Source of the DNA: Oceanihabitans sp. 2_MG-2023
GTDB lineage: Bacteria > Bacteroidota > Bacteroidia > Flavobacteriales > Flavobacteriaceae
Reading direction: 5' to 3'
Length of the DNA: 64,000 nucleotides
Assembly: GCF_030547245.1 (NCBI RefSeq)
Contig: NZ_JAUOQT010000001.1
Coordinates: forward strand, 310,001 to 374,000
The position numbers and the translations under genes are program-made. Shown here piece after piece: positions 1 through 64,000 of this stretch. Numbering within the stretch: position 1 is the first letter of the stretch; each line of letters starts with the position of its first letter. Under the pieces are notes generated by a model, which saw nothing but the letters and a program-made list of their open reading frames with translations, was not told the DNA's origin and ran no database searches.

Positions 1-2012
1 TAGTTTAAAGAAGTTCTAAAGTTATCATTAAAGTAATAGTTTAATCCTATATCTAATCCATAGGTATCTACATGACCAAAGTTTAAATAGGTTAAAATGA
101 ACGAACCATCTGAACCTTCAACAACATCTCCAATTGGTTGGTCTCCAATATGTGTTACGTTATTTCCATTTGCTGCATCTGCAATATTACGCAATGGACT
201 AATAAAGTTATCGGATTGGTTATAATAAGCGTTAGTATCTATAAATAATTTATCTGATAATTTTCCTTTATACCCTATTTCGTAAGAATTAATTGTTTCT
301 ACTTCTAGCCTTCCTATTTTAGTACCATCTGTAAGTGTAAATCCTTCTCCATTTCCTAACACTAAACCTCCAAATAAGTTTCCTTTAAGATTTAAAATAG
401 ATGGAACAGCGATTCCTTTTCCGTAGGTAATTCTAAAAGTTCCGCTTTTTACTTTTTTAGTAATTGCAGCTTTAGGTATAAAATTAGAACCATATAATTC
501 ATGATTATCTATTCTTCCTCCCAACAAAAAGCCCCATCCAGAATCTGGTAATTTATACTCTAATTGTGTATAAATACCTGTTTGATCTAAATTTATTCCG
601 TCTTCATCTAAAAGATATGTACCATCAGAATCTGCCATATCTAATTGGTATTGCGCTCCTAATGTTAGATAAAATTTGTTCCAATTATTATTGTATTGCG
701 CTTCTGCATTAAAACGTCTAGACGCATCTTTAAAAAGGGCACCACGCTGTAATGCTAAACCATCTCCTTGATTAGGCCCCGTTTGAAACCATTGTTCTGT
801 AAGCGAACGATCTAGAGCCTCAGCTTCTGTAAAACCATTTTCAATAAAAGAAACATAATTTTGTGTACGTTGGTTTATTGCATAAGTATCGTCTGTTTTA
901 CTCCACGTATAGTAGGTATTAGCAAAAAAGTTTTTGGACACGAATTTTAACTGCGCAACATCTATACTCCAATCTTTAATTTGATTACGTCCTGCATTTG
1001 TGATACCTAAATTATTACTATTACTATGCCCATAATATCCTGAAAGTTCCGAGCTTTTAGTTGGTTTATAAAATAATGAAGCTCCATATTTTTGACTATC
1101 AAAATCACGATCTAGATTCAACTCTTTATACGCAGTTGTTCCTACATATACGCTATCGGAATAGTTAAACTCTTTTCCTTGAGATCTTTCAAAGTGGAAT
1201 TTATAAGCAAATTTATCATTAAGTACCTGTGCATGTCTTAATCGCATAGTAACTACATTTTGATTCCCAGCACCTACTGCAAAAGTAGTACCTTCTGAAC
1301 CTCTTGGGTTTTTAGTAATCGTACTTACTAATCCGTTATGCGCATTTGGCCCATATAATGTTCCGTTAGGTCCTAATAATATTTCAACACGTGATATATC
1401 GTCTTTGGTTACCGTAGAAAAAGATCCCATTGGCAATCCTGTTGCTATTAATGTAGATAATCTATCGTCTGTTACTTGTAAATTTTTAGAGTTAAACGCA
1501 GAGTTAAAACCTCTAATATTAATTCCTGTTCCTAAAACACCACTTCTTACAAAATCTACCCCTTTTTGCCTTGCTGCCAATTCACCAATATTAAAACTAG
1601 GAAATTCTTCAATATCTTTTGCAGTAATAACATTTACTGTAGCTGGTACATCTGTAATTTTTTGTGGTTTTTTACCTGCAGTTATAATAACTTCATCTAA
1701 AACGCTATTAGATTCGTTTAATGTCGCATTTAATTTTGTTGTGCTATTAGCCGTAACTGAAACACTTTGCGTTGCCGTTTGAAAACCAATATAAGAGATA
1801 GACACATCATGAGTACCTTCGGTTACATTTTCAATGGTAAAATTTCCATCAAAATCTGTTACACCACCCTTGTCTATACTTTGAATGTACACAGCCGCTC
1901 CTGCTAAAGGCATACCACTAGCATCTGTAATTGTTCCTGCTACGCTTCCAGTATCTTGCGCATTAATAACCAAAGAACTAATTATGGTTAGTAAGAAAAG
2001 TAGTTTTTTCAT
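1..2012 (-). CDS. TonB-dependent outer-membrane receptor, C-terminus cut by window edge
   Basis: Outer-membrane active transporter for a large or scarce substrate, powered by TonB-ExbBD. About 670 residues are in the window; the frame runs open to position 1, so the end of the barrel is missing. Residues 1-19 are a signal peptide ending in NAQ. Residues about 24-105 form a carboxypeptidase-regulatory-like domain (GTITDASGMPLAGA) typical of Bacteroidota SusC-type receptors. A plug domain follows (VRSGVLGTGINIRGF, about 157-171), then repeated barrel strands. No SusD gene is seen on this side. The start is the ATG at 2010-2012, the only one followed by a signal peptide. It is the last visible gene of the minus-strand set beginning at 7569, 159 bp below the helical-repeat gene, so it may also have its own promoter. 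The substrate cannot be read from the sequence. Confidence 0.93.
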   Translation of the reverse strand, partial: MKKLLFLLTIISSLVINAQDTGSVAGTITDASGMPLAGAAVYIQSIDKGGVTDFDGNFTIENVTEGTHDVSISYIGFQTATQSVSVTANSTTKLNATLNESNSVLDEVIITAGKKPQKITDVPATVNVITAKDIEEFPSFNIGELAARQKGVDFVRSGVLGTGINIRGFNSAFNSKNLQVTDDRLSTLIATGLPMGSFSTVTKDDISRVEILLGPNGTLYGPNAHNGLVSTITKNPRGSEGTTFAVGAGNQNVVTMRLRHAQVLNDKFAYKFHFERSQGKEFNYSDSVYVGTTAYKELNLDRDFDSQKYGASLFYKPTKSSELSGYYGHSNSNNLGITNAGRNQIKDWSIDVAQLKFVSKNFFANTYYTWSKTDDTYAINQRTQNYVSFIENGFTEAEALDRSLTEQWFQTGPNQGDGLALQRGALFKDASRRFNAEAQYNNNWNKFYLTLGAQYQLDMADSDGTYLLDEDGINLDQTGIYTQLEYKLPDSGWGFLLGGRIDNHELYGSNFIPKAAITKKVKSGTFRITYGKGIAVPSILNLKGNLFGGLVLGNGEGFTLTDGTKIGRLEVETINSYEIGYKGKLSDKLFIDTNAYYNQSDNFISPLRNIADAANGNNVTHIGDQPIGDVVEGSDGSFILTYLNFGHVDTYGLDIGLNYYFNDNFRTSLN

Positions 2013-2099
2013 AATTAAGAATATTGTTTTAAGTTAGATTATGATGGCAATCTATTGTGAAAAAGAAAATAAACAAACAACAAAAACACAAATGACAAG

Positions 2100-2110
2100 T
2101 GTGACTTTTA
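2100..2110 (-). promoter_or_regulatory. Shared 11-mer upstream of the TonB receptor
   Basis: TAAAAGTCACA on the minus strand, about 90 bp before the receptor start. The identical 11-mer occurs at 7709-7719 upstream of the symporter that opens the same gene set. This may be an operator half-site; the link rests only on repetition. Confidence 0.25.
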
Positions 2111-2171
2111 AATTAAAAATACGATTAAATCCAATATAATTTTTAAAGAAAAGGACTATTGCGGCTTAAAA

Positions 2172-3590
2172 CTAGATGTGTGACTTTAGTTTTAAAAAAG
2201 CCTCAGGTAGATTGTTTGAGAGTGTATCTATAACCTTTATCATGAGTTGTTTTTGATTTTTTGTTGGCTTAATTCCTTTAAGTGGTGCTTTAATTTCATC
2301 TAACAAACGAGAAGAATTTATTTTTCCTTCCATGTACCTAGAAAGCGATATACTCCATGAAATATTAGGAACATAATTACTTTGTTTTTGTCGCTCGCTT
2401 TCTTTTTCTATAAGATTAAATTTAGTAGAAAGCTTAAGTACTTCTTCATACTTTTCTTGTATTACCAAAACATTTATATACGATGTAAAGAAGTGATGCC
2501 AACGATGTTTAATCACCTCTTTTTTATATTTCATTAAAAACGTTTTAGCTGTAGCTTCGGCAAGTTTATTGTTTTTAAGCTCCGACAAAACACGAATTTG
2601 ATACGAACAATAACCTATCTTTTGATGATAATTATGTGTTTCTTTATACAATTCTTGATAGGTTTTTAATAAGGCAAATGCTTTTTTTGGACTATTATTT
2701 CGCAATAGTATAGCCGATAAATTATTTAAATACATGAGCGTATCATTGTTATTTTGCCTAATAGACAAATAACCATAGAATTCGGCTTCCTTAAATTCAT
2801 CTTGCTTAGAGTGCAACAAAACGCGACTCGCGTAATAATTAGAAAGAATGCGCCTAGAGTACATTTCACCTTGACTAAAATAATAATCAATCTGGTCAAA
2901 AATACTTTTTAACTTATTATTTTCGTTATAATTCGTATAAATAAAAGCAAGTAAAACAAAGGCTTGGTACCTGTTTTTACCGTCCATATTTTTATTATTA
3001 AACACATCCAGCAACCACGTTTCTAAATGCTTGGTCTCGTTATTATTTAACGTATATTGATTGGTAATTTCTGTTGTGGCAGTATATAGTTTTTCGTTAA
3101 TCTCTTTAACTTCCATATAATTCACTTTATATGTCTCTATAAAATCTGCAATTATTTGATGGTCTTTATAGCGCATTCGCACCAATAAATATGATTTATA
3201 TTCTTTGGCTAAATCGTATAAATTTTGAAAATTAAATTCAATATTCTTATAAGAAGAAATGTAATGAAGAAATTCTTTTTCTTCGCTAGATGCAATAGCA
3301 TCCGTTAGTATTTTTTGTTTAAGAGACATTAGCCACCCAATGGTTGCATCGACATCGATACTTGCTAATTTTTTTTCAACCCAATCTTTAAGGTAGGAGT
3401 ATTTTCGTTTATTAATAGAAGTATCAAACGCAATAAACTCTTCTTGAGATAACGCATTAGTTATTAATAACTGAATTATTTGAAGTTTTTCAGGATCCGT
3501 AAATTGATACCTATTTTGAAGGTACTTCGCTTCATTTGGCAGAATGGTTTTACTAAATTCAGTGAACTTCTTAAGCTTTGTTTTCATCAT
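2172..3590 (-). CDS. Cytoplasmic helical-repeat (TPR-like) protein, unknown function
   Basis: I do not recognise a named family. The 472 residues are almost wholly alpha-helical, rich in Lys, Asn, Tyr and Leu. From about residue 170 to 430 there are spaced helix pairs resembling TPRs (for example AFVLLAFIYTNYNENNKL and SYINVLVIQEKYEEVLKL). No signal peptide or membrane segment is seen, so it is probably cytoplasmic. It starts with two adjacent ATG codons (3590 or 3587). It sits 39 bp after the hydrolase and 159 bp before the TonB receptor, all on one strand, so a regulatory or scaffold role for that transport locus is possible. No enzymatic motif is visible. The gene is surely real; the function is unknown. 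Confidence 0.8.
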   Translation of the reverse strand: MMKTKLKKFTEFSKTILPNEAKYLQNRYQFTDPEKLQIIQLLITNALSQEEFIAFDTSINKRKYSYLKDWVEKKLASIDVDATIGWLMSLKQKILTDAIASSEEKEFLHYISSYKNIEFNFQNLYDLAKEYKSYLLVRMRYKDHQIIADFIETYKVNYMEVKEINEKLYTATTEITNQYTLNNNETKHLETWLLDVFNNKNMDGKNRYQAFVLLAFIYTNYNENNKLKSIFDQIDYYFSQGEMYSRRILSNYYASRVLLHSKQDEFKEAEFYGYLSIRQNNNDTLMYLNNLSAILLRNNSPKKAFALLKTYQELYKETHNYHQKIGYCSYQIRVLSELKNNKLAEATAKTFLMKYKKEVIKHRWHHFFTSYINVLVIQEKYEEVLKLSTKFNLIEKESERQKQSNYVPNISWSISLSRYMEGKINSSRLLDEIKAPLKGIKPTKNQKQLMIKVIDTLSNNLPEAFLKLKSHI

Positions 3591-3629
3591 ATACCAAATG
3601 AAATTTATATATTAAATACGGATTCCTTT

Positions 3630-4571
3630 TTAATTAGCAATAAATTGATCAAAAAGCTTATTAACTTCGGCTGCTTTTTCAAATTGCACAAAATGACCAG
3701 CATCTTCAACAAATGACACGTTTACGTTTTCTATTTTTTCGGAAGCTATTTTACCAACATCCGCTATAGTTAGTGTAGGATTTAAATAGCGATTAGGGAT
3801 AAGCATATCTTTATTTCCAAAAACAACTAATGTCTTTTGCTTTATATGTTCTAAATCGTTAAAAACAGGATCATTTAGCATGCCTGAAATGCTGTTTACA
3901 ATTGCAGTACAATGTGCATTAAAATCGGAAGCCAATTTAATTCGTTTTCGATCTTCAATCATCTTTGAAGTATCTTCTGGTAACGCATAAAAGTTTAAGG
4001 CATAGTTTTTTTCAATTTGTGCATCTGTAGTGTTTTTTACCATATCAACTGTAAAAAAGCTTTTTAGCATATTTGCTCCAGCTTCCGAAAACTGTTCTAA
4101 ACCAGCAGGAGCAACAAGAATTAATTTTTGAACATCTGTTTTATAAGTTGTAGCTAACTTAACACTTGCTTGTCCTCCCATAGAATGCCCAATAAGAATC
4201 ACATTTTTTAATTCTAATTCATCAATAAATTGGTGTAAAATTTCAGCGAAATAACTCGGTGTATAAGTTGCTTCTGGTTTTGCCGATTTACCATAACCCG
4301 GCAAATCTAAAGCAATACATGTGTATTTTTCTTTTAGCGAAGCAATGTTTTTAGACCATGCGTCCGAATTACTACTCAATCCATGCACAAACAAAACTGT
4401 TTTTTCTCCATTACCTTCTTTAATGTAGCTTATTTCGGTACTGTCTATCATTACTGTATGCGATTTAAAATCATATTGAGAAATTATTTCTTTCATAAGT
4501 TTGTCTGATTTTTGCGAGAATATAGTTGTGATAAATAAAGTAAAAACAAAGAATAACATCAATTTTTTCAT
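3630..4571 (-). CDS. Exported alpha/beta-fold hydrolase (esterase-like)
   Basis: Serine hydrolase of the alpha/beta-hydrolase fold, 313 residues. A signal peptide ends at about residue 19 (TIFSQ), so it should work in the periplasm. The oxyanion HG lies at 63-64, the nucleophile elbow GHSMGG has Ser130, and the likely acid and base are Asp255 (GNKDMLIP) and His293 (AGHFVQFE), so the triad is complete. The start ATG overlaps the stop of the upstream ligase by 4 bp, indicating translational coupling. With a TonB receptor, a symporter and a CoA ligase around it, the simplest reading is that it frees a carboxylic acid from an ester after outer-membrane uptake. The actual substrate is not evident; amide or lactone cleavage is equally possible. 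Confidence 0.9.
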   Translation of the reverse strand: MKKLMLFFVFTLFITTIFSQKSDKLMKEIISQYDFKSHTVMIDSTEISYIKEGNGEKTVLFVHGLSSNSDAWSKNIASLKEKYTCIALDLPGYGKSAKPEATYTPSYFAEILHQFIDELELKNVILIGHSMGGQASVKLATTYKTDVQKLILVAPAGLEQFSEAGANMLKSFFTVDMVKNTTDAQIEKNYALNFYALPEDTSKMIEDRKRIKLASDFNAHCTAIVNSISGMLNDPVFNDLEHIKQKTLVVFGNKDMLIPNRYLNPTLTIADVGKIASEKIENVNVSFVEDAGHFVQFEKAAEVNKLFDQFIAN

Positions 4572-6085
4572 GATTGTGATTTAACGGTATTAAAATATTT
4601 AAATAATTTTTTTCTAGACACCTTCCCTATACTTGTTAAGGGTATCTCTTCTAGAATAAAGAGGTACTTAGGATGTTTAAAAGCCACTAGGTTTGCTTTT
4701 AAACTTTCTCTAATCTCCATAACAGAAAGCTGTTTGTTTGCTGTAGTTACAAACGCTATGCCACACTCTCCCCACTTCGCATCTCTAACACTTAAGACCA
4801 CGGCTTTTTTTATATCTTTTATACGCTCTAATTGCACCTCTATTTCTTGTGGATAAATATTTTCACCTCCAGAAATATACATGTCATTTTTACGTCCTTT
4901 CATATATAAAAAACCCTCCGCATCACTATACGCAAAATCTCCTGTAAACAACCAGCCTTTTTTAATTTTACTATTTGTTTTTACCGAATTATTCCAATAG
5001 CCAGGAGTTACAATATTGCCTTTTATACAAAGTTCTCCTACCTCATTTGCTTTGACTTTGTTCCCGTTTTTATCTACGATTTTTAAATCTAAATAAAAAT
5101 TTGGCTTCCCAATCGAGTTTGGCTTAAGTTCTGCCATTTCATGATGTAGAGATGTTATACTGGGCCCAGCTTCTGTTAAACCATAACCAGGTCTGATATG
5201 AATGTTTTTTTTTGTTTTCCAAAAACGCACTAGCTCTGAAGCCACTTTCTCTCCACCAGAAATAATATATCGTAATTTCTTTAGATTGACATCTTTAAAA
5301 ACGGATGTTTTCTGCATCATTAATAACATCGTAGGTAAGGCCATAAATAAAGTGGTTTTATTAAGCTCTAAAAGGCACAGTATTTTTTCGGCATCAAACT
5401 TTTCAAGCATTCCAATATGTGCACCTTTGTGTAATAAAGGCGTAATAAAAACATTCCAACCAGATGTGTGATATGGAGGCAAGGTATTTAATGTAGAATC
5501 TCTAAACGTTATACCTAATTGCATAGAGGTGTTTAGGCTATTCCAGAAAAGCATTTTATTAGTATAAATAACACCTTTTGGATCTCCAGTAGTTCCTGAA
5601 GTATAAAAAATAAATAAAGGATTATCTTCTTTTATTGAATATGTTTTTTCTTGGGTATTATCTAAGGTATTAACTGTAGCTTGAAAATACGATTCTAATT
5701 TATTAAAAGGTATATTTTTAATATTTTGAATTGGTAATTGCGCTGCTTTATCTTGATGATTATCATTATAAATAAATAAACTTGGTGTACAGTCTACAAT
5801 TAACTTTGCTATTTGATTAATTGGTTGGCGATAATTTAAAGGAACTAGTATAACTCCCATACGTTGACAAGCTACAAAAAGCACAATATACTCTAGGCTG
5901 TGCTCGGCTAAAACAGCTATTCTATCTCCTTCTTCTAAATCTAATTCTATTAATTTATTAATTAACCTATTGGCATACCTATGCAAATCCTTATACGAGT
6001 AACTTTTATTTGCATCGTAGGATGTTATAGCAATTTTTTCTGGGGTATAATCGGCCCATTTGGCTGTCCAATCTAATGTGTCCAC
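4568..6085 (-). CDS. AMP-forming acyl-CoA synthetase
   Basis: ANL-superfamily ligase that turns a carboxylic acid, ATP and CoA into acyl-CoA, AMP and PPi in the cytoplasm. The 505 residues are a normal length. The phosphate-binding loop YTSGTTGDPKG is at 161-171, PGYGLTEAGP is at about 298, the hinge and ribose region TGDFAYSDAEG through GRKNDMYISGGENIYP is at about 375-410, and the C-terminal catalytic Lys lies in GKVSRKK. The start is GTG at 6083-6085, inside the last codons of the symporter (13-bp overlap), and the end overlaps the hydrolase by 4 bp. It should activate whatever the symporter imports. Medium- or long-chain fatty acid and aryl or crotonobetaine-type substrates are all possible; sequence alone does not decide. 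Confidence 0.92.
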   Translation of the reverse strand: MDTLDWTAKWADYTPEKIAITSYDANKSYSYKDLHRYANRLINKLIELDLEEGDRIAVLAEHSLEYIVLFVACQRMGVILVPLNYRQPINQIAKLIVDCTPSLFIYNDNHQDKAAQLPIQNIKNIPFNKLESYFQATVNTLDNTQEKTYSIKEDNPLFIFYTSGTTGDPKGVIYTNKMLFWNSLNTSMQLGITFRDSTLNTLPPYHTSGWNVFITPLLHKGAHIGMLEKFDAEKILCLLELNKTTLFMALPTMLLMMQKTSVFKDVNLKKLRYIISGGEKVASELVRFWKTKKNIHIRPGYGLTEAGPSITSLHHEMAELKPNSIGKPNFYLDLKIVDKNGNKVKANEVGELCIKGNIVTPGYWNNSVKTNSKIKKGWLFTGDFAYSDAEGFLYMKGRKNDMYISGGENIYPQEIEVQLERIKDIKKAVVLSVRDAKWGECGIAFVTTANKQLSVMEIRESLKANLVAFKHPKYLFILEEIPLTSIGKVSRKKLFKYFNTVKSQS

Positions 6086-7569
6086 TTTTTATTTTTTAAA
6101 TCTAATTTATAAAATATATAACCTACTAATACAGAAACTACAATACCAATTGCAGCAGAAACACCTGGGTTATTTACCGGCTCTTGCATGTATGGAGTAA
6201 TTCTTCCGTAGTAAATACCAAAATGAACAACAATTGCTGTTATACTAGCAATAAAAACAGATCTAGTAGAAACGTTATTTAAAAATGTTCCAAAAAGAAC
6301 TGGAACAAATGCAGCAGCAAAGTATGCATACACACCATTTTGAGCAAAAATTGCCACACTTACATTTGGGTTTTTAATTTGTTGCCAACTAAGCAAAAAG
6401 CTTACAACACCAAGAACAATAATAACTACTTTATTAATAGAAATTGTTTTATCGGTAAACCTATTTTTAAACAAAGGGTTAATAATATCTGAAGTAATTG
6501 TTATAGATAAAGATTGTATTAAACTTTCTAAAGTAGATAGTCCTGCAGAAATTAAACCTACAACAATAACTAGCCCAACACCTATGGAAAACTTGGTAAC
6601 TACATAGGTTGGTATAATTTCGTCCATTCTAAGTTTTTCTCCATTAACCATAAAATCTGGAAAACTAATTCTTGCATACAAACCTACCACAACCACTAAA
6701 AAGAAAACAATCATAAAAGCAATACCACTAAACAGATAGCTATTAATCTTACTAGCATCTTTTAATAATAAAGATTTTGTTATGATGTGTGGCTGACAAA
6801 CAACAGCAACCCCTATAACGATTTGCGTTGCAATGATTTCAAAATAATCTCGAAAAAGAAAACTGGAAGCGTTTGTTGGTTTTGTTAAATTTGGATCAAT
6901 AGTATCTAATTTGTTAAAAAATCCAGTAATACCATCCGAGAAATATTCAGAACCAGAACTAATCAAAATAATCGCAACTATAAACATAATTATTGCCTGT
7001 ATGGTATTGGTGTATACCATAGAATTAGCTCCACCATACATCATATACCCAAAAACAAACACGGTAATACCTAAAAGAACATAAAAAGGATCTGCATTTA
7101 ATGATTTGGAAATAACCTGAGTAAGCCCAACATTAATAAGAACAATAAAAGTAATAAGTAAGAGCGCAATAATGCCAAAGAAAAATGCATAGTTTTTACT
7201 TTTATAACGTTTACCAATCCATTGTGCCATCGTTGTAGCTTTTACTGCATTACCTTGTTTAACAAATCCTTTTGTAAACACAATTAGAGAAACAAAAGCA
7301 GCAATTGGTAGTACTACTGCAAAAGAAATCACACCGGAAAGACCATAGAGAGCTATAAATCCTGGATTAATAATAAAAGTAGCAGCACTTGTCATTGAAG
7401 CTGCCAAAGATAGACCAACAACCCAAGAAGGGAAGCCAATATTACCTACAGCATAATCTTTAATACTTGTATTTTTCCTTGCACCTCGTACAACGAAAAA
7501 CAATATTACAGCAGCATACACTGCTAATAAAATCCACATATAGGTCACTAACTTATCTGATGCTATCAT
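6073..7569 (-). CDS. Sodium:solute symporter (SSS family)
   Basis: Inner-membrane secondary transporter of the sodium/solute symporter family (relatives include PutP, PanF and acetate permease ActP), 498 residues with about 13 hydrophobic segments. The family region around residues 30-65 (DYAVGNIGFPSW, then AASMTSAATFI) is the conserved start of the sodium-coupled core. The C-terminal tail is short and Lys-rich. It is the first gene of the minus-strand set and overlaps the acyl-CoA synthetase by 13 bp, so its cargo is probably a carboxylate passed straight to CoA activation. Start ATG is at 7567-7569. The substrate is inferred only from context. Confidence 0.92.
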   Translation of the reverse strand: MIASDKLVTYMWILLAVYAAVILFFVVRGARKNTSIKDYAVGNIGFPSWVVGLSLAASMTSAATFIINPGFIALYGLSGVISFAVVLPIAAFVSLIVFTKGFVKQGNAVKATTMAQWIGKRYKSKNYAFFFGIIALLLITFIVLINVGLTQVISKSLNADPFYVLLGITVFVFGYMMYGGANSMVYTNTIQAIIMFIVAIILISSGSEYFSDGITGFFNKLDTIDPNLTKPTNASSFLFRDYFEIIATQIVIGVAVVCQPHIITKSLLLKDASKINSYLFSGIAFMIVFFLVVVVGLYARISFPDFMVNGEKLRMDEIIPTYVVTKFSIGVGLVIVVGLISAGLSTLESLIQSLSITITSDIINPLFKNRFTDKTISINKVVIIVLGVVSFLLSWQQIKNPNVSVAIFAQNGVYAYFAAAFVPVLFGTFLNNVSTRSVFIASITAIVVHFGIYYGRITPYMQEPVNNPGVSAAIGIVVSVLVGYIFYKLDLKNKKWTH

Positions 7570-7644
7570 TTATATTTTTGTCTTTAAAAACAAATAACAA
7601 ACTTTATATTATTTTGATTTTAAATATTTATCTTAATAAAGGTA

Positions 7645-7719
7645 TGACTTTTACAAATTAAAACACAAAAATAATCAAACACATTGTTTTATTAGTAAAA
7701 ACAGATTATGTGACTTTTA
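7645..7719 (-). promoter_or_regulatory. Repeated GTAAAAGTCA sites upstream of the symporter
   Basis: The 10-mer GTAAAAGTCA (minus strand) occurs at 7645-7654 and again at 7711-7720, both upstream of the symporter start. The second copy extends to the 11-mer also found at 2100-2110. A possible minus-strand -7 box, TATTTTTG, lies at 7666-7673 between the copies, but I find no matching -33 TTG. Candidate regulator-binding sites, by repetition only. Confidence 0.25.
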
Positions 7720-7788
7720 CATCAACAACTATTATTACAGGAATATTATTCGTAATCCATTTTATCTTTTTTAATTATAGCGCATAAA

Positions 7789-7821
7789 AAAACACCTTTA
7801 CTTAAAAAGTAAAGGTGTTTT
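7789..7821 (-). terminator. Rho-independent terminator after rpmA
   Basis: Perfect 15-bp stem (7789-7803 with 7807-7821) around a 3-nt loop. On the minus strand it is followed by a run of T. It lies 23 bp past the rpmA stop. Confidence 0.85.
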
Positions 7822-7844
7822 AGTGTGTTTATAAAATAAAATTC

Positions 7845-8105
7845 CTAAGCCTCAAAAGGCTCAATAGAAACATAAGATCTGTTATCTTTTTTCTTTGTGA
7901 ATTTTACTAAACCATCAACTTTAGCATGTAAAGTATGATCTTTTCCTTGGTATACATTTTCACCAACGTGGTGTGTATTACCTCTTTGTCTTAATATGAT
8001 ATTTCCAGCAATAGCAGCTTGTCCACCAAATATCTTAACACCTAAGCGTTTTGATTCTGATTCTCTACCATTCTTCGAACTACCAACTCCTTTTTTATGA
8101 GCCAT
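7845..8105 (-). CDS. rpmA: 50S ribosomal protein L27
   Basis: Large-subunit protein bL27, whose N-terminus reaches the peptidyl-transferase centre. The 86 residues are the family length. The start [16 protein letters not shown] and the [16 protein letters not shown] core are diagnostic. It has a direct MAHKK start rather than the cleaved N-terminal extension of Firmicutes. It follows rplU by 41 bp in the usual L21-L27 operon and is closed by the terminator at 7789-7821. Confidence 0.98.
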
Positions 8106-8146
8106 TGTCTTAAGGTTTTATTTGTTATACTTAAAGTAGTTAGCGA

Positions 8147-8803
8147 TTAAGCTTTACCACCATCTAATTCATCTTGCCATTTCTTTAACTCATCCCACTT
8201 ACCATCAGCAGCCATTTGAGCTTGCGCTGGCCAAGTATCTGTTACGTGGTTACCACGAACATCTGCAATGATTTCAGAAATTTTTGCTGCATCCGTTTTA
8301 GCTAATTCAGCAAAAGTTGCAATTCCTGCTTCTACTAAAGTAGATGCAATTTTTGGTCCAATACCTTCAACTTTCTTTAAATCATCAGCTTTACCTGTTG
8401 CTTTTTTAGCAGCTGGTTTTGCTTTAACTTCTGTTTTTGGAGCAGCTTTTTTAGCTGGAGCAGCTTTTTCAGCCTTAGCTGGTTTAGCTCCTGAAGCTAC
8501 AATGCTTTCAATTACGATTTCAGATAAAGCTTGTCTGTGTCCATTTTTAACACGGTAACCTTTTCTTCTTTTCTTTTTGAAAACAATAACTTTATCACCT
8601 TGAAGGTGCTTTAAGACTTTTGCACTTACTTGTGCTCCGCCTATAGCTGGGGCGCCTACAGTTACATTGCTACCATCTGCAATTAAAAGAACATTGTCGA
8701 AAGATATACTCTTTCCTTCTTCTGTTGCTAAACGGTTAACAAAAACTTTTTGGTCTTTTTCAACTTTAAATTGATGCCCTGCTATCTCTACAATTGCGTA
8801 CAT
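8147..8803 (-). CDS. rplU: 50S ribosomal protein L21 with helix-hairpin-helix C-terminal extension
   Basis: Residues 1 to about 103 are a complete bL21 (MYAIVEIAGHQFKVEKDQ, then KKRRKGYRVKNGHRQ). Ordinary L21 stops there; this one has 218 residues. Residues about 106-140 are an Ala/Lys/Pro linker. Residues about 141-200 form a helix-hairpin-helix domain (LKKVEGIGPKIASTL) of the kind that contacts nucleic acid, and the end is acidic (KKWQDELDGGKA). Such tails are, from memory, common in Flavobacteriia L21, so this is probably lineage-typical rather than a local fusion. There is a clean promoter at 8866-8895, and rpmA follows in the same operon. The role of the tail is unknown. Confidence 0.96.
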   Translation of the reverse strand: MYAIVEIAGHQFKVEKDQKVFVNRLATEEGKSISFDNVLLIADGSNVTVGAPAIGGAQVSAKVLKHLQGDKVIVFKKKRRKGYRVKNGHRQALSEIVIESIVASGAKPAKAEKAAPAKKAAPKTEVKAKPAAKKATGKADDLKKVEGIGPKIASTLVEAGIATFAELAKTDAAKISEIIADVRGNHVTDTWPAQAQMAADGKWDELKKWQDELDGGKA

Positions 8804-8865
8804 AGCGTAACGTTTTTATTAATTAATTTATATAAAATAATCTCATTTTCCTTAGAAAACGGATG

Positions 8866-8895
8866 CAAATATACTTCTAATTTATTAAACCACAA
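8866..8895 (-). promoter_or_regulatory. Bacteroidota-type promoter of rplU-rpmA
   Basis: On the minus strand: TTG (8895-8893), 19-bp spacer, TATATTTG (8873-8866), a full match to TTG-N17-23-TAnnTTTG. It lies about 60 bp before the rplU ATG. Confidence 0.75.
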
Positions 8896-9036
8896 ACGTT
8901 TTATTAGTTTTGAATGATATAATTTTAATTTTCTGAATTTGTTAACAAATACCATTTCGTGATTGATTACTTTTGAATACCTGTAACTTTTAATTAAAGA
9001 TACAGACAAACTATTAAATCTTTAAACAAACACACA

Positions 9037-10356
9037 ATGAAAAAACGCATTTTGGCTTTAACTTCTTTATGCATCGCTGGTTTTACAGCAACTGCTCAAG
9101 AAGTTAAGTATGAAGAGTACGATTTAGATAACGGCATGCATGTTATCTTACACAAAGACAACTCTGCACCTGTAGTAACAACTTCTGTAATGTATCATGT
9201 TGGAGCAAAAGACGAAAATCCTGAAAGAACTGGTTTTGCTCACTTTTTCGAACACCTTTTATTTGAAGGAACAGAAAACATTGCACGTGGAGAATGGTTT
9301 ACTATTGTTAGCTCTAACGGAGGAAGCAACAATGCCAACACCACTGACGACAGAACATACTACTACGAAGTGTTCCCTTCAAACAGTGTAGAGACTGGCT
9401 TATGGATGGAATCGGAAAGATTAATGCACCCTATTATTAATCAAATTGGAGTAGATACACAAAACGAAGTAGTTAAAGAAGAAAAACGTTTACGAGTAGA
9501 CAATTCACCTTATGGTAAGTTTTTTGAAAACGTTAAGAAAAACATGTTTAAAAAGCATCCTTATCGTTGGACAACCATAGGAGAAATGGCTCATTTAGAC
9601 GCTGCAACTTTAGAAGAATTTCAAGCATTTAACAAAAAATTCTATGTACCAAATAACGCTGTTTTAGTGGTCGCAGGAGATATAGACGTTCCTTCGGTAA
9701 AAAAAATGATCCAAGACTACTTTGGACCAATTCCTAGAGGTGAAGAAATTATTAGAAACTTTCCAAAAGAAGACCCAATTACAGCTCCAATTACAGCTAC
9801 TGCTTACGATAGCAATATTCAAATCCCTGCTATTGTAGCTGCTTACAGAACTCCTTCTATGAAAGAAAGAGATGCCTATGTTTTAGATATGCTTTCTAGC
9901 TATTTAAGTGACGGAAAATCTTCAAAACTTTACAAAAAACTAGTTGACGAAAAGAAAATGGCTTTACAAGTTGGCGCATTTAATAGTAGTCAAGAAGATT
10001 ATGGTACGTATATTTTATACGGATTACCTTTAGGTGATGTAAAACTTGAAGACGTTTTAAAAGAAATTGATGAAGAGATTTTAAAAGTACAAAATGAGTT
10101 AATCTCAGAAAGAGATCACCAAAAACTTCAAAACAAATTTGAGAATCAATTTGTAAATTCTAATTCTAGCGTAGAAGGTATTGCAGGTTCTTTAGCAACA
10201 TATTACATGCTATACGGTGACACCTCTTTAATCAATAAAGAAATCGACATCTACAGATCTATTACGAGAGAAGATATTCAAGCGGTTGCTAAAAAATACT
10301 TAAATGCAAATCAGCGATTAGTAATGGAATACTTACCAAAAGAAAAAGATCAATAA
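9037..10356 (+). CDS. Exported M16 family zinc peptidase (active subunit)
   Basis: Insulinase/pitrilysin-type metallopeptidase of 439 residues. Residues 1-20 are a signal peptide (FTATAQ), so it works outside the cytoplasm. The inverted zinc motif HxxEH is HFFEH at 69-73, and the third ligand Glu lies about 75 residues later in NEVVKEEKRL (Glu148/149). Length fits one M16B half-pair subunit, and the next gene, 16 bp downstream, encodes the zinc-less partner, as in processing-peptidase-like heterodimers. It probably degrades or processes peptides in the periplasm. A TACTTTTG box lies at 8968-8975, but its best TTG is 26 bp upstream, so the promoter call is weak. Confidence 0.94.
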   Translation: MKKRILALTSLCIAGFTATAQEVKYEEYDLDNGMHVILHKDNSAPVVTTSVMYHVGAKDENPERTGFAHFFEHLLFEGTENIARGEWFTIVSSNGGSNNANTTDDRTYYYEVFPSNSVETGLWMESERLMHPIINQIGVDTQNEVVKEEKRLRVDNSPYGKFFENVKKNMFKKHPYRWTTIGEMAHLDAATLEEFQAFNKKFYVPNNAVLVVAGDIDVPSVKKMIQDYFGPIPRGEEIIRNFPKEDPITAPITATAYDSNIQIPAIVAAYRTPSMKERDAYVLDMLSSYLSDGKSSKLYKKLVDEKKMALQVGAFNSSQEDYGTYILYGLPLGDVKLEDVLKEIDEEILKVQNELISERDHQKLQNKFENQFVNSNSSVEGIAGSLATYYMLYGDTSLINKEIDIYRSITREDIQAVAKKYLNANQRLVMEYLPKEKDQ

Positions 10357-10372
10357 AATAAAAACATATAAA

Positions 10373-12436
10373 ATGAAGACTAAAATACTTACCATATTAA
10401 CATTGTTTTTAATGTCTCTTGGCGCAGAAGCACAAGTAGACAGATCTAAACAACCAAAAGCAGGTCCTGCTCCTAAAATTGCATTAGAAGTTCCTGGAGA
10501 ATTCGAGCTACCAAACGGATTAAAAGTCTTAGTAGTAGAAAACCATAAATTACCTCGTGTTTCTTACAGTTTAACCATAGACAACAAACCCGTAAAAGAA
10601 GGAGATATTGCAGGAGTTTCTGGATTACTAGGAAGCATGCTTGGAAATGGAACTACAACAATCACTAAAGATGCATTTAATGAAGAAATAGACTTTTTAG
10701 GTGCAAGAATGAGCTTTAGATACAATGGAGGTTACGCTAGTTCTCTATCTAAATATTCGGATAGAATTTTAAAACTAATGGCAGATGCTGTTAAAAACCC
10801 TTTACTAACAGAAGAAGAGTTTCAAAAGGAAAAAGAAAAAGCTATTGAAGGTTTAAAGTCTAATAAAAAAAGTGTAGATGCAGTAGCTTCAAGAGTAGGA
10901 AGCGCATTAGCTTATGGAACACATCATCCTTATGGAGAATTTGTAACCGAAGAAACTATCAGTAAAGCAACACTTAATGATGTTAAAACTTTTTATGACA
11001 GATATTACACGCCTTCTAATGCATATTTAGTTGTTGTTGGCGATGTAGATTACACAACCATAGAAAGGCAAATCAAAAACTACTTCTCTTCTTGGGAAAG
11101 CAATTTAAATGTAGTTTCGACAGTCCCAGAAGCAATGCCAAATGTTAAGTATACACAAATTAGTTTTGTAGATATGCCAAATGCCGTTCAATCTAACATT
11201 TCTTTAACTAGCAATGTAGATTTAAAAATGAACGACCCAGATTATCATGCACTTTTAATTGCAAACAAAATCTTAGGTGGTGGATTTAATAGTTACTTAA
11301 ACATGAATCTTCGTGAGGCTCATGGTTATACTTATGGAGCTCGATCTAGTATTGGAGCAGATAAATACGCATCTCGTTTTAAAGCTGGAGCAGCAGTAAG
11401 AAATGCGGTAACAGATAGTGCCGTTGTTGAAACTTTAAAAGAAATAAAAAGAATTAAAGAAGAACCTGTTTCTGCACAAGCACTAGAAAACGCAAAAGCA
11501 AAATATCTAGGAGACTTCGTTTTAGCCCTAGAAAACCCTCAAAACATTGCTCGCTATGCATTAAACATTAAGACAAACGACCTACCTAAAGACTTCTACA
11601 CAACGTATTTATCAAAAATAAAAGCTGTAACTATTGAAGACGTAACTAGAGTCGCAAATAAATATTTTGGTACAGATAGCGCAAGAATTGTTGTGGTTGG
11701 AAAAGGTAGCGAAGTATTAGAGAATTTAGAAAAAATCACCTTTAACGGAAACAATGTACCAATTAAATATTATGATGCTTACGCCAATCCTGTAGAAAAA
11801 CCAAACTACAACATAGAAATGCCTAGTGACATAGATGCAAATACGGTATTAAACAAATATATTAATGCTATTGGAGGAAAAGCAAATCTAGATAAAGTAA
11901 ATTCTGTTTTTATTACTGCTGAAGCGGAATTACAACCAGGAATGATGATGAACCTTGAGCTGAAAAAAACGGCTAAAAACCAATTTGCTCAAGAAGTAAT
12001 AGCAATGGGACAATCTATGATGAAAACCGTTATTGATGGAGAAACTGGATACTCTATTATGCAAGGACAACGTACCGATATGAATGCTGATGACGTTAAA
12101 AAAACTCAAGTAGAAGGATCTCCTTTTCCTGAAGTAAACTATTTAAATGGTGGCGTTACTTTAGAAAAAATAGAAGATGTAGATGGTGAAAAAGCATACA
12201 GAATTAAAATCTCTGAAGAGCAAACAAACTTTTATAGCGTAGAAACTGGATTAAAAATAAAAGAAGAAAAAGCTACTCCTATGGGAGCTTCTTCAATAAC
12301 TTTTACAGAATACCAAGAGGTATCTGGAGTAAAGTTTCCTTTTAAAATGAATCAAACTATGGGACCTCGTAAATTTGATTTTATTGTAAAAGAAATTAAA
12401 GTTAACGAAGGTGTTACTGATGCTGATTTTGACTAG
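10373..12436 (+). CDS. M16 family peptidase-like partner subunit with extra C-terminal domain
   Basis: 687 residues with a signal peptide (about 1-21, GAEAQ). Residues about 35-465 have the M16 fold, but the position of HxxEH reads GVSGLLGSMLGNGT (81-94), so zinc binding and catalysis are absent. The C-terminal M16 signature RxxxGYTYGARSS is kept (LREAHGYTYGARSS). Residues about 480-687 form an additional beta-rich domain, with GGKANLDKVNSVF at its start and TFTEYQEVSGVKFPFKM near its end. It resembles lipoprotein-carrier-like beta sheets found alone in other Bacteroidota proteins. The preceding gene supplies the active subunit, 16 bp upstream. This subunit probably shapes the substrate chamber. 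Confidence 0.92.
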   Translation: MKTKILTILTLFLMSLGAEAQVDRSKQPKAGPAPKIALEVPGEFELPNGLKVLVVENHKLPRVSYSLTIDNKPVKEGDIAGVSGLLGSMLGNGTTTITKDAFNEEIDFLGARMSFRYNGGYASSLSKYSDRILKLMADAVKNPLLTEEEFQKEKEKAIEGLKSNKKSVDAVASRVGSALAYGTHHPYGEFVTEETISKATLNDVKTFYDRYYTPSNAYLVVVGDVDYTTIERQIKNYFSSWESNLNVVSTVPEAMPNVKYTQISFVDMPNAVQSNISLTSNVDLKMNDPDYHALLIANKILGGGFNSYLNMNLREAHGYTYGARSSIGADKYASRFKAGAAVRNAVTDSAVVETLKEIKRIKEEPVSAQALENAKAKYLGDFVLALENPQNIARYALNIKTNDLPKDFYTTYLSKIKAVTIEDVTRVANKYFGTDSARIVVVGKGSEVLENLEKITFNGNNVPIKYYDAYANPVEKPNYNIEMPSDIDANTVLNKYINAIGGKANLDKVNSVFITAEAELQPGMMMNLELKKTAKNQFAQEVIAMGQSMMKTVIDGETGYSIMQGQRTDMNADDVKKTQVEGSPFPEVNYLNGGVTLEKIEDVDGEKAYRIKISEEQTNFYSVETGLKIKEEKATPMGASSITFTEYQEVSGVKFPFKMNQTMGPRKFDFIVKEIKVNEGVTDADFD

Positions 12437-12456
12437 TCAAAATCTTTAAACAAAAT

Positions 12457-12487
12457 AAAACCGAAGGTAACGCTTCGGTTTTTTTAT
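12457..12487 (+). terminator. Terminator after the M16 pair
   Basis: 10-bp stem (12457-12466 with 12473-12482) around a 6-nt loop, ending in a T run. It may also stop the convergent EamA gene, whose stop codon lies at 12484-12486. Confidence 0.8.
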
Positions 12488-13359
12488 GCTCTTTTTTGAG
12501 ATAAATAAACACCAATTAATATAACACCAGAAGCAAAAGCTTGCAACAAACTAAACCCTTCTCCGTCTAAAATCCCCCAACCTAATGCCACAATTGGCAT
12601 TACATACGTTACCGATGAAGCAAAGACAGGAGTAGACATTTGCACTAATTTATTAAAAAGTACTTTAGCTAAAGCTGTACCAAAAAAAGACAATAAAGAA
12701 ACATACCATATAGACATGCCAAGTTCTGGCTTACTAAACGTCTCTTTGGTGAAAAACCCGGCACACAACAAAACCAATATTGCTGGAATAAAAATAACTA
12801 CATAATTTCCTGTTGCAATAGCTAAAGGTTTAACCTCTTGCAAATACTTTTTAATAACATTTACATTTACGGCATACATTAAAGTGGAAGCAATAACAAA
12901 ACCCGCATACATATAGTTTTGATGCGGATTCAATGCTGCTCCTTGTAAAATTAAAATTGCAGTACCTATAAAACCTATAACAACACCTAAAACCTGTTTT
13001 CTTGTAGAAGCTATTTTAAACACTGCAAAACCAAATAAAATAGTATTTAAAGGAACTAGTGAATTTAAAACAGAAACAACAGCACTATCGATTTCCGTTT
13101 CGGCAATAGCAAAGAAAAAAGCAGGAATAAAAGAACCAAAAAAACCTGAAATAGCAATCCATTTCCAATCTTTCTTTTTTATAGTTTTCACTGTTTTATA
13201 CCCTGATATAAACAAAAACAACCCAGTTATTATTGTTCTTAAAGCACCTAATTGATATGGATTTAAACCTATAAGCGCTTTTTTAATAAGTATAAATGAA
13301 GTTCCCCAAATTAGAGATAAAACAATAAGATAAACCCATTTTTTATTATTCTGAAACAT
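12484..13359 (-). CDS. EamA/DMT-family transporter
   Basis: Drug/metabolite-transporter superfamily exporter of 291 residues with ten hydrophobic segments, formed by two five-helix EamA repeats (about 7-140 and 150-288). The start WVYLIVLSLIWGTSFILIKKAL and the second-half TYVMPIVALGWG are typical. It should export an amino acid or other small metabolite across the inner membrane; the cargo cannot be told. It stands alone, convergent with the M16 operon and divergent from the HMA lipoprotein gene. Confidence 0.9.
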   Translation of the reverse strand: MFQNNKKWVYLIVLSLIWGTSFILIKKALIGLNPYQLGALRTIITGLFLFISGYKTVKTIKKKDWKWIAISGFFGSFIPAFFFAIAETEIDSAVVSVLNSLVPLNTILFGFAVFKIASTRKQVLGVVIGFIGTAILILQGAALNPHQNYMYAGFVIASTLMYAVNVNVIKKYLQEVKPLAIATGNYVVIFIPAILVLLCAGFFTKETFSKPELGMSIWYVSLLSFFGTALAKVLFNKLVQMSTPVFASSVTYVMPIVALGWGILDGEGFSLLQAFASGVILIGVYLSQKRA

Positions 13360-13420
13360 GCATTACTTTTTAATAGCACAAAAGTGATACTTTTTAACAC
13401 AATTTACAGCAAATAATTAT

Positions 13421-13428
13421 TAGATTTG
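13421..13428 (+). promoter_or_regulatory. Possible -7 box for the HMA lipoprotein gene
   Basis: TAGATTTG matches TAnnTTTG and sits 30 bp before the ATG at 13458. No good TTG is found at the -33 spacing. Confidence 0.35.
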
Positions 13429-13457
13429 TAAACATTAGGATAACAAAAACTTATACA

Positions 13458-13973
13458 ATGAAACAAATAAAAAAAATATTAGTTATTGCCGTAATTGCAA
13501 TAATTACTTTTAGCTGTAAAAAAGAGACTAAAGCAGAAGTAGTAACGGTTGAAACAGAAACTGCGGTTAAAACTACAAAAGCAGCCTTAGACCCAAATGC
13601 AACATATGCAAAAGCTGAATTTACCATTGAAGGTATGACTTGTGCCATTGGTTGTGCAAGAACTATTGAAAAGAAATTAGCTAAAATGGAAGGCGTAAAA
13701 TCTGCAAAAGTAGATTACGACAAAAAACTAGCAATGGTGGAGTACGATAATGCTAAAGTAACTACAACTTCTCTAGAAGAAACGGTATCTAAAGTTGGTG
13801 ACACTTACACTGTTAAAGAAATGAAAACTGTAGAATCGTTTACTGCTAAAAAGGCATGTAGTGCAGATTGCAAAAAAGCATGTTGTGCTAAAGAAGGCGT
13901 GTCTTCAGATAAGAAAATGGCTTGTGCTGCAGATTGCAAAGAAGCATGTTGTGCCGATAAGACTAAAGCTTAA
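13458..13973 (+). CDS. Heavy-metal-associated (HMA) lipoprotein with Cys-rich tail
   Basis: 171 residues. A lipoprotein signal ends at Cys20 (TFSC). Residues about 52-122 form a ferredoxin-like HMA fold, but the metal loop is GMTCAIGCA, with Cys62 and Cys66 separated by three residues instead of the usual two. The last 45 residues carry two copies of a Cys motif (ACSADCKKACCA and ACAADCKEACCA), eight cysteines in all, which could bind several soft metal ions. It is probably anchored in the envelope and binds Cu, Zn or a similar ion. No transporter is adjacent; the RND/P-type pump cluster is about 23 kb away. A terminator follows at once. HMA membership is well supported; metal and role are open. 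Confidence 0.88.
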   Translation: MKQIKKILVIAVIAIITFSCKKETKAEVVTVETETAVKTTKAALDPNATYAKAEFTIEGMTCAIGCARTIEKKLAKMEGVKSAKVDYDKKLAMVEYDNAKVTTTSLEETVSKVGDTYTVKEMKTVESFTAKKACSADCKKACCAKEGVSSDKKMACAADCKEACCADKTKA

Positions 13974-13992
13974 AACAATAAATAAATTGTTT

Positions 13993-14025
13993 AAAAAAAA
14001 GCTTCTCATTGAGAAGCTTTTTTTT
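13993..14025. terminator. Bidirectional terminator between HMA gene and gldD
   Basis: A-run, 7-bp GC-containing core (14001-14007 with 14011-14017), 3-nt loop and T-run. It is symmetric, so it serves both convergent genes and overlaps the gldD stop codon. Confidence 0.85.
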
Positions 14026-14626
14026 ATTTCCAGGTAACAGTTTCCATGATTCGTTGTATATCTTTTTGTAGATAATTTGCAGCTGGAAGTATAGAGTCGA
14101 AATTTGGTTTTGTATAAAAATATAAGGAGCCTGTTAAAAAATGATCTGTACTATCTGTTACATAAAATTGGGATTGCGATGCAGCATTACCACCTACTTC
14201 ATAAAACATTCCGTAAACTTTACGATCTTTATTTTCATAAGGTCTTTCTGCAATTTCATCTGCCTTTTGCGTGTGTTCTTGCGTAAAATTTTGGGCGTCT
14301 CGCAAATAAGAAACTAATTTTTCTTCGCTTTTGTTTATTGCTTTGTATGTTAAATAAATAGTTCCTTTTAAAGCTGGATATTCTAAATTAACACCATAAC
14401 TATCAACACCACTTAGTTTCCTAGTCTTAACCTTTGTTGCCAATTCGTTTTTTTCAAAAGCAAACGGCATATTAAAGCTTGTTTCTTTATACTTAGGCTC
14501 GGGATATTCCAAACGTAGTTTTGCTGCTGGCTTAGGCGTTGTTTCTTTTCCGCAGGAAATTATTAAGAAACATAGCATAAAAGAGAAACGTATTAATATG
14601 CTATAATTTTTTATGTTATATTTCAT
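14024..14626 (-). CDS. gldD: Gliding motility lipoprotein GldD
   Basis: Envelope lipoprotein needed for gliding and type IX secretion in Flavobacteriia. It has 200 residues from the ATG at 14624-14626; an upstream in-frame TTG at 14644 would add six residues but gives a worse signal peptide. The lipobox is LIISC. Features of GldD include LRLEYPEPKY after the lipobox and the C-terminal SLYFYTKPNFDSILPAANY with KDIQRIMETVTWK. The gene directly follows gldE, as known from Flavobacterium johnsoniae. Its biochemical role in the motor is not established. Confidence 0.93.
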   Translation of the reverse strand: MKYNIKNYSILIRFSFMLCFLIISCGKETTPKPAAKLRLEYPEPKYKETSFNMPFAFEKNELATKVKTRKLSGVDSYGVNLEYPALKGTIYLTYKAINKSEEKLVSYLRDAQNFTQEHTQKADEIAERPYENKDRKVYGMFYEVGGNAASQSQFYVTDSTDHFLTGSLYFYTKPNFDSILPAANYLQKDIQRIMETVTWK

Positions 14627-14671
14627 AAAGTATTCTGTTTGCAATATCAGTTTACAATTTAAATCGAGATA

Positions 14672-15976
14672 TTAAGGTAGGGTAACTTTTACACGAATAA
14701 TTCGTTTTTTATCTAATGCTTCTATAGTAAAAACGTAGTCTTCAAAAACTATTTTACTATTCGTTTTCGGAAAACTTTTAGAGGTTTCCAATATAAAACC
14801 CGCAATAGTTTCGGCCTCTCCTTTATTGTTTTCAAATATATCTTGTTCTTCTAGTTTTATAATTTTATAAAAGTCTTTTAAGGCTGTTTTACCTTCAAGA
14901 ACATAGTTTTTATCATCCAGTTTAGAATAGATTAATCCTTCGTCATCAAACTCATCACTAATATCTCCTACAATTTCTTCAATAATATCTTCTAAAGAAA
15001 TCAGCCCAGAGGTTCCTCCATATTCATCAACAACAACTGCTAAATGCACTTTCTTTTCTTGAAACTCTGCCATTAAATCATCCAGTTTTTTATTTTCTGG
15101 CACAAAAAACGGCTCCCGAAGTAAGCTTTTCCAGTCCATCTGCTTTCTATCGATATAAGGCAGCAAATCTTTAACGTATAAAACACCAATTACAGTATCT
15201 ATATTATCTTTATAAACTGGAATTCTAGAATAGCCATTTTTAATAATCTCTGGAATTATTTCTGCATACTTTTGCTCAACATTTAATGCGAAAATATCTA
15301 TTCGCGGTCGCATAACTTGCTTGGTATCAGTATTCCCAAAAGAAACAATACCTTGCAGTATTTTTTGCTCTTCTTTAGTTGTGTCTTCATCACTAGCAAG
15401 TTCTAATGCTTGTGAAAGCTGATCGACACTAAGGTTCGATTTTTGTTTACCAAATTTATTATTTATAGCAAGGGTTATGCTTCGCATTGGCAAACTAATA
15501 GGAGAAAAAATTACATCTAAAAAACGTAGTGGATAAGCCATAAATGTGGCAAACTTCAATTTATTTCTAATTGCATATACTTTGGGTAAAATTTCACCAA
15601 ATAGTAATATTAAAAAGGTAACTAAAACAACTTCTAAAATAAATTTTATAATAGAAGAGCTAATACTTTCAAACATAAAATTCCCTAAATATGCAAACAG
15701 AATTACAATTGCTATATTTATAAAATTGTTTGCTACTAGTATGGTTGCAAGTAGTTTTTTTGGTCTTTCTAATAAATAGGAAATAATTTCCGTAGGTTTT
15801 GTATTTTGTTCTAAACCTTCTTCGATATCAGCGTCTGTTAATGAAAAAAAGGCTACTTCAGCACCAGAAATTAGTGCAGAACAAAGCAATAGTACAAATA
15901 AGAGCACAAAACCAATTACAATTGAAAAATCAATTGCTAAACTTATTAATAAAAAACTCGAGGGCTCGGGATCCAA
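14672..15976 (-). CDS. gldE: Gliding motility-associated protein GldE (CNNM/CorC-like membrane protein)
   Basis: 434 residues. The N-terminal CNNM/DUF21 membrane domain (about 15-150) has four hydrophobic stretches (SGAEVAFFSL at about 37-46). A CBS pair lies at about 205-330 and a CorC/HlyC C-terminal domain at about 340-434. GldE is the gliding-associated member of this family and partners genetically with gldD. The start is TTG at 15974-15976 (LDPEPSSF); an in-frame stop lies just upstream and there is no ATG before the first membrane helix, so this non-ATG start is needed. It follows ssb by 22 bp and precedes gldD by 45 bp. Homology to hemolysin-C and cobalt/magnesium exporters suggests ion transport, unproven here. 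Confidence 0.93.
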   Translation of the reverse strand: MDPEPSSFLLISLAIDFSIVIGFVLLFVLLLCSALISGAEVAFFSLTDADIEEGLEQNTKPTEIISYLLERPKKLLATILVANNFINIAIVILFAYLGNFMFESISSSIIKFILEVVLVTFLILLFGEILPKVYAIRNKLKFATFMAYPLRFLDVIFSPISLPMRSITLAINNKFGKQKSNLSVDQLSQALELASDEDTTKEEQKILQGIVSFGNTDTKQVMRPRIDIFALNVEQKYAEIIPEIIKNGYSRIPVYKDNIDTVIGVLYVKDLLPYIDRKQMDWKSLLREPFFVPENKKLDDLMAEFQEKKVHLAVVVDEYGGTSGLISLEDIIEEIVGDISDEFDDEGLIYSKLDDKNYVLEGKTALKDFYKIIKLEEQDIFENNKGEAETIAGFILETSKSFPKTNSKIVFEDYVFTIEALDKKRIIRVKVTLP

Positions 15977-15998
15977 GGATTATAATTTTAATTAAACT

Positions 15999-16451
15999 TT
16001 AAAAAGGAAGGTCATCATTATCATCTTCTATAACTGGAGCGCTTGCTTTTGGTTGTGAAGCTTGCGGCTTAGGTTGTTGTTGTTGTGCAGTATTATTTGC
16101 ATTTCCGCTTTCATTTTTAGTTGTTAAAAAGGTAAAATCATTACATTGAATTTCAGTAGAGAAACGATCATTTCCACTTTCATCCTGCCATTTTCTGGTT
16201 TTAATTCTTCCTTCTATATATACTTTATCGCCTTTACTTAAATATTTTTCGCAAATTTCTGCTCCTTTATTACGTACAACTATATTATGCCATTCGGTAT
16301 TTGTAACGCGTTCGTTAGTTTGTTTATTCGTATAGGTTTCATTCGTTGCAATAGGAAAACGACCTACACAACCACCTCCTTCAAAATAATGCATTTTTAC
16401 TTCATCTCCTAAATGCCCAATTAGCATTACCTTATTTAGTGTACCTGACAT
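15999..16451 (-). CDS. ssb: Single-stranded DNA-binding protein
   Basis: 150 residues. The OB fold covers about 1-108 (MSGTLNKVMLIGHLGDEV, then TEWHNIVV and VYIEGRIKTRKWQD). A Gln/Pro/Ser linker follows, then the acidic tip DDNDDLPF, the partner-binding tail of SSB. It acts in replication, recombination and repair. It lies between mutY and gldE, a common flavobacterial order; whether all four are co-transcribed is unclear because 209 bp without features separate it from mutY. Confidence 0.97.
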   Translation of the reverse strand: MSGTLNKVMLIGHLGDEVKMHYFEGGGCVGRFPIATNETYTNKQTNERVTNTEWHNIVVRNKGAEICEKYLSKGDKVYIEGRIKTRKWQDESGNDRFSTEIQCNDFTFLTTKNESGNANNTAQQQQPKPQASQPKASAPVIEDDNDDLPF

Positions 16452-16660
16452 AATATCTTTTTTTTACAATGAATTCTTCTTTAATTTTTAATTTAAAAAC
16501 GAAAAAAGAGGAATAGACAAAATTACGCTTTTGCAATTGATAAACTTAAAATTAATAAAAAAAAATGAAACTTCCATACCAAGCTTAATATACCTAAAAA
16601 ACTATAAATTATGCTAGCTCCTTATTTAACTATAAAAGACTAATCAGAAACTCTAAAGCT

Positions 16661-17701
16661 TTAAAAATTAAAAGCATCTATAAAATTAGAAACTAAAATA
16701 GGAACTGGATATTTTTTTATTTCATTTATCGAAATACCCTTTAAAGCTAGTCGGTCTATCTCAATAATCCAGAATTTAGTATATAAATGTTGATGCGATA
16801 ATTTATGAATAATTTCTTCTTCATTATATAAGGACAAATTAAATATAGTATCTCTTGTTAAATCATGATTTTTTAATTGTGCAGTCATAGAATTAAAAGT
16901 CATACTTTGTTCACTTTCAATTAAAGGGAACTGAAAGAGGTTTTGCCAAATACCTTTACCTTCTCTTTTTTCTAAAATGGTATCCCCTTCTCTAGAAACA
17001 AAAACTAAAAAATTAAAATGTTTCTTTTTGGGTTTTAGGCTTTTCTTTTTTACCGGTAACGCTGTAATTAGGTTTTTCTGCAAAGCAACACAACTGTTTT
17101 GCAATGGACAAATAGTACAATCTGGATTTTTGGGTTTACATTGTCTAGCACCAAATTCCATAATAGCTTGGTTAAATGTAGCAGGATCTTCCTTATTTAT
17201 TAATTTTTGTGCTAATATTTTAAATTCTTTTTGACCCTGAGTACTATTTATAGGAGTGGAAATACCAAAATATCTAGAAAATGCTCTATATACATTACCA
17301 TCTACCACAGCACAAACCTCATTAAAGCAAATAGAAGCAATGGCACTAGCAGTATAATCACCAACGCCTTTAAGTTTTATTAAATCTTTATAATTATCTG
17401 GAAATTTACCATTAAGCGCATTAACTATATGTTTAGCCGTTGCATGTAAATTTCTAGCTCTAGAGTAGTAGCCTAAACCTTGCCACAATTTTAAAACCTC
17501 TTCCTCTTCTGCCTCTGCAAGTCTAAAAATGGTTGGAAAATTAGTAACAAAAGCTTCATAATATGGTAACCCTTGGTCTACTTTTGTTTGTTGTAAAATA
17601 ATTTCAGACAGCCATATAAAGTAAGGATTGGTAGTTCTTCGCCATGGCAAATCCCTCTTATTTACTGAATACCAGCGTGTTAAAGTTTTATTTATTATCA
17701 T
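16661..17701 (-). CDS. mutY: A/G-specific adenine glycosylase
   Basis: Base-excision enzyme that removes adenine paired with 8-oxoguanine. 346 residues, normal length. It has the catalytic Glu in SEIILQQTKVDQG, the helix-hairpin-helix LKGVGDYTASAIAS, the catalytic Asp in VVDGNVYR, the 4Fe-4S cluster ligands C-x6-C-x2-C-x5-C (CKPKNPDCTICPLQNSC), and a C-terminal NUDIX-like 8-oxoG recognition domain from about residue 225. It diverges from HU with 135 bp between them. Confidence 0.97.
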   Translation of the reverse strand: MIINKTLTRWYSVNKRDLPWRRTTNPYFIWLSEIILQQTKVDQGLPYYEAFVTNFPTIFRLAEAEEEEVLKLWQGLGYYSRARNLHATAKHIVNALNGKFPDNYKDLIKLKGVGDYTASAIASICFNEVCAVVDGNVYRAFSRYFGISTPINSTQGQKEFKILAQKLINKEDPATFNQAIMEFGARQCKPKNPDCTICPLQNSCVALQKNLITALPVKKKSLKPKKKHFNFLVFVSREGDTILEKREGKGIWQNLFQFPLIESEQSMTFNSMTAQLKNHDLTRDTIFNLSLYNEEEIIHKLSHQHLYTKFWIIEIDRLALKGISINEIKKYPVPILVSNFIDAFNF

Positions 17702-17770
17702 TTAATATATATAGTAACTGCAAAAATAAACGTTTATTAGGTTAAATTTTAGTGAATTAGGTTTGAAATA

Positions 17771-17794
17771 TTGAAATTTAAATTCCTATATTTG
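17771..17794 (+). promoter_or_regulatory. Promoter of the HU gene
   Basis: TTG (17771-17773), 13 bp, then TATATTTG (17787-17794), a perfect -7 box. A second TTG at 17763-17765 gives a 21-bp spacer, closer to the usual distance, and may be the true -33 element. It lies about 42 bp before the ATG. Confidence 0.65.
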
Positions 17795-17836
17795 CATCCC
17801 TTAATAACTGATTACAATAATTAAAAATAATAGAAA

Positions 17837-18127
17837 ATGACTAAGGCTGATTTAGTAGCAAAAATTTCTGAGAAATTAGGAATTGAAAAAGGAGATGTTC
17901 AAGCAACTGTTGAAACCTTTATGGATGAAGTAAAAACATCTTTAGAAGGAGGAGACAATGTATACTTAAGAGGTTTTGGAAGCTTTATAATTAAAACTAG
18001 AGCTGAAAAAACTGGTAGAAACATTTCTAAGAATACAACAATAAAAATACCTGCTCATAATATTCCAGCATTTAAACCTGCTAAAGTATTTGTAGAAGGA
18101 GTGAAAACAAATGTAGACGTTAAGTAA
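17837..18127 (+). CDS. HU/IHF-family DNA-binding protein
   Basis: Small nucleoid protein that bends DNA, 96 residues. The start MTKADLVAKISEKLGIEKGD, the RGFGSFIIKTRAEKTGRN beta-arm base and IPAHNIPAFKPAKVF with the proline-bearing arm are the HU/IHF signature. Strong promoter at 17787-17794. A 30-residue basic ORF follows after 38 bp, and both end at the terminator at 18262. Confidence 0.95.
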   Translation: MTKADLVAKISEKLGIEKGDVQATVETFMDEVKTSLEGGDNVYLRGFGSFIIKTRAEKTGRNISKNTTIKIPAHNIPAFKPAKVFVEGVKTNVDVK

Positions 18128-18165
18128 GACGCTAAAATAATATTAATTTAAAAAACAATCAACTT

Positions 18166-18258
18166 ATGCCAAGTGGTAAAAAACGCAAAAGACACAAGGT
18201 TGCTACGCATAAGCGTAAAAAAAGAAGACGCGCTAATCGTCACAAAAAGAAGAAATAG
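18166..18258 (+). CDS. 30-residue, extremely basic conserved-looking small protein
   Basis: ATG at 18166 and TAG at 18256-18258. The 30 residues start MPSGKKRKRHKVATHKR and end NRHKKKK; about two thirds are Lys, Arg or His. It is too short for most gene callers. It lies 38 bp after HU and 3 bp before a strong terminator, exactly where a short cistron would end. The repeated HK/KKR pattern and lack of hydrophobic core suggest an rRNA- or DNA-binding peptide. From memory, near-identical ORFs occur in many Bacteroidota. A small Bacteroidota-specific ribosomal protein is a reasonable guess, not shown by the sequence. It is not bTHX, which starts MGKGD. Confidence 0.75.
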   Translation: MPSGKKRKRHKVATHKRKKRRRANRHKKKK

Positions 18259-18261
18259 ATT

Positions 18262-18288
18262 AAAAAAGTAGTTAATAGCTACTTTTTT
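18262..18288 (+). terminator. Terminator after HU and the small basic ORF
   Basis: 10-bp stem (18262-18271 with 18279-18288) with a 7-nt loop; the right arm ends in six T. It separates this unit from rng downstream. Confidence 0.8.
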
Positions 18289-18557
18289 AGTTTATAGCAA
18301 ACGTTCTTTGAAATGAGTTCTACAAAAACACGTATTACCTTGCGTAGTTTGAACTCCACGGATTTAAAAAATCCTGTGATTTCTAATCATAGTTAATATT
18401 AACTATGATTAGAATAAATAATGTATAATCCATCTGTACAATTTAGTTACTGGTCAATAGTTACTAGTTATTAGTTGAAAGCTTTAATGCTTTTTACTTT
18501 CTTAACGCTTTAACTCTTCAACCTAGTAACTTTAAAGTATGGATAAAAATTAACAAA
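18289..18557 (+). promoter_or_regulatory. Structured leader upstream of rng
   Basis: 269 bp without an ORF but full of inverted repeats. GAGTTC (18315-18320) pairs with GAACTC (18351-18356). A short hairpin lies at 18357-18378. A perfect 34-bp palindrome spans 18381-18414. A looser inverted repeat of TTACTAG and TTGAA elements pairs about 18456-18490 with about 18500-18535. I find no convincing TAnnTTTG promoter inside. A folded 5' UTR in front of an RNase E/G gene recalls the autoregulatory leader of rne in Enterobacteria; that comparison is inference. Confidence 0.5.
18381..18414. repeat. Perfect 34-bp palindrome in the rng leader
   Basis: 17-bp arms with no spacer (left arm TTCTAATCATAGTTAAT), fully self-complementary, centred on AATATT. 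As RNA it would form a long AU-rich hairpin; as DNA it could bind a dimeric protein. No T-run follows, so it is not an ordinary terminator. Confidence 0.85.
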
Positions 18558-20102
18558 ATGGATAAAGAATTGATCATTAGATCTAGTTCCAACCACGTTG
18601 ATTTTGCCTTATTAAAAGATGGAAAACTTATTGAATTACAAAAAGATGAAGATGGTAACAACTTTTCTGTTGGCGATGTGTTTATTGCCAAAATACGAAA
18701 AGCTGTTCCTGGTCTAAATGCTGCATTTGTTAATGTAGGCTATGAAAAAGATGCATTTTTGCATTATCATGATTTAGGACCAAAACTACCTTCCCTTTTA
18801 AAATTCACAAAAAGTGTAAGCACAGGTAAACTAAATGATTTTTCATTAAAGAATTTCCCATTTGAAAAAGATATTGATAAAAACGGAAGCATTGCTAACG
18901 TTATAAAATCAAATCAATCGTTACTAGTACAAATAGTAAAAGAACCAATATCTACAAAAGGCCCTAGAATAAGCTCTGAGCTTTCTATTGCTGGTAGATA
19001 TATTGTTTTAGTACCATTTTCTGATCGAATTTCTATTTCTCAAAAAATAGAAAGCAAAGAAGAAAAAGAAAGACTAAAACGTTTGGTTAAAAGCATTACT
19101 CCAAAAGGTTTTGGTGTAATTATTCGTACAGTAGCAGAAGGCAAAAAAGTAGCTGAACTAGATAAAGATTTACAAAATTTGTTAGGTCGTTGGACCGCAA
19201 TGTGTAAAAAGCTACATAAAGCACACCATCCAAGTAAAGTATTAGGCGAGATGAATAAAGCTTCCTCTATTTTACGAGACATTTTTAATGATTCCTTTAC
19301 AGGAATTCATGTCGATGATGAAGCGCTTTACATTCAAATTAAAGAATATGTGCAACAAATTGCACCTAAAAAAGAATCGATAGTTAAATTGTATCAGTCT
19401 AACGTTCCAATATTTGAAAAATTTGGAATAGAAAGACAAATTAAAACCTCTTTTGGAAAAACAGTTTCCATGGCAAAAGGAGCATATTTGGTAATAGAAC
19501 ATACCGAAGCGCTTCATGTTGTAGATGTAAATAGCGGAAACCGTTCTAACAAATCCAACTCGCAAGAGGATACAGCACTTGAAGTTAATTTAATTGCTGC
19601 AACAGAAATGGCCAGACAATTGCGTTTACGTGATATGGGTGGAATTATTGTTGTAGATTTTATTGACTTAAATACTGCTGAACATAGAAAAAAGCTTTTT
19701 AATCATCTACGTGATGAAATGAAAGATGATAGAGCTAAACATAAAATACTACCTCCAAGTAAATTTGGATTGATACAAATTACTAGACAAAGAGTAAGAC
19801 CAGAAATGAACATTAAAACCAGAGAAGAAAACCCTAATGGTTTAAATGGTTCTGAAGTTGAAGCTCCAATAAATATTGTTCCAAAGATTAAACATGATAT
19901 GGAACAGATATTTAAAAAAGACTACAAAAAGGTGACCCTAAACACACATCCTTTTATAGCAGCCTTTTTAACTAAAGGTTTTCCATCGATACGTTCAAAA
20001 TGGTTTTTTGAACATAAGAAATGGGTGAAAATTTTACCAAGAGATGCTTACACGTATTTAGAATATCATTTTTTCGACAAAGATGATAACCAAATTAAAT
20101 AA
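18558..20102 (+). CDS. rng: Ribonuclease E/G family endoribonuclease
   Basis: Single-strand endoribonuclease for rRNA maturation and mRNA decay; 514 residues, RNase G size without the long RNase E scaffold. The S1-type domain spans about 35-120 (GDVFIAKIRKAVPGLNAAFV) with a lineage insertion, the RNase H-like/catalytic region about 130-430. The magnesium ligands are Asp323 (VVDVNSGNRSNK) and Asp367 (IIVVDFIDL), 44 apart as in the family. The only Cys in the protein is in TAMCKKLHK, so the CPxC zinc link that joins dimers in the Escherichia coli enzymes is absent. It is preceded by a structured leader (18289-18557) and closed by a terminator. Confidence 0.95.
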   Translation: MDKELIIRSSSNHVDFALLKDGKLIELQKDEDGNNFSVGDVFIAKIRKAVPGLNAAFVNVGYEKDAFLHYHDLGPKLPSLLKFTKSVSTGKLNDFSLKNFPFEKDIDKNGSIANVIKSNQSLLVQIVKEPISTKGPRISSELSIAGRYIVLVPFSDRISISQKIESKEEKERLKRLVKSITPKGFGVIIRTVAEGKKVAELDKDLQNLLGRWTAMCKKLHKAHHPSKVLGEMNKASSILRDIFNDSFTGIHVDDEALYIQIKEYVQQIAPKKESIVKLYQSNVPIFEKFGIERQIKTSFGKTVSMAKGAYLVIEHTEALHVVDVNSGNRSNKSNSQEDTALEVNLIAATEMARQLRLRDMGGIIVVDFIDLNTAEHRKKLFNHLRDEMKDDRAKHKILPPSKFGLIQITRQRVRPEMNIKTREENPNGLNGSEVEAPINIVPKIKHDMEQIFKKDYKKVTLNTHPFIAAFLTKGFPSIRSKWFFEHKKWVKILPRDAYTYLEYHFFDKDDNQIK

Positions 20103-20105
20103 CTT

Positions 20106-20139
20106 AAAAAGCCTTACTTTAAAAAAGTAAGGCTTTTTT
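20106..20139 (+). terminator. Terminator after rng
   Basis: 15-bp stem (20106-20120 with 20124-20138), AAA loop, T-run. Confidence 0.85.
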
Positions 20140-20170
20140 GTTTTTATACCTAATTAGAACTGTTCCAATA

Positions 20171-20198
20171 AAAAACCACCTCAATAGAGGTGGTTTTT
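20171..20198 (-). terminator. Terminator of the T9SS adhesin operon
   Basis: 12-bp stem (20171-20182 with 20187-20198), 4-nt loop, T-run on the minus strand; 24 bp past the OmpA gene stop. Confidence 0.85.
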
Positions 20199-20222
20199 AA
20201 ACTTATTTAAGAGGCCTTTTTA

Positions 20223-22136
20223 TTAAGGATTATTTGGACCTCCGCTAACAATAATAAACTCACTACGTCTATTAAGTTGGTGTTCTTCTTCTGTACAGTT
20301 AGAAGCACAGTTTACAGCTGGCTCATTTTCTCCTTTACCAATACCAGATATTCTAGCAGCATCGATACCTTTAGATATTACATATTGTACAGTAGTTTTA
20401 GCTCTACGATCGGATAATCTTTCGTTGTATGAACTAGAACCTCTACTATCTGTATGTGATTTTGCATTAATAACCATATTAGGATACCTATTCATTACTT
20501 GTACCAGTTTGTCTAACTCGAACGCAGCTTTTGCTGTAACGTTAGATTTATCGTACTCAAAGTAAATAGGATTTAATTCTACACGATCTGCTTTTACTAT
20601 CTCTTCTATTGGATCTAAAGCAATAGCTACTGCTATTTCTTCTTCATCTGTACCTTCAATAGATATTTTATTGCTTTCGTAACCATCCATAGTAACTTCT
20701 AAATCAGTGTCTGTATCACATTCTACAATAAATTCAGCAATACCCTCTGCACTTGTAGGTTTAGATGCTAATTTGTTTCCTTTATCATCATATAAAGTTG
20801 CCATAGCTCCAACTAAAGGTGCTCCAGTTACTTTATCTGTTACTGTTGAAGTAATTTCTACATCACATAAAGGTTGTAATTTTTTAATACTATAAATATC
20901 ATCGCTTCCTTTACCTCCTTCTCTGTTAGAAGAAATAAAACCTTCTCCAGATTCTTCGTCAATACTAAATGCAAAATCGTCTCCATTACTATTCACAGGA
21001 ATACCAACATTACGTATTTTAGACATTTTACCATCTATTTCTTTAGTGTAAAACACATCTAGAGCTCCAAGACCTAAATGTCCATCTGAAGATAAGTACA
21101 ACGTTCCGTTATCGCTTATAAAAGGAAACATTTCACGTCCTTCTGTATTAATTTTTTGTCCAAGATTTTTAGCTTCTCCAAAAGTACCATCGCTGTTAAT
21201 AGTCGTTTTATAAATATCTCCTTGACCAAATCCTCCAGGCATATCGGAAGTAAAGTAAAGTGTTTTACCATCTGCACTTACAGAAGGATGATCTGTATTA
21301 TAGTTATTACTATTAAATGGTAATGGCTCTATGTTAGACCAACCGCTTCCTGACTTAGTAGCTTTAAATAAATTTAAAACACTAAATTTAGTATTTGATA
21401 AAGAATCTTTTTGGTATTGTTTTTCGTAGAAACTCTCTCTAGAAAAATACATAGTGTTTCCATCTGGGCTAAAAGCTACAACTCCTTCATGATATTTTGT
21501 ATTGATATCACTTCCTAATAAGCTTTCGTTTTGGTAAGTACCATCTTCTTCAACTGTAAACTCATAAAGATCTAAGAAAGGTTGTTCGTTCCAACCATAT
21601 TCTCTTCTTGCTTTATTTCTAGCTGAAGTGATATACAGTTTTCCATTTTTAAGAGCACCTCCAAAATCGGAAACTTCAGAATTGATTTCTAAATTTTGAA
21701 CATTAAACTTTTTTCCTTTTTCTAAAATTTTAGGTAAATAATCTGGATTTTCTTTAAAAGCAATAGCTCTTACATCTGCTGGTCTCATACTAGCAAATTT
21801 TGTCATCCACTCGTTAGACTCTTCATACTTTCCATTAGCTTTAAGCATCTGTACATAGTTGATCATTGTTTCTGGATCTTGAGACGTTTCTAATGCTTTA
21901 GCATACCATTTTTCGGCATCTACTGTATTAAAAATATTGAAGTTTGCTTCCGCTAAACGTTTGTACACATACTCATCTGCGTTACCCTTTTCAACTAATT
22001 TCTCATAAGATTCTATAGCCTTATTAAAATCAAATCTTGAAAAGTGCTTATCTGCAGTACTAGTATTTTTGTTTTGAGCAGTTAAACTTAAGCTACTCAA
22101 TAATAGTAATGTTATAAATATTTTTATGTTTTTCAT
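20223..22136 (-). CDS. Multidomain OmpA-family protein (TPR, WD40-like propeller, CRD, OmpA)
   Basis: 637 residues. Signal peptide 1-20 (LTAQ), TPR-like helices about 25-130, and PD40/WD40-like beta-propeller blades about 150-405 (repeated SPDGNTMYFSRE, SADGKTLYFTSD and SDNGTLYLSSD). A carboxypeptidase-regulatory domain covers about 425-510 (VTDKVTGAPLVGAMATLYD). An OmpA peptidoglycan-binding domain covers about 525-632 (AKSHTDSRGSSSYNERLSDRRA). The same order is found in PorE of the Porphyromonas T9SS. It ends the adhesin-PorP/SprF-OmpA operon, where such proteins are thought to tie the outer-membrane secretion or motility complex to the cell wall. The C-terminal Cys pair (CASNC) is likely a disulfide. 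Confidence 0.93.
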   Translation of the reverse strand: MKNIKIFITLLLLSSLSLTAQNKNTSTADKHFSRFDFNKAIESYEKLVEKGNADEYVYKRLAEANFNIFNTVDAEKWYAKALETSQDPETMINYVQMLKANGKYEESNEWMTKFASMRPADVRAIAFKENPDYLPKILEKGKKFNVQNLEINSEVSDFGGALKNGKLYITSARNKARREYGWNEQPFLDLYEFTVEEDGTYQNESLLGSDINTKYHEGVVAFSPDGNTMYFSRESFYEKQYQKDSLSNTKFSVLNLFKATKSGSGWSNIEPLPFNSNNYNTDHPSVSADGKTLYFTSDMPGGFGQGDIYKTTINSDGTFGEAKNLGQKINTEGREMFPFISDNGTLYLSSDGHLGLGALDVFYTKEIDGKMSKIRNVGIPVNSNGDDFAFSIDEESGEGFISSNREGGKGSDDIYSIKKLQPLCDVEITSTVTDKVTGAPLVGAMATLYDDKGNKLASKPTSAEGIAEFIVECDTDTDLEVTMDGYESNKISIEGTDEEEIAVAIALDPIEEIVKADRVELNPIYFEYDKSNVTAKAAFELDKLVQVMNRYPNMVINAKSHTDSRGSSSYNERLSDRRAKTTVQYVISKGIDAARISGIGKGENEPAVNCASNCTEEEHQLNRRSEFIIVSGGPNNP

Positions 22137-22156
22137 AATATCTTTAGCTTAAGGGA

Positions 22157-23068
22157 TTAGAAGTAACGAGGTGAACGAGATACACGTTTTGGAAACGCAA
22201 TATCAAAATTAATAAATACCTCGTGTGATGAACTTGTAGTATAATTTAAATCGGATTGAATAGCATCATAAGCATAGCCAATTCTTAAACGTGGCGTTAC
22301 CATAAAGTTTACCATACCACTAAAAGAATCTTCTAAACGATACCCTACTCCTACCTCTACAATATCATACATAAAAAGATTGGCATTTACATCAAAACTT
22401 GAAGGTGCATCAAATGCAGTTTTAAACAAAGCGTGTGGTTTAAGTTTAAAATTTTCTGATAAACTAAATACATAACCAGCTGCTGCAAATAAGTGTTGTG
22501 TTTCTGAACCTATATTTAAACCATTTGCATCTAAGTGCGTAGCATTTAAGATATTTGGCATAGAAGCAGAAATATAATATTTATTCGGTTTATAAAAATA
22601 CACACCTGCACCAATATTAGGTGTCACTTCACTTATATCTTGAAAAAGATCGTCATCGGCATCGGTTAATTCTAAATCACTTAAACCAATATCATGAAAT
22701 GTAGCACCTGCTTTTAAACCAAAAGCTAGTTTATTATCTGCTCCCAAAGGAAGTGTATAAGAAAAATCTGCGTAAGCATTTGTTTCTCTTACTGGACCAA
22801 TTTCGTCACTTATAAAAGAAAGACCTAAACCAACTTTTTTACCTACTGGAGAATGAATTGCAAATGTTCCTGTTTTTGGAGCGCCTTGTAATCCAACCCA
22901 TTGGCTTCTATAAAGCATACCAATAGCAACTCCTTCATAAGAACCTGCATATGCTGGATTAACAACATTCATGTTATACATATACTGTGTGTACTGCGGA
23001 TCTTGTTGTGCATGCATTTGAACAGCAAACAAGAAAGCGAGAATAATATATAATTTTTTCATTTTCAT
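22157..23068 (-). CDS. Type IX secretion membrane protein, PorP/SprF family
   Basis: 303-residue outer-membrane beta-barrel of the PorP/SprF family. Signal peptide 1-20 (MHAQ), then the family start QQDPQYTQYMYNMNVVNPAYAGS, with LYRSQWVGLQGAPKT soon after. The barrel ends in an aromatic strand (RVSRSPRYF). These proteins are the dedicated partners of T9SS substrates with type-B C-terminal domains, needed for their surface delivery and attachment. The giant substrate lies 15 bp upstream and the OmpA gene 20 bp downstream. The start could also be the third codon (a second ATG). Confidence 0.95.
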   Translation of the reverse strand: MKMKKLYIILAFLFAVQMHAQQDPQYTQYMYNMNVVNPAYAGSYEGVAIGMLYRSQWVGLQGAPKTGTFAIHSPVGKKVGLGLSFISDEIGPVRETNAYADFSYTLPLGADNKLAFGLKAGATFHDIGLSDLELTDADDDLFQDISEVTPNIGAGVYFYKPNKYYISASMPNILNATHLDANGLNIGSETQHLFAAAGYVFSLSENFKLKPHALFKTAFDAPSSFDVNANLFMYDIVEVGVGYRLEDSFSGMVNFMVTPRLRIGYAYDAIQSDLNYTTSSSHEVFINFDIAFPKRVSRSPRYF

Positions 23069-23083
23069 TAATTAGTTAGTTAA

Positions 23084-26000
23084 TTAGTTTTCTCTATTTA
23101 AATATATCCAAGATGTTCTTGTTTTATTCCCTTGGTATTCCATTTTATAGAAATAGGTTCCTACAGGAAGTTCATCTCCAGCGTCCGACTGTCCATACCA
23201 TTCATTAGTATAACTTCTTTTTGAATATACTTTTATACCATGTCTATTAAAAATTTCTAGTCTACTTACGTCATATCCTGTTAAATCAAAACTATCATTT
23301 TTACCATCATTATTAGGAGAAATACCTTGCGGTATAATACAATTAATACTTTCTACTAGAACTTCATTACTTTCTACACAACCACTATCAGAAGTAACCT
23401 CAACAACATAGTTGTATGAACTACCTGACATAGGAGGAGTAAAGAGACTTCCATCAATTATAAATACATTATCTCCTATTACATTTGTTTGTAATAGTGA
23501 ATTCATATCGTCGTACAATGCAAAAGTTGCTGTAGAAGGGTTAAAGCTATTACCTATAGGTTCTACGGTTAGCTCATAAATAGCTCCATTACAGTCACCA
23601 ATTATTGTAAAGTCAAATACATCCGTCAATAAAGTTAAATTTTGTATACTTGAATTCGGGCAAATACCAGAAGTTGTATACTCTATAGCATATGTTTCTC
23701 CAACAGTGCCTCCTGTTACTTCACCAGTAAAAGAATCAATCATTGCACCATCTATTGGTAAAGGATTGAAAGCAAATGTTCCTCCAGTAACTTGAACTGT
23801 TTCTACATAACCACCATCACATGTTGCAGTCATTGTGAATGCCGCATCATCTAACATTAATGTAGTTACTGATTGAGAACTTGTTGTTGGGCAAGTACCT
23901 GAAGTGGTATATTCTACTGTATATGTAGTTTCATTATCTCCTCCAGTAATTTCTCCCGTAGCACTATCAATTATTGCACTATCTGTTGGTAATGGGTTAA
24001 AAGCAAATGTTCCTCCTGTATCTCCATCTATTATTGCTGTTGCTCCATCACAGGTTGCAGTTAAAGTAAAAGCAGCATCATCTGCAGGTAGCGTTGTAAC
24101 CATTTGTGAACTAGTTTCTGGACAAGCTCCTGAAGTGGTATATTCTACTGTATATGTAGTTTCATAATCTCCTCCAGTAATTTCTCCTGTAACACTATCA
24201 ATTATTGCATCGTCTGTAGGTACTGGGTTTAAAGCAAATGTTCCTCCAGTATCCCCATCTATTGTTGCTATTCCACCATCACAGGTAGCAGTCATTGTAA
24301 ATGTAGCATCTTCTGCTGTTAAAACTGTTACCATTTGAGTGCTTGATTCAAAACAAGGTCCAGCAGTAGTATATTCTATCGTATATGCTACTTCAGGAGT
24401 TCCTCCTGTTACCGTACCAGTTGTTGCATCTATTACTGCGCCATCTGTTGGTAAAGGGTTAAGTGCAAATGTTCCTCCTATATCTCCATCTATTGTTGCT
24501 GTACCTCCATCACATGTTGCAATCATTGTAAAAGAAGCATCCTCTAAAGGAGATACCGTTACAGTTTGTGAGGTCATAGAAGAACATGTACCAGTTACTG
24601 AGTATTCAACAGTATACATAGTACTAGGGGTTCCTCCAGTTATTTCACCAGTTGTTGCATCTATTACTGTACCATCTGTTGGTAAAGGATTAAATATAAA
24701 CACTCCTCCAGAATCGCCAGTTACATTAGCCGTTGCTCCATCACAAGTTGGAGTCATCGTAAACGAGGAATTACCACCAGGTAATACATTTAGTATTTGA
24801 GTACTAACAGTATCACAAGTTCCAGGTGTTGTATATTCAATTGTATATACAGCACCAGAAGTTCCTCCTGTTACTTCACCAGTCGTTGCATCTATTATTG
24901 CACCATCTGTTGGCAGAGGGTTAAATGTAAATGTTCCTCCTGTATCTCCAGTTATTGTAGCTGTACCTCCATCACAGGTTGCTGTCATAGTAAACGAAGC
25001 ATCTCCTGTAGGTATTGTTATAGTTTGCATACTTGATGAAGTACAAATATTAGTAACAGAATACTCTATAGTATACATTGTTCCAGGAATTCCTGCTGTT
25101 ACTTCACCTGTTGTTGCGTCTATAACCGCACCATCTGTTGGTTCTGGGTTAAAAGTAAACACTCCGCCAGTATCTCCGTCTATTGTCGCTGTAGCTCCAT
25201 CACAAGTCTCTGTCATTGTAAAAGAAGTATCAACATTATCTTCAACCACTTCTATTGTTACTTCATCTGTTAAAGTGGATGTACCACCTGTACAAAGTTC
25301 ATAAGTTACAGTAGCTGTATAGGTAGTCGTTTCTGTTGGTGAAACAGTAATATTCTCTACATTTCCTAAAGAAGTTGCTCCATCAAACCATTCAAAAGTA
25401 TAGTTTGGTACTCCTTCAGAAGGAGCAAATCTCCATGATTCGTTTGTAGCTGTCCATGCTCCTGTATTTCTTCCTGGAGGAGTAAATGCTACAGTACCTG
25501 GTATATTTTGTACACCAATTACAGCACGACCACTATTCCATGTGGAACATAAAGGCTTATCAAATACATTAACATCAATATTATTTGATGATTCATAAAG
25601 TATTATTTGAGAACTAGACAATAAATTATTACATGCACCACTAAAATGAGCTACATCAGTATAATTAACAACAAACTGTCTGTATGGTGCTGAACCAATA
25701 ACTAGATAATTAATATCTCCAGTTACCGAAGGGTCAATATCATGCCCTACACCAAAAATATTTGCTTCAGCTAGTGTTGCATTAGTATTATTAGGTAATG
25801 TATCACCTGCACCCATTGCCCATCCATTTCCGGTATTAGCGTTTTCTAATTCAAAGGATAAAACACCATTAGAACCTACTAATATCTGATCGTAAACTTG
25901 TCCGAAGAAACAGAATTCAAAACCAATATCTAAAACATCAGACCAAGTATCATCAATATCAAGACTAGTTGGTGTACCTCCAACAGTTGAAGGTAATGGA

Positions 26001-29000
26001 CAAGTATCTAAACCGTTAATTATATATGTATTAGTATCTTGACCAAATAAATGAAAATTAGCTTCTAAATCTGTTGAAGTATCATCACAATTCACTGTAG
26101 CGTCTTCACCAGCATATATTATAGAACACGGATTTGGTGGTGGTGGACAAATAAATGTTATTGGACTACTAATAACGTCACAGGTATCATCATCAGACTT
26201 AATAGTAGTTATTGTTACTACCGTATTAGCTGGGTATGGACCCATTGTAATAACACCTACTGCTGTAGCAGTTTGTACCGGACTACCTTGATCATCTGAT
26301 ATCAAGATAGAAGCAGAACCACTTAAATCTGTAATATTAACTTCTAATACAAAATCTGGGTTATTAGGATCTGTATCACAATCACCAACAGCATTAAAGC
26401 TAACTTCATGTGGTATACATATTGTTTTAAAGCTTTGCTCTATACAACCTACTGCAGGTCCGTTATCATTATATGGTACTATTGTAACAAAATATTCTGT
26501 TGCATTAGTTAATACTCCAGGGTCATAAGTTAAAACATCTCCAATATCTATATTATTTGCTATATCTGTAGCTCCAGGTGATGTCCCCATAGAAATGGTA
26601 TAACCTGTAACAAATATAGAAGCTGGTGTCCATGAGATATCCGTATCAATAGCAACATCAATGTCTCCATTTACTGGCGCTGTCATTTCAGCATTACAGT
26701 TAGGGACTGCATTTGCATCAAAACACGCTACATCAAAATCCCATTGGGCATTATTTGCATTTCCACCACAATTAATAGAACCATCAGAATTTACTGCAAT
26801 TGTGATACTATTACCCGATGAAACAAATATTAATCCAGATAAATCTCCTCCATTATTATCGTTATACAGTTCTGTTCCATCCGAATCTGTTACAATCAAT
26901 TCATCACAACAACTCTCCATATATCCTGCATTAAAGAATACTACTAATTGAGAACCATCACTACTTGCAAATACAAATTCTGTTGTGTCATTATCTGTGT
27001 AACAATACGTTGTATTTAACAACTCTCCAGTTGCACAATCTACAGATGCTGGTGTGGTAAAGTCAACCGGTCCTTCCCAATCACTTAAGTCGTCTGTTCC
27101 ACAAACAGCTCTTACATAAATTTCATAATCTACTCCAGATGTTAAACCTTCATATAAATAAGGATTAGCTGTTGTTTGAATAATTTCAGGTTCTGTACCG
27201 TCAGGATAACCTGTACCTAGAGGTTGTACTATAACCTCCCAGGTTGTTGCTACTCCTGTTTCTGTCCATCCTATTTCAACAGAATCTGGATTTAAAGTAA
27301 CAATAGTTAAATCATCTGGTCTAGGACAAGTTGGAGGTGTACAATTAACAATATCAGAAAAGATTTGTGTTCCTTGTATTCCACCACTACCACTTGGCAT
27401 GGTGAAAACCTCATCATCAAATGCGTTAAGAACTGAAATAGTAACTTCGTTTGCAAAAGCACCACCTGTATTCCAAAACAACTCAAAAGGTACACCATCA
27501 CAAAGTGGAACTTGAATTTCAAGTGGTCCACTTCCGGTAGGTAGTTCTAAAATTTCTAATTCAATATTATTTTGAGATACTGTCATCGTATTACCATTCC
27601 ATCCATCACCAAAAGTATCTTCTAGAACAAAAGTGTAAACACATTGATCAATAGCGTCACAAATTGTAGTATCAAAATTAAGAGGTCCTTCCCAATCACT
27701 TAGGTCATCTGTACCACAGATTGCTCGCACATATATTTCATATTGTGTTGCAGGGTCTAAATTTTCATAAATATAAGGATTATCTGTTGTTTGAATAATT
27801 TCTGGTTCTGTACCAGCTGGGTAACCAGTACCTAAAGGTTGAACTATAACCTCCCATGAAGTAGCTGTTCCGGTTTCTGTCCAGCTAAATTCAACATTAG
27901 TCATGTTAACTTCTACTAAAGCTAAATCTGTTGGTCGTGGACATGAAGGAGGCGTACAATTAACAATATCTGAAAAAATTTGCGTCCCTTGTATTCCACC
28001 ACTACCACTAGGCATGGCAAAAATTTCATCATCAAATGCATTTGAAACGGAAATAACGACTTCGTTAGCAAAAGCACCACCAGTGTTCCAAAACAATTCG
28101 AACGGAATTCCATCACATAATGGTATTTGAACCTCTAAAGGCCCTGAGCCTGTAGCCAATTCTAAAATCTCTATTTCTAAACCATTTTGAGAAACTGTCA
28201 TGGTATTACCATTCCAACCGTCTCCAAAAGTATCTTCTAGTGTAAAAGTAAAAACACATTGATCCACTGCGTCGCATTGGTATGGATTTAATTCTGTAAT
28301 AAAACTATTCTCACTACAATTCACTGCAGAACCATTATCATTATATGGTGTAATAGTTACATAAATTGTAGTTTCATATGGCAATAAGTTTGCTGGCGTG
28401 TAAGAAAGAGCATTTCCAAGATCTTCATTATCAAGTATATCTGTTCCTCCTGGAGTAGTACCAATAGACACTACATAACCTGTAACAACTACAGATGCTG
28501 GAGACCATGTAATCACAGTAGCTACATCTACATTTGTTGCTCCATTTGTTGGAGCTGTTAAAGATGCATTACAGTTTGGAACTGCAGCTGTATCTACACA
28601 GCTAACATCAAAATCTAAGGGTACATAATTATTAGCAGAACAACTACCTGAGCCATCACTATCTATCTCTATAAACACGAATCCTGAATCAGCGATTACA
28701 GAAACACCTGCCATATCACCACCGTTACTATCGTCATACAATACTGTTCCTGTATTATCTATACCATCATATATAGTTACTTGATCAAAGTTATTTGCTT
28801 CCATTTGACCTGCGTTAAAAAACACATTCAATGGAGCACCATCGGAACTTTCAAAATTCCAAGTCTGAGTATCATTATCAGTATAGCAATACACTGTATT
28901 AATAGGCGTTCCTGTTGCACAATCTACAGGTGCACTTGGATCTGCGCCTGTCGTAAATGTGTATTCAGTACATCCTACTGCGTTTCCACTTGCGTTGAAA

Positions 29001-29782
29001 GGAATAACACTTACATAATATGTAGTTGAATATTCTAAAGTAGGTAGATCGTAAGTAGTAGATAAACCTGTAAATTCATTATCTACAACATCCACTCCTC
29101 CAGATGTTGTACCAACAGTTAAAATATACCCTGAAGGTATTCCAGTTGCCGAAGACCATTCTAGATCTGTATTCACGGAAACTCCAGTACTTCCATCTGT
29201 TGGTGTAATTAAATTAACACAAGATGGTGGATCTGGCACTACTTGACTTACAGAAATATTATCTAAATAAACATAATATGTTCCTGCTGCCCAGTTGGTA
29301 TTTATACGTAATTTAAAATCGGAACCATTAGGTACATCGGCAGATGGAACAGATGTCGTCCAATTAAAACAAGTAGCTGCAGTAGTATGATTTATATCAT
29401 TAATGGTATCTATAGTTGTCCATAGAGCTCCATTATTAATAGAATACTGAACCAAGATTTCACCCCAACCAGGAGCGGTTGCTTCAATAGCTCCAGCCCA
29501 ATCTACTATTTTATAGTCAAAAGCAATTGTTAAATCAGTTCCATTTGACTGTCCAACTATGTTTGGTGAAGTAAGGTGTGCTTCTAAATTAGAATCATCT
29601 AAATTTGCTCTAACAGATCTACCATCACAATTTTCAACAAATGCTACACTATAATCTTCTGCATCACTTGTCCAACCTGCTGGTAACGTAAATCCGGAAT
29701 CAAAATTTTCTACTAAACCTACTTGGGAAAATCCTATTAAAGACATAAACCCAAATAATAGGGAGAGGGTAATTTTTTTCAT
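23084..29782 (-). CDS. Giant T9SS type-B surface adhesin with Fn3, CUB-like and tandem repeats
   Basis: 2232 residues from the ATG at 29780-29782, which starts the signal peptide MKKITLSLLFGFMSLIGFSQ; a longer frame from 29818 lacks a proper leader. Layout by eye: MAM-like module about 20-185; Fn3-like 190-280; CUB-like 287-400; Fn3-like 405-500; two copies of a 205-residue module (503-707, 708-912), each with LEDTFGDGWNGNTMTV and an Fn3; CUB-like about 915-1030; Fn3-like to 1115; a nidogen-like stretch about 1225-1500; seven 77-residue repeats (about 1517-2053). The C-terminal type-B sorting domain (about 2150-2232) contains PQGISPNNDGKNDSF and LEIFNRHGIKVY. It is exported by the T9SS and displayed with the help of the PorP/SprF protein. 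Predicted role: adhesion or motility surface filament. Confidence 0.95.
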   Translation of the reverse strand: MKKITLSLLFGFMSLIGFSQVGLVENFDSGFTLPAGWTSDAEDYSVAFVENCDGRSVRANLDDSNLEAHLTSPNIVGQSNGTDLTIAFDYKIVDWAGAIEATAPGWGEILVQYSINNGALWTTIDTINDINHTTAATCFNWTTSVPSADVPNGSDFKLRINTNWAAGTYYVYLDNISVSQVVPDPPSCVNLITPTDGSTGVSVNTDLEWSSATGIPSGYILTVGTTSGGVDVVDNEFTGLSTTYDLPTLEYSTTYYVSVIPFNASGNAVGCTEYTFTTGADPSAPVDCATGTPINTVYCYTDNDTQTWNFESSDGAPLNVFFNAGQMEANNFDQVTIYDGIDNTGTVLYDDSNGGDMAGVSVIADSGFVFIEIDSDGSGSCSANNYVPLDFDVSCVDTAAVPNCNASLTAPTNGATNVDVATVITWSPASVVVTGYVVSIGTTPGGTDILDNEDLGNALSYTPANLLPYETTIYVTITPYNDNGSAVNCSENSFITELNPYQCDAVDQCVFTFTLEDTFGDGWNGNTMTVSQNGLEIEILELATGSGPLEVQIPLCDGIPFELFWNTGGAFANEVVISVSNAFDDEIFAMPSGSGGIQGTQIFSDIVNCTPPSCPRPTDLALVEVNMTNVEFSWTETGTATSWEVIVQPLGTGYPAGTEPEIIQTTDNPYIYENLDPATQYEIYVRAICGTDDLSDWEGPLNFDTTICDAIDQCVYTFVLEDTFGDGWNGNTMTVSQNNIELEILELPTGSGPLEIQVPLCDGVPFELFWNTGGAFANEVTISVLNAFDDEVFTMPSGSGGIQGTQIFSDIVNCTPPTCPRPDDLTIVTLNPDSVEIGWTETGVATTWEVIVQPLGTGYPDGTEPEIIQTTANPYLYEGLTSGVDYEIYVRAVCGTDDLSDWEGPVDFTTPASVDCATGELLNTTYCYTDNDTTEFVFASSDGSQLVVFFNAGYMESCCDELIVTDSDGTELYNDNNGGDLSGLIFVSSGNSITIAVNSDGSINCGGNANNAQWDFDVACFDANAVPNCNAEMTAPVNGDIDVAIDTDISWTPASIFVTGYTISMGTSPGATDIANNIDIGDVLTYDPGVLTNATEYFVTIVPYNDNGPAVGCIEQSFKTICIPHEVSFNAVGDCDTDPNNPDFVLEVNITDLSGSASILISDDQGSPVQTATAVGVITMGPYPANTVVTITTIKSDDDTCDVISSPITFICPPPPNPCSIIYAGEDATVNCDDTSTDLEANFHLFGQDTNTYIINGLDTCPLPSTVGGTPTSLDIDDTWSDVLDIGFEFCFFGQVYDQILVGSNGVLSFELENANTGNGWAMGAGDTLPNNTNATLAEANIFGVGHDIDPSVTGDINYLVIGSAPYRQFVVNYTDVAHFSGACNNLLSSSQIILYESSNNIDVNVFDKPLCSTWNSGRAVIGVQNIPGTVAFTPPGRNTGAWTATNESWRFAPSEGVPNYTFEWFDGATSLGNVENITVSPTETTTYTATVTYELCTGGTSTLTDEVTIEVVEDNVDTSFTMTETCDGATATIDGDTGGVFTFNPEPTDGAVIDATTGEVTAGIPGTMYTIEYSVTNICTSSSMQTITIPTGDASFTMTATCDGGTATITGDTGGTFTFNPLPTDGAIIDATTGEVTGGTSGAVYTIEYTTPGTCDTVSTQILNVLPGGNSSFTMTPTCDGATANVTGDSGGVFIFNPLPTDGTVIDATTGEITGGTPSTMYTVEYSVTGTCSSMTSQTVTVSPLEDASFTMIATCDGGTATIDGDIGGTFALNPLPTDGAVIDATTGTVTGGTPEVAYTIEYTTAGPCFESSTQMVTVLTAEDATFTMTATCDGGIATIDGDTGGTFALNPVPTDDAIIDSVTGEITGGDYETTYTVEYTTSGACPETSSQMVTTLPADDAAFTLTATCDGATAIIDGDTGGTFAFNPLPTDSAIIDSATGEITGGDNETTYTVEYTTSGTCPTTSSQSVTTLMLDDAAFTMTATCDGGYVETVQVTGGTFAFNPLPIDGAMIDSFTGEVTGGTVGETYAIEYTTSGICPNSSIQNLTLLTDVFDFTIIGDCNGAIYELTVEPIGNSFNPSTATFALYDDMNSLLQTNVIGDNVFIIDGSLFTPPMSGSSYNYVVEVTSDSGCVESNEVLVESINCIIPQGISPNNDGKNDSFDLTGYDVSRLEIFNRHGIKVYSKRSYTNEWYGQSDAGDELPVGTYFYKMEYQGNKTRTSWIYLNREN
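23625..25235 (-). repeat. Seven tandem 231-bp (77-residue) coding repeats in the adhesin
   Basis: Each unit begins near FTMTATCDGG, contains GDTGGTFTFNPLPTDGA and IDATTGEVTGG, and ends TIEYTTSGTC plus about 15 residues. Two cysteines about 53 residues apart are kept in every unit, suggesting one disulfide per domain. Units 5 and 6 are the most alike; unit 7 has lost the central GDT segment. Confidence 0.85.
27047..28276 (-). repeat. Direct duplication of a 615-bp module in the adhesin
   Basis: Copy 1 runs 28276-27662 and copy 2 27661 to about 27047, head to tail with no spacer. Each encodes CDAxDQC, an FGDGWNGNTMTV domain, CPRP and an Fn3 domain ending DDLSDWEGP. The protein copies are clearly above 80 percent identical by eye. 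Confidence 0.85.
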
Positions 29783-30020
29783 TTTATGGTTAAGGTTAGT
29801 TACTAAAATATTAAACATCTAATTTGCTGTTAAACAAACCGTTATATTTAATTGAAATTTATTTAACAAAACATCTAATAAAAATTGATGTTTCAATTAA
29901 ATACCTAAAGTATAAAAAAAGATTAGCCCTAATAAATTAACTTTACTTTAATAGATTAAATACCTTTATTTACGATAAAAGGATAAAAATGTTAACAAGT
30001 AAGTGGTTTTTGCAAACCCA

Positions 30021-31058
30021 CTATGCACTTGGATTAGGTATTGCTTCGTGTACCTTCTTTATTTGACTCAAAATCTCACTAGTAAGCTCCAAATTTATAC
30101 TATTTATATTTTCTACTAATTGCGTCATTGTGCTGGCTCCAATGATATTACTTGTAACAAAAGGCTGTTGTGTTACAAATGCTAAAGACATTTGTGCCAA
30201 ACTCATCTTATTAGCTTCTGCAATTTGTAAATATCTTTTGGTTGCTTCCGAACAAGAATCACTACTATACCTTTTAAATCTTGGAAATAATTTTAATCGC
30301 GAATCTGCTGGTGCTGTTCCGTTAATATACTTACCAGAAAGCACACCGAAAGCCATGGGCGAATATGCAAGTAAACCTATATTTTCTCGCATAGCGATTT
30401 CTGCCATGTCTCCTTCAAAAACTCGATTAAGCAAAGAATATGCATTTTGAACCGTTATCATTCTAGGCAAATCATACTTTTTAGATTCTTCTAAATAGCG
30501 CATTGTTCCCCAAGCTTTTTCGTTAGAAATTCCTACTTGACGAATTTTTCCTTCCTTTACAATTTTATCTAAGGTATGTAAAATCTCATTAAAATTATCT
30601 TGCCACTTATCCTCAGAGTTGTGTTTATAATCTCTAGTATCGAAAGTATTTGTTTGCCTTTCTGGCCAATGCAATTGATATAAATCTATATAATCGGTTT
30701 GCAGTCGTTCTAAACTTTTATTAACAGCATCATTTAGTGCTTCTGGCTTAAAACCGTTGGTTCTAATATGCGCTGTATAATCTCCAGGTCCTGCAATTTT
30801 GGAAGCCAAAACCACTTTTTCTCTATTTCCTGACTTTTTAAACCAGTTTCCTATGATGCGTTCCGTTTCGGCATATGTATCTGCCGTTGCAGGTACAGGG
30901 TACAATTCTGCAGTATCAAAAAAATTAACACCTTGATCTAATGCATAATCCATTTGTTCAAATCCTTCTTCTTGGGTATTTTGATTACCCCAAGTCATGG
31001 TTCCTAAACAAATTTTACTTACTTTAATATCTGTATTTGGCAGTGTTGTGTACTTCAT
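30021..31058 (-). CDS. tas: NADP-dependent aldo/keto reductase, Tas-like
   Basis: 345 residues, close in length and sequence to Escherichia coli Tas. The (beta/alpha)8 fold carries the catalytic tetrad: Asp and Tyr in NFFDTAELYPVP, Lys in VLASKIAGPGDY and His in YQLHWPER. The NADP-binding end is IIGASTMTQLVENI. It reduces carbonyls in the cytoplasm; the natural substrate of this group is not settled. It stands alone between the adhesin and the OmpA lipoprotein gene. Confidence 0.93.
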   Translation of the reverse strand: MKYTTLPNTDIKVSKICLGTMTWGNQNTQEEGFEQMDYALDQGVNFFDTAELYPVPATADTYAETERIIGNWFKKSGNREKVVLASKIAGPGDYTAHIRTNGFKPEALNDAVNKSLERLQTDYIDLYQLHWPERQTNTFDTRDYKHNSEDKWQDNFNEILHTLDKIVKEGKIRQVGISNEKAWGTMRYLEESKKYDLPRMITVQNAYSLLNRVFEGDMAEIAMRENIGLLAYSPMAFGVLSGKYINGTAPADSRLKLFPRFKRYSSDSCSEATKRYLQIAEANKMSLAQMSLAFVTQQPFVTSNIIGASTMTQLVENINSINLELTSEILSQIKKVHEAIPNPSA

Positions 31059-31096
31059 GGTTTTCGCGTTTCAGTTTAAAAAATCTTGAGAAGCTA

Positions 31097-32056
31097 TTAG
31101 ATTTCATTTAGTAGCTTAGTAACCTCATCTAATTTAGGAGTTAAAATAACTTCAATCCTTCTGTTTTTTGCTTTTCCTTCTGCGGTTTCATTACTCGCAA
31201 TTGGAGCAAATTCTCCTCTTCCTGCAGCTGTTAAGTTTTCTGGTACTATTGCATTATTTTCTCTTAAAATATTCACAATTGCTGTTGCTCTTTTTGTAGA
31301 CAAATCCCAATTACCAGAAATCTGACCTGTACCTTTATAAGGATCGTCATCTGTATGCCCTTCGATTAAAACTGCAATTTCTGGGTTTTCGCCTAAAACA
31401 TTTCCTAATTGTTGTACTGCTTTCTTACCTTGTGCACCAACTGCCCAGCTACCAGATTCGAAAAGCAATTTATTTTCCATAGAAACATAAACCTTACCAT
31501 CTCTTTGTTCTACTGTTAATCCTTTTCCATCAAAGTCTGTTAATGCTTTTGAAATGGCATTTTTTAATTGAGTCATTGCTGCATCTTTAGATGCGATCAT
31601 ATTCTCTAGCTCTGTAACTCTATTAGAACGTTGTTCTAGTTCGCTTTTAATATTTTCAAGTCTAATATTTTCTGCTTCTAAAGCTTGTTCTTTAGCCTCT
31701 AATTGCGCCAAAAGCTCTCTGTTTTTCTTTGAGTTTTCAGCCAAAGAAGCAGAACTGTTTTTTTCTAAAGCATCGTAAGAAGCCTTTAAGTTTTCTAGAT
31801 TTGTTTTAGACGCATTATAATCTGCTTGTAATTTATCGCGGTTTGCAATAGCAGTATCATAATCCTTTTTAAGGGTAGCATAGTCATTTTCTGTTTTATT
31901 ATTTGCCCCTAAAAGAGATTCATTTTCTTCTGAGAGTTTTTTGTTTTCCTTTTTAAGACTCGCATACTTACTCTCTAAGTCTTTATATACTTTTGGAGAA
32001 ACGCAGGAGGAAACTAAAATTGTAGCTATTACAAGAATTACTATTTTATTTTTCAT
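31097..32056 (-). CDS. OmpA-family lipoprotein with periplasmic coiled coil
   Basis: 319 residues from the ATG at 32054-32056, which opens a lipoprotein signal (ILVSSC, Cys about 18). The longer frame from 32149 would run into xth and hides the signal, so it is rejected. Residues about 25-180 are a heptad-rich coiled coil. Residues about 195-315 are an OmpA domain (IEGHTDDDPYKGTGQ, then WDLSTKRATAIVNIL and GRGEFAPIASNETAEGKAKNRRIEV) that binds peptidoglycan. It should span from a lipid anchor to the cell wall. It lies 62 bp after xth on the same strand. Confidence 0.92.
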   Translation of the reverse strand: MKNKIVILVIATILVSSCVSPKVYKDLESKYASLKKENKKLSEENESLLGANNKTENDYATLKKDYDTAIANRDKLQADYNASKTNLENLKASYDALEKNSSASLAENSKKNRELLAQLEAKEQALEAENIRLENIKSELEQRSNRVTELENMIASKDAAMTQLKNAISKALTDFDGKGLTVEQRDGKVYVSMENKLLFESGSWAVGAQGKKAVQQLGNVLGENPEIAVLIEGHTDDDPYKGTGQISGNWDLSTKRATAIVNILRENNAIVPENLTAAGRGEFAPIASNETAEGKAKNRRIEVILTPKLDEVTKLLNEI

Positions 32057-32118
32057 ATTGTATTGGGGTTTTATTTTAGTATTTAGTATTGAAAAATAGT
32101 TACTAACTACTATTTCCT

Positions 32119-32880
32119 TTAATTTTCTATTTCTACCAAAACTGGACAATGATCACTATGCACAGCTTCTTGAAGTATAACGCTTCTTTTTATTTTTTCT
32201 TTCAATGGATTAGACACCATGGTATAATCTAAACGCCAACCTTTATTATTTGCTCTTGAGTTTGCACGATAGCTCCACCAACTATACTCTTGTTTTTCTG
32301 GATGTATAAAGCGAAAAGCATCTACAAAACCACTATCTATAAAACTACCAATCCATTCTCTTTCAATAGGAAGAAAACCAGAAACGCCTTTCATTTTTGG
32401 ATTATGAATATCTATTTCTTCATGACATATATTATAATCACCGCAGATAACTAGATTTGGAATCTCTTTTTTTAGGTTATTAATATATTCTTGAAACATA
32501 TCCATGTACTCCAATTTATGATCTAATCTTGCCGCATTAGTTCCTGAAGGCAAGTATAAACTCATTACCGAAATACCATCAAAATCTGCTCGAATATTTC
32601 TTCCTTCAAAATCCATAGATTCTATTCCTGTACCAAATTCTACATGATTGGGTTTGGTTTTACTTAAAATAGCAACACCACTATATCCTTTCTTTTGTGC
32701 AGAAAACCAATAATTATATGTGTAACCAGCTTCTATAAAAAGATCTACATCTAATTGCTCTTCTATTGCTTTTATTTCTTGTAAACAAATCACATCTGGA
32801 TTTGCAGCTTCAAGCCATTTAATAAAATCTTTTTTAAGAGCTGCGCGAATTCCGTTTACGTTATAAGATATAATTTTCAA
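32119..32880 (-). CDS. xth: Exodeoxyribonuclease III / AP endonuclease
   Basis: Repair enzyme that incises at abasic sites and has 3'-5' exonuclease activity; 253 residues. Metal and catalytic residues of the ExoIII family are visible: SYNVNGIRAALKK, the Glu in CLQEIKA, the Tyr/Asp region VICGDYNICH, and the C-terminal Asp-His in VHSDHCPV. The substrate-recognition Trp appears in WRLDYTMVS. A cytoplasmic enzyme, first in a two-gene run with the OmpA lipoprotein. Confidence 0.96.
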   Translation of the reverse strand: MKIISYNVNGIRAALKKDFIKWLEAANPDVICLQEIKAIEEQLDVDLFIEAGYTYNYWFSAQKKGYSGVAILSKTKPNHVEFGTGIESMDFEGRNIRADFDGISVMSLYLPSGTNAARLDHKLEYMDMFQEYINNLKKEIPNLVICGDYNICHEEIDIHNPKMKGVSGFLPIEREWIGSFIDSGFVDAFRFIHPEKQEYSWWSYRANSRANNKGWRLDYTMVSNPLKEKIKRSVILQEAVHSDHCPVLVEIEN

Positions 32881-33013
32881 TGGTATATTATTTTAAAATG
32901 GTTATGTTTTAGCTAAAATAAATAATGCTTTACATTTACACTAAAATTTTAAAGCCCTTTTAACAAAAAACTATCAACAAAATATTTTAGGTTTTTTGTA
33001 GTTTTAGTAACGC

Positions 33014-36000
33014 ATGAAGTGTACATACTTTCTTATTATCTTTTTCATTGGTTTTGCGGCAGTTGCCCAAAGTCAAGAATCTAATTACAAAACGAAAACA
33101 GTTCTTGTACAAGATAGTATTGCTATAGATAGCGTTAGTATTAATTCGAGTTACTTTCAAATTAAAAGAAAAGACAACTCGATAATTGACTCTACCTATT
33201 ACTCTGTAGATTTTAAAAAAGCAATATTGCGCTTTAAAAAACCTATACAAACAGATTCCATACAAATAAATTACTTAAAATATCCAGCGTTTTTAACCAA
33301 AACCTATAAACAGTTAGACGATAAAGTTATTGTAGAAAACACCGATAATCAGCAAATTTTATACAAAATTAAGCAACCTAGCGAATCGAATACATTTACG
33401 CCTTTTGATGGTTTAACTACTTCAGGAAGCATTTCACGAGGTGTTATTATTGGAAACAATCAAAACTCGGTTTTAAATAGCGAATTAGATTTACAAATTA
33501 CAGGAAAACTTAACGATAAAGTTTCACTAAGAGCCTCTATTCAAGATGCAAACATTCCATTACAAGAAAGTGGTTACTCGCAACGCTTAGACGAATTCGA
33601 CCAAGTATTCATAGAACTGTTTAGTGACCATTGGAAAATAAGAGCTGGTGATGTAGACTTACAAAATACAAATAGTGCTTTTGCTAATTTTTCTAAACGC
33701 GTACAAGGGCTTTCGCTTGGTGCAACTTTAAACCACTCCAATTCTAAAACCAATATTTTTGCAGCTGGAGCCATTGTTAGAGGGCAATTTACCTCTAGTC
33801 AATTCACAGCACAAGAAGGAAATCAAGGCCCTTACAAACTCCGCGGACCAAGTGGCGAATTATTTGTACTTGTAGTTTCTGGTAGCGAAATTGTTTATGT
33901 AAACGGAATTGCTTTAGAACGAGGAGAAAACAAAGACTACATTATTAATTATAATGCAGGAGAAATAATTTTTAACGCCACCTTCCCGATTACAAGCGAA
34001 ATGCGTATTACTGTAGACTACCAATACAGTGAACGAAACTATTCTAGACTAGTTGTTTATGGCGGAAGTAATTACGAAAGCGAAAAACTAAAGCTTGGGG
34101 TTTCTGTATACAGTGAAAATGATGCAAAAAATAACCCGCTGCAACAAAACTTATCTAGTGAGCAAGTCGAAATTTTAGCAAATGCAGGAGATGACGAAAC
34201 TCTAATGACTGCACCTTCAGCAACAGCAGAAGCCTATAATGAAAATAGAATATTATATAAAAAGGAAATAATAAATGGAGTAGAAGCTTTTGTGTTTTCT
34301 AACAATGAAGAGGATGAATTATTTAGTGTAAATTTTTCATTGGTTGGCGATAATCAAGGAGATTATATAGTGAGTAGTATTAATGCAATCAGTACTATTT
34401 ACGAATATAATGGAGCAGGACAAGGAAACTACCAACCTATCACACAACTCGTTGCTCCAAATAAATTACAGATTGCTGTTTTAAACGGAAACTATGCACC
34501 AACCAAAAAAACAAATATTGGTTTTGAAGTTGCTGGTAGTAAAAACGATTTGAACTTATTTTCTAACATAGACGATAACAACAACGATGGTTTTGCAGCA
34601 AAAATAGAACTAGAACAAGCTATTACTAAAAACGATAGTTTATGGAATATCCATGCATTTGCCGATGCAAATTACATTCAAGAAAATTTTAGAACTATTG
34701 AACGATTATACAATGCTGAGTTTATTCGCGATTGGAACATTGAGCAATCTACAACCAATCAAAACGTGATTAATAATGGCAACCAAACCCTTTTTGCTTC
34801 TGGCGTTGAAGCTTCTCATCATAAAAAAGGATTTGCTAAGTACCAATTTGAGTACCTAAATTATTCAGAAAATTTTAACGGAAGCAGACACATTTTTTTA
34901 GGGGATTTAAATTTAAAAAAATGGCAAATACTTTCCAATTCTAGCTTATTAAATGCAGAATCAAACCTAAACAATTCTACTTTTACAAGAACCTATAACA
35001 GGATTACCTACAGCCTAAAGAATGCTTGGGTTGGCACAAGGCTATCATTAGAAAACAATGAGCAAAAAAACAAAGAAACAGATAGTTTCACAGCATTAAG
35101 TCAGCGCTATAAATCGTATGAAGTTTTCACAGGGATTGGAGATAGTACCAAAATTTTTGCCGAAATAGGTTACAAACACAGAGTAAATGATAGTTTAATG
35201 GCTGGTAACCTTCAAAAAGTAAACACATCTAACACCTACTATGTAGATTCTAAAATTATTCAAAATAACAATACAAATTTATCGCTTTATGTAAATTATA
35301 GAACTTTAAAAAATGTGGATGCAAACCTAGATAATGAAGAGTCTTTAAATTCTAGAATGCAGTTCAGTCAAAAATTATTTAAAAACATAATTCATTGGAA
35401 CACGGTTTACGAAACCAATTCGGGAACCCTAGCACAACAAGAATTCACTTATGTAGAAGTTGAAGCAGGACAAGGTGCTTATACTTGGATCGATTATAAC
35501 AATAACAATATTCAAGAATTAGAAGAATTTGAAATTGCACAATTCTCAGACCAAGGTACTTACATAAGGGTTTTATTACCAAATCAAGTATTTGTAAAAA
35601 CACATCAAAATAGATTTAGCCAAACACTAACACTAAATCCACAACAATGGTCTTCGAGTGAAAATGGTTTTAAAAAAATAGTATCGAAATTTTACAATCA
35701 GACTTCCTATTTAATCGATAGAAAACAAAAAAGAGAAGGTACTTCTTTTAACCTCAACCCATTTAAAGATGACAAAGAAAAACAACTTGGTTTACAGTCT
35801 AACTTTAGAAATGTTTTCTTTTTCAACAGAGGCAAACAGCACTACACAACATCGTATACTTTTTTAACTAACAGTTCAAGAAATCTTTTAACTATAGGTT
35901 CGCTAGAAGCAAACGCTAAAAGCCACCAAATTCTTTTTAATCATAAATTTGCAAACAGTTGGTTGGCAAATTTATTAACTAGCTTTAACACCAATGAAAG

Positions 36001-36436
36001 CAAAAGTGAAAATTACATAAGTAAGAATTACAATATTGAAGAAACGCAATTAAACCCCAAAATCTCTTACTTATTAAATGACAATACTCGTTTTGATATA
36101 TTTTACCAATACAGCAACAAAGCGAACACCATAAATGACTTAGAAGCATTAAAACAACAAAAATATGGCGCTTCCTTTGCTTTTTCCAGCAAACAACAAA
36201 TGGCAATTTCTGGAGAATTTAATTATTTTTCTAACGCCTTTACAGGAAATGCAAATTCACCAGTTGCATACCAAATGCTAGAAGGCTTACAACCAGGAAA
36301 AAACTTTACATGGACCTTTTTAGCACAAAAAAAACTAACAAAATACTTAGATTTAAACCTTAGTTATTTTGGCAGAAATACAGAAACTAGCAAAACTATT
36401 CATACTGGAAACATACAATTAAAGGCTTATTTTTAA
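33014..36436 (+). CDS. Very large outer-membrane protein, function unknown, SprA-like motifs
   Basis: 1140 residues with a signal peptide (about 1-18, AAVAQ) and a beta-rich, Asn/aromatic-rich sequence ending in an alternating strand (NIQLKAYF), as outer-membrane barrels do. Two stretches stand out. Residues about 285-325 contain VYVNGIALERGENKDY and a following INYNAGEIIF, a pattern I recall from SprA-type proteins. The other is an EF-hand-like loop DYNNNNIQELEEFE at about 827-840 that could bind calcium. No TonB plug or sorting domain is seen. It is a single-gene unit between xth and the metal operon. No function can be assigned. Confidence 0.8.
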   Translation: MKCTYFLIIFFIGFAAVAQSQESNYKTKTVLVQDSIAIDSVSINSSYFQIKRKDNSIIDSTYYSVDFKKAILRFKKPIQTDSIQINYLKYPAFLTKTYKQLDDKVIVENTDNQQILYKIKQPSESNTFTPFDGLTTSGSISRGVIIGNNQNSVLNSELDLQITGKLNDKVSLRASIQDANIPLQESGYSQRLDEFDQVFIELFSDHWKIRAGDVDLQNTNSAFANFSKRVQGLSLGATLNHSNSKTNIFAAGAIVRGQFTSSQFTAQEGNQGPYKLRGPSGELFVLVVSGSEIVYVNGIALERGENKDYIINYNAGEIIFNATFPITSEMRITVDYQYSERNYSRLVVYGGSNYESEKLKLGVSVYSENDAKNNPLQQNLSSEQVEILANAGDDETLMTAPSATAEAYNENRILYKKEIINGVEAFVFSNNEEDELFSVNFSLVGDNQGDYIVSSINAISTIYEYNGAGQGNYQPITQLVAPNKLQIAVLNGNYAPTKKTNIGFEVAGSKNDLNLFSNIDDNNNDGFAAKIELEQAITKNDSLWNIHAFADANYIQENFRTIERLYNAEFIRDWNIEQSTTNQNVINNGNQTLFASGVEASHHKKGFAKYQFEYLNYSENFNGSRHIFLGDLNLKKWQILSNSSLLNAESNLNNSTFTRTYNRITYSLKNAWVGTRLSLENNEQKNKETDSFTALSQRYKSYEVFTGIGDSTKIFAEIGYKHRVNDSLMAGNLQKVNTSNTYYVDSKIIQNNNTNLSLYVNYRTLKNVDANLDNEESLNSRMQFSQKLFKNIIHWNTVYETNSGTLAQQEFTYVEVEAGQGAYTWIDYNNNNIQELEEFEIAQFSDQGTYIRVLLPNQVFVKTHQNRFSQTLTLNPQQWSSSENGFKKIVSKFYNQTSYLIDRKQKREGTSFNLNPFKDDKEKQLGLQSNFRNVFFFNRGKQHYTTSYTFLTNSSRNLLTIGSLEANAKSHQILFNHKFANSWLANLLTSFNTNESKSENYISKNYNIEETQLNPKISYLLNDNTRFDIFYQYSNKANTINDLEALKQQKYGASFAFSSKQQMAISGEFNYFSNAFTGNANSPVAYQMLEGLQPGKNFTWTFLAQKKLTKYLDLNLSYFGRNTETSKTIHTGNIQLKAYF

Positions 36437-36443
36437 GACAATT

Positions 36444-36457
36444 GTAACTTTTGTTAC
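36444..36457. promoter_or_regulatory. Small inverted repeat over the metal-operon promoter
   Basis: GTAAC-TTTT-GTTAC, a 5-4-5 inverted repeat touching the -33 TTG of the promoter at 36451-36479. A plausible operator for a metal-responsive repressor, but no regulator gene lies nearby. Confidence 0.35.
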
Positions 36458-36479
36458 CTCATAAAGATTACTAATTTTG
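36451..36479 (+). promoter_or_regulatory. Promoter of the heavy-metal efflux operon
   Basis: TTG (36451-36453), 18 bp, TAATTTTG (36472-36479): a full consensus match 16 bp before the ATG at 36496, which leaves a very short leader. Confidence 0.7.
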
Positions 36480-36495
36480 TAATTTAGCAATCGTT

Positions 36496-36885
36496 ATGAG
36501 TAAAGTATTAGCAATTACATATTCATTTTTGATTCTTATACAGAGTTTCAATATTAATCTAGAAGATATTTCTAAGGTTAAAGCATTGCTGGATCATGCT
36601 CAATTTCACAAAGAAGTATATGGTGACACTTTTTTTGAGTTTTTAACAGAACATTATGGTGAAGTTAAAGATGACCACAAAAATGACCATAAAGAGCATA
36701 AAGACTTGCCTTTTAAAGATAGTCATCACATGTGCACGCATATAAATACTTCTTTTATAAATATTCACAATACTTTCGATTTAAACTATCATGAGTTTAT
36801 TGAAATTCCTTTTAATTTCCATTACACCGAAACCATAACAGATTCTGAAAAACCTTCTATTTTTCAGCCTCCCAAAATAGCATAA
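36496..36885 (+). CDS. Small His-rich exported protein heading the metal efflux operon
   Basis: 129 residues; residues about 3-20 form a hydrophobic leader or anchor. The middle (about 70-95) is dense in His and Asp (DDHKNDHKEHKDLPFKDSHH, then MCTH), an obvious metal-binding stretch. The rest has paired aromatic residues and no known catalytic motif. It is the first gene after the promoter and lies 66 bp before the fused RND pump, so a periplasmic metal chaperone or sensor for the pump is likely. I cannot assign it to a named family. Confidence 0.75.
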   Translation: MSKVLAITYSFLILIQSFNINLEDISKVKALLDHAQFHKEVYGDTFFEFLTEHYGEVKDDHKNDHKEHKDLPFKDSHHMCTHINTSFINIHNTFDLNYHEFIEIPFNFHYTETITDSEKPSIFQPPKIA

Positions 36886-36951
36886 TTCATTATAGATTTT
36901 TATTCCTGTAAATAAAAACAGGTATTTATTATTTCTTAATTAATATGAATT

Positions 36952-39900
36952 ATGTTAGAAAACATCATCAAATTCAGCTTAAAAAACAAGCTGATTACTT
37001 TCCTTTTTACTGCTTTTATAATCGGTTTCGGAATTTTTTCTTTAACCCAAATACCAATAGGAGCCGTACCAGATATTACCAATAACCAAGTACAAGTTAT
37101 TACTACATCTCGCAACTTATCTACACAGGATGTAGAGCAATTTATAACATATCCTATAGAGCTTGAAATGGCAAATTTACCTGGAGTAGAAGAAATTCGT
37201 TCTGTTTCAAAATTTGGTTTATCGGTAGTTACCATTGTATTTAATGACGATTTAGGAACTTTTTTACCAAGACAACTAATTGCTGAAAAAATAACATCTG
37301 CTTCAGAGCAAATTCCAGATGGCTTTGGCACACCAGAAATGGGACCAATTACAACAGGTTTGGGTGAAATCTACCAATATATTTTAGATGTAAAACCGGA
37401 ATTTAAAGACAAATATACCACAACCGATTTGCGAACTATTCAAGATTGGATTGTAAAGCGTCAACTTTCTGGAATTCCTGGTGTAGTTGAAGTGAATACT
37501 TGGGGAGGATTTTTAAAACAATATGAAGTATCTATAAATCCAAACAAGTTAGCTGCTATGCAAATTTCTATTGCTGACATTTATAATGCTTTAGAGAAAA
37601 ACAACAGCGTTTCTGGCGGTGGTTATATTGAAAAAAATAGTCAAGCCTTTTTTATTCGAGGAGAAGGTTTAGTTAGTTCATTACAAGACATTGAAAATAT
37701 TGTTGTTAAAAATGATGGTACTCCAATATACATTAAAGATGTTGCGAATGTTGGTTTTGGTAGCGCAACTCGTTTTGGTGCTATTACAGGAAATGGTGAA
37801 GGTGAAAAAGTTCTAGGACAAATCATGATGCTTAAAGATGGTAACTCTAAAGCAGTGATTGATGCTGTTAAAAAACGCGTAGCATCTATACAAAGCACGC
37901 TACCTAAAGGCGTGTATATTAATGGTTTTTTAGAACGAAGCGAGCTCATTGGTAAAACCACATTTACAGTTGCCGAAAACTTAATACTAGGTTCTTTAAT
38001 CGTGGTTTTTGTTGTGGTTTTATTGCTTGGTAATTGGCGGTCTGGTTTGGTAGTAGCTTCTGTAATTCCGTTAAGTTTATTATTTGCTATTATATTAATG
38101 CGTCAATTTGGTGTAGATGCTAACTTAATGAGTTTAGGTGCAATCGATTTTGGGATTATCATTGATGGAGCAGTTATTATTGTAGAGTTTATTGCTTTTC
38201 AAATCATGTCTAAATCAGCGCATCTTTCCGAAATCAGTAAAAACGAAAAACAATCTGAAATTGATCAAATAACATTAAAAAGCGCCTCAAAAATGATGAA
38301 TTCAGCCATTTTTGGTCAATTAATTATCTTAATTGTATTTATTCCAATTCTCTCTTTAAACGGTATTGAAGGCAAAATGTTTAAGCCAATGGCAATGACA
38401 TTTAGTTTTGCATTAATTGGAGCAATGATTTTATGTTTAACCTATGTTCCTGTGGTTTCCTCTTTGTTTTTAAAACCTAGTAAACAATCTAGCAAAAACA
38501 TTTCGGTTAGACTAATGAATTTTCTAAATAAAGCATACCAACCAGTTATAAATTGGGCTTTGAGTAACAAAAAAATAGTAGTGTTATTATCAGCTGTTTT
38601 ATTAGCTTCAAGTGTTTGGATTTTTAGTAAAATGGGAGGCGAATTTGTACCTACTTTAGATGAAGGTGATTTTGTAATTCAACCTGTTTTAAAAACAGGA
38701 ACATCACTCAGCAAAACCATAGAGATTACCACCAGAATTGAGCAAGTTTTATTAGATAATTTTCCTGAAGTAGAACAAGTAGTTACACGTATTGGAGCTG
38801 CTGAAGTACCAACAGATCCAATGTCTATGGAAGAAAGTGACGTCATTATTAAACTAAAACCTAAAAAAGAATGGACTTCTGCAAAAAGTAAAGACGAATT
38901 AGCAGATAAGTTTAAAGAAGCATTAACCGTTATTCCAGGAATGGAAGTCGAGTTTACACAACCCATTGAAATGCGATTTAACGAGCTAGTAACTGGTGTT
39001 AGAGCAGATGTTGCTATTAAAATTTTTGGTGAAGACTTAAGCGTTTTAGCAAACAAAGCAGATGAAATAAAATCTTTAATTGAAAATGTAGAAGGAGCTG
39101 CAGATATTTCGGTTGAAAAAGTAGCGGGTTTACCTCAAATGAGTATCCAATTCAACCGAAGTAAAATTGCACGTTACGGATTAAACATTCATGATTTAAA
39201 CAAAATTATTTCTATGGGTTTTGCAGGTACATCTATTGGAAGTGTTTATGAAGGAGAAAAACGTTTTGACTTAGTGCTTCGTTTGCAAGAAAACAATAGA
39301 AAAAACCTGGGAAGTCTTCAAAATCTATATGTAGACACTCCTAATGGGAATAAAATTCCGCTTCGCGAATTAGCAGCAATTAGTTATACTTCTGGTCCTG
39401 CGCAAATTTCTAGAGATGACACCAAACGCCGTATTGTTGTTGGTATTAATGTTAGAAACAGAGACTTACAATCGGTTGTAAATGATGTACAACAAATTAT
39501 TGAAAGCAAGTTAAAATTACCTGTTGGTTATAGCATAACCTATGGAGGACAGTTTGAAAACCTACAAAGTGCAAAAGACAGATTATTAGTAGCAGTTCCT
39601 GTAGCTTTAATACTTATTTTTATCATGCTTTACTTTGCATTTAACTCTATAAAAGAAGCCTTAATTGTGTATTCTGCAATTCCGCTTTCTGCAGTTGGAG
39701 GTGTATTATTATTATGGTTAAGAGATTTACCTTTTAGTATTTCTGCAGGAGTTGGTTTTATTGCATTATTTGGTATTGCAGTACTTAACGGAATTGTTTT
39801 AATAGAACATTTTAAAGAACTAAAAGCGGAAGGTTTTAACAATATTGAAGAACGAATTAAGAAAGGAACATCAGAACGTTTACGACCTGTTTTATTAACA

Positions 39901-41265
39901 GCAGCAGCAGCAGCTTTAGGGTTTTTACCTATGGCAATTTCAACAAATGCAGGAGCAGAAGTACAGCGGCCTTTAGCTACTGTAGTTATTGGTGGCTTAG
40001 TTACCGCAACCTTTTTAACCTTAATTTTTTTGCCAGTTTTATATGCTTGGTTTGAAGAAAAAAAGGAACTCAAAATAAATAAACAAACAATTACATCTGT
40101 AGTTATTTTGTTATTAACTTTTAGTACTCAAGCACAAAACAAACCACTAACTATACAGCAAACTTTAGAATTAGCAATTGAAAATAATGCGAATTTAAAA
40201 GCAGAAAAATTAAAAATTGAACAAGAAAATGCACTCGTTGGTTCTGCCTTTACTTTTGATAAAACGGATCTGTATTATAATTACGACGAAAGTAATTTGG
40301 CTATAAACAATAAGCCTTTAAAAATTTTTGGTGTTTCTCAAGACTTTAAATTTCCAACGGTTTATTTTGCTGAAAAAAAACGAAATCAGTCTAAAGTTGA
40401 TCTGCAAGAAGCTAATTATAGTTTGCAATTATTGCAAGTTAAAAAACAGGTTTATACTAATTATTATCAATTAAGTTATGCTAAGAATAAAGCGGAAAAT
40501 TATAAATATTTGGATAGTTTATATACCGATTTTGCAAGAAAAGCAGAGCGTCGCTTTGAGTTAGGCGAAACCAATTATCTAGAAATGATTACTGCTAAAT
40601 CTAAACAAAAACAGCTAGAAACGCTTTATAAACAGTCCCTTTTAGAGGTTCGTTTATATAAGGAACAACTTAAAAAAGTAGTACAAGTAGATTCTATTAC
40701 TATTGATGATGGATTACTTAAAAAACTACAGGTAGAAAGTTTAATTGCAAATCAAGATGCTGGATTATCGGTTTTTTATGCTTCTATAAATTACCAGAAA
40801 GCACAAGTAAAATTAGAAAAGCAAAGTCTGTTACCTGATTTAAATGCGGCATATTTTCAAGGAACTAACAACGAATTAAATGATAACATTAAAGGCTATC
40901 AATTAGGAGTTAAAATTCCAATTTTATTTGGTGGTCAACGCTCCAAAATTAAAGCTTCAAAAATTGCTCAAGATGTCATTTTAGAACAAAAACAAGATTA
41001 TCAAACCAAATTAAATGCAGAATATCATTCGTTATTGGCAAAGCTTCAGCAGTATGAAGAAGCTATTCAATATTATGAAACACAAGGAAAAATACTTTCT
41101 GAACAAATTATAAAAACTGCAATTCGAACTTTTAAAGAAGGGGAAATCGACTTCTTTCAATACATTCAAAGTTTAGAAACTGCAAAAGATATTCAACTGG
41201 ATTATTTAGTGCAGTTAAACCAATACAACCAAACTGTAATCACCATTAACCACTTAACATTATAA
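36952..41265 (+). CDS. CzcA-type heavy-metal RND pump fused to a CzcC/TolC-type outer-membrane channel
   Basis: 1437 residues. Residues 1 to about 1040 are a complete HME-RND proton/metal antiporter with twelve membrane helices. The relay residues Asp399, Asp405 and Glu412 (IDFGIIIDGAVIIVE) match CzcA/CnrA (Zn, Co, Cd, Ni) rather than CusA. Residues about 1050-1437 continue in frame as an outer-membrane factor: hydrophobic leader ending STQAQN, LTIQQTLELAIENNANLKAE, long coiled helices and barrel strands. The pump and channel, usually separate proteins, are one chain with a signal-like segment at the junction, so cleavage or direct cis assembly are both possible. The adaptor gene follows after 3 bp. 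Confidence 0.94.
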   Translation: MLENIIKFSLKNKLITFLFTAFIIGFGIFSLTQIPIGAVPDITNNQVQVITTSRNLSTQDVEQFITYPIELEMANLPGVEEIRSVSKFGLSVVTIVFNDDLGTFLPRQLIAEKITSASEQIPDGFGTPEMGPITTGLGEIYQYILDVKPEFKDKYTTTDLRTIQDWIVKRQLSGIPGVVEVNTWGGFLKQYEVSINPNKLAAMQISIADIYNALEKNNSVSGGGYIEKNSQAFFIRGEGLVSSLQDIENIVVKNDGTPIYIKDVANVGFGSATRFGAITGNGEGEKVLGQIMMLKDGNSKAVIDAVKKRVASIQSTLPKGVYINGFLERSELIGKTTFTVAENLILGSLIVVFVVVLLLGNWRSGLVVASVIPLSLLFAIILMRQFGVDANLMSLGAIDFGIIIDGAVIIVEFIAFQIMSKSAHLSEISKNEKQSEIDQITLKSASKMMNSAIFGQLIILIVFIPILSLNGIEGKMFKPMAMTFSFALIGAMILCLTYVPVVSSLFLKPSKQSSKNISVRLMNFLNKAYQPVINWALSNKKIVVLLSAVLLASSVWIFSKMGGEFVPTLDEGDFVIQPVLKTGTSLSKTIEITTRIEQVLLDNFPEVEQVVTRIGAAEVPTDPMSMEESDVIIKLKPKKEWTSAKSKDELADKFKEALTVIPGMEVEFTQPIEMRFNELVTGVRADVAIKIFGEDLSVLANKADEIKSLIENVEGAADISVEKVAGLPQMSIQFNRSKIARYGLNIHDLNKIISMGFAGTSIGSVYEGEKRFDLVLRLQENNRKNLGSLQNLYVDTPNGNKIPLRELAAISYTSGPAQISRDDTKRRIVVGINVRNRDLQSVVNDVQQIIESKLKLPVGYSITYGGQFENLQSAKDRLLVAVPVALILIFIMLYFAFNSIKEALIVYSAIPLSAVGGVLLLWLRDLPFSISAGVGFIALFGIAVLNGIVLIEHFKELKAEGFNNIEERIKKGTSERLRPVLLTAAAAALGFLPMAISTNAGAEVQRPLATVVIGGLVTATFLTLIFLPVLYAWFEEKKELKINKQTITSVVILLLTFSTQAQNKPLTIQQTLELAIENNANLKAEKLKIEQENALVGSAFTFDKTDLYYNYDESNLAINNKPLKIFGVSQDFKFPTVYFAEKKRNQSKVDLQEANYSLQLLQVKKQVYTNYYQLSYAKNKAENYKYLDSLYTDFARKAERRFELGETNYLEMITAKSKQKQLETLYKQSLLEVRLYKEQLKKVVQVDSITIDDGLLKKLQVESLIANQDAGLSVFYASINYQKAQVKLEKQSLLPDLNAAYFQGTNNELNDNIKGYQLGVKIPILFGGQRSKIKASKIAQDVILEQKQDYQTKLNAEYHSLLAKLQQYEEAIQYYETQGKILSEQIIKTAIRTFKEGEIDFFQYIQSLETAKDIQLDYLVQLNQYNQTVITINHLTL

Positions 41266-41268
41266 AAA

Positions 41269-42405
41269 ATGAAGAACATATACATCCTATTATTTTCCAT
41301 GGTTTTTGTAGCCTGCGGAAATTCAGAAAAAAAAGAAAAGCTAGTTTTAGGTAATCAAGTACAATCTGATAAAATCACCATTACAAAAGCACAATTTGAA
41401 GGTGAAAAAATGGCATTTGGCACATTAGCCGAATACGATTTTAATGAAACCGTAAATGTAAACGGAATGATTGATGTGCCACCAAACAACAAGTCAAGCA
41501 TTACTACTTTAATAGGAGGTTTTATTACTAAAACACCTTTATTAATTGGAGATCGCGTAAAAAAAGGACAACTTTTAGTAACCTTAAAAAACACAGAATT
41601 TGTTGAAATTCAACAAAACTATTTAGAAGTTGTCGAAAAATTAAATTATTTAAAATCAGAATTCAATAGACAAAAAACCTTGTTTAATGAAAAAATCACT
41701 TCAGAAAAGAACTATTTAAAAGCCGAAAGTGATTACAAAAGTAACCTTGCACATTATAATGGTTTGCGTAAAAAATTACAAATGATGAACATCAATCCAG
41801 ATCATGTAGAACAAGGTCAAATATCTTCTACTATAAACTTATATGCACCAATAGCTGGGAATGTTACAAAAGTTAATGTTAGTAACGGAACTTACATTTC
41901 ACCGAGTGATGTAATTATGGAAATTATGGATATAAATCATATACATTTAGAATTATCTGTCTTTGAAAAAGACGTAATGAAAGTTAAAAAAGACCAGAAA
42001 ATATGGTTTAAAATTCCTGAAGCATCAGATAAAACTTATGAAGCAGAAGTACATTTAGTTGGCACTACCATTGATGAGCAAACTAGACGAATAAAAGTAC
42101 ATGCACATGTAGATGAGGATAAAGAAAATTTTATTGTTGGTATGTTTGTAGATGCAGCAATTATTGTGGAAACTAATAAAGGAAAAGGTTTACCAAAAGA
42201 AGCAATAATGAAAGTTGATAATGATTTTTTTGTTTTAATTTTAGAAGAAAAAAAGGACAAAGAATATCATTTAGAGAAAGTAAAATTAAACATAGGAAAA
42301 CAAACAGAAACAAACATTGAGGTTTTAAATACCGAAGCTTTAAAAGACAAACAAATAGTTATTAAAGGCACAACTATGCTACTAAATAATAGCGAAAGTG
42401 AATAA
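41269..42405 (+). CDS. CzcB/CusB-type periplasmic adaptor (membrane fusion protein)
   Basis: 378 residues with a lipoprotein signal (FVACG, Cys about 16). It has a barrel-sandwich/lipoyl half (VPPNNKSSITTLIGGFITKT), a helical hairpin about 115-165, the second lipoyl half (INLYAPIAGNVTKVNVSNGTY) and beta-barrel domains to the end. It joins the inner-membrane pump to the channel in a tripartite efflux complex. It begins 3 bp after the fused pump gene and precedes the P-type ATPase by 31 bp. No His-rich tail is seen. Confidence 0.93.
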   Translation: MKNIYILLFSMVFVACGNSEKKEKLVLGNQVQSDKITITKAQFEGEKMAFGTLAEYDFNETVNVNGMIDVPPNNKSSITTLIGGFITKTPLLIGDRVKKGQLLVTLKNTEFVEIQQNYLEVVEKLNYLKSEFNRQKTLFNEKITSEKNYLKAESDYKSNLAHYNGLRKKLQMMNINPDHVEQGQISSTINLYAPIAGNVTKVNVSNGTYISPSDVIMEIMDINHIHLELSVFEKDVMKVKKDQKIWFKIPEASDKTYEAEVHLVGTTIDEQTRRIKVHAHVDEDKENFIVGMFVDAAIIVETNKGKGLPKEAIMKVDNDFFVLILEEKKDKEYHLEKVKLNIGKQTETNIEVLNTEALKDKQIVIKGTTMLLNNSESE

Positions 42406-42436
42406 AGTCTCAAAGCTAAAAAGCTATAATAATTAA

Positions 42437-44410
42437 ATGAATAACATTAAAATCGACTCACACAACCACAGCCAAAATTTAATTTTTGGTAAAAAAACAG
42501 AACTTTATTTTGCAATTCTTTGTGGTACTTTTTTGGTTATTGGGTTTGGTATTGAAAAGTTAGCAGATTTACCTTTCACAATTTCTTTAATTAACTATCT
42601 AATAGCTTATCTATTTGGAGGTTATTTCCTTACTATTGAAGCCTATAAAAAAATAATTAAAGCTGGTTTTGATATTGATTTTTTAATGATAGCTGCAGCC
42701 ATTGGAGCTGCATACATTGGTAGTTGGACTGAAGGCGCTTTATTATTATTTTTATTTAGTTTAGGTCATGCTTTAGAGCATTATGCTATGAATAAAGCTA
42801 AAAAGTCTATCGAAGCTTTAAGCGATTTATCTCCCAAAAAAGCACTTATAAAAAAAGGAAATCAAATTATTGAAATACCAATTGAAGACTTAAAAATTGG
42901 TGACATTATTGTGGTTAAACCAAACACCAAAATTGCTGCAGATGGTGTTATTCTTTCCGGAAACAGCAGCATTAATCAAGCTCCAATTACAGGAGAGAGC
43001 ATGCCTGTTGATAAAACTGCAATTGCTTCAACAAAGAACTTACCCGAGTTTAAACATATTAACAAAAAACACATTGTATTTACAGGCACTATAAATGGCG
43101 ATAATAATATTGAAGTACGGGTTTTAAAACTAAGTCAAGACTCTACAGTTGCGCGATTAATTAAAATGGTGAGTGAGGTAGAAACTCAAAAATCACCAAC
43201 ACAAAGATTAACCAAAAAGTTTGAAAAATGGTATGTTCCAATAGTGATAATTGTAGTCACACTTTTATGTTTTGCTTATTTAATTATAGACGAATCTTTT
43301 AACCAAAGTCTATACAGAGCAATAACTGTTTTAGTAGCAGCAAGTCCTTGTGCTTTGGCAATTTCTACACCAAGCGCTGTACTTAGTGGTATTGCTAGAG
43401 CTGCTCAAAAAGGCGTTTTAATAAAAGGTGGAAAAGCTTTAGAAGACTTAGGAAGTATTAGTACCATTGCATTTGATAAAACAGGAACTTTAACCGAAGG
43501 TAAACCAAAACTAACCCATGTAATTGCATTAAACAATTTTGAAGAAAAAGAGTTTTTACAAATAGTTTTAGAGGTAGAGAGTCTGAGTAATCATCCATTA
43601 GCAAAAGCAATTGCTAAAGACATTAAAAAACTACATAATTTAAGTTTTAAAGGTATTGCAAAAAACATGGAAGCCATTCAAGGAAAAGGAATTTCTGCAT
43701 TATATAACAACACAAATGCTTTTATTGGTAATTTAAAGTTACTACAAGACAAAGAAATTGAAGTAAAGGATACTATAAAAACCAAAATGGAAACGCTGTT
43801 AGAAAATGGAAACACAGTAATGCTTGTCGCTTTTAAAAAGGAAGTTATTGGTATAATTAGCGTTATGGATACACCAAGAGAAACAGCAGCAAACACACTT
43901 AAAAAGTTAAAGAGCATTGGAATAAAACGCATGATTATGTTAACTGGAGACCATCAAAATGTTGGAAATGCTATTGCAAAACAAATAGGTTTAACAGAAG
44001 CAAAAGGAAACCTATTGCCAGAAGATAAAGTGAGTGCTATTAAAAATTTAATGACAACAGATGGCAAAATAGCAATGGTTGGAGATGGTGTAAATGATGC
44101 TCCTGCAATGGCTTTAAGCACTGTAAGTATTGCAATGGGAGCTGCAGGAAGTGATGTCGCTTTAGAAACTGCAGATGTTGCCTTAATGTCGGATAAAATC
44201 GAAAACTTACCCTTTGTAATTGGTTTAAGCAGAGCGTCTAAAAAAATCATTAAAGAAAACATTTTTATAAGTTTAGGTGTCGTTGCAATACTTGTTCCTG
44301 TAACCATTTTAGGACTAACTAATATTGGGGTCGCCGTTTTATTTCATGAAGGATCAACTGTTGTTGTTGTTTTAAATGCTTTAAGATTATTAGCATATAG
44401 AGAGGATTAA
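42437..44410 (+). CDS. P1B-4-type heavy-metal translocating ATPase
   Basis: 657-residue P-type ATPase with no N-terminal HMA domain, only a short His-bearing start (DSHNHSQN). Phosphorylation site DKTGT with Asp347, actuator TGES, and hinge GDGVNDAP. The metal-site motif in the sixth membrane helix is SPC (Ser303-Pro304-Cys305) instead of CPC, and a late membrane helix carries HEGST (His637). SPC with HEGxT marks the P1B-4 group (CoaT, CtpD, PfeT; Co, Fe(II), Ni or Zn). It should move metal from cytoplasm to periplasm, where the RND complex can expel it. Last pump of the operon. Confidence 0.93.
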   Translation: MNNIKIDSHNHSQNLIFGKKTELYFAILCGTFLVIGFGIEKLADLPFTISLINYLIAYLFGGYFLTIEAYKKIIKAGFDIDFLMIAAAIGAAYIGSWTEGALLLFLFSLGHALEHYAMNKAKKSIEALSDLSPKKALIKKGNQIIEIPIEDLKIGDIIVVKPNTKIAADGVILSGNSSINQAPITGESMPVDKTAIASTKNLPEFKHINKKHIVFTGTINGDNNIEVRVLKLSQDSTVARLIKMVSEVETQKSPTQRLTKKFEKWYVPIVIIVVTLLCFAYLIIDESFNQSLYRAITVLVAASPCALAISTPSAVLSGIARAAQKGVLIKGGKALEDLGSISTIAFDKTGTLTEGKPKLTHVIALNNFEEKEFLQIVLEVESLSNHPLAKAIAKDIKKLHNLSFKGIAKNMEAIQGKGISALYNNTNAFIGNLKLLQDKEIEVKDTIKTKMETLLENGNTVMLVAFKKEVIGIISVMDTPRETAANTLKKLKSIGIKRMIMLTGDHQNVGNAIAKQIGLTEAKGNLLPEDKVSAIKNLMTTDGKIAMVGDGVNDAPAMALSTVSIAMGAAGSDVALETADVALMSDKIENLPFVIGLSRASKKIIKENIFISLGVVAILVPVTILGLTNIGVAVLFHEGSTVVVVLNALRLLAYRED

Positions 44411-44505
44411 AAATAAATGAATTTCACGCAACCTTTTCATACTTTTACCATCTACTAATGGTATGACTTTTGATTAGATTAAAAAGAATTTTAAAAAACA
44501 AACAA

Positions 44506-45087
44506 ATGAAAAATGCCCTTTTAGGATTAATACTATTTTGCTCCTTTGCCACTTTTGCGCAACAGGATATGCAAAAAGAAAAAGTAAAACACAGTGAAAT
44601 TAAAGTAAATGCATTTAACCTTATAGTCTTTAAAGCTGTAGATTTTTCTTATGAATATTTAATTGATTCTGAATCTTCAGTAGGAGCTTCTGTTCTTTTT
44701 AATTTACAAAATAGAGAAGACAGAGAATTTGAAGACGGACCTATTTACAACGAAAAATTTGCATTTACTCCATATTATAGACGTTACTTTTCTAGCAAGT
44801 ACGCATGGGGATTTTTCTTAGAAGCCTTTGGAATGTATAGCATACAAGAAGATACGGATGAAGATTATATTTACAACTCCTTTAATGATGACTACGAATA
44901 TATTTACACCGATGAAACATCTAACAACCTAGCATTTGGTATGGCAGTTGGCGGAAAATTCGTAAGCAAAAAAGGCTTCTTATTTGAAGTATTTGGTGGT
45001 GTTGGTAGAAACATATCTACTTCTAACAACGATGTTGGTTCAGAATTTGTACCAAGACTAGGTACAACACTTGGTTGGAGGTTTTAA
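44506..45087 (+). CDS. Small outer-membrane beta-barrel-like protein
   Basis: 193 residues from the ATG at 44506; an upstream in-frame TTG at 44470 is rejected because the ATG begins the signal peptide (MKNALLGLILFCSFATFAQ). The mature part alternates hydrophobic and polar residues in about eight strands (FAFTPYYRRYF, YAWGFFLEAFGMY), with an acidic Tyr/Asp loop (DTDEDYIYNSFNDDYEYIY) and a final LGTTLGWRF strand ending in Phe, as in porin-like proteins. It lies 95 bp after the ATPase and ends at a terminator, so it may or may not belong to the metal operon. The acidic loop could bind cations; no family is named. Confidence 0.82.
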   Translation: MKNALLGLILFCSFATFAQQDMQKEKVKHSEIKVNAFNLIVFKAVDFSYEYLIDSESSVGASVLFNLQNREDREFEDGPIYNEKFAFTPYYRRYFSSKYAWGFFLEAFGMYSIQEDTDEDYIYNSFNDDYEYIYTDETSNNLAFGMAVGGKFVSKKGFLFEVFGGVGRNISTSNNDVGSEFVPRLGTTLGWRF

Positions 45088-45110
45088 CATAAAAAATACT
45101 TGTAAAATTT

Positions 45111-45141
45111 AAAAAGCCCAAGTTTTAAAACTTGGGCTTTT
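45111..45141. terminator. Bidirectional terminator between the beta-barrel gene and glyS
   Basis: 11-bp stem (45112-45122 with 45131-45141) with GCCCAAG core, 8-nt loop, T-runs on both strands. Confidence 0.8.
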
Positions 45142-45174
45142 GTTTTATAAGATTATTGCTTTCACAAGAATTTA

Positions 45175-46716
45175 TTACATCTTCTGTAGCCAATGTTTTA
45201 CATCTACCTCAGCTTTAATTAAATCTTTTAAATCTTCAATCTTTACACGTTTTTGTTCCATAGTATCTCTGTGTCTTATGGTTACTGTGTTATCCTTTAA
45301 AGTATCATGATCTACAGTAATACAAAATGGTGTTCCGTTTGCATCTTGACGTCTGTAACGTTTTCCTACAGCATCTTTTTCGTCATAAAACACATTAAAA
45401 TCCCATTTTAAATCCTCTACAATTTGTTTTGCTACTTCTGGTAAACCATCCTTTTTCACCAAAGGAAAAACGGCTGCTTTTACAGGAGCTAAAACTGCTG
45501 GTAATTTTAAAACGGTTCTTGTAGTATTATTTTCTAATTCTTCTTCCATTAAAGAATTTGAAAATACTGCTAAAAACATTCTATCTAAACCAATAGATGT
45601 TTCTAAGACGTAAGGTGTATAACTTGCATTTTCTTCATGATCGAAATACTGTAATTTTTTTCCTGAAAATTCTTCGTGCTGTTTTAAATCGAAATCGGTA
45701 CGAGAATGTATACCTTCTAACTCTTTAAAACCGAAAGGGAATTTAAATTCAATATCTGTAGCAGCATCTGCATAATGAGCTAATTTTTCATGATCATGAA
45801 AACGATAGTTATCTGCTCCCATCCCTAAAGAAAGATGCCATTTCAATCTAGTATCTTTCCAGGTATCAAACCATTCCTTTTGTGTTCCTGGTTTAATAAA
45901 GAATTGCATTTCCATTTGCTCAAACTCACGCATTCTAAAAATAAATTGCCTTGCAACAATCTCATTTCTAAATGCTTTTCCTGTTTGTGCGATACCAAAC
46001 GGAATTTTCATTCTCCCTGTTTTTTGTACATTTAAGAAGTTTACAAAAATACCTTGTGCAGTTTCTGGTCGTAAATACAAATCCATTGCTGTTTCTGCAG
46101 AAGCACCAAGTTTGGTACCAAACATAAGGTTAAACTGTTTCACATCTGTCCAATTTCTTGAACCACTTAAAGGACAAGCTATCTCTAATTCTTCAATTAA
46201 AGCTTTTACATCTGCTAAATCTTCTGCTTCTAAAGATTTTCCTAAGCGCTTTAAAATAGTATCTATCTTTTCTTGATATCCTAAAACTCTTCCGTTAGTT
46301 GCAAGAAATTCTTCTTTATTAAAAGCTTCTCCAAAACGTTTTTCAGCTTTTTTAACTTCCTTTTCAATTTTTGTTTCAATTTTTGCACAATAATCTTCCA
46401 CTAAAACATCTGCACGATATCTTTTTTTAGAATCTTTGTTATCTATTAAAGGATCGCTAAAAGCATCTACGTGACCAGAAGCTTTCCATGTTGTTGGATG
46501 CATAAAAATTGCCGCATCTATACCAACTATATTATCATGCATTTGCACCATGGCTTTCCACCAATAGTCTCGAATGTTCTTTTTAAGCTCTGCTCCATTT
46601 TGAGCATAGTCGTATACTGCACTTAATCCATCGTAAATTTCACTACTCTGGAAAACGTAACCATACTCTTTTGCGTGAGAGATTACTTTTTTAAATTGAT
46701 CGTCTTGATTTGCCAT
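45175..46716 (-). CDS. glyS: Glycine--tRNA ligase
   Basis: Class II synthetase of the homodimeric GlyQS type, as expected in Bacteroidota, 513 residues from the ATG at 46714-46716 (MANQDDQFKKVISHAKEYG). The TTG three codons upstream is not needed. Motifs include YLRPETAQGIFVNF, RNEIVARQFIFRMREFEQME and the C-terminal anticodon-binding domain (about 400-510, ending KAEVDVKHWLQKM). A -7 box lies only 6 bp before the ATG. Confidence 0.96.
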   Translation of the reverse strand: MANQDDQFKKVISHAKEYGYVFQSSEIYDGLSAVYDYAQNGAELKKNIRDYWWKAMVQMHDNIVGIDAAIFMHPTTWKASGHVDAFSDPLIDNKDSKKRYRADVLVEDYCAKIETKIEKEVKKAEKRFGEAFNKEEFLATNGRVLGYQEKIDTILKRLGKSLEAEDLADVKALIEELEIACPLSGSRNWTDVKQFNLMFGTKLGASAETAMDLYLRPETAQGIFVNFLNVQKTGRMKIPFGIAQTGKAFRNEIVARQFIFRMREFEQMEMQFFIKPGTQKEWFDTWKDTRLKWHLSLGMGADNYRFHDHEKLAHYADAATDIEFKFPFGFKELEGIHSRTDFDLKQHEEFSGKKLQYFDHEENASYTPYVLETSIGLDRMFLAVFSNSLMEEELENNTTRTVLKLPAVLAPVKAAVFPLVKKDGLPEVAKQIVEDLKWDFNVFYDEKDAVGKRYRRQDANGTPFCITVDHDTLKDNTVTIRHRDTMEQKRVKIEDLKDLIKAEVDVKHWLQKM

Positions 46717-46722
46717 AGATTG

Positions 46723-46730
46723 CAAAAGTA
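46723..46730 (-). promoter_or_regulatory. Possible -7 box of glyS
   Basis: TACTTTTG on the minus strand, 6 bp before the ATG. If used, transcription would start at or next to the start codon. No TTG at the -33 spacing, which is occupied by the terminator hairpin 46731-46762. Confidence 0.35.
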
Positions 46731-46762
46731 AAAAACCACTCCATATTAATGGAATGGTTTTT
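46731..46762 (-). terminator. Terminator of the coiled-coil gene
   Basis: 14-bp stem (46731-46744 with 46749-46762), 4-nt loop. One C/A mismatch on the plus strand becomes a G-U pair in minus-strand RNA, which fits use by the minus-strand gene ending at 46783. Confidence 0.75.
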
Positions 46763-46782
46763 AAAAAATTATGAGTTATTTT

Positions 46783-47664
46783 TTAAATTAATTGAATGGA
46801 ACTACTTCCTATTAAAGTTGCATTTTGAAATACATCTATATTATAAATCCCAGGGTTTAGTTTTTCTTTGTTTTTAATACTTATTTTTAGGCAAGCAGTA
46901 ATTTGTTCCGAAATGTTTTTTATAGTTGTTTTTCCGCTATATCTAATTTTTAATCCTTCATGGTTTAAAATCCCTCTTTCGGACACAATTTGATCTTTAG
47001 CGTCTAAAATCTGAACATAAATATTTTTATTTCCTTTATCTGCTGCTGTATTACCATCGAGTACGACACATACTTCAAATTGATCTACTTCACTTAATTT
47101 ATGGGTTTCGTAAACTTTAGAGTAGCGAATTGTTAACGCCTTCACTTTTATATTATTCGCTTTAAGCTTTCCTGTTTTGTTAATAATAGTATTTAACTTT
47201 TCATTTTTTTTGAATAAACTAGCTATTTCTAGTTTTTGATTTTCAAATTGTTTTGAAACAGAGTCTACCTTTAAATTTAATATTTTATTATCGCGAACAA
47301 GGGAATCGATTTGGTCAAAAATAACTTCTCTCTCGTTTTTAAGAGTGTTTATTTGACTTCTGTATTTAGATATTAATGATAAATTGGTTTTCTTTTCTTC
47401 TATATCACTTAAAATAGTTTCCACCTTAGATTTAGATACTTCTAATTTTGTTTTTACAAATTCGTTTTCAATAGAAACATCATTATAAAGTGAAATCATT
47501 TCCGTTAATTCATGCTGTACAAGTTTTGTTTCTTGTGCTAAAAATTCTTTTTGATTTTTAAATGAATTAAAACTGGAAATACTATAAGATCCTAAAATAG
47601 CAATTGCTATTACCAATGTACCAATAATTAATCTGTAGTTAAAAGTTTGAGGGAAAACTAGCAT
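46783..47664 (-). CDS. Membrane-anchored coiled-coil protein, unknown function
   Basis: 293 residues: one N-terminal membrane helix (about 12-32), a long heptad-rich coiled coil (about 35-170) and a C-terminal beta-rich domain (about 175-293) with VCVVLDGNTAADKGNKNIYVQI and NPGIYNIDVFQNATLIGSS. Such proteins are sometimes labelled chromosome-partitioning in databases, but no Walker ATPase motif is present. The topology suggests a short cytoplasmic start and a periplasmic coil and beta domain. It diverges from comF, and terminator 46731-46762 follows. Confidence 0.8.
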   Translation of the reverse strand: MLVFPQTFNYRLIIGTLVIAIAILGSYSISSFNSFKNQKEFLAQETKLVQHELTEMISLYNDVSIENEFVKTKLEVSKSKVETILSDIEEKKTNLSLISKYRSQINTLKNEREVIFDQIDSLVRDNKILNLKVDSVSKQFENQKLEIASLFKKNEKLNTIINKTGKLKANNIKVKALTIRYSKVYETHKLSEVDQFEVCVVLDGNTAADKGNKNIYVQILDAKDQIVSERGILNHEGLKIRYSGKTTIKNISEQITACLKISIKNKEKLNPGIYNIDVFQNATLIGSSSIQLI

Positions 47665-47795
47665 ATTATTTATTTTACAAATACTAAGCTAAATATTTAG
47701 TTTAATATATTTTATTTTAATCGTTAAAGTATCTAAAATAATTGTTGAAGCAATTTCTTTAGTCTTTTAGTATTAATTTTTGTAAGTTTAATATT

Positions 47796-48473
47796 ATGTT
47801 TAAAGCGGTTCTTGATTTATTTTTTCCAAAAGTATGTTATGCTTGTTATATGCATTTACAAGATTCTGAAATGTATGTTTGCACTTCCTGTAGACATAAT
47901 TTACCAATTACTAATTATCATTTTAATGCAAACAATACTGTTGAAAAAATATTTTATGGACGTGCAAAAGTAGAACAAGCAACTGCTTTACTTCGCTATG
48001 AAAAAAAAGGTATTGTACAACAGCTAATTCACAATTTAAAATATAGAGGTCATGAAGAAATAGGTGTATTTTTAGGCCAATGGCTTAGTAACGAATTAAA
48101 GGATATACCTGCATACAAGAATGTAGATGTCGTTATTCCTGTTCCTTTGCATAAAAAGAAACTAAAAAAAAGAGGATATAATCAGGTAGCAAAATTTGGT
48201 CAAGAAATGGCTAAAGGTTTACAAATAGAATATAATGACTCCTCTTTAATAAAAATAACAAATACTAAATCTCAAGTAACCAAAAAACGATTTGCGCGTT
48301 GGCAAACAAATCATGAACTCTTTGCTATAGAAAATATCGCACTAATAGAAAACAAACATATTTTGCTTGTAGATGATATTATTACAACGGGAGCAACCTT
48401 AGAATCCTGTATACAAGTGTTAAATAGAGCTAAAAATGTTAAAATAAGCATAGCAAGTATAGCAATCGTGTAA
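47796..48473 (+). CDS. comF: ComF family phosphoribosyltransferase-like protein
   Basis: 225 residues. N-terminal zinc-finger-like Cys pattern (CYACYMHLQ then CTSC), followed by a PRTase fold with the PRPP loop ILLVDDIITTGAT (about 188-200) and PLHKKKLKKRGYNQ (about 117-130), both diagnostic of ComF. In naturally competent bacteria ComF helps DNA uptake in the cytoplasm; in Bacteroidota the role is unproven. It lies 46 bp before the Ig-like lipoprotein gene on the same strand. Confidence 0.93.
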   Translation: MFKAVLDLFFPKVCYACYMHLQDSEMYVCTSCRHNLPITNYHFNANNTVEKIFYGRAKVEQATALLRYEKKGIVQQLIHNLKYRGHEEIGVFLGQWLSNELKDIPAYKNVDVVIPVPLHKKKLKKRGYNQVAKFGQEMAKGLQIEYNDSSLIKITNTKSQVTKKRFARWQTNHELFAIENIALIENKHILLVDDIITTGATLESCIQVLNRAKNVKISIASIAIV

Positions 48474-48519
48474 TAGCTATTTTGTTAATGGTAAATATGT
48501 TGTTACTTTGTACAAAATC

Positions 48520-50142
48520 ATGAAATTTATAATGCGTAAAAAGCTTTCCAATTTAATTTTTAGTATAACAATAGGTTTAATTATAATTAGTTGTGCTAAC
48601 AGAGGAAACCCTTCTGGAGGGCCTAAAGATATTACTCCTCCAAAAATAGTTAAATCTACTCCAGAAAATTATGTTACAAATTTTAATGGAAAAGAAATTA
48701 AAATTTATTTTGATGAGTATGTAAAAATTAAAAACCTGTCTAAACAGCTTATTATTTCTCCACCAATGGATCCTGCCCCAGAAGTAACTCCTCTTGGTAC
48801 AGCAAGCAAATACATTACTATTAAAATTAATGACACTTTATTAGAAAACACAACGTATGCCTTTAACTTTGGAAATAGCATAACAGATAACAACGAAGAA
48901 AACCCGTATTCGTATTATAAATATATATTATCTACTGGAAGTTATATTGATTCGCTTTCGGTTAAAGGTGAAATTTTAGATGCTGCTTTACGTAAACCTG
49001 AAGATTTTGTATCTGTACGTTTATATGAAATAGACAGTACTTTTAATGATTCTATAGTTTATAATAAACTACCTAAATACGTAACAAACACTTTAGATAG
49101 CACTACTACTTTTAGTATAGACAACATTAAAGCTGGAAAGTATATGCTTGTTGCTTTAAAAGACACTAATGAAGACAATAAATTTCAACAATTAACAGAT
49201 AAGATCGGCTTTGTAAAAGACTATATTACAGTACCTACAGACACTACATTTACTATAAAATTATTTAAAGAAGAACCAGATTTTACTGTCATTAGACCAC
49301 GATTAGTGGCTGGTGAAAAAATAGCTTTTGGTTATCAAGGAGATTATAAAAACACAGAAATTAAAATTACTTCTGTTGTACCTGAAGATTTTAAATATAC
49401 CATTACAAAAGACCCTAAAACAGATTCATTAAATTATTGGTACACTCCTAGATTTAAGGACACAGACTCTTTACTTTTTACAGTGAAAAACAAAAAATAC
49501 ACAGAAAATTTTACAGTAAAAATAAGCGAACAACCAAAAGACACTTTAATAATTGGGGCACTTTCAAAAGGAAGCATAAATTTTGAGGATGACTTTAAGA
49601 TTACTGCAAACACACCACTTATTGAATTTGATGAAAAAAAACTTACTATTTTAGATAAAGACTCTATTAAAATAGCATACAAAACAACATTAGATACACT
49701 CGCAAATACCTACGCTTTAGCTTTTGATAAAACGGAAGACAACAAATATAGTATACAAATTCTACCAGAAGCATTTACCGATTTTTTCAACAATAAAAAT
49801 GATACGTTAAACTACAAGGTAAACACAAAAAACTTTGCAGATTATGGAAATGTGAGAGTAACCTTATATAATGCGAAATACCCAATAATAGCGCAACTAA
49901 CAAACGATAAAGGCGAAGTGAAATTTGAAGTATATAGCACAAAACCAGAACCTTTAGATTTTAGATATTTAGATCCTGCTAAATATTATTTACGAGTAGT
50001 TTTTGACGCAAATAAAAATAAAAAATACGACTCTGGTAACTATCTAAAAAAGCAACAAGCGGAACGTATTAGTCATTTTAACGAAGTTATTGAAGTTCGC
50101 GCTAATTGGGATCCAATAATAGATTTTACACTTTTAGATTAA
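48520..50142 (+). CDS. Lipoprotein with N-terminal Ig-like (Big_5/SbsA-type) domain
   Basis: 540 residues from the ATG at 48520; a second ATG at 48532 is equally good and an upstream TTG at 48508 is unlikely. The lipoprotein signal ends LIIISC, followed by ANRGNPSGGPKD. Residues about 35-130 are a bacterial Ig-like domain (DITPPKIVKSTPEN, FDEYVKIKNLSKQL). The remainder is a series of beta domains, some resembling carbohydrate-binding or CnaB-like folds (AGKYMLVALKDTNEDNKFQ and KYYLRVVFDANKNKKYDSG, each with an Asp/Asn calcium-type loop). It is surface or periplasmic, role unknown. Its 3' end overlaps the convergent amidase by 17 bp. Confidence 0.88.
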   Translation: MKFIMRKKLSNLIFSITIGLIIISCANRGNPSGGPKDITPPKIVKSTPENYVTNFNGKEIKIYFDEYVKIKNLSKQLIISPPMDPAPEVTPLGTASKYITIKINDTLLENTTYAFNFGNSITDNNEENPYSYYKYILSTGSYIDSLSVKGEILDAALRKPEDFVSVRLYEIDSTFNDSIVYNKLPKYVTNTLDSTTTFSIDNIKAGKYMLVALKDTNEDNKFQQLTDKIGFVKDYITVPTDTTFTIKLFKEEPDFTVIRPRLVAGEKIAFGYQGDYKNTEIKITSVVPEDFKYTITKDPKTDSLNYWYTPRFKDTDSLLFTVKNKKYTENFTVKISEQPKDTLIIGALSKGSINFEDDFKITANTPLIEFDEKKLTILDKDSIKIAYKTTLDTLANTYALAFDKTEDNKYSIQILPEAFTDFFNNKNDTLNYKVNTKNFADYGNVRVTLYNAKYPIIAQLTNDKGEVKFEVYSTKPEPLDFRYLDPAKYYLRVVFDANKNKKYDSGNYLKKQQAERISHFNEVIEVRANWDPIIDFTLLD

Positions 50143-50908
50143 AATGATCTTTATCTCCTAAAAACTGTAATTTATCTCTATGCTTTTTAATGTGATTTTT
50201 ATCTAGAGTTACAACTTCAGTCTGCTCCATTCCTAAAACGATATTAGAGACTTTTTCTCCTAGCACATTATACACTGCTGAACTACCAGAGTATTCATAC
50301 CTATTAATATCGAAACCAACTCTATTTACACCAACACAATACGTCATATTTTCAATTGCTCTAGCTTTTAGTAAAGCATCCCAAGCTGTAATTCTTGGTT
50401 TTGGCCAATTCGCAACATATAATAATAAATCATAATTTTCGGTGTTTCTAGCCCAAACTGGGAAACGCAAATCGTAACAAATTAAAGGACAAATTTTCCA
50501 ACCTTTATAATCTACTATTACTTTTATATTTCCAGCTTGATATACTTTATCTTCGCCAGCAAGTGTAAATGTATGTCGTTTATCATATATTATTACTTTA
50601 GCATCAGGCTGCACAAATAAAAGTCGATTATAGTATTTATTCTCTTCTGCTATAATAAGACTTCCAACAATAGCAGTATTATTTGTTTTTGCCATTTCTA
50701 ACATCCAACTTACCGATTCTCCTTGCATTGTTTCTGCATAAGTAGATGCATGCATTGTAAAGCCTGTAGTAAACATTTCTGGAAGGATAATAAGATCAAC
50801 TTGCGTTTCTAAAGCTTTTATTTTATTAGTAAAATGCAATCTGTTTTCTTTTGGGTTTTCCCAAATTAAATCCGACTGAACTAGTGCTATTTTTAGTTTT
50901 TCTTGCAT
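50126..50908 (-). CDS. Nitrilase-family omega-amidase (YafV type)
   Basis: 260 residues with the nitrilase triad Glu44 (LPEMFTTGF), Lys110 (YDKRHTF) and Cys144 (ICYDLRFPVWARN). MFTTGFT after the Glu and CYDLRFPVW after the Cys are typical of YafV/Nit2, which hydrolyse 2-oxoglutaramate or 2-oxosuccinamate. A matching transaminase is at 51785-52927 on the same strand. It overlaps the Ig-like lipoprotein gene tail-to-tail by 17 bp. Confidence 0.9.
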   Translation of the reverse strand: MQEKLKIALVQSDLIWENPKENRLHFTNKIKALETQVDLIILPEMFTTGFTMHASTYAETMQGESVSWMLEMAKTNNTAIVGSLIIAEENKYYNRLLFVQPDAKVIIYDKRHTFTLAGEDKVYQAGNIKVIVDYKGWKICPLICYDLRFPVWARNTENYDLLLYVANWPKPRITAWDALLKARAIENMTYCVGVNRVGFDINRYEYSGSSAVYNVLGEKVSNIVLGMEQTEVVTLDKNHIKKHRDKLQFLGDKDHFNLKV

Positions 50909-50945
50909 ACCTTAAAAGTACTTCATTTTTACTAATTTTAAAATT

Positions 50946-51097
50946 ATGAATGTAACTTTTACAAGATGTACTACAAAGCATTTGAGTTTGATATCACAAA
51001 TATCAAGAAAGACATTTATTGATGCTTTTAAAAAGACAACAATCCGGAAGACTTTAAAAACTATTTAGATTTAGCTTTTAGTAAAAAACAGATGTGA
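50946..51097 (+). pseudogene. Frameshifted fragment of a GNAT acetyltransferase
   Basis: From the ATG at 50946 the frame reads MNVTFTRCTTKHLSL, ISQISRKTFIDAFKK, then shifts. One extra A in the A5 run at 51030-51034 would restore DNNPEDFKNYLDLAFSKKQM followed by TGA (51095-51097). The pattern SRKTFIDAF-x-DN-PE is the N-terminal third of PaiA-like GNAT enzymes, usually about 165-170 residues, of which only about 50 remain. The catalytic acetyl-CoA loop is gone. The bases after the stop run straight into the next terminator. Confidence 0.65.
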
Positions 51098-51106
51098 TTC
51101 GAATTA

Positions 51107-51148
51107 AAAAAACCCAGACATATCTTTTTACCTTATACATCTGGGTTT
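51107..51148 (-). terminator. Terminator of the coiled-coil secreted gene
   Basis: AAACCCAGA pairs with TCTGGGTTT around a long AU loop, followed on the minus strand by a T-run; 22 bp past the stop at 51171. Confidence 0.7.
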
Positions 51149-51170
51149 GAATTTTGTTCGCTATTTTAAA

Positions 51171-51725
51171 TTAAATCTTTCTTAATTTTTTATCCGCTTT
51201 ATCAATATCCTTATGAAGATCATCTAGTTTTTTAAGCCATTTTGTTTCCTCTTGAGGAGAAAGTTTTCCTTTATATTTAAGTTTGTCGTATTTTTTTTGA
51301 GCACTTTCTAATTTCTTATTTGCACTATCAAAAGATTTTTGAGCTTTTTCTTTTTTCTTTAAAGCCTTTTCTGCTTGTTTTTGTTTCTTTTCGGCCTTTT
51401 TTAATTCTTTTTCATTCTTTTTTAGCTCTTTTTCTCGTTTTTCTTCTTCTTTTTGAGCTTTTTTGATTTTCTCTTCTTTTGCTTCTTTTTCAGCTTTATC
51501 TGCTTTTTCTATTGCTTTTTTAGCGGCTTCTTCGACACGTATTCCAGCAGCAGCAGCATTAATTTCTTGAATAATTTCTTCACTTAATGTATTCGTAACA
51601 TCTTTACCTCCTGCATAAATTTCATCTCCTTTAACGGTATATGCTTGTTCGTTAATTTTTACTTCTTGAGCAGTAATAGAAATGCTTATACTGAATAGGA
51701 ATACTAATGCTAATATTTTTTTCAT
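51171..51725 (-). CDS. Secreted Lys/Glu-rich coiled-coil protein
   Basis: 184 residues. Signal peptide 1-19 (SITAQ), a short globular stretch about 20-60 (INEQAYTVKGDEIYAGGKDV), then a continuous charged coiled coil made of KA/EK repeats (about 65-184). No catalytic residues. It is periplasmic, perhaps a structural or stress protein. It lies between the omega-amidase and the transaminase genes on their strand. The composition is extreme, but the reading frame, start and terminator are clean. Confidence 0.78.
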   Translation of the reverse strand: MKKILALVFLFSISISITAQEVKINEQAYTVKGDEIYAGGKDVTNTLSEEIIQEINAAAAGIRVEEAAKKAIEKADKAEKEAKEEKIKKAQKEEEKREKELKKNEKELKKAEKKQKQAEKALKKKEKAQKSFDSANKKLESAQKKYDKLKYKGKLSPQEETKWLKKLDDLHKDIDKADKKLRKI

Positions 51726-51755
51726 GGTTTTATTTTATTATTTAATTTAGGATTG

Positions 51756-51763
51756 CAAAGATA
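51756..51763 (-). promoter_or_regulatory. Possible -7 box for the coiled-coil gene
   Basis: TATCTTTG on the minus strand, 30 bp before the ATG at 51725, in the 59-bp gap after the transaminase gene; no clear TTG upstream. Confidence 0.35.
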
Positions 51764-51784
51764 TTGCCAAATTAAACAGAATTT

Positions 51785-52927
51785 CTAAATTTTATTTAAA
51801 ATTGCTGCAGCTTGCTTTAAAGTATCCTTTGTTTTTGCGAAACAAAAACGCAAAACTTTATCATCTTTATTATTATCGTTAAAAACCGATAATGGAATTG
51901 AGGCTAGACCATTTTCAACCGTTAAGCGTTTCGCAAAATCGATATCATATTCACTAGTAATTTCAGAAAAATCTAAAACCTGAAAATAGGTTCCTTTCGC
52001 TGGTTTATATTTAAACCGAGAATCTTTTATACAACTTAAAAACAAATCTCGCTTTTCTTGAAAAAAACTAGAAAGCTCTAAATAATTATTTGGTTCTTTT
52101 AAATAATCTGCCAAACCTTTTTGCATCGGATGATTTACCGAAAACACATTAAACTGATGCACTTTTCTAAACTCAGCCATAAGTTCTTTAGGTGCGCAAC
52201 AATATCCCATTTTCCAACCCGTATTATGAAAGGTTTTCCCAAAGGAAGCAGTTATAAAACTTCTAGCTTTTAAAGCTGGAAATAAACATACACTTTGGTG
52301 TTTTTCTTCATCAAAAATAATGTGTTCATACACTTCATCACTCAATACTATAATATTGGTGTCTTTAGTTAATTCTTGAAGTTGTAACAAATCGGCTTCA
52401 GCAAGAACACTTCCACTAGGATTATGTGGTGTATTAATAATAATCATTTTAGTTTTACTAGTAATTTGCTCCTTTACAGTATTCCAATCTATTTTATAAT
52501 TGGGTGCATTTAATTGTATTGAAATAGTTTTTGCTCCTTGCAATTCGATTGCAGGTTGATAACAATCGTAAGCTGGTTTAAAAATAATAACTTCGTCTTC
52601 AGGCTTAATAAAAGCCGAAATTATGGTAAAAATTGCCTGTGTTGCTCCAGCAGTAACCGTTATTTCTGTTTCTGGATGATAGCTTGAATTGTAAAGCAAA
52701 GCAAACTTATTTGCAATGGCTTTAGTTAACTCTAAATTTCCTGGCATTGGTGCATATTGATTGTAACCAGAACGCATCGCTTGATTAACAAAATCCATTA
52801 ATTGTGGATCACTATGAAAGTTTGGAAATCCTTGCGATAAATTAATAGCGCCATGTTGGTTTGCTAAAGCACTCATTACCGTAAAAATAGTAGTACCAAC
52901 ATTAGGGAGCTTAGATATATGTTTCAT
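51785..52927 (-). CDS. PLP-dependent methionine/glutamine-type aminotransferase (YbdL-like)
   Basis: Fold-type I aminotransferase of 380 residues: start ISKLPNVGTTIFTVMSALA with NLSQGFPNF, the substrate-side TPHNPSG, the PLP contacts SDEVYEHIIFD, and the Schiff-base Lys in TASFGKTFHNTGWKMGY. These fit the YbdL/kynurenine aminotransferase group that uses methionine, glutamine or aromatic amino acids with 2-oxo acids. With the nearby YafV-type amidase it can drive transamination with glutamine, since the amidase removes the 2-oxoglutaramate formed. Confidence 0.93.
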   Translation of the reverse strand: MKHISKLPNVGTTIFTVMSALANQHGAINLSQGFPNFHSDPQLMDFVNQAMRSGYNQYAPMPGNLELTKAIANKFALLYNSSYHPETEITVTAGATQAIFTIISAFIKPEDEVIIFKPAYDCYQPAIELQGAKTISIQLNAPNYKIDWNTVKEQITSKTKMIIINTPHNPSGSVLAEADLLQLQELTKDTNIIVLSDEVYEHIIFDEEKHQSVCLFPALKARSFITASFGKTFHNTGWKMGYCCAPKELMAEFRKVHQFNVFSVNHPMQKGLADYLKEPNNYLELSSFFQEKRDLFLSCIKDSRFKYKPAKGTYFQVLDFSEITSEYDIDFAKRLTVENGLASIPLSVFNDNNKDDKVLRFCFAKTKDTLKQAAAILNKI

Positions 52928-52998
52928 AAGGATAAAGATAGTTAGTTTAAGCTATATTATTTTTAAGATTTAACAACTTTTTACTCCTTGGTTTTTTA

Positions 52999-53006
52999 TC
53001 TTTGGA
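52999..53006 (+). promoter_or_regulatory. -7 box for the S46 peptidase gene
   Basis: TATCTTTG matches TAnnTTTG, 21 bp before the ATG at 53028. The -33 region is a T-run without a clear TTG. Confidence 0.45.
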
Positions 53007-53027
53007 AGCATTCAAAAAACTATACAT

Positions 53028-55124
53028 ATGAAATTTTTTAAATTCTTATTACTTTTTATTACGCTGAATATTTCGGCACAACAAGGTGGTATGTGGATTC
53101 CTTCGTTATTAGAAGGTATGAACGAAACCGAAATGACAAATCTTGGTAGCAAGCTTACAGCACAAGATATTTACGATGTAAACAACTCTAGTCTTAAAGA
53201 TGCTATTGGTCATTTTAATGGTGGTTGTACAAGCGAAGTTATTAGTGATAAAGGTTTAATTTTAACAAATCATCATTGTGGTTTTAGTCAAATACAATCG
53301 CATTCTTCTTTAGAAAACGACTATTTAAAAGATGGCTTTTGGGCTATGTCTTTAGAAGAAGAATTACCTAACGAAGGTTTATTCATCGAGTTTATTGTTA
53401 GCATTACAGACATTACAGAAGAAGTACTTGCTGTGGTTAATGAGAACTTAACCGAAAAAGAAAAACAATCGGTTATCGACAAAAACAGTAATGGTTTAAT
53501 GAAAAATTGGCCTAGAGAAGCTTGGCAAGATGTAAAAGTGAAATCTTTTTACAATGGGAACCAATACTTTTTATTTGTTACCGAACGTTTTGAAGATATT
53601 CGTTTGGTTGGTGCTCCTCCGTCAAGTATAGGTAAATTTGGAAGCGATACAGACAATTGGGTTTTCCCAAGACATACGGGAGATTTTTCTATGTTTCGTA
53701 TTTATGCAGATGCAAATAATAGACCTGCTAAATATAGTAAAGACAATAAACCCTACAAACCAAAACATTTTTTACCAGTTTCTTTAGATGGCGTTGCCGA
53801 AGGAGATTTCACCATGGTATTTGGTTTTCCTGGAACAACCAATGAATATTTACCCGCTGTAGCAATAGAGCATATTACCGAAGAATTTAACCCTACTAAT
53901 ATTGCAATTCGCGAAGCCGCTCTAAAAGTTATTGATGCTAAAATGAAAACTAATGATGCCGTTAGAATTAAATATGCATCTAAACAGGCACGTATTGCAA
54001 ATGCTTGGAAAAAATGGATAGGTGAAAATTTAGGTATTGAAAAAAGTGATGCTGTTGCAAAACGTCGAGCTTTTGAAGCTACTTTTACCAAAGCATTAAA
54101 CGAAAAAGATCTTAATGACAAATACGGAAATATTTTACCTCAGTTTGATAAACTATATAGTGACTTTGGACCAATAAATATTAAAAGAAGAAACTTTATT
54201 GAAGTATTTTTAGTAACCAATGAGTTAATGCAAATGACCTTTAGAGCATACCAAATGGAAGAAGCTATTACTGCGAATCCAGAAATTTTCGATAAAGCGA
54301 AAGCGCGTTTATCGGGTACTTTAAAAAGCATCCATAAAAATTATGATGTAGATGTAGACAAAGGAGTATTTAGTAATGTCATGCCTTTTTACAACAAAAA
54401 TGTAGATGCTTCTATTTATGACAAAACTGCTTTTACTAATCTAGAAGATGCTTTAAAGCTTTTAGATGGTGACGCTAAAGATGTACTTAAAAAGCTAAAC
54501 AAAGATGCTGCATACCAGTATGCAAAGCCTATGATTGCAGAGTTTTACAATACTATTAATAAAGAATTTGAAGAAAAAAACCAACCAATAACAGCTTTAC
54601 AAACGAAGTACATGACTGCTTTAATGAAAGCATTACCAGAAGCTCGTTATTTTCCGGACGCAAATAGTACGCTTCGTGTAACTTACGGACAAGTTCGAGG
54701 TTACTCGCCTAGAGATGCTGTTTATTACAACCCTGTAAGCTATTTAGATGGTGTTGTAGAAAAATATGTTCCAGGAGATTATGAGTTTGATGTTCCAGAA
54801 AAACTATTAGAATTACATAAAAACAAAGATTACGGACAATATGCAGATAGCAACGGAAAAGTACCTGTTTGCTTCTTAGGAACCAACCACACTACTGGAG
54901 GAAACTCTGGAAGCCCTGCTATTGATGCACATGGAAACCTTGTTGGTTTAAACTTTGATCGTGTTTGGGAAGGTACCATGAGTGACATGAATTACGATCC
55001 AGAAATTTGCCGAAACATTATGGTAGATTTACGTTATGTACTTTTTATAGTAGATAAATATGCAGGAGCTACACACCTAATTGACGAAATGCAATTAGTG
55101 CATCCTAAAACAGATAAGCAATAA
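53028..55124 (+). CDS. S46 family dipeptidyl peptidase, DPP11-like
   Basis: Periplasmic serine exopeptidase of 698 residues, restricted mainly to Bacteroidota and Gammaproteobacteria. Signal peptide 1-17 (ISAQ). The catalytic His lies in TNHHCGF (81-84), the Asp in SMFRIYADAN, and the Ser627 nucleophile in GGNSGSP. Eighteen residues after the Ser, Arg645 (LNFDRVWEG) matches Arg673 of Porphyromonas DPP11; DPP7 has Gly there. It should therefore release dipeptides with Asp or Glu at P1. Single-gene unit closed by the terminator at 55154. Confidence 0.95.
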   Translation: MKFFKFLLLFITLNISAQQGGMWIPSLLEGMNETEMTNLGSKLTAQDIYDVNNSSLKDAIGHFNGGCTSEVISDKGLILTNHHCGFSQIQSHSSLENDYLKDGFWAMSLEEELPNEGLFIEFIVSITDITEEVLAVVNENLTEKEKQSVIDKNSNGLMKNWPREAWQDVKVKSFYNGNQYFLFVTERFEDIRLVGAPPSSIGKFGSDTDNWVFPRHTGDFSMFRIYADANNRPAKYSKDNKPYKPKHFLPVSLDGVAEGDFTMVFGFPGTTNEYLPAVAIEHITEEFNPTNIAIREAALKVIDAKMKTNDAVRIKYASKQARIANAWKKWIGENLGIEKSDAVAKRRAFEATFTKALNEKDLNDKYGNILPQFDKLYSDFGPINIKRRNFIEVFLVTNELMQMTFRAYQMEEAITANPEIFDKAKARLSGTLKSIHKNYDVDVDKGVFSNVMPFYNKNVDASIYDKTAFTNLEDALKLLDGDAKDVLKKLNKDAAYQYAKPMIAEFYNTINKEFEEKNQPITALQTKYMTALMKALPEARYFPDANSTLRVTYGQVRGYSPRDAVYYNPVSYLDGVVEKYVPGDYEFDVPEKLLELHKNKDYGQYADSNGKVPVCFLGTNHTTGGNSGSPAIDAHGNLVGLNFDRVWEGTMSDMNYDPEICRNIMVDLRYVLFIVDKYAGATHLIDEMQLVHPKTDKQ

Positions 55125-55153
55125 AATAGTATTCTGTTTACAGTCACAAATAT

Positions 55154-55197
55154 CAGACCTGTCGGTTTTTAAAAAAATCTGACAGGTCTTTTTTTTG
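55154..55197. terminator. Bidirectional terminator between the S46 peptidase and the LytTR regulator
   Basis: AGACCTGTC pairs with GACAGGTCT around an AT-rich inner stem; T-run follows on the plus strand and A-run precedes it. Confidence 0.75.
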
Positions 55198-55199
55198 TT

Positions 55200-55895
55200 T
55201 TAAGAAATATTTAATTTAGATAACAATGCTTGCTTATAGGTTCTTCCAATAGGAATTCTACTTCCTTGCACATAAATTTCATTACCAGAAATTTTATCTA
55301 CATACTTTCTATTTATAATAAACGATTTATGTACTTGTATAAAGGTTTCTTCGGAAAGTTTTTCGTTCCAATTTTTAAGCGAATCTATAAAAGACAACTT
55401 CTTATTTTTAGTAGTAATGGTAACATAATTTCTATCGGATTCTAAATACAAAATATCATGAACTACAATTTTATGAAGCGTTTTATCTACATTTAAAAAC
55501 AAGGCTTCTTGCTTATTTTCTTCAGTAAGATACATTGGCTTATCTACTCTCTCTTTTGCTTTATTAATTGCTTTCAAAAAACGATCAAAGCCAAATGGTT
55601 TTACTAAATAATCTACAATAGTATCTAATTCAAAACTACGAACCGCATAATCTGGATATGCAGTAGTCATAATAATTGCTGGAGGGTTTTTAACCGTTTT
55701 AATAAAATCAATTCCAGAAATATCTGGTAAATTAATATCTAAAAAAACAACATCTACTGCTGTTTTATTTAAAAACATATTCGCCTCTATTGCTGCATTA
55801 AAAGTTCCTTGTAATTCTATATTAGGAAGTTTACTCAAATAATTCTTCAAGATTTTTTGAGCAGGAATTTCGTCTTCTATTATAATACAAGTCAT
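55200..55895 (-). CDS. LytTR-family response regulator
   Basis: 231 residues. Receiver domain about 1-120 with acidic pocket IIIEDE, phospho-acceptor Asp53 (VVFLDINLPDISG), Thr in MTTAYP and Lys in YLVKPFG. LytTR DNA-binding domain about 135-230 (HDILYLESDRNYVTI, then FIQVHKSFIINRKYV). It is phosphorylated by the kinase encoded 119 bp upstream and binds direct repeats near target promoters. The neighbouring thioredoxin operon is a plausible target. Confidence 0.95.
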   Translation of the reverse strand: MTCIIIEDEIPAQKILKNYLSKLPNIELQGTFNAAIEANMFLNKTAVDVVFLDINLPDISGIDFIKTVKNPPAIIMTTAYPDYAVRSFELDTIVDYLVKPFGFDRFLKAINKAKERVDKPMYLTEENKQEALFLNVDKTLHKIVVHDILYLESDRNYVTITTKNKKLSFIDSLKNWNEKLSEETFIQVHKSFIINRKYVDKISGNEIYVQGSRIPIGRTYKQALLSKLNIS

Positions 55896-55944
55896 ATGTT
55901 ATGGGATTACTTTCCTTCTAATGGTATTGTTTTTTTTCTAATTA

Positions 55945-55997
55945 TATCGAGAAGCTGATGCAAATATTCTCGATACAGAATTGCAAAAAAGCAATTT
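55945..55997. repeat. Two small inverted repeats between kinase and regulator genes
   Basis: TATCGAGAA (55945-55953) pairs perfectly with TTCTCGATA (55967-55975). Next to it AATTGC and GCAATT flank an A-run (about 55980-55998). They may attenuate or process the two-gene mRNA. Confidence 0.5.
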
Positions 55998-56014
55998 CAC
56001 TCGAATGAACAATT

Positions 56015-56986
56015 TTAACTTAAATTCAATTTTAAATGCACTTTATATACTTCATCTTTAAAAACTTCTAATTTATAATCTTCTTTATAAATAAGTTTCA
56101 AGCGCTTTTCTAAGTTTTGCAATCCAATTTTAAAATCTTCGGTGCTTCCTTTTTCCATATCATAGTTATTACTACATACGCATTCTAGAATACCATTTGC
56201 TTCAGTAATAGAAACAGAAACAGCACTATGCAAAGTGCTATGTTTAAAAGCATTTTCTATAAGACAGATTAATAATAATGGTGCAATTTGTTTGTTTGAA
56301 GATGTTATAGATGTATAGTAATTTACCTGCTTTACACCTTCTGTTCTTATGCTTTGAAAAGTCATATAGTTATCTATAAACTGTATTTCTTTATCTAGAG
56401 AAATAGTTTTCGAATTACTTTCGTATAATACATGCTTCAAATTATCGGATAGCATTAAAATAAGTTCTGGAGTTTCGGTTGGTTTTTCTAAAGCATAGGA
56501 ATAAATAGTATTCAAATTATTGAATAACACATGCGGATTTATTTGCGATTTTAAAAACTTTAACTCCATTTCTAAATGTTCTTTTTTCACCTGTTCTACT
56601 TCCTCTTGTTTGTCTAAAAAACGATACAACATCCAGATAAAAGAGAAAAATATTAATGGAACCAAGGTTTGCCATAAATAGTCACTTAAACATTTCATTA
56701 TAGAACAACCACATTGCGCAAACACGTTGCAATATAATTGTGTTGCAAAAAAGGAGATTCCTGCAAAAACAAAAACATACAAAATGTACAATCGTTTTTT
56801 TATAAAAAACGGAAGCAATACAAAATGGTTAGCATATACAATAACTATTAGTATAGATAAATACTGTAAAAAAGGATTTTCATGCCAATAAAAACGTGAA
56901 AAAACAGAAAGCGACACAAATACAAAAAGCATCCAAAATAAGATGTGTACCAATATTTGTGAGGTATGTTTTTTAAGTGTAATCAT
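56015..56986 (-). CDS. LytS-type sensor histidine kinase with cysteine cluster
   Basis: 323 residues. Four hydrophobic segments (about 12-30, 40-60, 67-82 and 104-122), a linker helix, then the His_kinase domain with His152 in QINPHVLFNNLN and the ATPase N-box in LICLIENAFKHS; the C-terminal part has GLQNLEKRLKLIY. The loop between the third and fourth membrane segments has four cysteines (Cys86, Cys92, Cys94, Cys99; CNVFAQCGCSIMKC), unusual for a flavobacterial LytS. It pairs with the LytTR regulator downstream. Confidence 0.94.
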   Translation of the reverse strand: MITLKKHTSQILVHILFWMLFVFVSLSVFSRFYWHENPFLQYLSILIVIVYANHFVLLPFFIKKRLYILYVFVFAGISFFATQLYCNVFAQCGCSIMKCLSDYLWQTLVPLIFFSFIWMLYRFLDKQEEVEQVKKEHLEMELKFLKSQINPHVLFNNLNTIYSYALEKPTETPELILMLSDNLKHVLYESNSKTISLDKEIQFIDNYMTFQSIRTEGVKQVNYYTSITSSNKQIAPLLLICLIENAFKHSTLHSAVSVSITEANGILECVCSNNYDMEKGSTEDFKIGLQNLEKRLKLIYKEDYKLEVFKDEVYKVHLKLNLS

Positions 56987-57117
56987 AAGTTTTGCTGAAA
57001 GTAATCAGAAATGATGTCATCCTCAAAAATTATGTACAAAAACCTGTTTTAAAGTTACAAACTACCAAAATAAATGCTGTTTGTTGTTTTAAGTGTGCAG
57101 TTGGTAACAATAATTAG

Positions 57118-57145
57118 TTGTTTTTTAAAAACCATATTATGTTTG
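57118..57145 (+). promoter_or_regulatory. Promoter of the thioredoxin-fold operon
   Basis: TTG (57118-57120), 17 bp, TATGTTTG (57138-57145): full consensus match, 27 bp before the ATG at 57173. Confidence 0.75.
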
Positions 57146-57172
57146 GTTCCCTAACACATCAAATCAAAAAAA

Positions 57173-58069
57173 ATGAAACGAACAGTCTTTTTATTAATCG
57201 CAATTTTAAGTTTTTCTATTGCATTTTCGCAAACTCTAAATCAAGAAATCAATTATGGAGAAAACAAAAAAATGCTCCTTGGTCCTATCAACAAACAAGG
57301 GCTTGAAAAAGCACCATATAATGAATGGTTTACAAAAAGTCAGGACACTTATGAAGTGAATGAAAAAATAACAGAAAAACTTAAAGACTCTTTAAAGAAC
57401 TATACCATTAAAGTTTTTTTAGGTACTTGGTGTGGAGATAGCAAAAAAGAAGTACCTAGGTTTTACAGCATTTTAGAAAAAGTAAATTTTTCAGAAAACC
57501 AATTAGAAGTTATTGCATTAGATAGAAGTGATGAAGCTTATAAACAAGGACCAAATGGTGAAGAGAAAGGCATGAATATTCATCGTGTGCCCACTTTTAT
57601 TTTTTATAAAAATGGAGAAGAAGTAAATAGAATTGTAGAACATCCAAAAGAAACACTAGAACGCGATATGCTTAAAATAGTGAATGGAGATCGCTATTCT
57701 TCAAATTATATAGCCGCAAACTATGTGCAAAACTTATTAGAATCTAAATCCATTGATAGTTTAAAAACAGAAGAATCTAACCTGGTTTCAATGCTATCGG
57801 AATACGTAAAAGGAAGTAGAGAATTAAACACTTTAGGCTATGTTTATTTAAGAGCAAAAGAAATAGATAAGGCCATGTATGTTTTTGATTTAAACACGAA
57901 AATTTTCCCATATAAATACAATGTTTATGATAGCTTAGCGGAAGCGTATTTTGAAACAAAAAATCACACAGAAGCTTTAAAAAACTACTACAAAGTATTA
58001 AGTCTAAATCCCGAGGATAAAAATGCTCCAGAAATGATTGAGAAAATTAAACCCAAAATGAAAAAATAG
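57173..58069 (+). CDS. Exported thioredoxin-like protein with CxxS site and TPR tail
   Basis: 298 residues. Signal peptide 1-20 (IAFSQ). The thioredoxin fold covers about 30-155, with active site GTWCGDSKKEVP: Cys87 is kept but the resolving Cys is Ser90, so it cannot cycle as a normal dithiol reductase and may instead form mixed disulfides or isomerise. cis-Pro is in HRVPTFIFY. Residues about 165-290 contain TPR-like helices (KYNVYDSLAEAYFETKN, then KNYYKVLSLNPEDK). First of three thioredoxin-fold genes on one strand. Confidence 0.9.
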   Translation: MKRTVFLLIAILSFSIAFSQTLNQEINYGENKKMLLGPINKQGLEKAPYNEWFTKSQDTYEVNEKITEKLKDSLKNYTIKVFLGTWCGDSKKEVPRFYSILEKVNFSENQLEVIALDRSDEAYKQGPNGEEKGMNIHRVPTFIFYKNGEEVNRIVEHPKETLERDMLKIVNGDRYSSNYIAANYVQNLLESKSIDSLKTEESNLVSMLSEYVKGSRELNTLGYVYLRAKEIDKAMYVFDLNTKIFPYKYNVYDSLAEAYFETKNHTEALKNYYKVLSLNPEDKNAPEMIEKIKPKMKK

Positions 58070-58162
58070 CAAAGTGCCTTTTTTGTAAAAAAATACCATG
58101 CAGCATTTAAACTATTTTTAAAAACAGCAGTCTAATTAAAAAAGTGAAATTTTAATTAGTAA

Positions 58163-58702
58163 ATGAATTTATTAATCCCAAAAAACTCAATATATATTGT
58201 TTTATTTCTTCTTTTAAGTTTTAGCTGCAAAGAAAAAAAAAATACTACTAAAGTAACTTCAAAAACAAACGAGATTAATATAGACAATATCAACATACCG
58301 GTCTATAATTTCAATGCTTTAGAACCTTTATTATACACAGATTCGAACAAAACCTATATTGTCAATTTTTGGGCTATGTGGTGTGCTCCTTGTGTAAAAG
58401 AACTACCATATATTCAGGAATATGCGGACAAAAATCCGGATATTGAAGTTTTATTGGTAAGTATGGACTTTATTAAAGATATAGAAACCAAACTCAAGCC
58501 TTTTCTAAAAGAAAGAAATATCACTTCTAAAGTGGTTTTATTAGATGATCCAGATGCGAATACTTGGATTGACAAAATTGATCCCAATTGGTCTGGAGCA
58601 ATTCCATTTACCATAATTTTCAACAATAAAACCCGTAAGTTTTACGAGCGTTCTTTTGAAAGCTTAAAGGACCTTGAACAACAAATAACAGAACATTTTT
58701 AA
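58163..58702 (+). CDS. TlpA-like thioredoxin lipoprotein
   Basis: 179 residues. The lipoprotein signal ends at Cys22 (LLSFSC). Thioredoxin fold with active site WAMWCAPCVKELP (Cys74, Cys77) and cis-Pro in GAIPFTIIF. It is membrane-tethered and should reduce disulfides in the envelope, for example in cytochrome c maturation or for the partner proteins of this operon. Gaps of 93 bp upstream and 24 bp downstream fit co-transcription. Confidence 0.93.
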   Translation: MNLLIPKNSIYIVLFLLLSFSCKEKKNTTKVTSKTNEINIDNINIPVYNFNALEPLLYTDSNKTYIVNFWAMWCAPCVKELPYIQEYADKNPDIEVLLVSMDFIKDIETKLKPFLKERNITSKVVLLDDPDANTWIDKIDPNWSGAIPFTIIFNNKTRKFYERSFESLKDLEQQITEHF

Positions 58703-58726
58703 CACCAAAACAAATTTAATTTAACG

Positions 58727-59518
58727 ATGAAAAAGATTAGTATTCTAATTGCAATTATCTGCTTATCTGCAGGTATTTTAACGTCTTGTAAAAGCGATAA
58801 AAACAAAAAAAAGGAAGAAACCACAGAACACCATAAGGATGAAAAAGGACGTCATTTACATGGAGAAAACAAAGAACACCCAGAACATGGAGATAGAAAA
58901 GGACCTCCACCACATGGTGAAAAAGGACAACATGGAGAACGTAAAGGACCACCTCGTGGAGGTTTACCAGAAGAGACAAGGACTTTAGAAGAAATTGGAG
59001 GTTACTTAATTGGGGATACAGCAGAAGATTTTTTACTTAAAAACGTGGATGGATCTATGGTTTCTTTAGCAAGTATTAAAAATGCAAAAGGATACATAGT
59101 AACATTTACTTGTAACGAATGCCCGTTTTCTAAATTATATGAAGATCGACTAATTGCTTTAAATAACACCTATGCAACAAAAGGATATCCTGTAGTTGCT
59201 ATTAATAGTAATAATCCTAGTAATGAAAAAGAAGGGTACGAAGCTATGCAAACGCGTGCTAAAGAAAAAGGGTTTACATTTCCTTATTTAGTAGATGAAG
59301 GACAAAAATTATATCCAAAATATGGCGCAGTAAGAACACCGCATATATTTTTATTAGATAAAGATTTAACAGTACAATATATTGGTACTATTGATGATAA
59401 TGCAAAATCCCCAGAAAACGTAAAAACAAAATATGTGGAAGATGCTATTGCTGCTTTAGAAAAAGGAGAAAAACCAAATCCTAGCACAACAAAAGCTATT
59501 GGGTGCCCAATAAAATAA
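58727..59518 (+). CDS. Redoxin/AhpC-TSA-like lipoprotein with His-rich linker
   Basis: 263 residues. The lipoprotein signal ends at Cys21 (ILTSC). Residues about 30-77 are a low-complexity linker rich in His, Lys, Glu, Gly and Pro (HHKDEKGRHLHGENKEHPEH, then more HGE/GPP units) able to bind metal. Residues about 90-250 are a redoxin fold of the type with FTCNECPFSK (Cys129, Cys132) and RTPHIFLLD. It probably works as a thiol oxidoreductase or peroxidase in the envelope. Last gene of the operon; terminator at 59541. Confidence 0.9.
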   Translation: MKKISILIAIICLSAGILTSCKSDKNKKKEETTEHHKDEKGRHLHGENKEHPEHGDRKGPPPHGEKGQHGERKGPPRGGLPEETRTLEEIGGYLIGDTAEDFLLKNVDGSMVSLASIKNAKGYIVTFTCNECPFSKLYEDRLIALNNTYATKGYPVVAINSNNPSNEKEGYEAMQTRAKEKGFTFPYLVDEGQKLYPKYGAVRTPHIFLLDKDLTVQYIGTIDDNAKSPENVKTKYVEDAIAALEKGEKPNPSTTKAIGCPIK

Positions 59519-59540
59519 TTTCTATTTTTTTAGAATGAAA

Positions 59541-59582
59541 TAAAATGCAAGAGCTAATACTATTAGTTCTTGCATTTTTTTG
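59541..59582. terminator. Terminator between the redoxin operon and the MutS-like gene
   Basis: 15-bp stem with one G/T mismatch (59542-59556 with 59563-59578), 6-nt loop, T-run; symmetric enough to act both ways. Confidence 0.8.
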
Positions 59583-59583
59583 T

Positions 59584-61353
59584 TTATACTATCTCCATTT
59601 TCTTCAACAAGAAACTAGCATTCATATTTTGACAAATACCTTGTTTTAGTTTGTAGTCAAAATACAATTCGTCATTTACAATTTCTGCATCAAAATAGTA
59701 GTTTTTAACTTCGGCTAACTCTTTTTCAATTTCGCATAAACTTAAATCGTGCGTTGCAATAATTCCTATGGCATTATTAGATACTAATTTTTCTACAAAT
59801 TTTCTAGAACCAATGGCTTTATCTGTAGAGTTTGTACCTTTTAGAATCTCATCAAGAATGATAAAATATCTATCCGCTACTAACGTGTCTACAATAAACT
59901 TTAAGCGTGTTAATTCGCTAAAGAAATAAGAACTATCATCTGTAAGCGAATCTGTAGTTCGCATACTTGTAATTAGTTTTATAGGATTGTATTTACTTGC
60001 TGTTGCACATACTGGCAAACCAACATTTGCCATAACAATATGTAAAGAAACGGTACGTAAAAAAGTACTTTTTCCTGCCATATTTGCCCCTGTAACAATA
60101 AAGAATTGTTGATCATTAATCGTTAAATCACTATTTACTCTTTTGGTAGCATCTAGTAAAGGGTGTCCTAAATTTTTAGCTTGAATAACAATTTCGTTAT
60201 CTACAATTTCGGAAAACACAAAGTCTGGATGGTTAAATGTGTAATTTCCAAAAGTATTGTAAGCATCAAAAAAAGAAACCACTTCAAACCAATGTGCAAC
60301 TGTAGTTTTGTATTGAGCAATCCATTGTTCAATATGATACGCATTTTTTAAATCGATTAATAAAAAACCGTTTCCAAAAATGGCTGAAACAAGATTATGT
60401 CTATTGTCTAGAGCATCTAAATACTTTGAAAACTGAGAGAAAATTAACGAAGCTTCTTTTTGTTCTTGTTTTATTTGCTCTTGCTTTTCTTTTAATAAAG
60501 GGGTTAAAAACGTCTCACTTTCTATTTGTTCTAACAAGGAAGCGTATTGTTTAAATGTATCTTTAACTTGATCTGTATTTGCTGCAAGTACATTTATTTT
60601 TTTTAAATAGACTCCAGATACCCCTAAGCCCAAGAGCATCCAAAAAACTAAAAATAAAAAGGAGATTACTTTAAAGATTGCTAATAGTAAAATAACTACA
60701 GATCCAATGGTAAAAACAAAAGGTAAAACACGAAAGACATTTGGTAAAAATGCATGGTGTTCTTTTAGCCAATTAATAATTTTTATTGCTGGAGTTTCTA
60801 TTTCTATTAAGCTTGCTACTGCCGAAAAATGTTGTCGCCACTTTGGTTTATTAGCTAATTCCTTAATCGCTTCTTGACGCGATTTTATCCCTTCAATATT
60901 ATTTGCAGTAAGCGCGTTTACTAAAGTATTTGTTCCTTCTTCTGTTGCTGTTCTATTTATAAATTGAAAGAAAGATCCTTTTCCAAATAAATCTACATCC
61001 AAACTAAATGCATGATTTGGATTTTGGTATTGTAGCCCTTCTTCTCTATCTTTAAAATCTCCTGATGCAATTTTTAGTTCTTCTTCATTAATAGCAACAA
61101 GTGCTTTTTTTAAATTATGCTGGTATTTTAAATCGGTATATTTAGATAGTAAATAGATAAAAGCAACAATACCAACAAGTGCAATCCCTATGGCTACTGG
61201 GTAATTGTTAAAAGTAAAATAAATACCAAAAGCGGTAGCTAAAAACACTATTAGCCTTGCAAAACTTAAACTAGTTAGTTTCTTATATAAGCTTTTAACC
61301 TCTATTTGATATTGTTCTAATTCTTGTTGGTAAAATGTAGTTGAGTTTTGCAT
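59584..61353 (-). CDS. Membrane-anchored MutS-like ATPase
   Basis: 589 residues. The C-terminal third is a MutS-type ABC ATPase: Walker A GANMAGKSTFLRTV, Walker B YFIILDEILKGTNSTDKA and the HD-loop ATHDLSLCEIEKEL. The first part is not MutS1: no mismatch-binding FxE domain; instead membrane helices at about 31-47 and 52-70 and another pair at about 210-255, then a lever-like helical core. It is therefore probably an inner-membrane ATPase and should not be read as the mismatch repair protein. Such genes are widespread in Bacteroidota with unknown role. It starts 5 bp after the M28 peptidase stop. Confidence 0.88.
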   Translation of the reverse strand: MQNSTTFYQQELEQYQIEVKSLYKKLTSLSFARLIVFLATAFGIYFTFNNYPVAIGIALVGIVAFIYLLSKYTDLKYQHNLKKALVAINEEELKIASGDFKDREEGLQYQNPNHAFSLDVDLFGKGSFFQFINRTATEEGTNTLVNALTANNIEGIKSRQEAIKELANKPKWRQHFSAVASLIEIETPAIKIINWLKEHHAFLPNVFRVLPFVFTIGSVVILLLAIFKVISFLFLVFWMLLGLGVSGVYLKKINVLAANTDQVKDTFKQYASLLEQIESETFLTPLLKEKQEQIKQEQKEASLIFSQFSKYLDALDNRHNLVSAIFGNGFLLIDLKNAYHIEQWIAQYKTTVAHWFEVVSFFDAYNTFGNYTFNHPDFVFSEIVDNEIVIQAKNLGHPLLDATKRVNSDLTINDQQFFIVTGANMAGKSTFLRTVSLHIVMANVGLPVCATASKYNPIKLITSMRTTDSLTDDSSYFFSELTRLKFIVDTLVADRYFIILDEILKGTNSTDKAIGSRKFVEKLVSNNAIGIIATHDLSLCEIEKELAEVKNYYFDAEIVNDELYFDYKLKQGICQNMNASFLLKKMEIV

Positions 61354-61358
61354 TTTGT

Positions 61359-62297
61359 TTATAATTCTGTGCTATCTAATGTCTTAAAAACAGTAATAAT
61401 TGTGGTTACTGCATTTTGATAAAAATTAGGATGAATATTCTCGTAATCGTCTGTTGGTTTATGGTAATCTTTATGATCTTCTACACCAAAATAAATAAAT
61501 GGAATTTTGAATTTATGAAACGATGCATGGTCTGAAGCATTAGTCCAGTCCTCTAAAGAATCACTACCGTCATGACCAATAAGAAGTTTTAAATTTTCTG
61601 AAGATGCTATATTTTTAACTGCTGGTTCTAAATGTTTATAATAGCGTGTTCCTATGGCAAATAATTCGTTTTTTATACTTCTACTAATCATATCCATATT
61701 GATATTTAGCTTTATACTTTCTTGCGGAATGACGCTATTTTCTACAAAATATTTTGAACCTATTAAACCTAATTCTTCTGCATCTACAGCAGCCAAAATA
61801 ACAGAATGCTTTGGTGGATTTTTCTGGAAATATTCCGCGAAAGCGAACAATGCCGAAATACCCGAAGCATCATCATCGGCGCCATTAAAAATCTTACCAC
61901 CTTGAATACCTTCGTGATCGTAATGAGCAGAAAGCACGATAAACTCTTCTGGTTTTTGTGTCCCTTTAATTAATCCGAGAACATTAATCCCTTTATACGC
62001 TTTACTTCTTCGTGTAAAGTTAAAATGCTGTTCAAAACTTTCTGTAAGTGGGAGCACTTGTAAATTTTGAAATTTATTTACGATATAGTTTTTTGCTTTT
62101 TCTGCTCCAGCAGTTCCTGTTCGTCTTCCTTGAAAAGCATCAGAAGATAAAACTTGAACGTGATGTAATAAGGAGTCTGCATGAAACCAATCTTGCGCTA
62201 TTATTTCAACTGCTACTTTTGGTGTTTCGGTTTGACTCTTGCAATTGGTAAAGGATATAAACAATAACAATAAGCTGGCAAATGTTCTATAATTCAT
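61359..62297 (-). CDS. M28 family zinc aminopeptidase lipoprotein
   Basis: 312 residues. The lipoprotein signal ends FTNCKS (Cys19). The di-zinc ligands of M28 are present: His and Asp in SAHYDHEG, Asp in GADDDASG, Glu-Glu in AVDAEELGLIGS, Asp in NMDMISRS, and His in SDHASFHK. It cleaves N-terminal residues from peptides at the cell envelope. It precedes the MutS-like gene by 5 bp on the same strand. Confidence 0.94.
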   Translation of the reverse strand: MNYRTFASLLLLFISFTNCKSQTETPKVAVEIIAQDWFHADSLLHHVQVLSSDAFQGRRTGTAGAEKAKNYIVNKFQNLQVLPLTESFEQHFNFTRRSKAYKGINVLGLIKGTQKPEEFIVLSAHYDHEGIQGGKIFNGADDDASGISALFAFAEYFQKNPPKHSVILAAVDAEELGLIGSKYFVENSVIPQESIKLNINMDMISRSIKNELFAIGTRYYKHLEPAVKNIASSENLKLLIGHDGSDSLEDWTNASDHASFHKFKIPFIYFGVEDHKDYHKPTDDYENIHPNFYQNAVTTIITVFKTLDSTEL

Positions 62298-62326
62298 ATT
62301 AAAAAATTAAAGGATAAAGCTAAACA

Positions 62327-62355
62327 AAAAATCTCAAGATTGCTCTTGAGATTTT
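62327..62355 (-). terminator. Terminator downstream of sdhB
   Basis: 11-bp stem (62328-62338 with 62345-62355), 6-nt loop; T-run on the minus strand. It lies about 65 bp past the sdhB stop. Confidence 0.75.
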
Positions 62356-62369
62356 AATTTATAATGAGA

Positions 62370-62411
62370 CCCTAAAACTACACTCCAACAAGCGTTGTGG
62401 ACTGTTTAGGG
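62370..62411. repeat. Imperfect inverted repeat after sdhB
   Basis: CCCTAAAAC (62370-62378) faces GTTTAGGG (62404-62411), with CCAAC/GTTG pairing inside, just after the sdhB stop and before the main terminator. It may protect the sdh mRNA 3' end. Confidence 0.45.
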
Positions 62412-62419
62412 AACAAATA

Positions 62420-63172
62420 TTATCCTTTTAAACTTGCTGCTAAATACTCACGATTCATACGTGCAATATTTTCTAATGAAATTCCTTTAGGACATTCCAC
62501 CTCGCAAGCTCCAGTATTGGTACAGTTACCAAAACCTTCTTCGTCCATTTGCTTCACCATGTTTAAAACACGATCTGTAGCTTCTACCTGACCTTGTGGC
62601 AACAATGCAAATTGAGATACTTTTGCTCCTACAAATAACATTGCAGATGAGTTTTTACAAGAAGCAACACAAGCACCACAACCAATACATGTAGCAGCTT
62701 CAAAAGCGGTATCTGCATCGTGTTTATTAACAGGAATAGCATTTGCATCAATAGTATTACCTGAAGTATTTACAGAAATAAATCCTCCAGCGTGCTGAAT
62801 TCTATCGAAAGAACTTCTATCTACAATTAAATCTTTTACTACAGGAAATGCAGTTGCTCTAAAAGGCTCAATAGTAATTGTATCTCCATCTTTAAACATA
62901 CGCATGTGTAACTGACAAGTAGTGACACCACGATCTGGACCATGAGCTTCCCCATTAATATACAAAGAACACATTCCGCAAATTCCTTCACGACAATCGT
63001 GATCGAATGCTACTGGCTCTTCATTATTATTAATTAATTGTTCATTTAAAACGTCTAACATTTCAAGGAAAGACATATCTGGAGAAATATCGCTGACTTT
63101 ATAATCAACCATACTCCCTTTATCACTTGCGTTTTTTTGACGCCAAATCTTAAGTGTTAAATTCATATTCAT
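62420..63172 (-). CDS. sdhB: Succinate dehydrogenase/fumarate reductase iron-sulfur subunit
   Basis: Electron-transfer subunit of complex II, 250 residues. 2Fe-2S ligands lie in CREGICGMC (Cys60, Cys65, Cys68) plus a Cys after GPDRGVTT; the 4Fe-4S and 3Fe-4S ligands lie in [11 protein letters not shown] and [15 protein letters not shown]. The sequence style and [14 protein letters not shown] fit the Bacteroidota/epsilon type whose membrane anchor is a single di-heme cytochrome b. Two close ATG codons; the second ([10 protein letters not shown]) may be the real start. sdhA ends 8 bp upstream. Confidence 0.96.
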
Positions 63173-63180
63173 AGCTTTCC

Positions 63181-64000
63181 TTATTTATAAGATCTTTGTT
63201 TTAATTCAATATCCTTAAACTCTAATTGTTCTTTATGAAGAACTGCATCACTTGGCTCTCCTTTGTATTCCCATGCAGCAACATAAGCGAAGTCTTTATC
63301 GTTACGTAATGCTTCTCCTTTTTGCTCACCATCTAACTCTACAGAGTCTTCTCTAAAGTGTCCTCCACAAGATTCTTCTCTATTAAGAGCATCTTTAGCG
63401 AATAATTCTCCAAGTTCTAAGAAATCTGCAACACGACCAGCTTTTGCCAATTCTTCATTGTATTCTTCGTTAGTTCCAGGCACTTTTACTTCTTTCCAAA
63501 ATTGTGCTCTAAGTTCTTTTATTTCGGCAATTGCTTCGGTTAAACCTTTTACATTTCTAGACATTCCAACTTTATTCCACATGATTTTCCCTAATTTCTT
63601 ATGGAAATAATCTACAGAGTGTTTACCTTCATTAGTAACAAAGAAATTTAATTTCTCTTTTACTTCTTTTTCAGCTTCTTCAAACTCTTTGGTATCTGTT
63701 GCAATTGGTCCTGTACGAATATCATCCGATAAATAATCACCAATAGTATATGGTAATACAAAATAACCATCTGCTAAACCTTGCATTAATGCAGAAGCTC
63801 CAAGTCTGTTTGCACCATGATCAGAGAAATTTGCTTCTCCAATACAGTATAAACCAGGAACGGTTGTCATTAAGTTATAATCTACCCAAACACCTCCCAT
63901 GGTATAGTGTACTGCTGGATAAATCATCATTGGTGTGTTGTATGGATCTTGATCTACAATCTTCTCATACATTTGGAATAAGTTTCCGTATTTATTTTTA
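63181..64000 (-). CDS. sdhA: Succinate dehydrogenase/fumarate reductase flavoprotein subunit, N-terminal part outside window
   Basis: The frame is open to 64000, so only the C-terminal 272 residues are here. Visible family parts: [16 protein letters not shown] with the active-site His/Arg region, [23 protein letters not shown] for FAD binding, and the helical C-terminal domain with [13 protein letters not shown]. It oxidises succinate with covalently bound FAD and hands electrons to SdhB, whose gene follows at once. A cytochrome b gene would be expected further upstream, beyond the window. Confidence 0.96.

Follow-up and report, generated by a model that had tools for sequence, protein, structure and literature searches.

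Gene content and conservation of the locus

The window analysed here, a 64-kb stretch of DNA starting at contig position 310,001, opens with a gene cluster that is cut by the window edge inside a TonB receptor gene. The original prediction described five genes at this site. These five open reading frames are genuine, lie where they had been placed and all run on the minus strand; the overlaps of 13 bp between symporter and ligase and of 4 bp between ligase and the first hydrolase (H1) agree with the reading frame coordinates, and the family assignments of symporter, ligase, H1 and receptor (Table 1) stand. However, the set comprises seven genes and not five, as a second hydrolase (H2) and a 3-hydroxybutyrate dehydrogenase (BDH) continue beyond the window edge. 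The supposed absence of an oxidation gene was likewise mistaken, since the dehydrogenase of the operon passes its NCBIfam cut-off. On such points the earlier reading fell short in part because the operon runs on past the window edge. A hairpin terminator between rpmA and the symporter gene is likely to form the upstream operon border (the hairpin is palindromic, and the scan output gave its plus-strand reading). Scans of the 64-kb window with Rfam (gathering threshold) and for tRNA genes returned zero matches.

Table 1. Genes and predicted elements of the locus, in window coordinates unless given as contig positions
Feature	Position	Strand	Remark
Hairpin terminator, rpmA/symporter gap	7789..7821	-	15 pairs, then T run
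Box 1, upstream of symporter, AAAGTCACA	7709..7717	-	Predicted element
Box 2, upstream of symporter, AAAGTCATA	7643..7651	-	66 bp from box 1
Sodium:solute symporter (SSF), first gene	6073..7569	-	PF00474
AMP-forming acyl-CoA ligase, GTG start	4568..6085	-	PF00501 + PF13193
H1, putative exported alpha/beta hydrolase	3630..4571	-	Abhydrolase PF00561
HEL, predicted all-helical TPR-like protein	2172..3590	-	No named family over cut-off
Box 3, inside last HEL codons (Lys-Ser-His)	2179..2187	-	Predicted element
Box 4, HEL/receptor gap	2100..2108	-	Predicted element
Promoter-like element TAGATTGC	2047..2054	-	42 bp before receptor start here
TonB receptor, CarboxypepD_reg-like domain, 831 aa	1..2012 (window part); full gene contig 309517-312012	-	PF07715 Plug, PF13715
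H2, second alpha/beta hydrolase	Contig 308723-309505 (outside window)	Same as receptor	11 bp after receptor
3-Hydroxybutyrate dehydrogenase (BDH)	Contig 307960-308730 (outside window)	Same	8-bp overlap with H2

For comparison we used a wider set of 81 loci, namely 80 relatives found via the receptor alone and the window locus. The dehydrogenase is present in 58 of them (type A in the following), and 54 of these 58 keep the full seven-gene order. Seven relatives have a ligase of at least 65% identity; six show the identical seven-gene order, two of these six lacking the flanks seen at the window locus; for the seventh the sequence is a contig of 3 kb. In four neighbourhoods examined around ligases of 29-43% identity the seven-gene order is absent. 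The flanks of dehydrogenase-bearing loci are diverse (30 and 21 distinct families of 56 on either side). Judged from these comparisons, the seven-gene set of these marine bacteria is conserved beyond what chance would give. In a second architecture a FabG-like reductase replaces the dehydrogenase. Taken as a whole, the loci are spread over Bacteroidota, and the form without the helical protein HEL occurs in MAGs labelled KSB1 and Ignavibacteria.

Enzymes and transporters

The dehydrogenase scores 336 bits against TIGR01963 (NCBIfam cut-off 307.05) and is the only protein in the genome above this cut-off; its best PDB matches are 3-hydroxybutyrate dehydrogenases, and it was aligned to 1wmb. The signature of these enzymes, which we take to be the catalytic Asn-Ser-Tyr-Lys plus the substrate-carboxylate residues Gln94, His144, Lys152, Gln196 and Trp257 (P. 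fragi numbering), was compared in 55 of 58 BDH sequences, those remaining after filtering by length; all 55 agree at each of the nine positions, catalytic as well as free-acid-binding. Four of the five substrate positions are absent in 21 of 21 FABG sequences and the fifth in at least 20 of the 21. In 9 of 58 loci the gene immediately after the dehydrogenase encodes subunit A of a CoA-transferase (the one CoA-transferase examined passes TIGR02429), and this genome holds a CoA-transferase pair (PF01144) outside the cluster as well as three thiolases over cut-off. With a BDH above the curated cut-off, its signature residues kept, and a CoA-transferase adjoining or elsewhere in the genome, the set resembles the pathway of BDH, 3-oxoacid CoA-transferase and thiolase, but here it is joined to a TonB receptor, an exported esterase and a symporter in a strain without PHB synthase.

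The full Ser130/Asp255/His293 triad that had been assigned to H1 is invariant across 41 aligned orthologues. Its N-terminus is signal-like in a crude hydrophobicity test, in agreement with the signal peptide predicted before; by the same test 69 of 72 H1 but 2 of 64 H2 sequences are signal-like. In H2, S93, H239 and three Asp are invariant in 56 sequences. Neither hydrolase passed an NCBIfam cut-off among the matches listed, and H1 and H2 match NF050089 only partially (101 and 98 bits, cut-off 300). The AlphaFold model of H1 (pLDDT 94.4) has generic esterases, dehalogenases and C-C hydrolases as fold neighbours, with B. thuringiensis PhaZ among the ties. We propose H1 as a putative periplasmic 3-hydroxybutyrate (3HB) oligomer esterase.

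The symporter exceeds the gathering cut-off of PF00474 (119.5 versus 22.8 bits) and reaches the cut-off of none of the five NCBIfam models that it matched, such as PanF, PutP and MctC. Its context suggests a putative inner-membrane importer of 3-hydroxybutyrate. The ligase (PF00501, 264 bits) is certain as a member of the AMP-forming ligase superfamily and at that level only: it lies below the cut-off for the 25 NCBIfam models listed of 109 matched, and its best PDB matches include feruloyl-CoA synthetase and fatty-acyl-CoA synthetases. We propose that it would activate 3-hydroxybutyrate and/or acetoacetate. Its role overlaps that of the CoA-transferase, an observation that counts against an oligo-ester substrate of the locus.

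As in Bacteroidota SusCD loci, a TonB receptor, an exported hydrolase, an inner-membrane transporter and cytoplasmic enzymes lie in one locus. Here, however, the receptor remains far below the cut-off of the SusC model TIGR04056 (106 versus 368.25 bits), Pfam and NCBIfam scans of the seven cluster genes gave no SusD match, and the presumed substrate is a polyester instead of a glycan. A SusCD-type locus was rejected on the first two grounds. The earlier observation that SusD and glycosidases are missing holds for all seven genes. We propose the receptor as a putative importer of 3HB oligomers.

Proposed cargo of the route

We consider it quite probable that the seven genes form an operon by which the cell takes up and catabolises (R)-3-hydroxybutyrate oligo-esters, which are soluble breakdown products of PHB (poly-3-hydroxybutyrate), a natural polyester. 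An uptake-hydrolysis-activation route had been predicted, and receptor, exported esterase, symporter and cytoplasmic activation are indeed conserved as a unit; the prediction was incomplete in the number of genes, the oxidation gene and the role of HEL. It had also left the cargo unnamed. The dehydrogenase, the adjoining CoA-transferase (9 of 58 loci) and an extracellular scl-PHA depolymerase that 7 of 80 relatives encode within the same stretch point to 3-hydroxybutyrate oligo-esters. We infer that the genes are co-transcribed and that receptor, symporter, hydrolases and ligase handle such compounds. In this route the TonB receptor would import 3HB oligomers, H1 would cut them in the periplasm, the sodium symporter would import 3-hydroxybutyrate or short oligomers, and H2 would finish cleavage in the cytoplasm. 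The dehydrogenase would make acetoacetate, the AMP-ligase and/or CoA-transferase would make acetoacetyl-CoA, and thiolases would yield acetyl-CoA.

A passage in PMC5877338 describes PHB breakdown as leading from polymer to oligomers, monomer and acetoacetate. The locus shares this logic with extracellular PHB systems (e_dPHAscl depolymerase, 3HB-oligomer hydrolase, BDH), including the depolymerases of the seven relatives. Five of these were tested and reach 264-320 bits (cut-off 150), and two more were found via a profile built from these; none of the 57 other BDH-bearing stretches has a type-1 depolymerase over cut-off. Our locus differs in that an active outer-membrane importer would be added, and in that none of 32 type-A genomes tested has a type-1 depolymerase (NF050058) over cut-off. 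The best match in this genome reaches 36 bits (cut-off 150). The search for type-2 depolymerases was silent even in controls and thus shows nothing. Also PhaC (PF07167) was not found in the genome by a search that was positive in a Caulobacter control. Given that neither PhaC nor a type-1 depolymerase over cut-off was found, the strain probably scavenges oligomers released by others. The missing type-1 matches over cut-off weigh against the oligo-ester reading, and the link of type A to PHB itself therefore comes from the monomer enzyme and from homology to the other architecture. A depolymerase over cut-off is found in 12 of the 18 genomes that lack the BDH architecture, with scores of 264-324 bits in 10 of the 12.

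Among 397 genomes of the family, none of the 23 with the receptor has a type-1 depolymerase over cut-off. An overlap of zero is not notable when compared with the 1.7 genomes expected from 23 and 29 over cut-off, and mildly notable against the 3.6 expected when 62 depolymerase genomes at E 1e-30 are set against the 23. Of the depolymerase matches over cut-off in this set, a single one does not lie below 180 bits.

It might be that the system serves free 3-hydroxybutyrate or acetoacetate together with another 3HB-containing ester, such as acylated small molecules or mixed hydroxyalkanoate esters, and not PHB oligomers as such. This would agree with the type-A genomes tested being without a type-1 depolymerase over cut-off, with a putative receptor ligand and with a ligase that could serve longer 3-hydroxyacids. 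We regard it as unlikely: in 7 of 80 loci, relatives of receptor, symporter and ligase occur within one stretch together with a PHB depolymerase, and the high-scoring depolymerases in 10 of 18 genomes of other than type A speak against it as well. That the dehydrogenase is incidental and the genes handle some unrelated acid or ester, such as fatty, aromatic or phenolic esters, seems very improbable to us. The synthetases matched by the ligase and the generic folds of the hydrolases would allow it, but 58 of 81 loci have the dehydrogenase, whose gene shares 8 bp with that of H2 in this strain, a FabG-like reductase in its place in the other architecture is still 3-hydroxyacyl chemistry, and the CoA-transferase and depolymerase neighbours argue against it too. 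In other bacteria 3-hydroxybutyrate dehydrogenase and CoA-transferase act in PHB storage turnover, which would favour mobilisation of the cell's own PHB by these genes; we rejected this reading as having next to no chance, as PhaC was not found in the genome and an internal polymer would give the cell no use for a TonB receptor, an exported hydrolase or a symporter.

If the locus does take up 3HB oligo-esters, it would supply the missing uptake step for PHB fragments, offer a marker that separates oligomer scavengers from true depolymerisers in marine biodegradation surveys, and provide a set of receptor, esterase and symporter ready for engineering polyester uptake. Gram-negative uptake of PHB fragments seems to be poorly described. 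Our literature search, which covered few subscription papers and preprints, found no TonB receptor or utilization locus described for PHB or 3HB oligomers, including in passages of PMC13372988, PMC5877338 and PMC10304962. A 2026 review (PMC13372988) mentions community members living on released oligomers, yet by term counts 'transporter' and 'outer membrane' are absent from its main text.

Conserved DNA boxes and the helical protein HEL

Of 70 loci with HEL, 53 (41 of 57 in type A, 12 of 13 in type B) have AAAGTC boxes upstream of cluster genes, against 0 of 9 loci without it. Visual inspection of type-A gaps first brought the box to notice; type B was tested by an unbiased ranking of 6-mers, followed by the control on other genes. 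The exact type-A word AAGTCRYA occurs in just 5 of 13 type-B loci. Among 57 dehydrogenase-type loci, 47 have it ahead of the symporter (mononucleotide shuffles 1.0), and a box precedes the receptor in 32 of 58 (shuffles 0.34), these shuffles preserving single-base composition only. On its own, one box word is nothing unusual: a scan of the window gave 7 matches with 3.4 expected when dinucleotides were preserved. The spacing is regular: 65-67 bp in 15 of 15 successive symporter pairs counted, and 77-80 bp between the box embedded in HEL and the receptor box in 25 of 26 loci having both. The embedded box is read as AAG-TCR-YAY, with AAG in 55 of 56 sequences against a background of 0.284 and the full box in 45 of 56; p-values for this codon bias overstate it, since related loci are not independent.

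The word TAGATTGC, picked by eye from the alignment and counted afterwards, precedes the receptor gene in 30 of 58 loci (shuffles 0.02). The motif TAnnTTTG, presumably the Bacteroidetes -7 consensus, is not significantly enriched before the symporter (17 of 55 gaps; shuffle mean 11.8, maximum 19) and was found before the receptor in 2 of 54 gaps (shuffle mean 6.4). Independent transcription of the receptor, which the original prediction had named as a point against itself, may be half true: the receptor has a promoter-like region of its own but shares its box with the symporter. As the upstream box is the same, the receptor looks co-regulated and not unrelated.

HEL is without a Pfam or NCBIfam match at E<=0.001 and without a signal-like N-terminus. 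Its AlphaFold model (pLDDT 91.7, 25 helices) appears to form a TPR-like superhelix. The closest folds are Rap/RRNPP proteins (VIA-align, AlphaFold model; Z 17-18 over 296-311 residues, rmsd 4.3-5.8), followed slightly below by LGN (Z 16.7), with MalT domain III at Z 14.5; helical repeats score high in general in fold comparison. Foldseek gave no match with E < 0.001. With RRNPP/Rap sensors and MalT domain III, HEL shares a TPR-like superhelix of about 300 superposed residues, but it differs by having no sequence family, no recognised DNA-binding domain and an extra N-terminal helical part. The N-terminal 120 residues are hardly covered by the fold search. This part is basic and conserved, and Lys61-Arg62-Lys63-Tyr64 is invariant in 50 aligned members. 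No helix-turn-helix family exceeds its cut-off in HEL; a weak winged-helix match appears in 2 of 50 members, among 25 families listed.

HEL is probably a regulator, because the boxes track HEL-bearing loci and HEL-less loci carry TetR or winged-helix regulators instead. We see about an even chance that it is a sensor or regulator acting through the AAAGTC boxes before symporter and receptor. More tentatively, HEL might found a new class of one-component regulators, in which a cytoplasmic TPR superhelix senses an intermediate of polyester uptake, reads paired AAAGTC boxes and controls TonB-dependent polyester loci. It is also possible, if somewhat doubtful, that HEL serves the receptor or the pathway enzymes in the cytoplasm as a TPR scaffold or chaperone and that an unlinked transcription factor reads the boxes. 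TPR proteins are often scaffolds, HEL is without a helix-turn-helix family over cut-off, and its strict pairing with the receptor (among 397 family genomes, the 23 that have one are precisely those that have the other) fits a physical partner equally well. In HEL-less loci AAAGTC is also missing from other genes (0 of 60 upstream regions), and therefore its absence there may partly reflect base composition. Against a scaffold stand the distribution of the boxes over HEL-bearing and HEL-less loci and the MarR/GbsR-like or TetR gene that each of the nine untruncated HEL-less loci has within or next to the cluster, the regulator survey over all loci having used two profiles, GbsR-like and TetR. 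Strictly paired with the receptor and accompanied by a conserved DNA box, HEL, whose family is unnamed, is a directly testable candidate for a new regulator.

Extent and conservation of the cluster

The cluster is a real, conserved predicted operon of seven genes on the minus strand, running from the symporter through the CoA ligase, a first α/β hydrolase (H1), the helical-repeat protein (HEL) and the TonB receptor to a second hydrolase (H2) and a 3-hydroxybutyrate dehydrogenase (BDH). An ORF check of the window bore out the coordinates and strand of the five genes in the original prediction, together with their overlaps of 13 bp and 4 bp. The genes are thus real, but the set was incomplete, as two more genes follow on the same strand. 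The locus was misjudged only because the window edge (G000:C1:310001-374000) cut the operon, with the receptor ORF running off it. The adjoining stretch, L003, completes the receptor to its full length of 831 aa and holds H2 (260 aa, same strand, starting 11 bp past the receptor) and BDH, a short-chain dehydrogenase (SDR) of 256 aa on the same strand that overlaps H2 by 8 bp. Downstream of BDH the next ORF of at least 100 aa sits on the opposite strand, and upstream a hairpin terminator lies inside the 275-bp gap between rpmA and the symporter.

When 99 genomes (this one plus 98 relatives) were searched for the ligase, 7 relatives had close orthologues (65-85% identity) and two further ones had ligases at 42-43% identity; one of six congeners was without an orthologue in this search. 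Neighbourhoods were taken for these nine relatives and for two with ligases near 30% identity. The gene-neighbourhood check proposed with the original prediction found the identical seven genes, identically ordered, in six of the seven close-ligase relatives. The surroundings match in four of these and differ in two; the remaining relative (L032) is represented by a 3-kb contig. Among the distant-ligase neighbourhoods L036 is a variant in which the order is rearranged and the SDR is FabG-like; the other three hold the ligase by itself.

A receptor-profile scan of the genome collection detected 156 relatives, the best 80 of which, with the window locus, made up 81 loci. The receptor is present in 81 of these, ligase, hydrolase and SDR in 77 each, the symporter in 76 and HEL in 71. 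BDH occurs in 58 (type A), and 54 of the 58 show the full seven-gene order; the other four comprise one truncated contig, two loci lacking H2 and one in which H1 was not called. In L068 no intact H1 ORF was called in the gap between ligase and HEL, possibly owing to a frameshift in the MAG. With 56 BDH loci scorable per side, the flanks hold 30 gene families on the left and 21 on the right, so conservation is stronger within the unit than around it.

Dehydrogenase, hydrolases and predicted cargo

Against TIGR01963 (3-hydroxybutyrate dehydrogenase; cut-off 307) the cluster SDR reaches 336 bits, and none of the other SDRs of the genome exceeds that cut-off. The PDB entries that match the cluster SDR best are 3-hydroxybutyrate dehydrogenases. 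The positions corresponding to the catalytic and substrate-binding sites of the P. fragi enzyme are identical in 55 of 58 BDH, these being the 55 that pass the length filter. Of the five substrate positions, all 21 FabG-type proteins lack four, and at least 20 of them lack the fifth. The genome has one CoA-transferase pair (PF01144) and three thiolases over cut-off; joined with BDH, they would make the route from 3-hydroxybutyrate to acetyl-CoA complete on paper. A PHB synthase (PF07167) was not found in this genome. In 9 of the 58 BDH loci CoA-transferase subunit A lies immediately 3' of BDH, confirmed for one such locus by TIGR02429. After BDH in L090, L091 and L094, opposite-strand genes of ~600 aa lie between subunits A and B, as if inserted. 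Type A keeps the ligase, assignable to superfamily level only by family models and PDB matches, as well as the CoA-transferase.

By a crude hydrophobicity test signal-like N-termini are carried by 69/72 H1 and 2/64 H2, which would fit a pair of esterases, H1 periplasmic and H2 cytoplasmic. The H1 triad is invariant in 41 aligned sequences. The top PDB match of the H1 profile is the PHB depolymerase 8ynv (E 1.7e-33, covering residues 36-161 only), a weak resemblance because in structure comparison H1 ties with many generic hydrolases. The components of the pathway are known ones; no description of their combination was found in the literature searched.

Second architecture and depolymerases

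Type B was found in Fulvivirga, Marivirga, Reichenbachiella, Marinoscillum and similar genomes. Its usual order is FabG-KAS-symporter-ligase-H1-HEL-receptor, KAS being a FabH-like protein, and BDH and H2 are absent. Because the FabG-type SDR is without the free-acid residues, type B suggests that oxidation would follow activation to the CoA ester. KAS, adjoining the FabG gene, was seen in L097 and as 15 other proteins, mostly type-B; by eye, the consensus retains the active-site Cys and has mostly Thr and Tyr at the two positions that correspond to the catalytic His and Asn of FabH. KAS may act on acetoacetyl-CoA, either without condensing activity or as a thiolytic enzyme. Three MAGs titled Lutibacter or Flavobacteriaceae have a thiolase-family protein fitting for acetoacetyl-CoA cleavage. 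The clusters of L106 and L116 are of the kind seen in the Fulvivirga group; their records, titled Thalassovita and Rickettsiales MAGs, are probably mislabelled or stem from mixed bins.

Of 80 loci (best 80 of 156 relatives), 7 have a depolymerase gene within the stretch compared. The loci were picked by receptor alone, so the depolymerase played no part in their choice; it is absent from all 57 BDH-bearing stretches other than that of the window. Five depolymerases run against NCBIfam e_dPHAscl_type1 gave 264-320 bits (cut-off 150), and two of the five carry a Por secretion tail. Among 50 genomes tested, a depolymerase exceeds the cut-off in 12 of 18 with non-BDH architecture (two of the 12 weak) and in none of 32 with BDH architecture. 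In 397 family genomes the receptor occurs in 23 and a depolymerase over cut-off in 29, never together. We infer that type A would be an oligomer scavenger and type B often a degrader.

Features of the window and of the stretches compared
Stretch	Coordinates	Feature	Remark
Window	8147-8803	Ribosomal protein L21 ORF	218 aa; Ala/Lys-rich linker; C-terminal stretch resembles helix-hairpin-helix domain (by eye)
Window	13458-13973	Small protein	Heavy-metal-associated-like domain, Cys-rich C-terminus (by eye); unrelated to operon
L097	12560-13549	KAS
L102	14836-16050	Thiolase-family protein	Between symporter and KAS; assigned by eye
L103	14867-16048	Thiolase-family protein	Between symporter and KAS; slightly under PRK07516 cut-off
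L118	12548-13729	Thiolase-family protein	Between symporter and KAS; assigned by eye
L102		Depolymerase	Far end of cluster
L103		Depolymerase	Far end of cluster
L105		Depolymerase	Adjoins receptor
L111		Depolymerase	Adjoins receptor
L112		Depolymerase	Directly upstream of cluster
L116		Depolymerase	Directly upstream of cluster
L118		Depolymerase	Far end of cluster

The helical-repeat protein and the upstream boxes

Of 397 genomes, 23 have HEL, and these are precisely the 23 that have the receptor, with one copy each. The HEL of the window matches no Pfam family over cut-off, and 28 of 50 HEL members touch TPR_10 at E<=1. The predicted structure is confident and all-helical; it superposes best on Rap proteins (Z 17-18, 296-311 residues, rmsd 4.3-5.8), followed by LGN and MalT domain III (Z 14.5), in a ranking where helical repeats score high Z generally. 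A signal-like N-terminus was found in 0/71 HEL by the crude hydrophobicity test.

Upstream of the symporter AAGTCRYA is found in 47 of 57 type-A loci (1.0 in shuffles), with paired boxes 65-67 bp apart in all 15 pairs counted; upstream of the receptor it is found in 32 of 58 (0.34 in shuffles), and TAGATTGC in 30 of 58. An extra copy is embedded in the final HEL codons. Among 56 type-A HEL with Lys-Ser-His/Tyr at that site, the codon is AAG in 55 (background 0.284) and TCR in 46 (background 0.266), and the full box stands in 45; it lies 77-80 bp ahead of the intergenic box in 25/26. In type-B promoters AAAGTC ranks first in an unbiased 6-mer ranking (12/13 loci vs 1.7 in shuffles). AAAGTC sites per kb are denser at cluster genes than at the remaining genes of their loci, at 3.18 vs 0.24 in type A and 3.05 vs 0.86 in type B; HEL-less loci have 0 at both, and this zero background somewhat weakens the contrast with them. 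By locus, leaving out the window locus, AAAGTC is present in 41/57 type-A, 12/13 type-B and 0/9 HEL-less loci, a contrast confounded by ancestry because the HEL-less loci belong to different lineages, most of them metagenomic.

Each of the nine untruncated HEL-less loci has one of two kinds of gene within or beside its cluster: TetR in 4, all over the Pfam cut-off, and MarR/GbsR-like winged-helix in 5. Of the latter, one attains the cut-offs of HTH_27 and HTH_24, another that of HTH_24, and three match weakly. Scanning HEL-bearing loci with these two groups of profiles gave no strong match; weak TetR matches (4e-5 to 2e-4) in L089, L054, L055 and L077 lie away from the clusters. The simplest account would be that HEL acts as a regulator, an idea that is the most novel part of the finding. 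In the window itself AAAGTCRYA has 7 matches vs 3.4 expected, and 4 of the 7 are cluster boxes.
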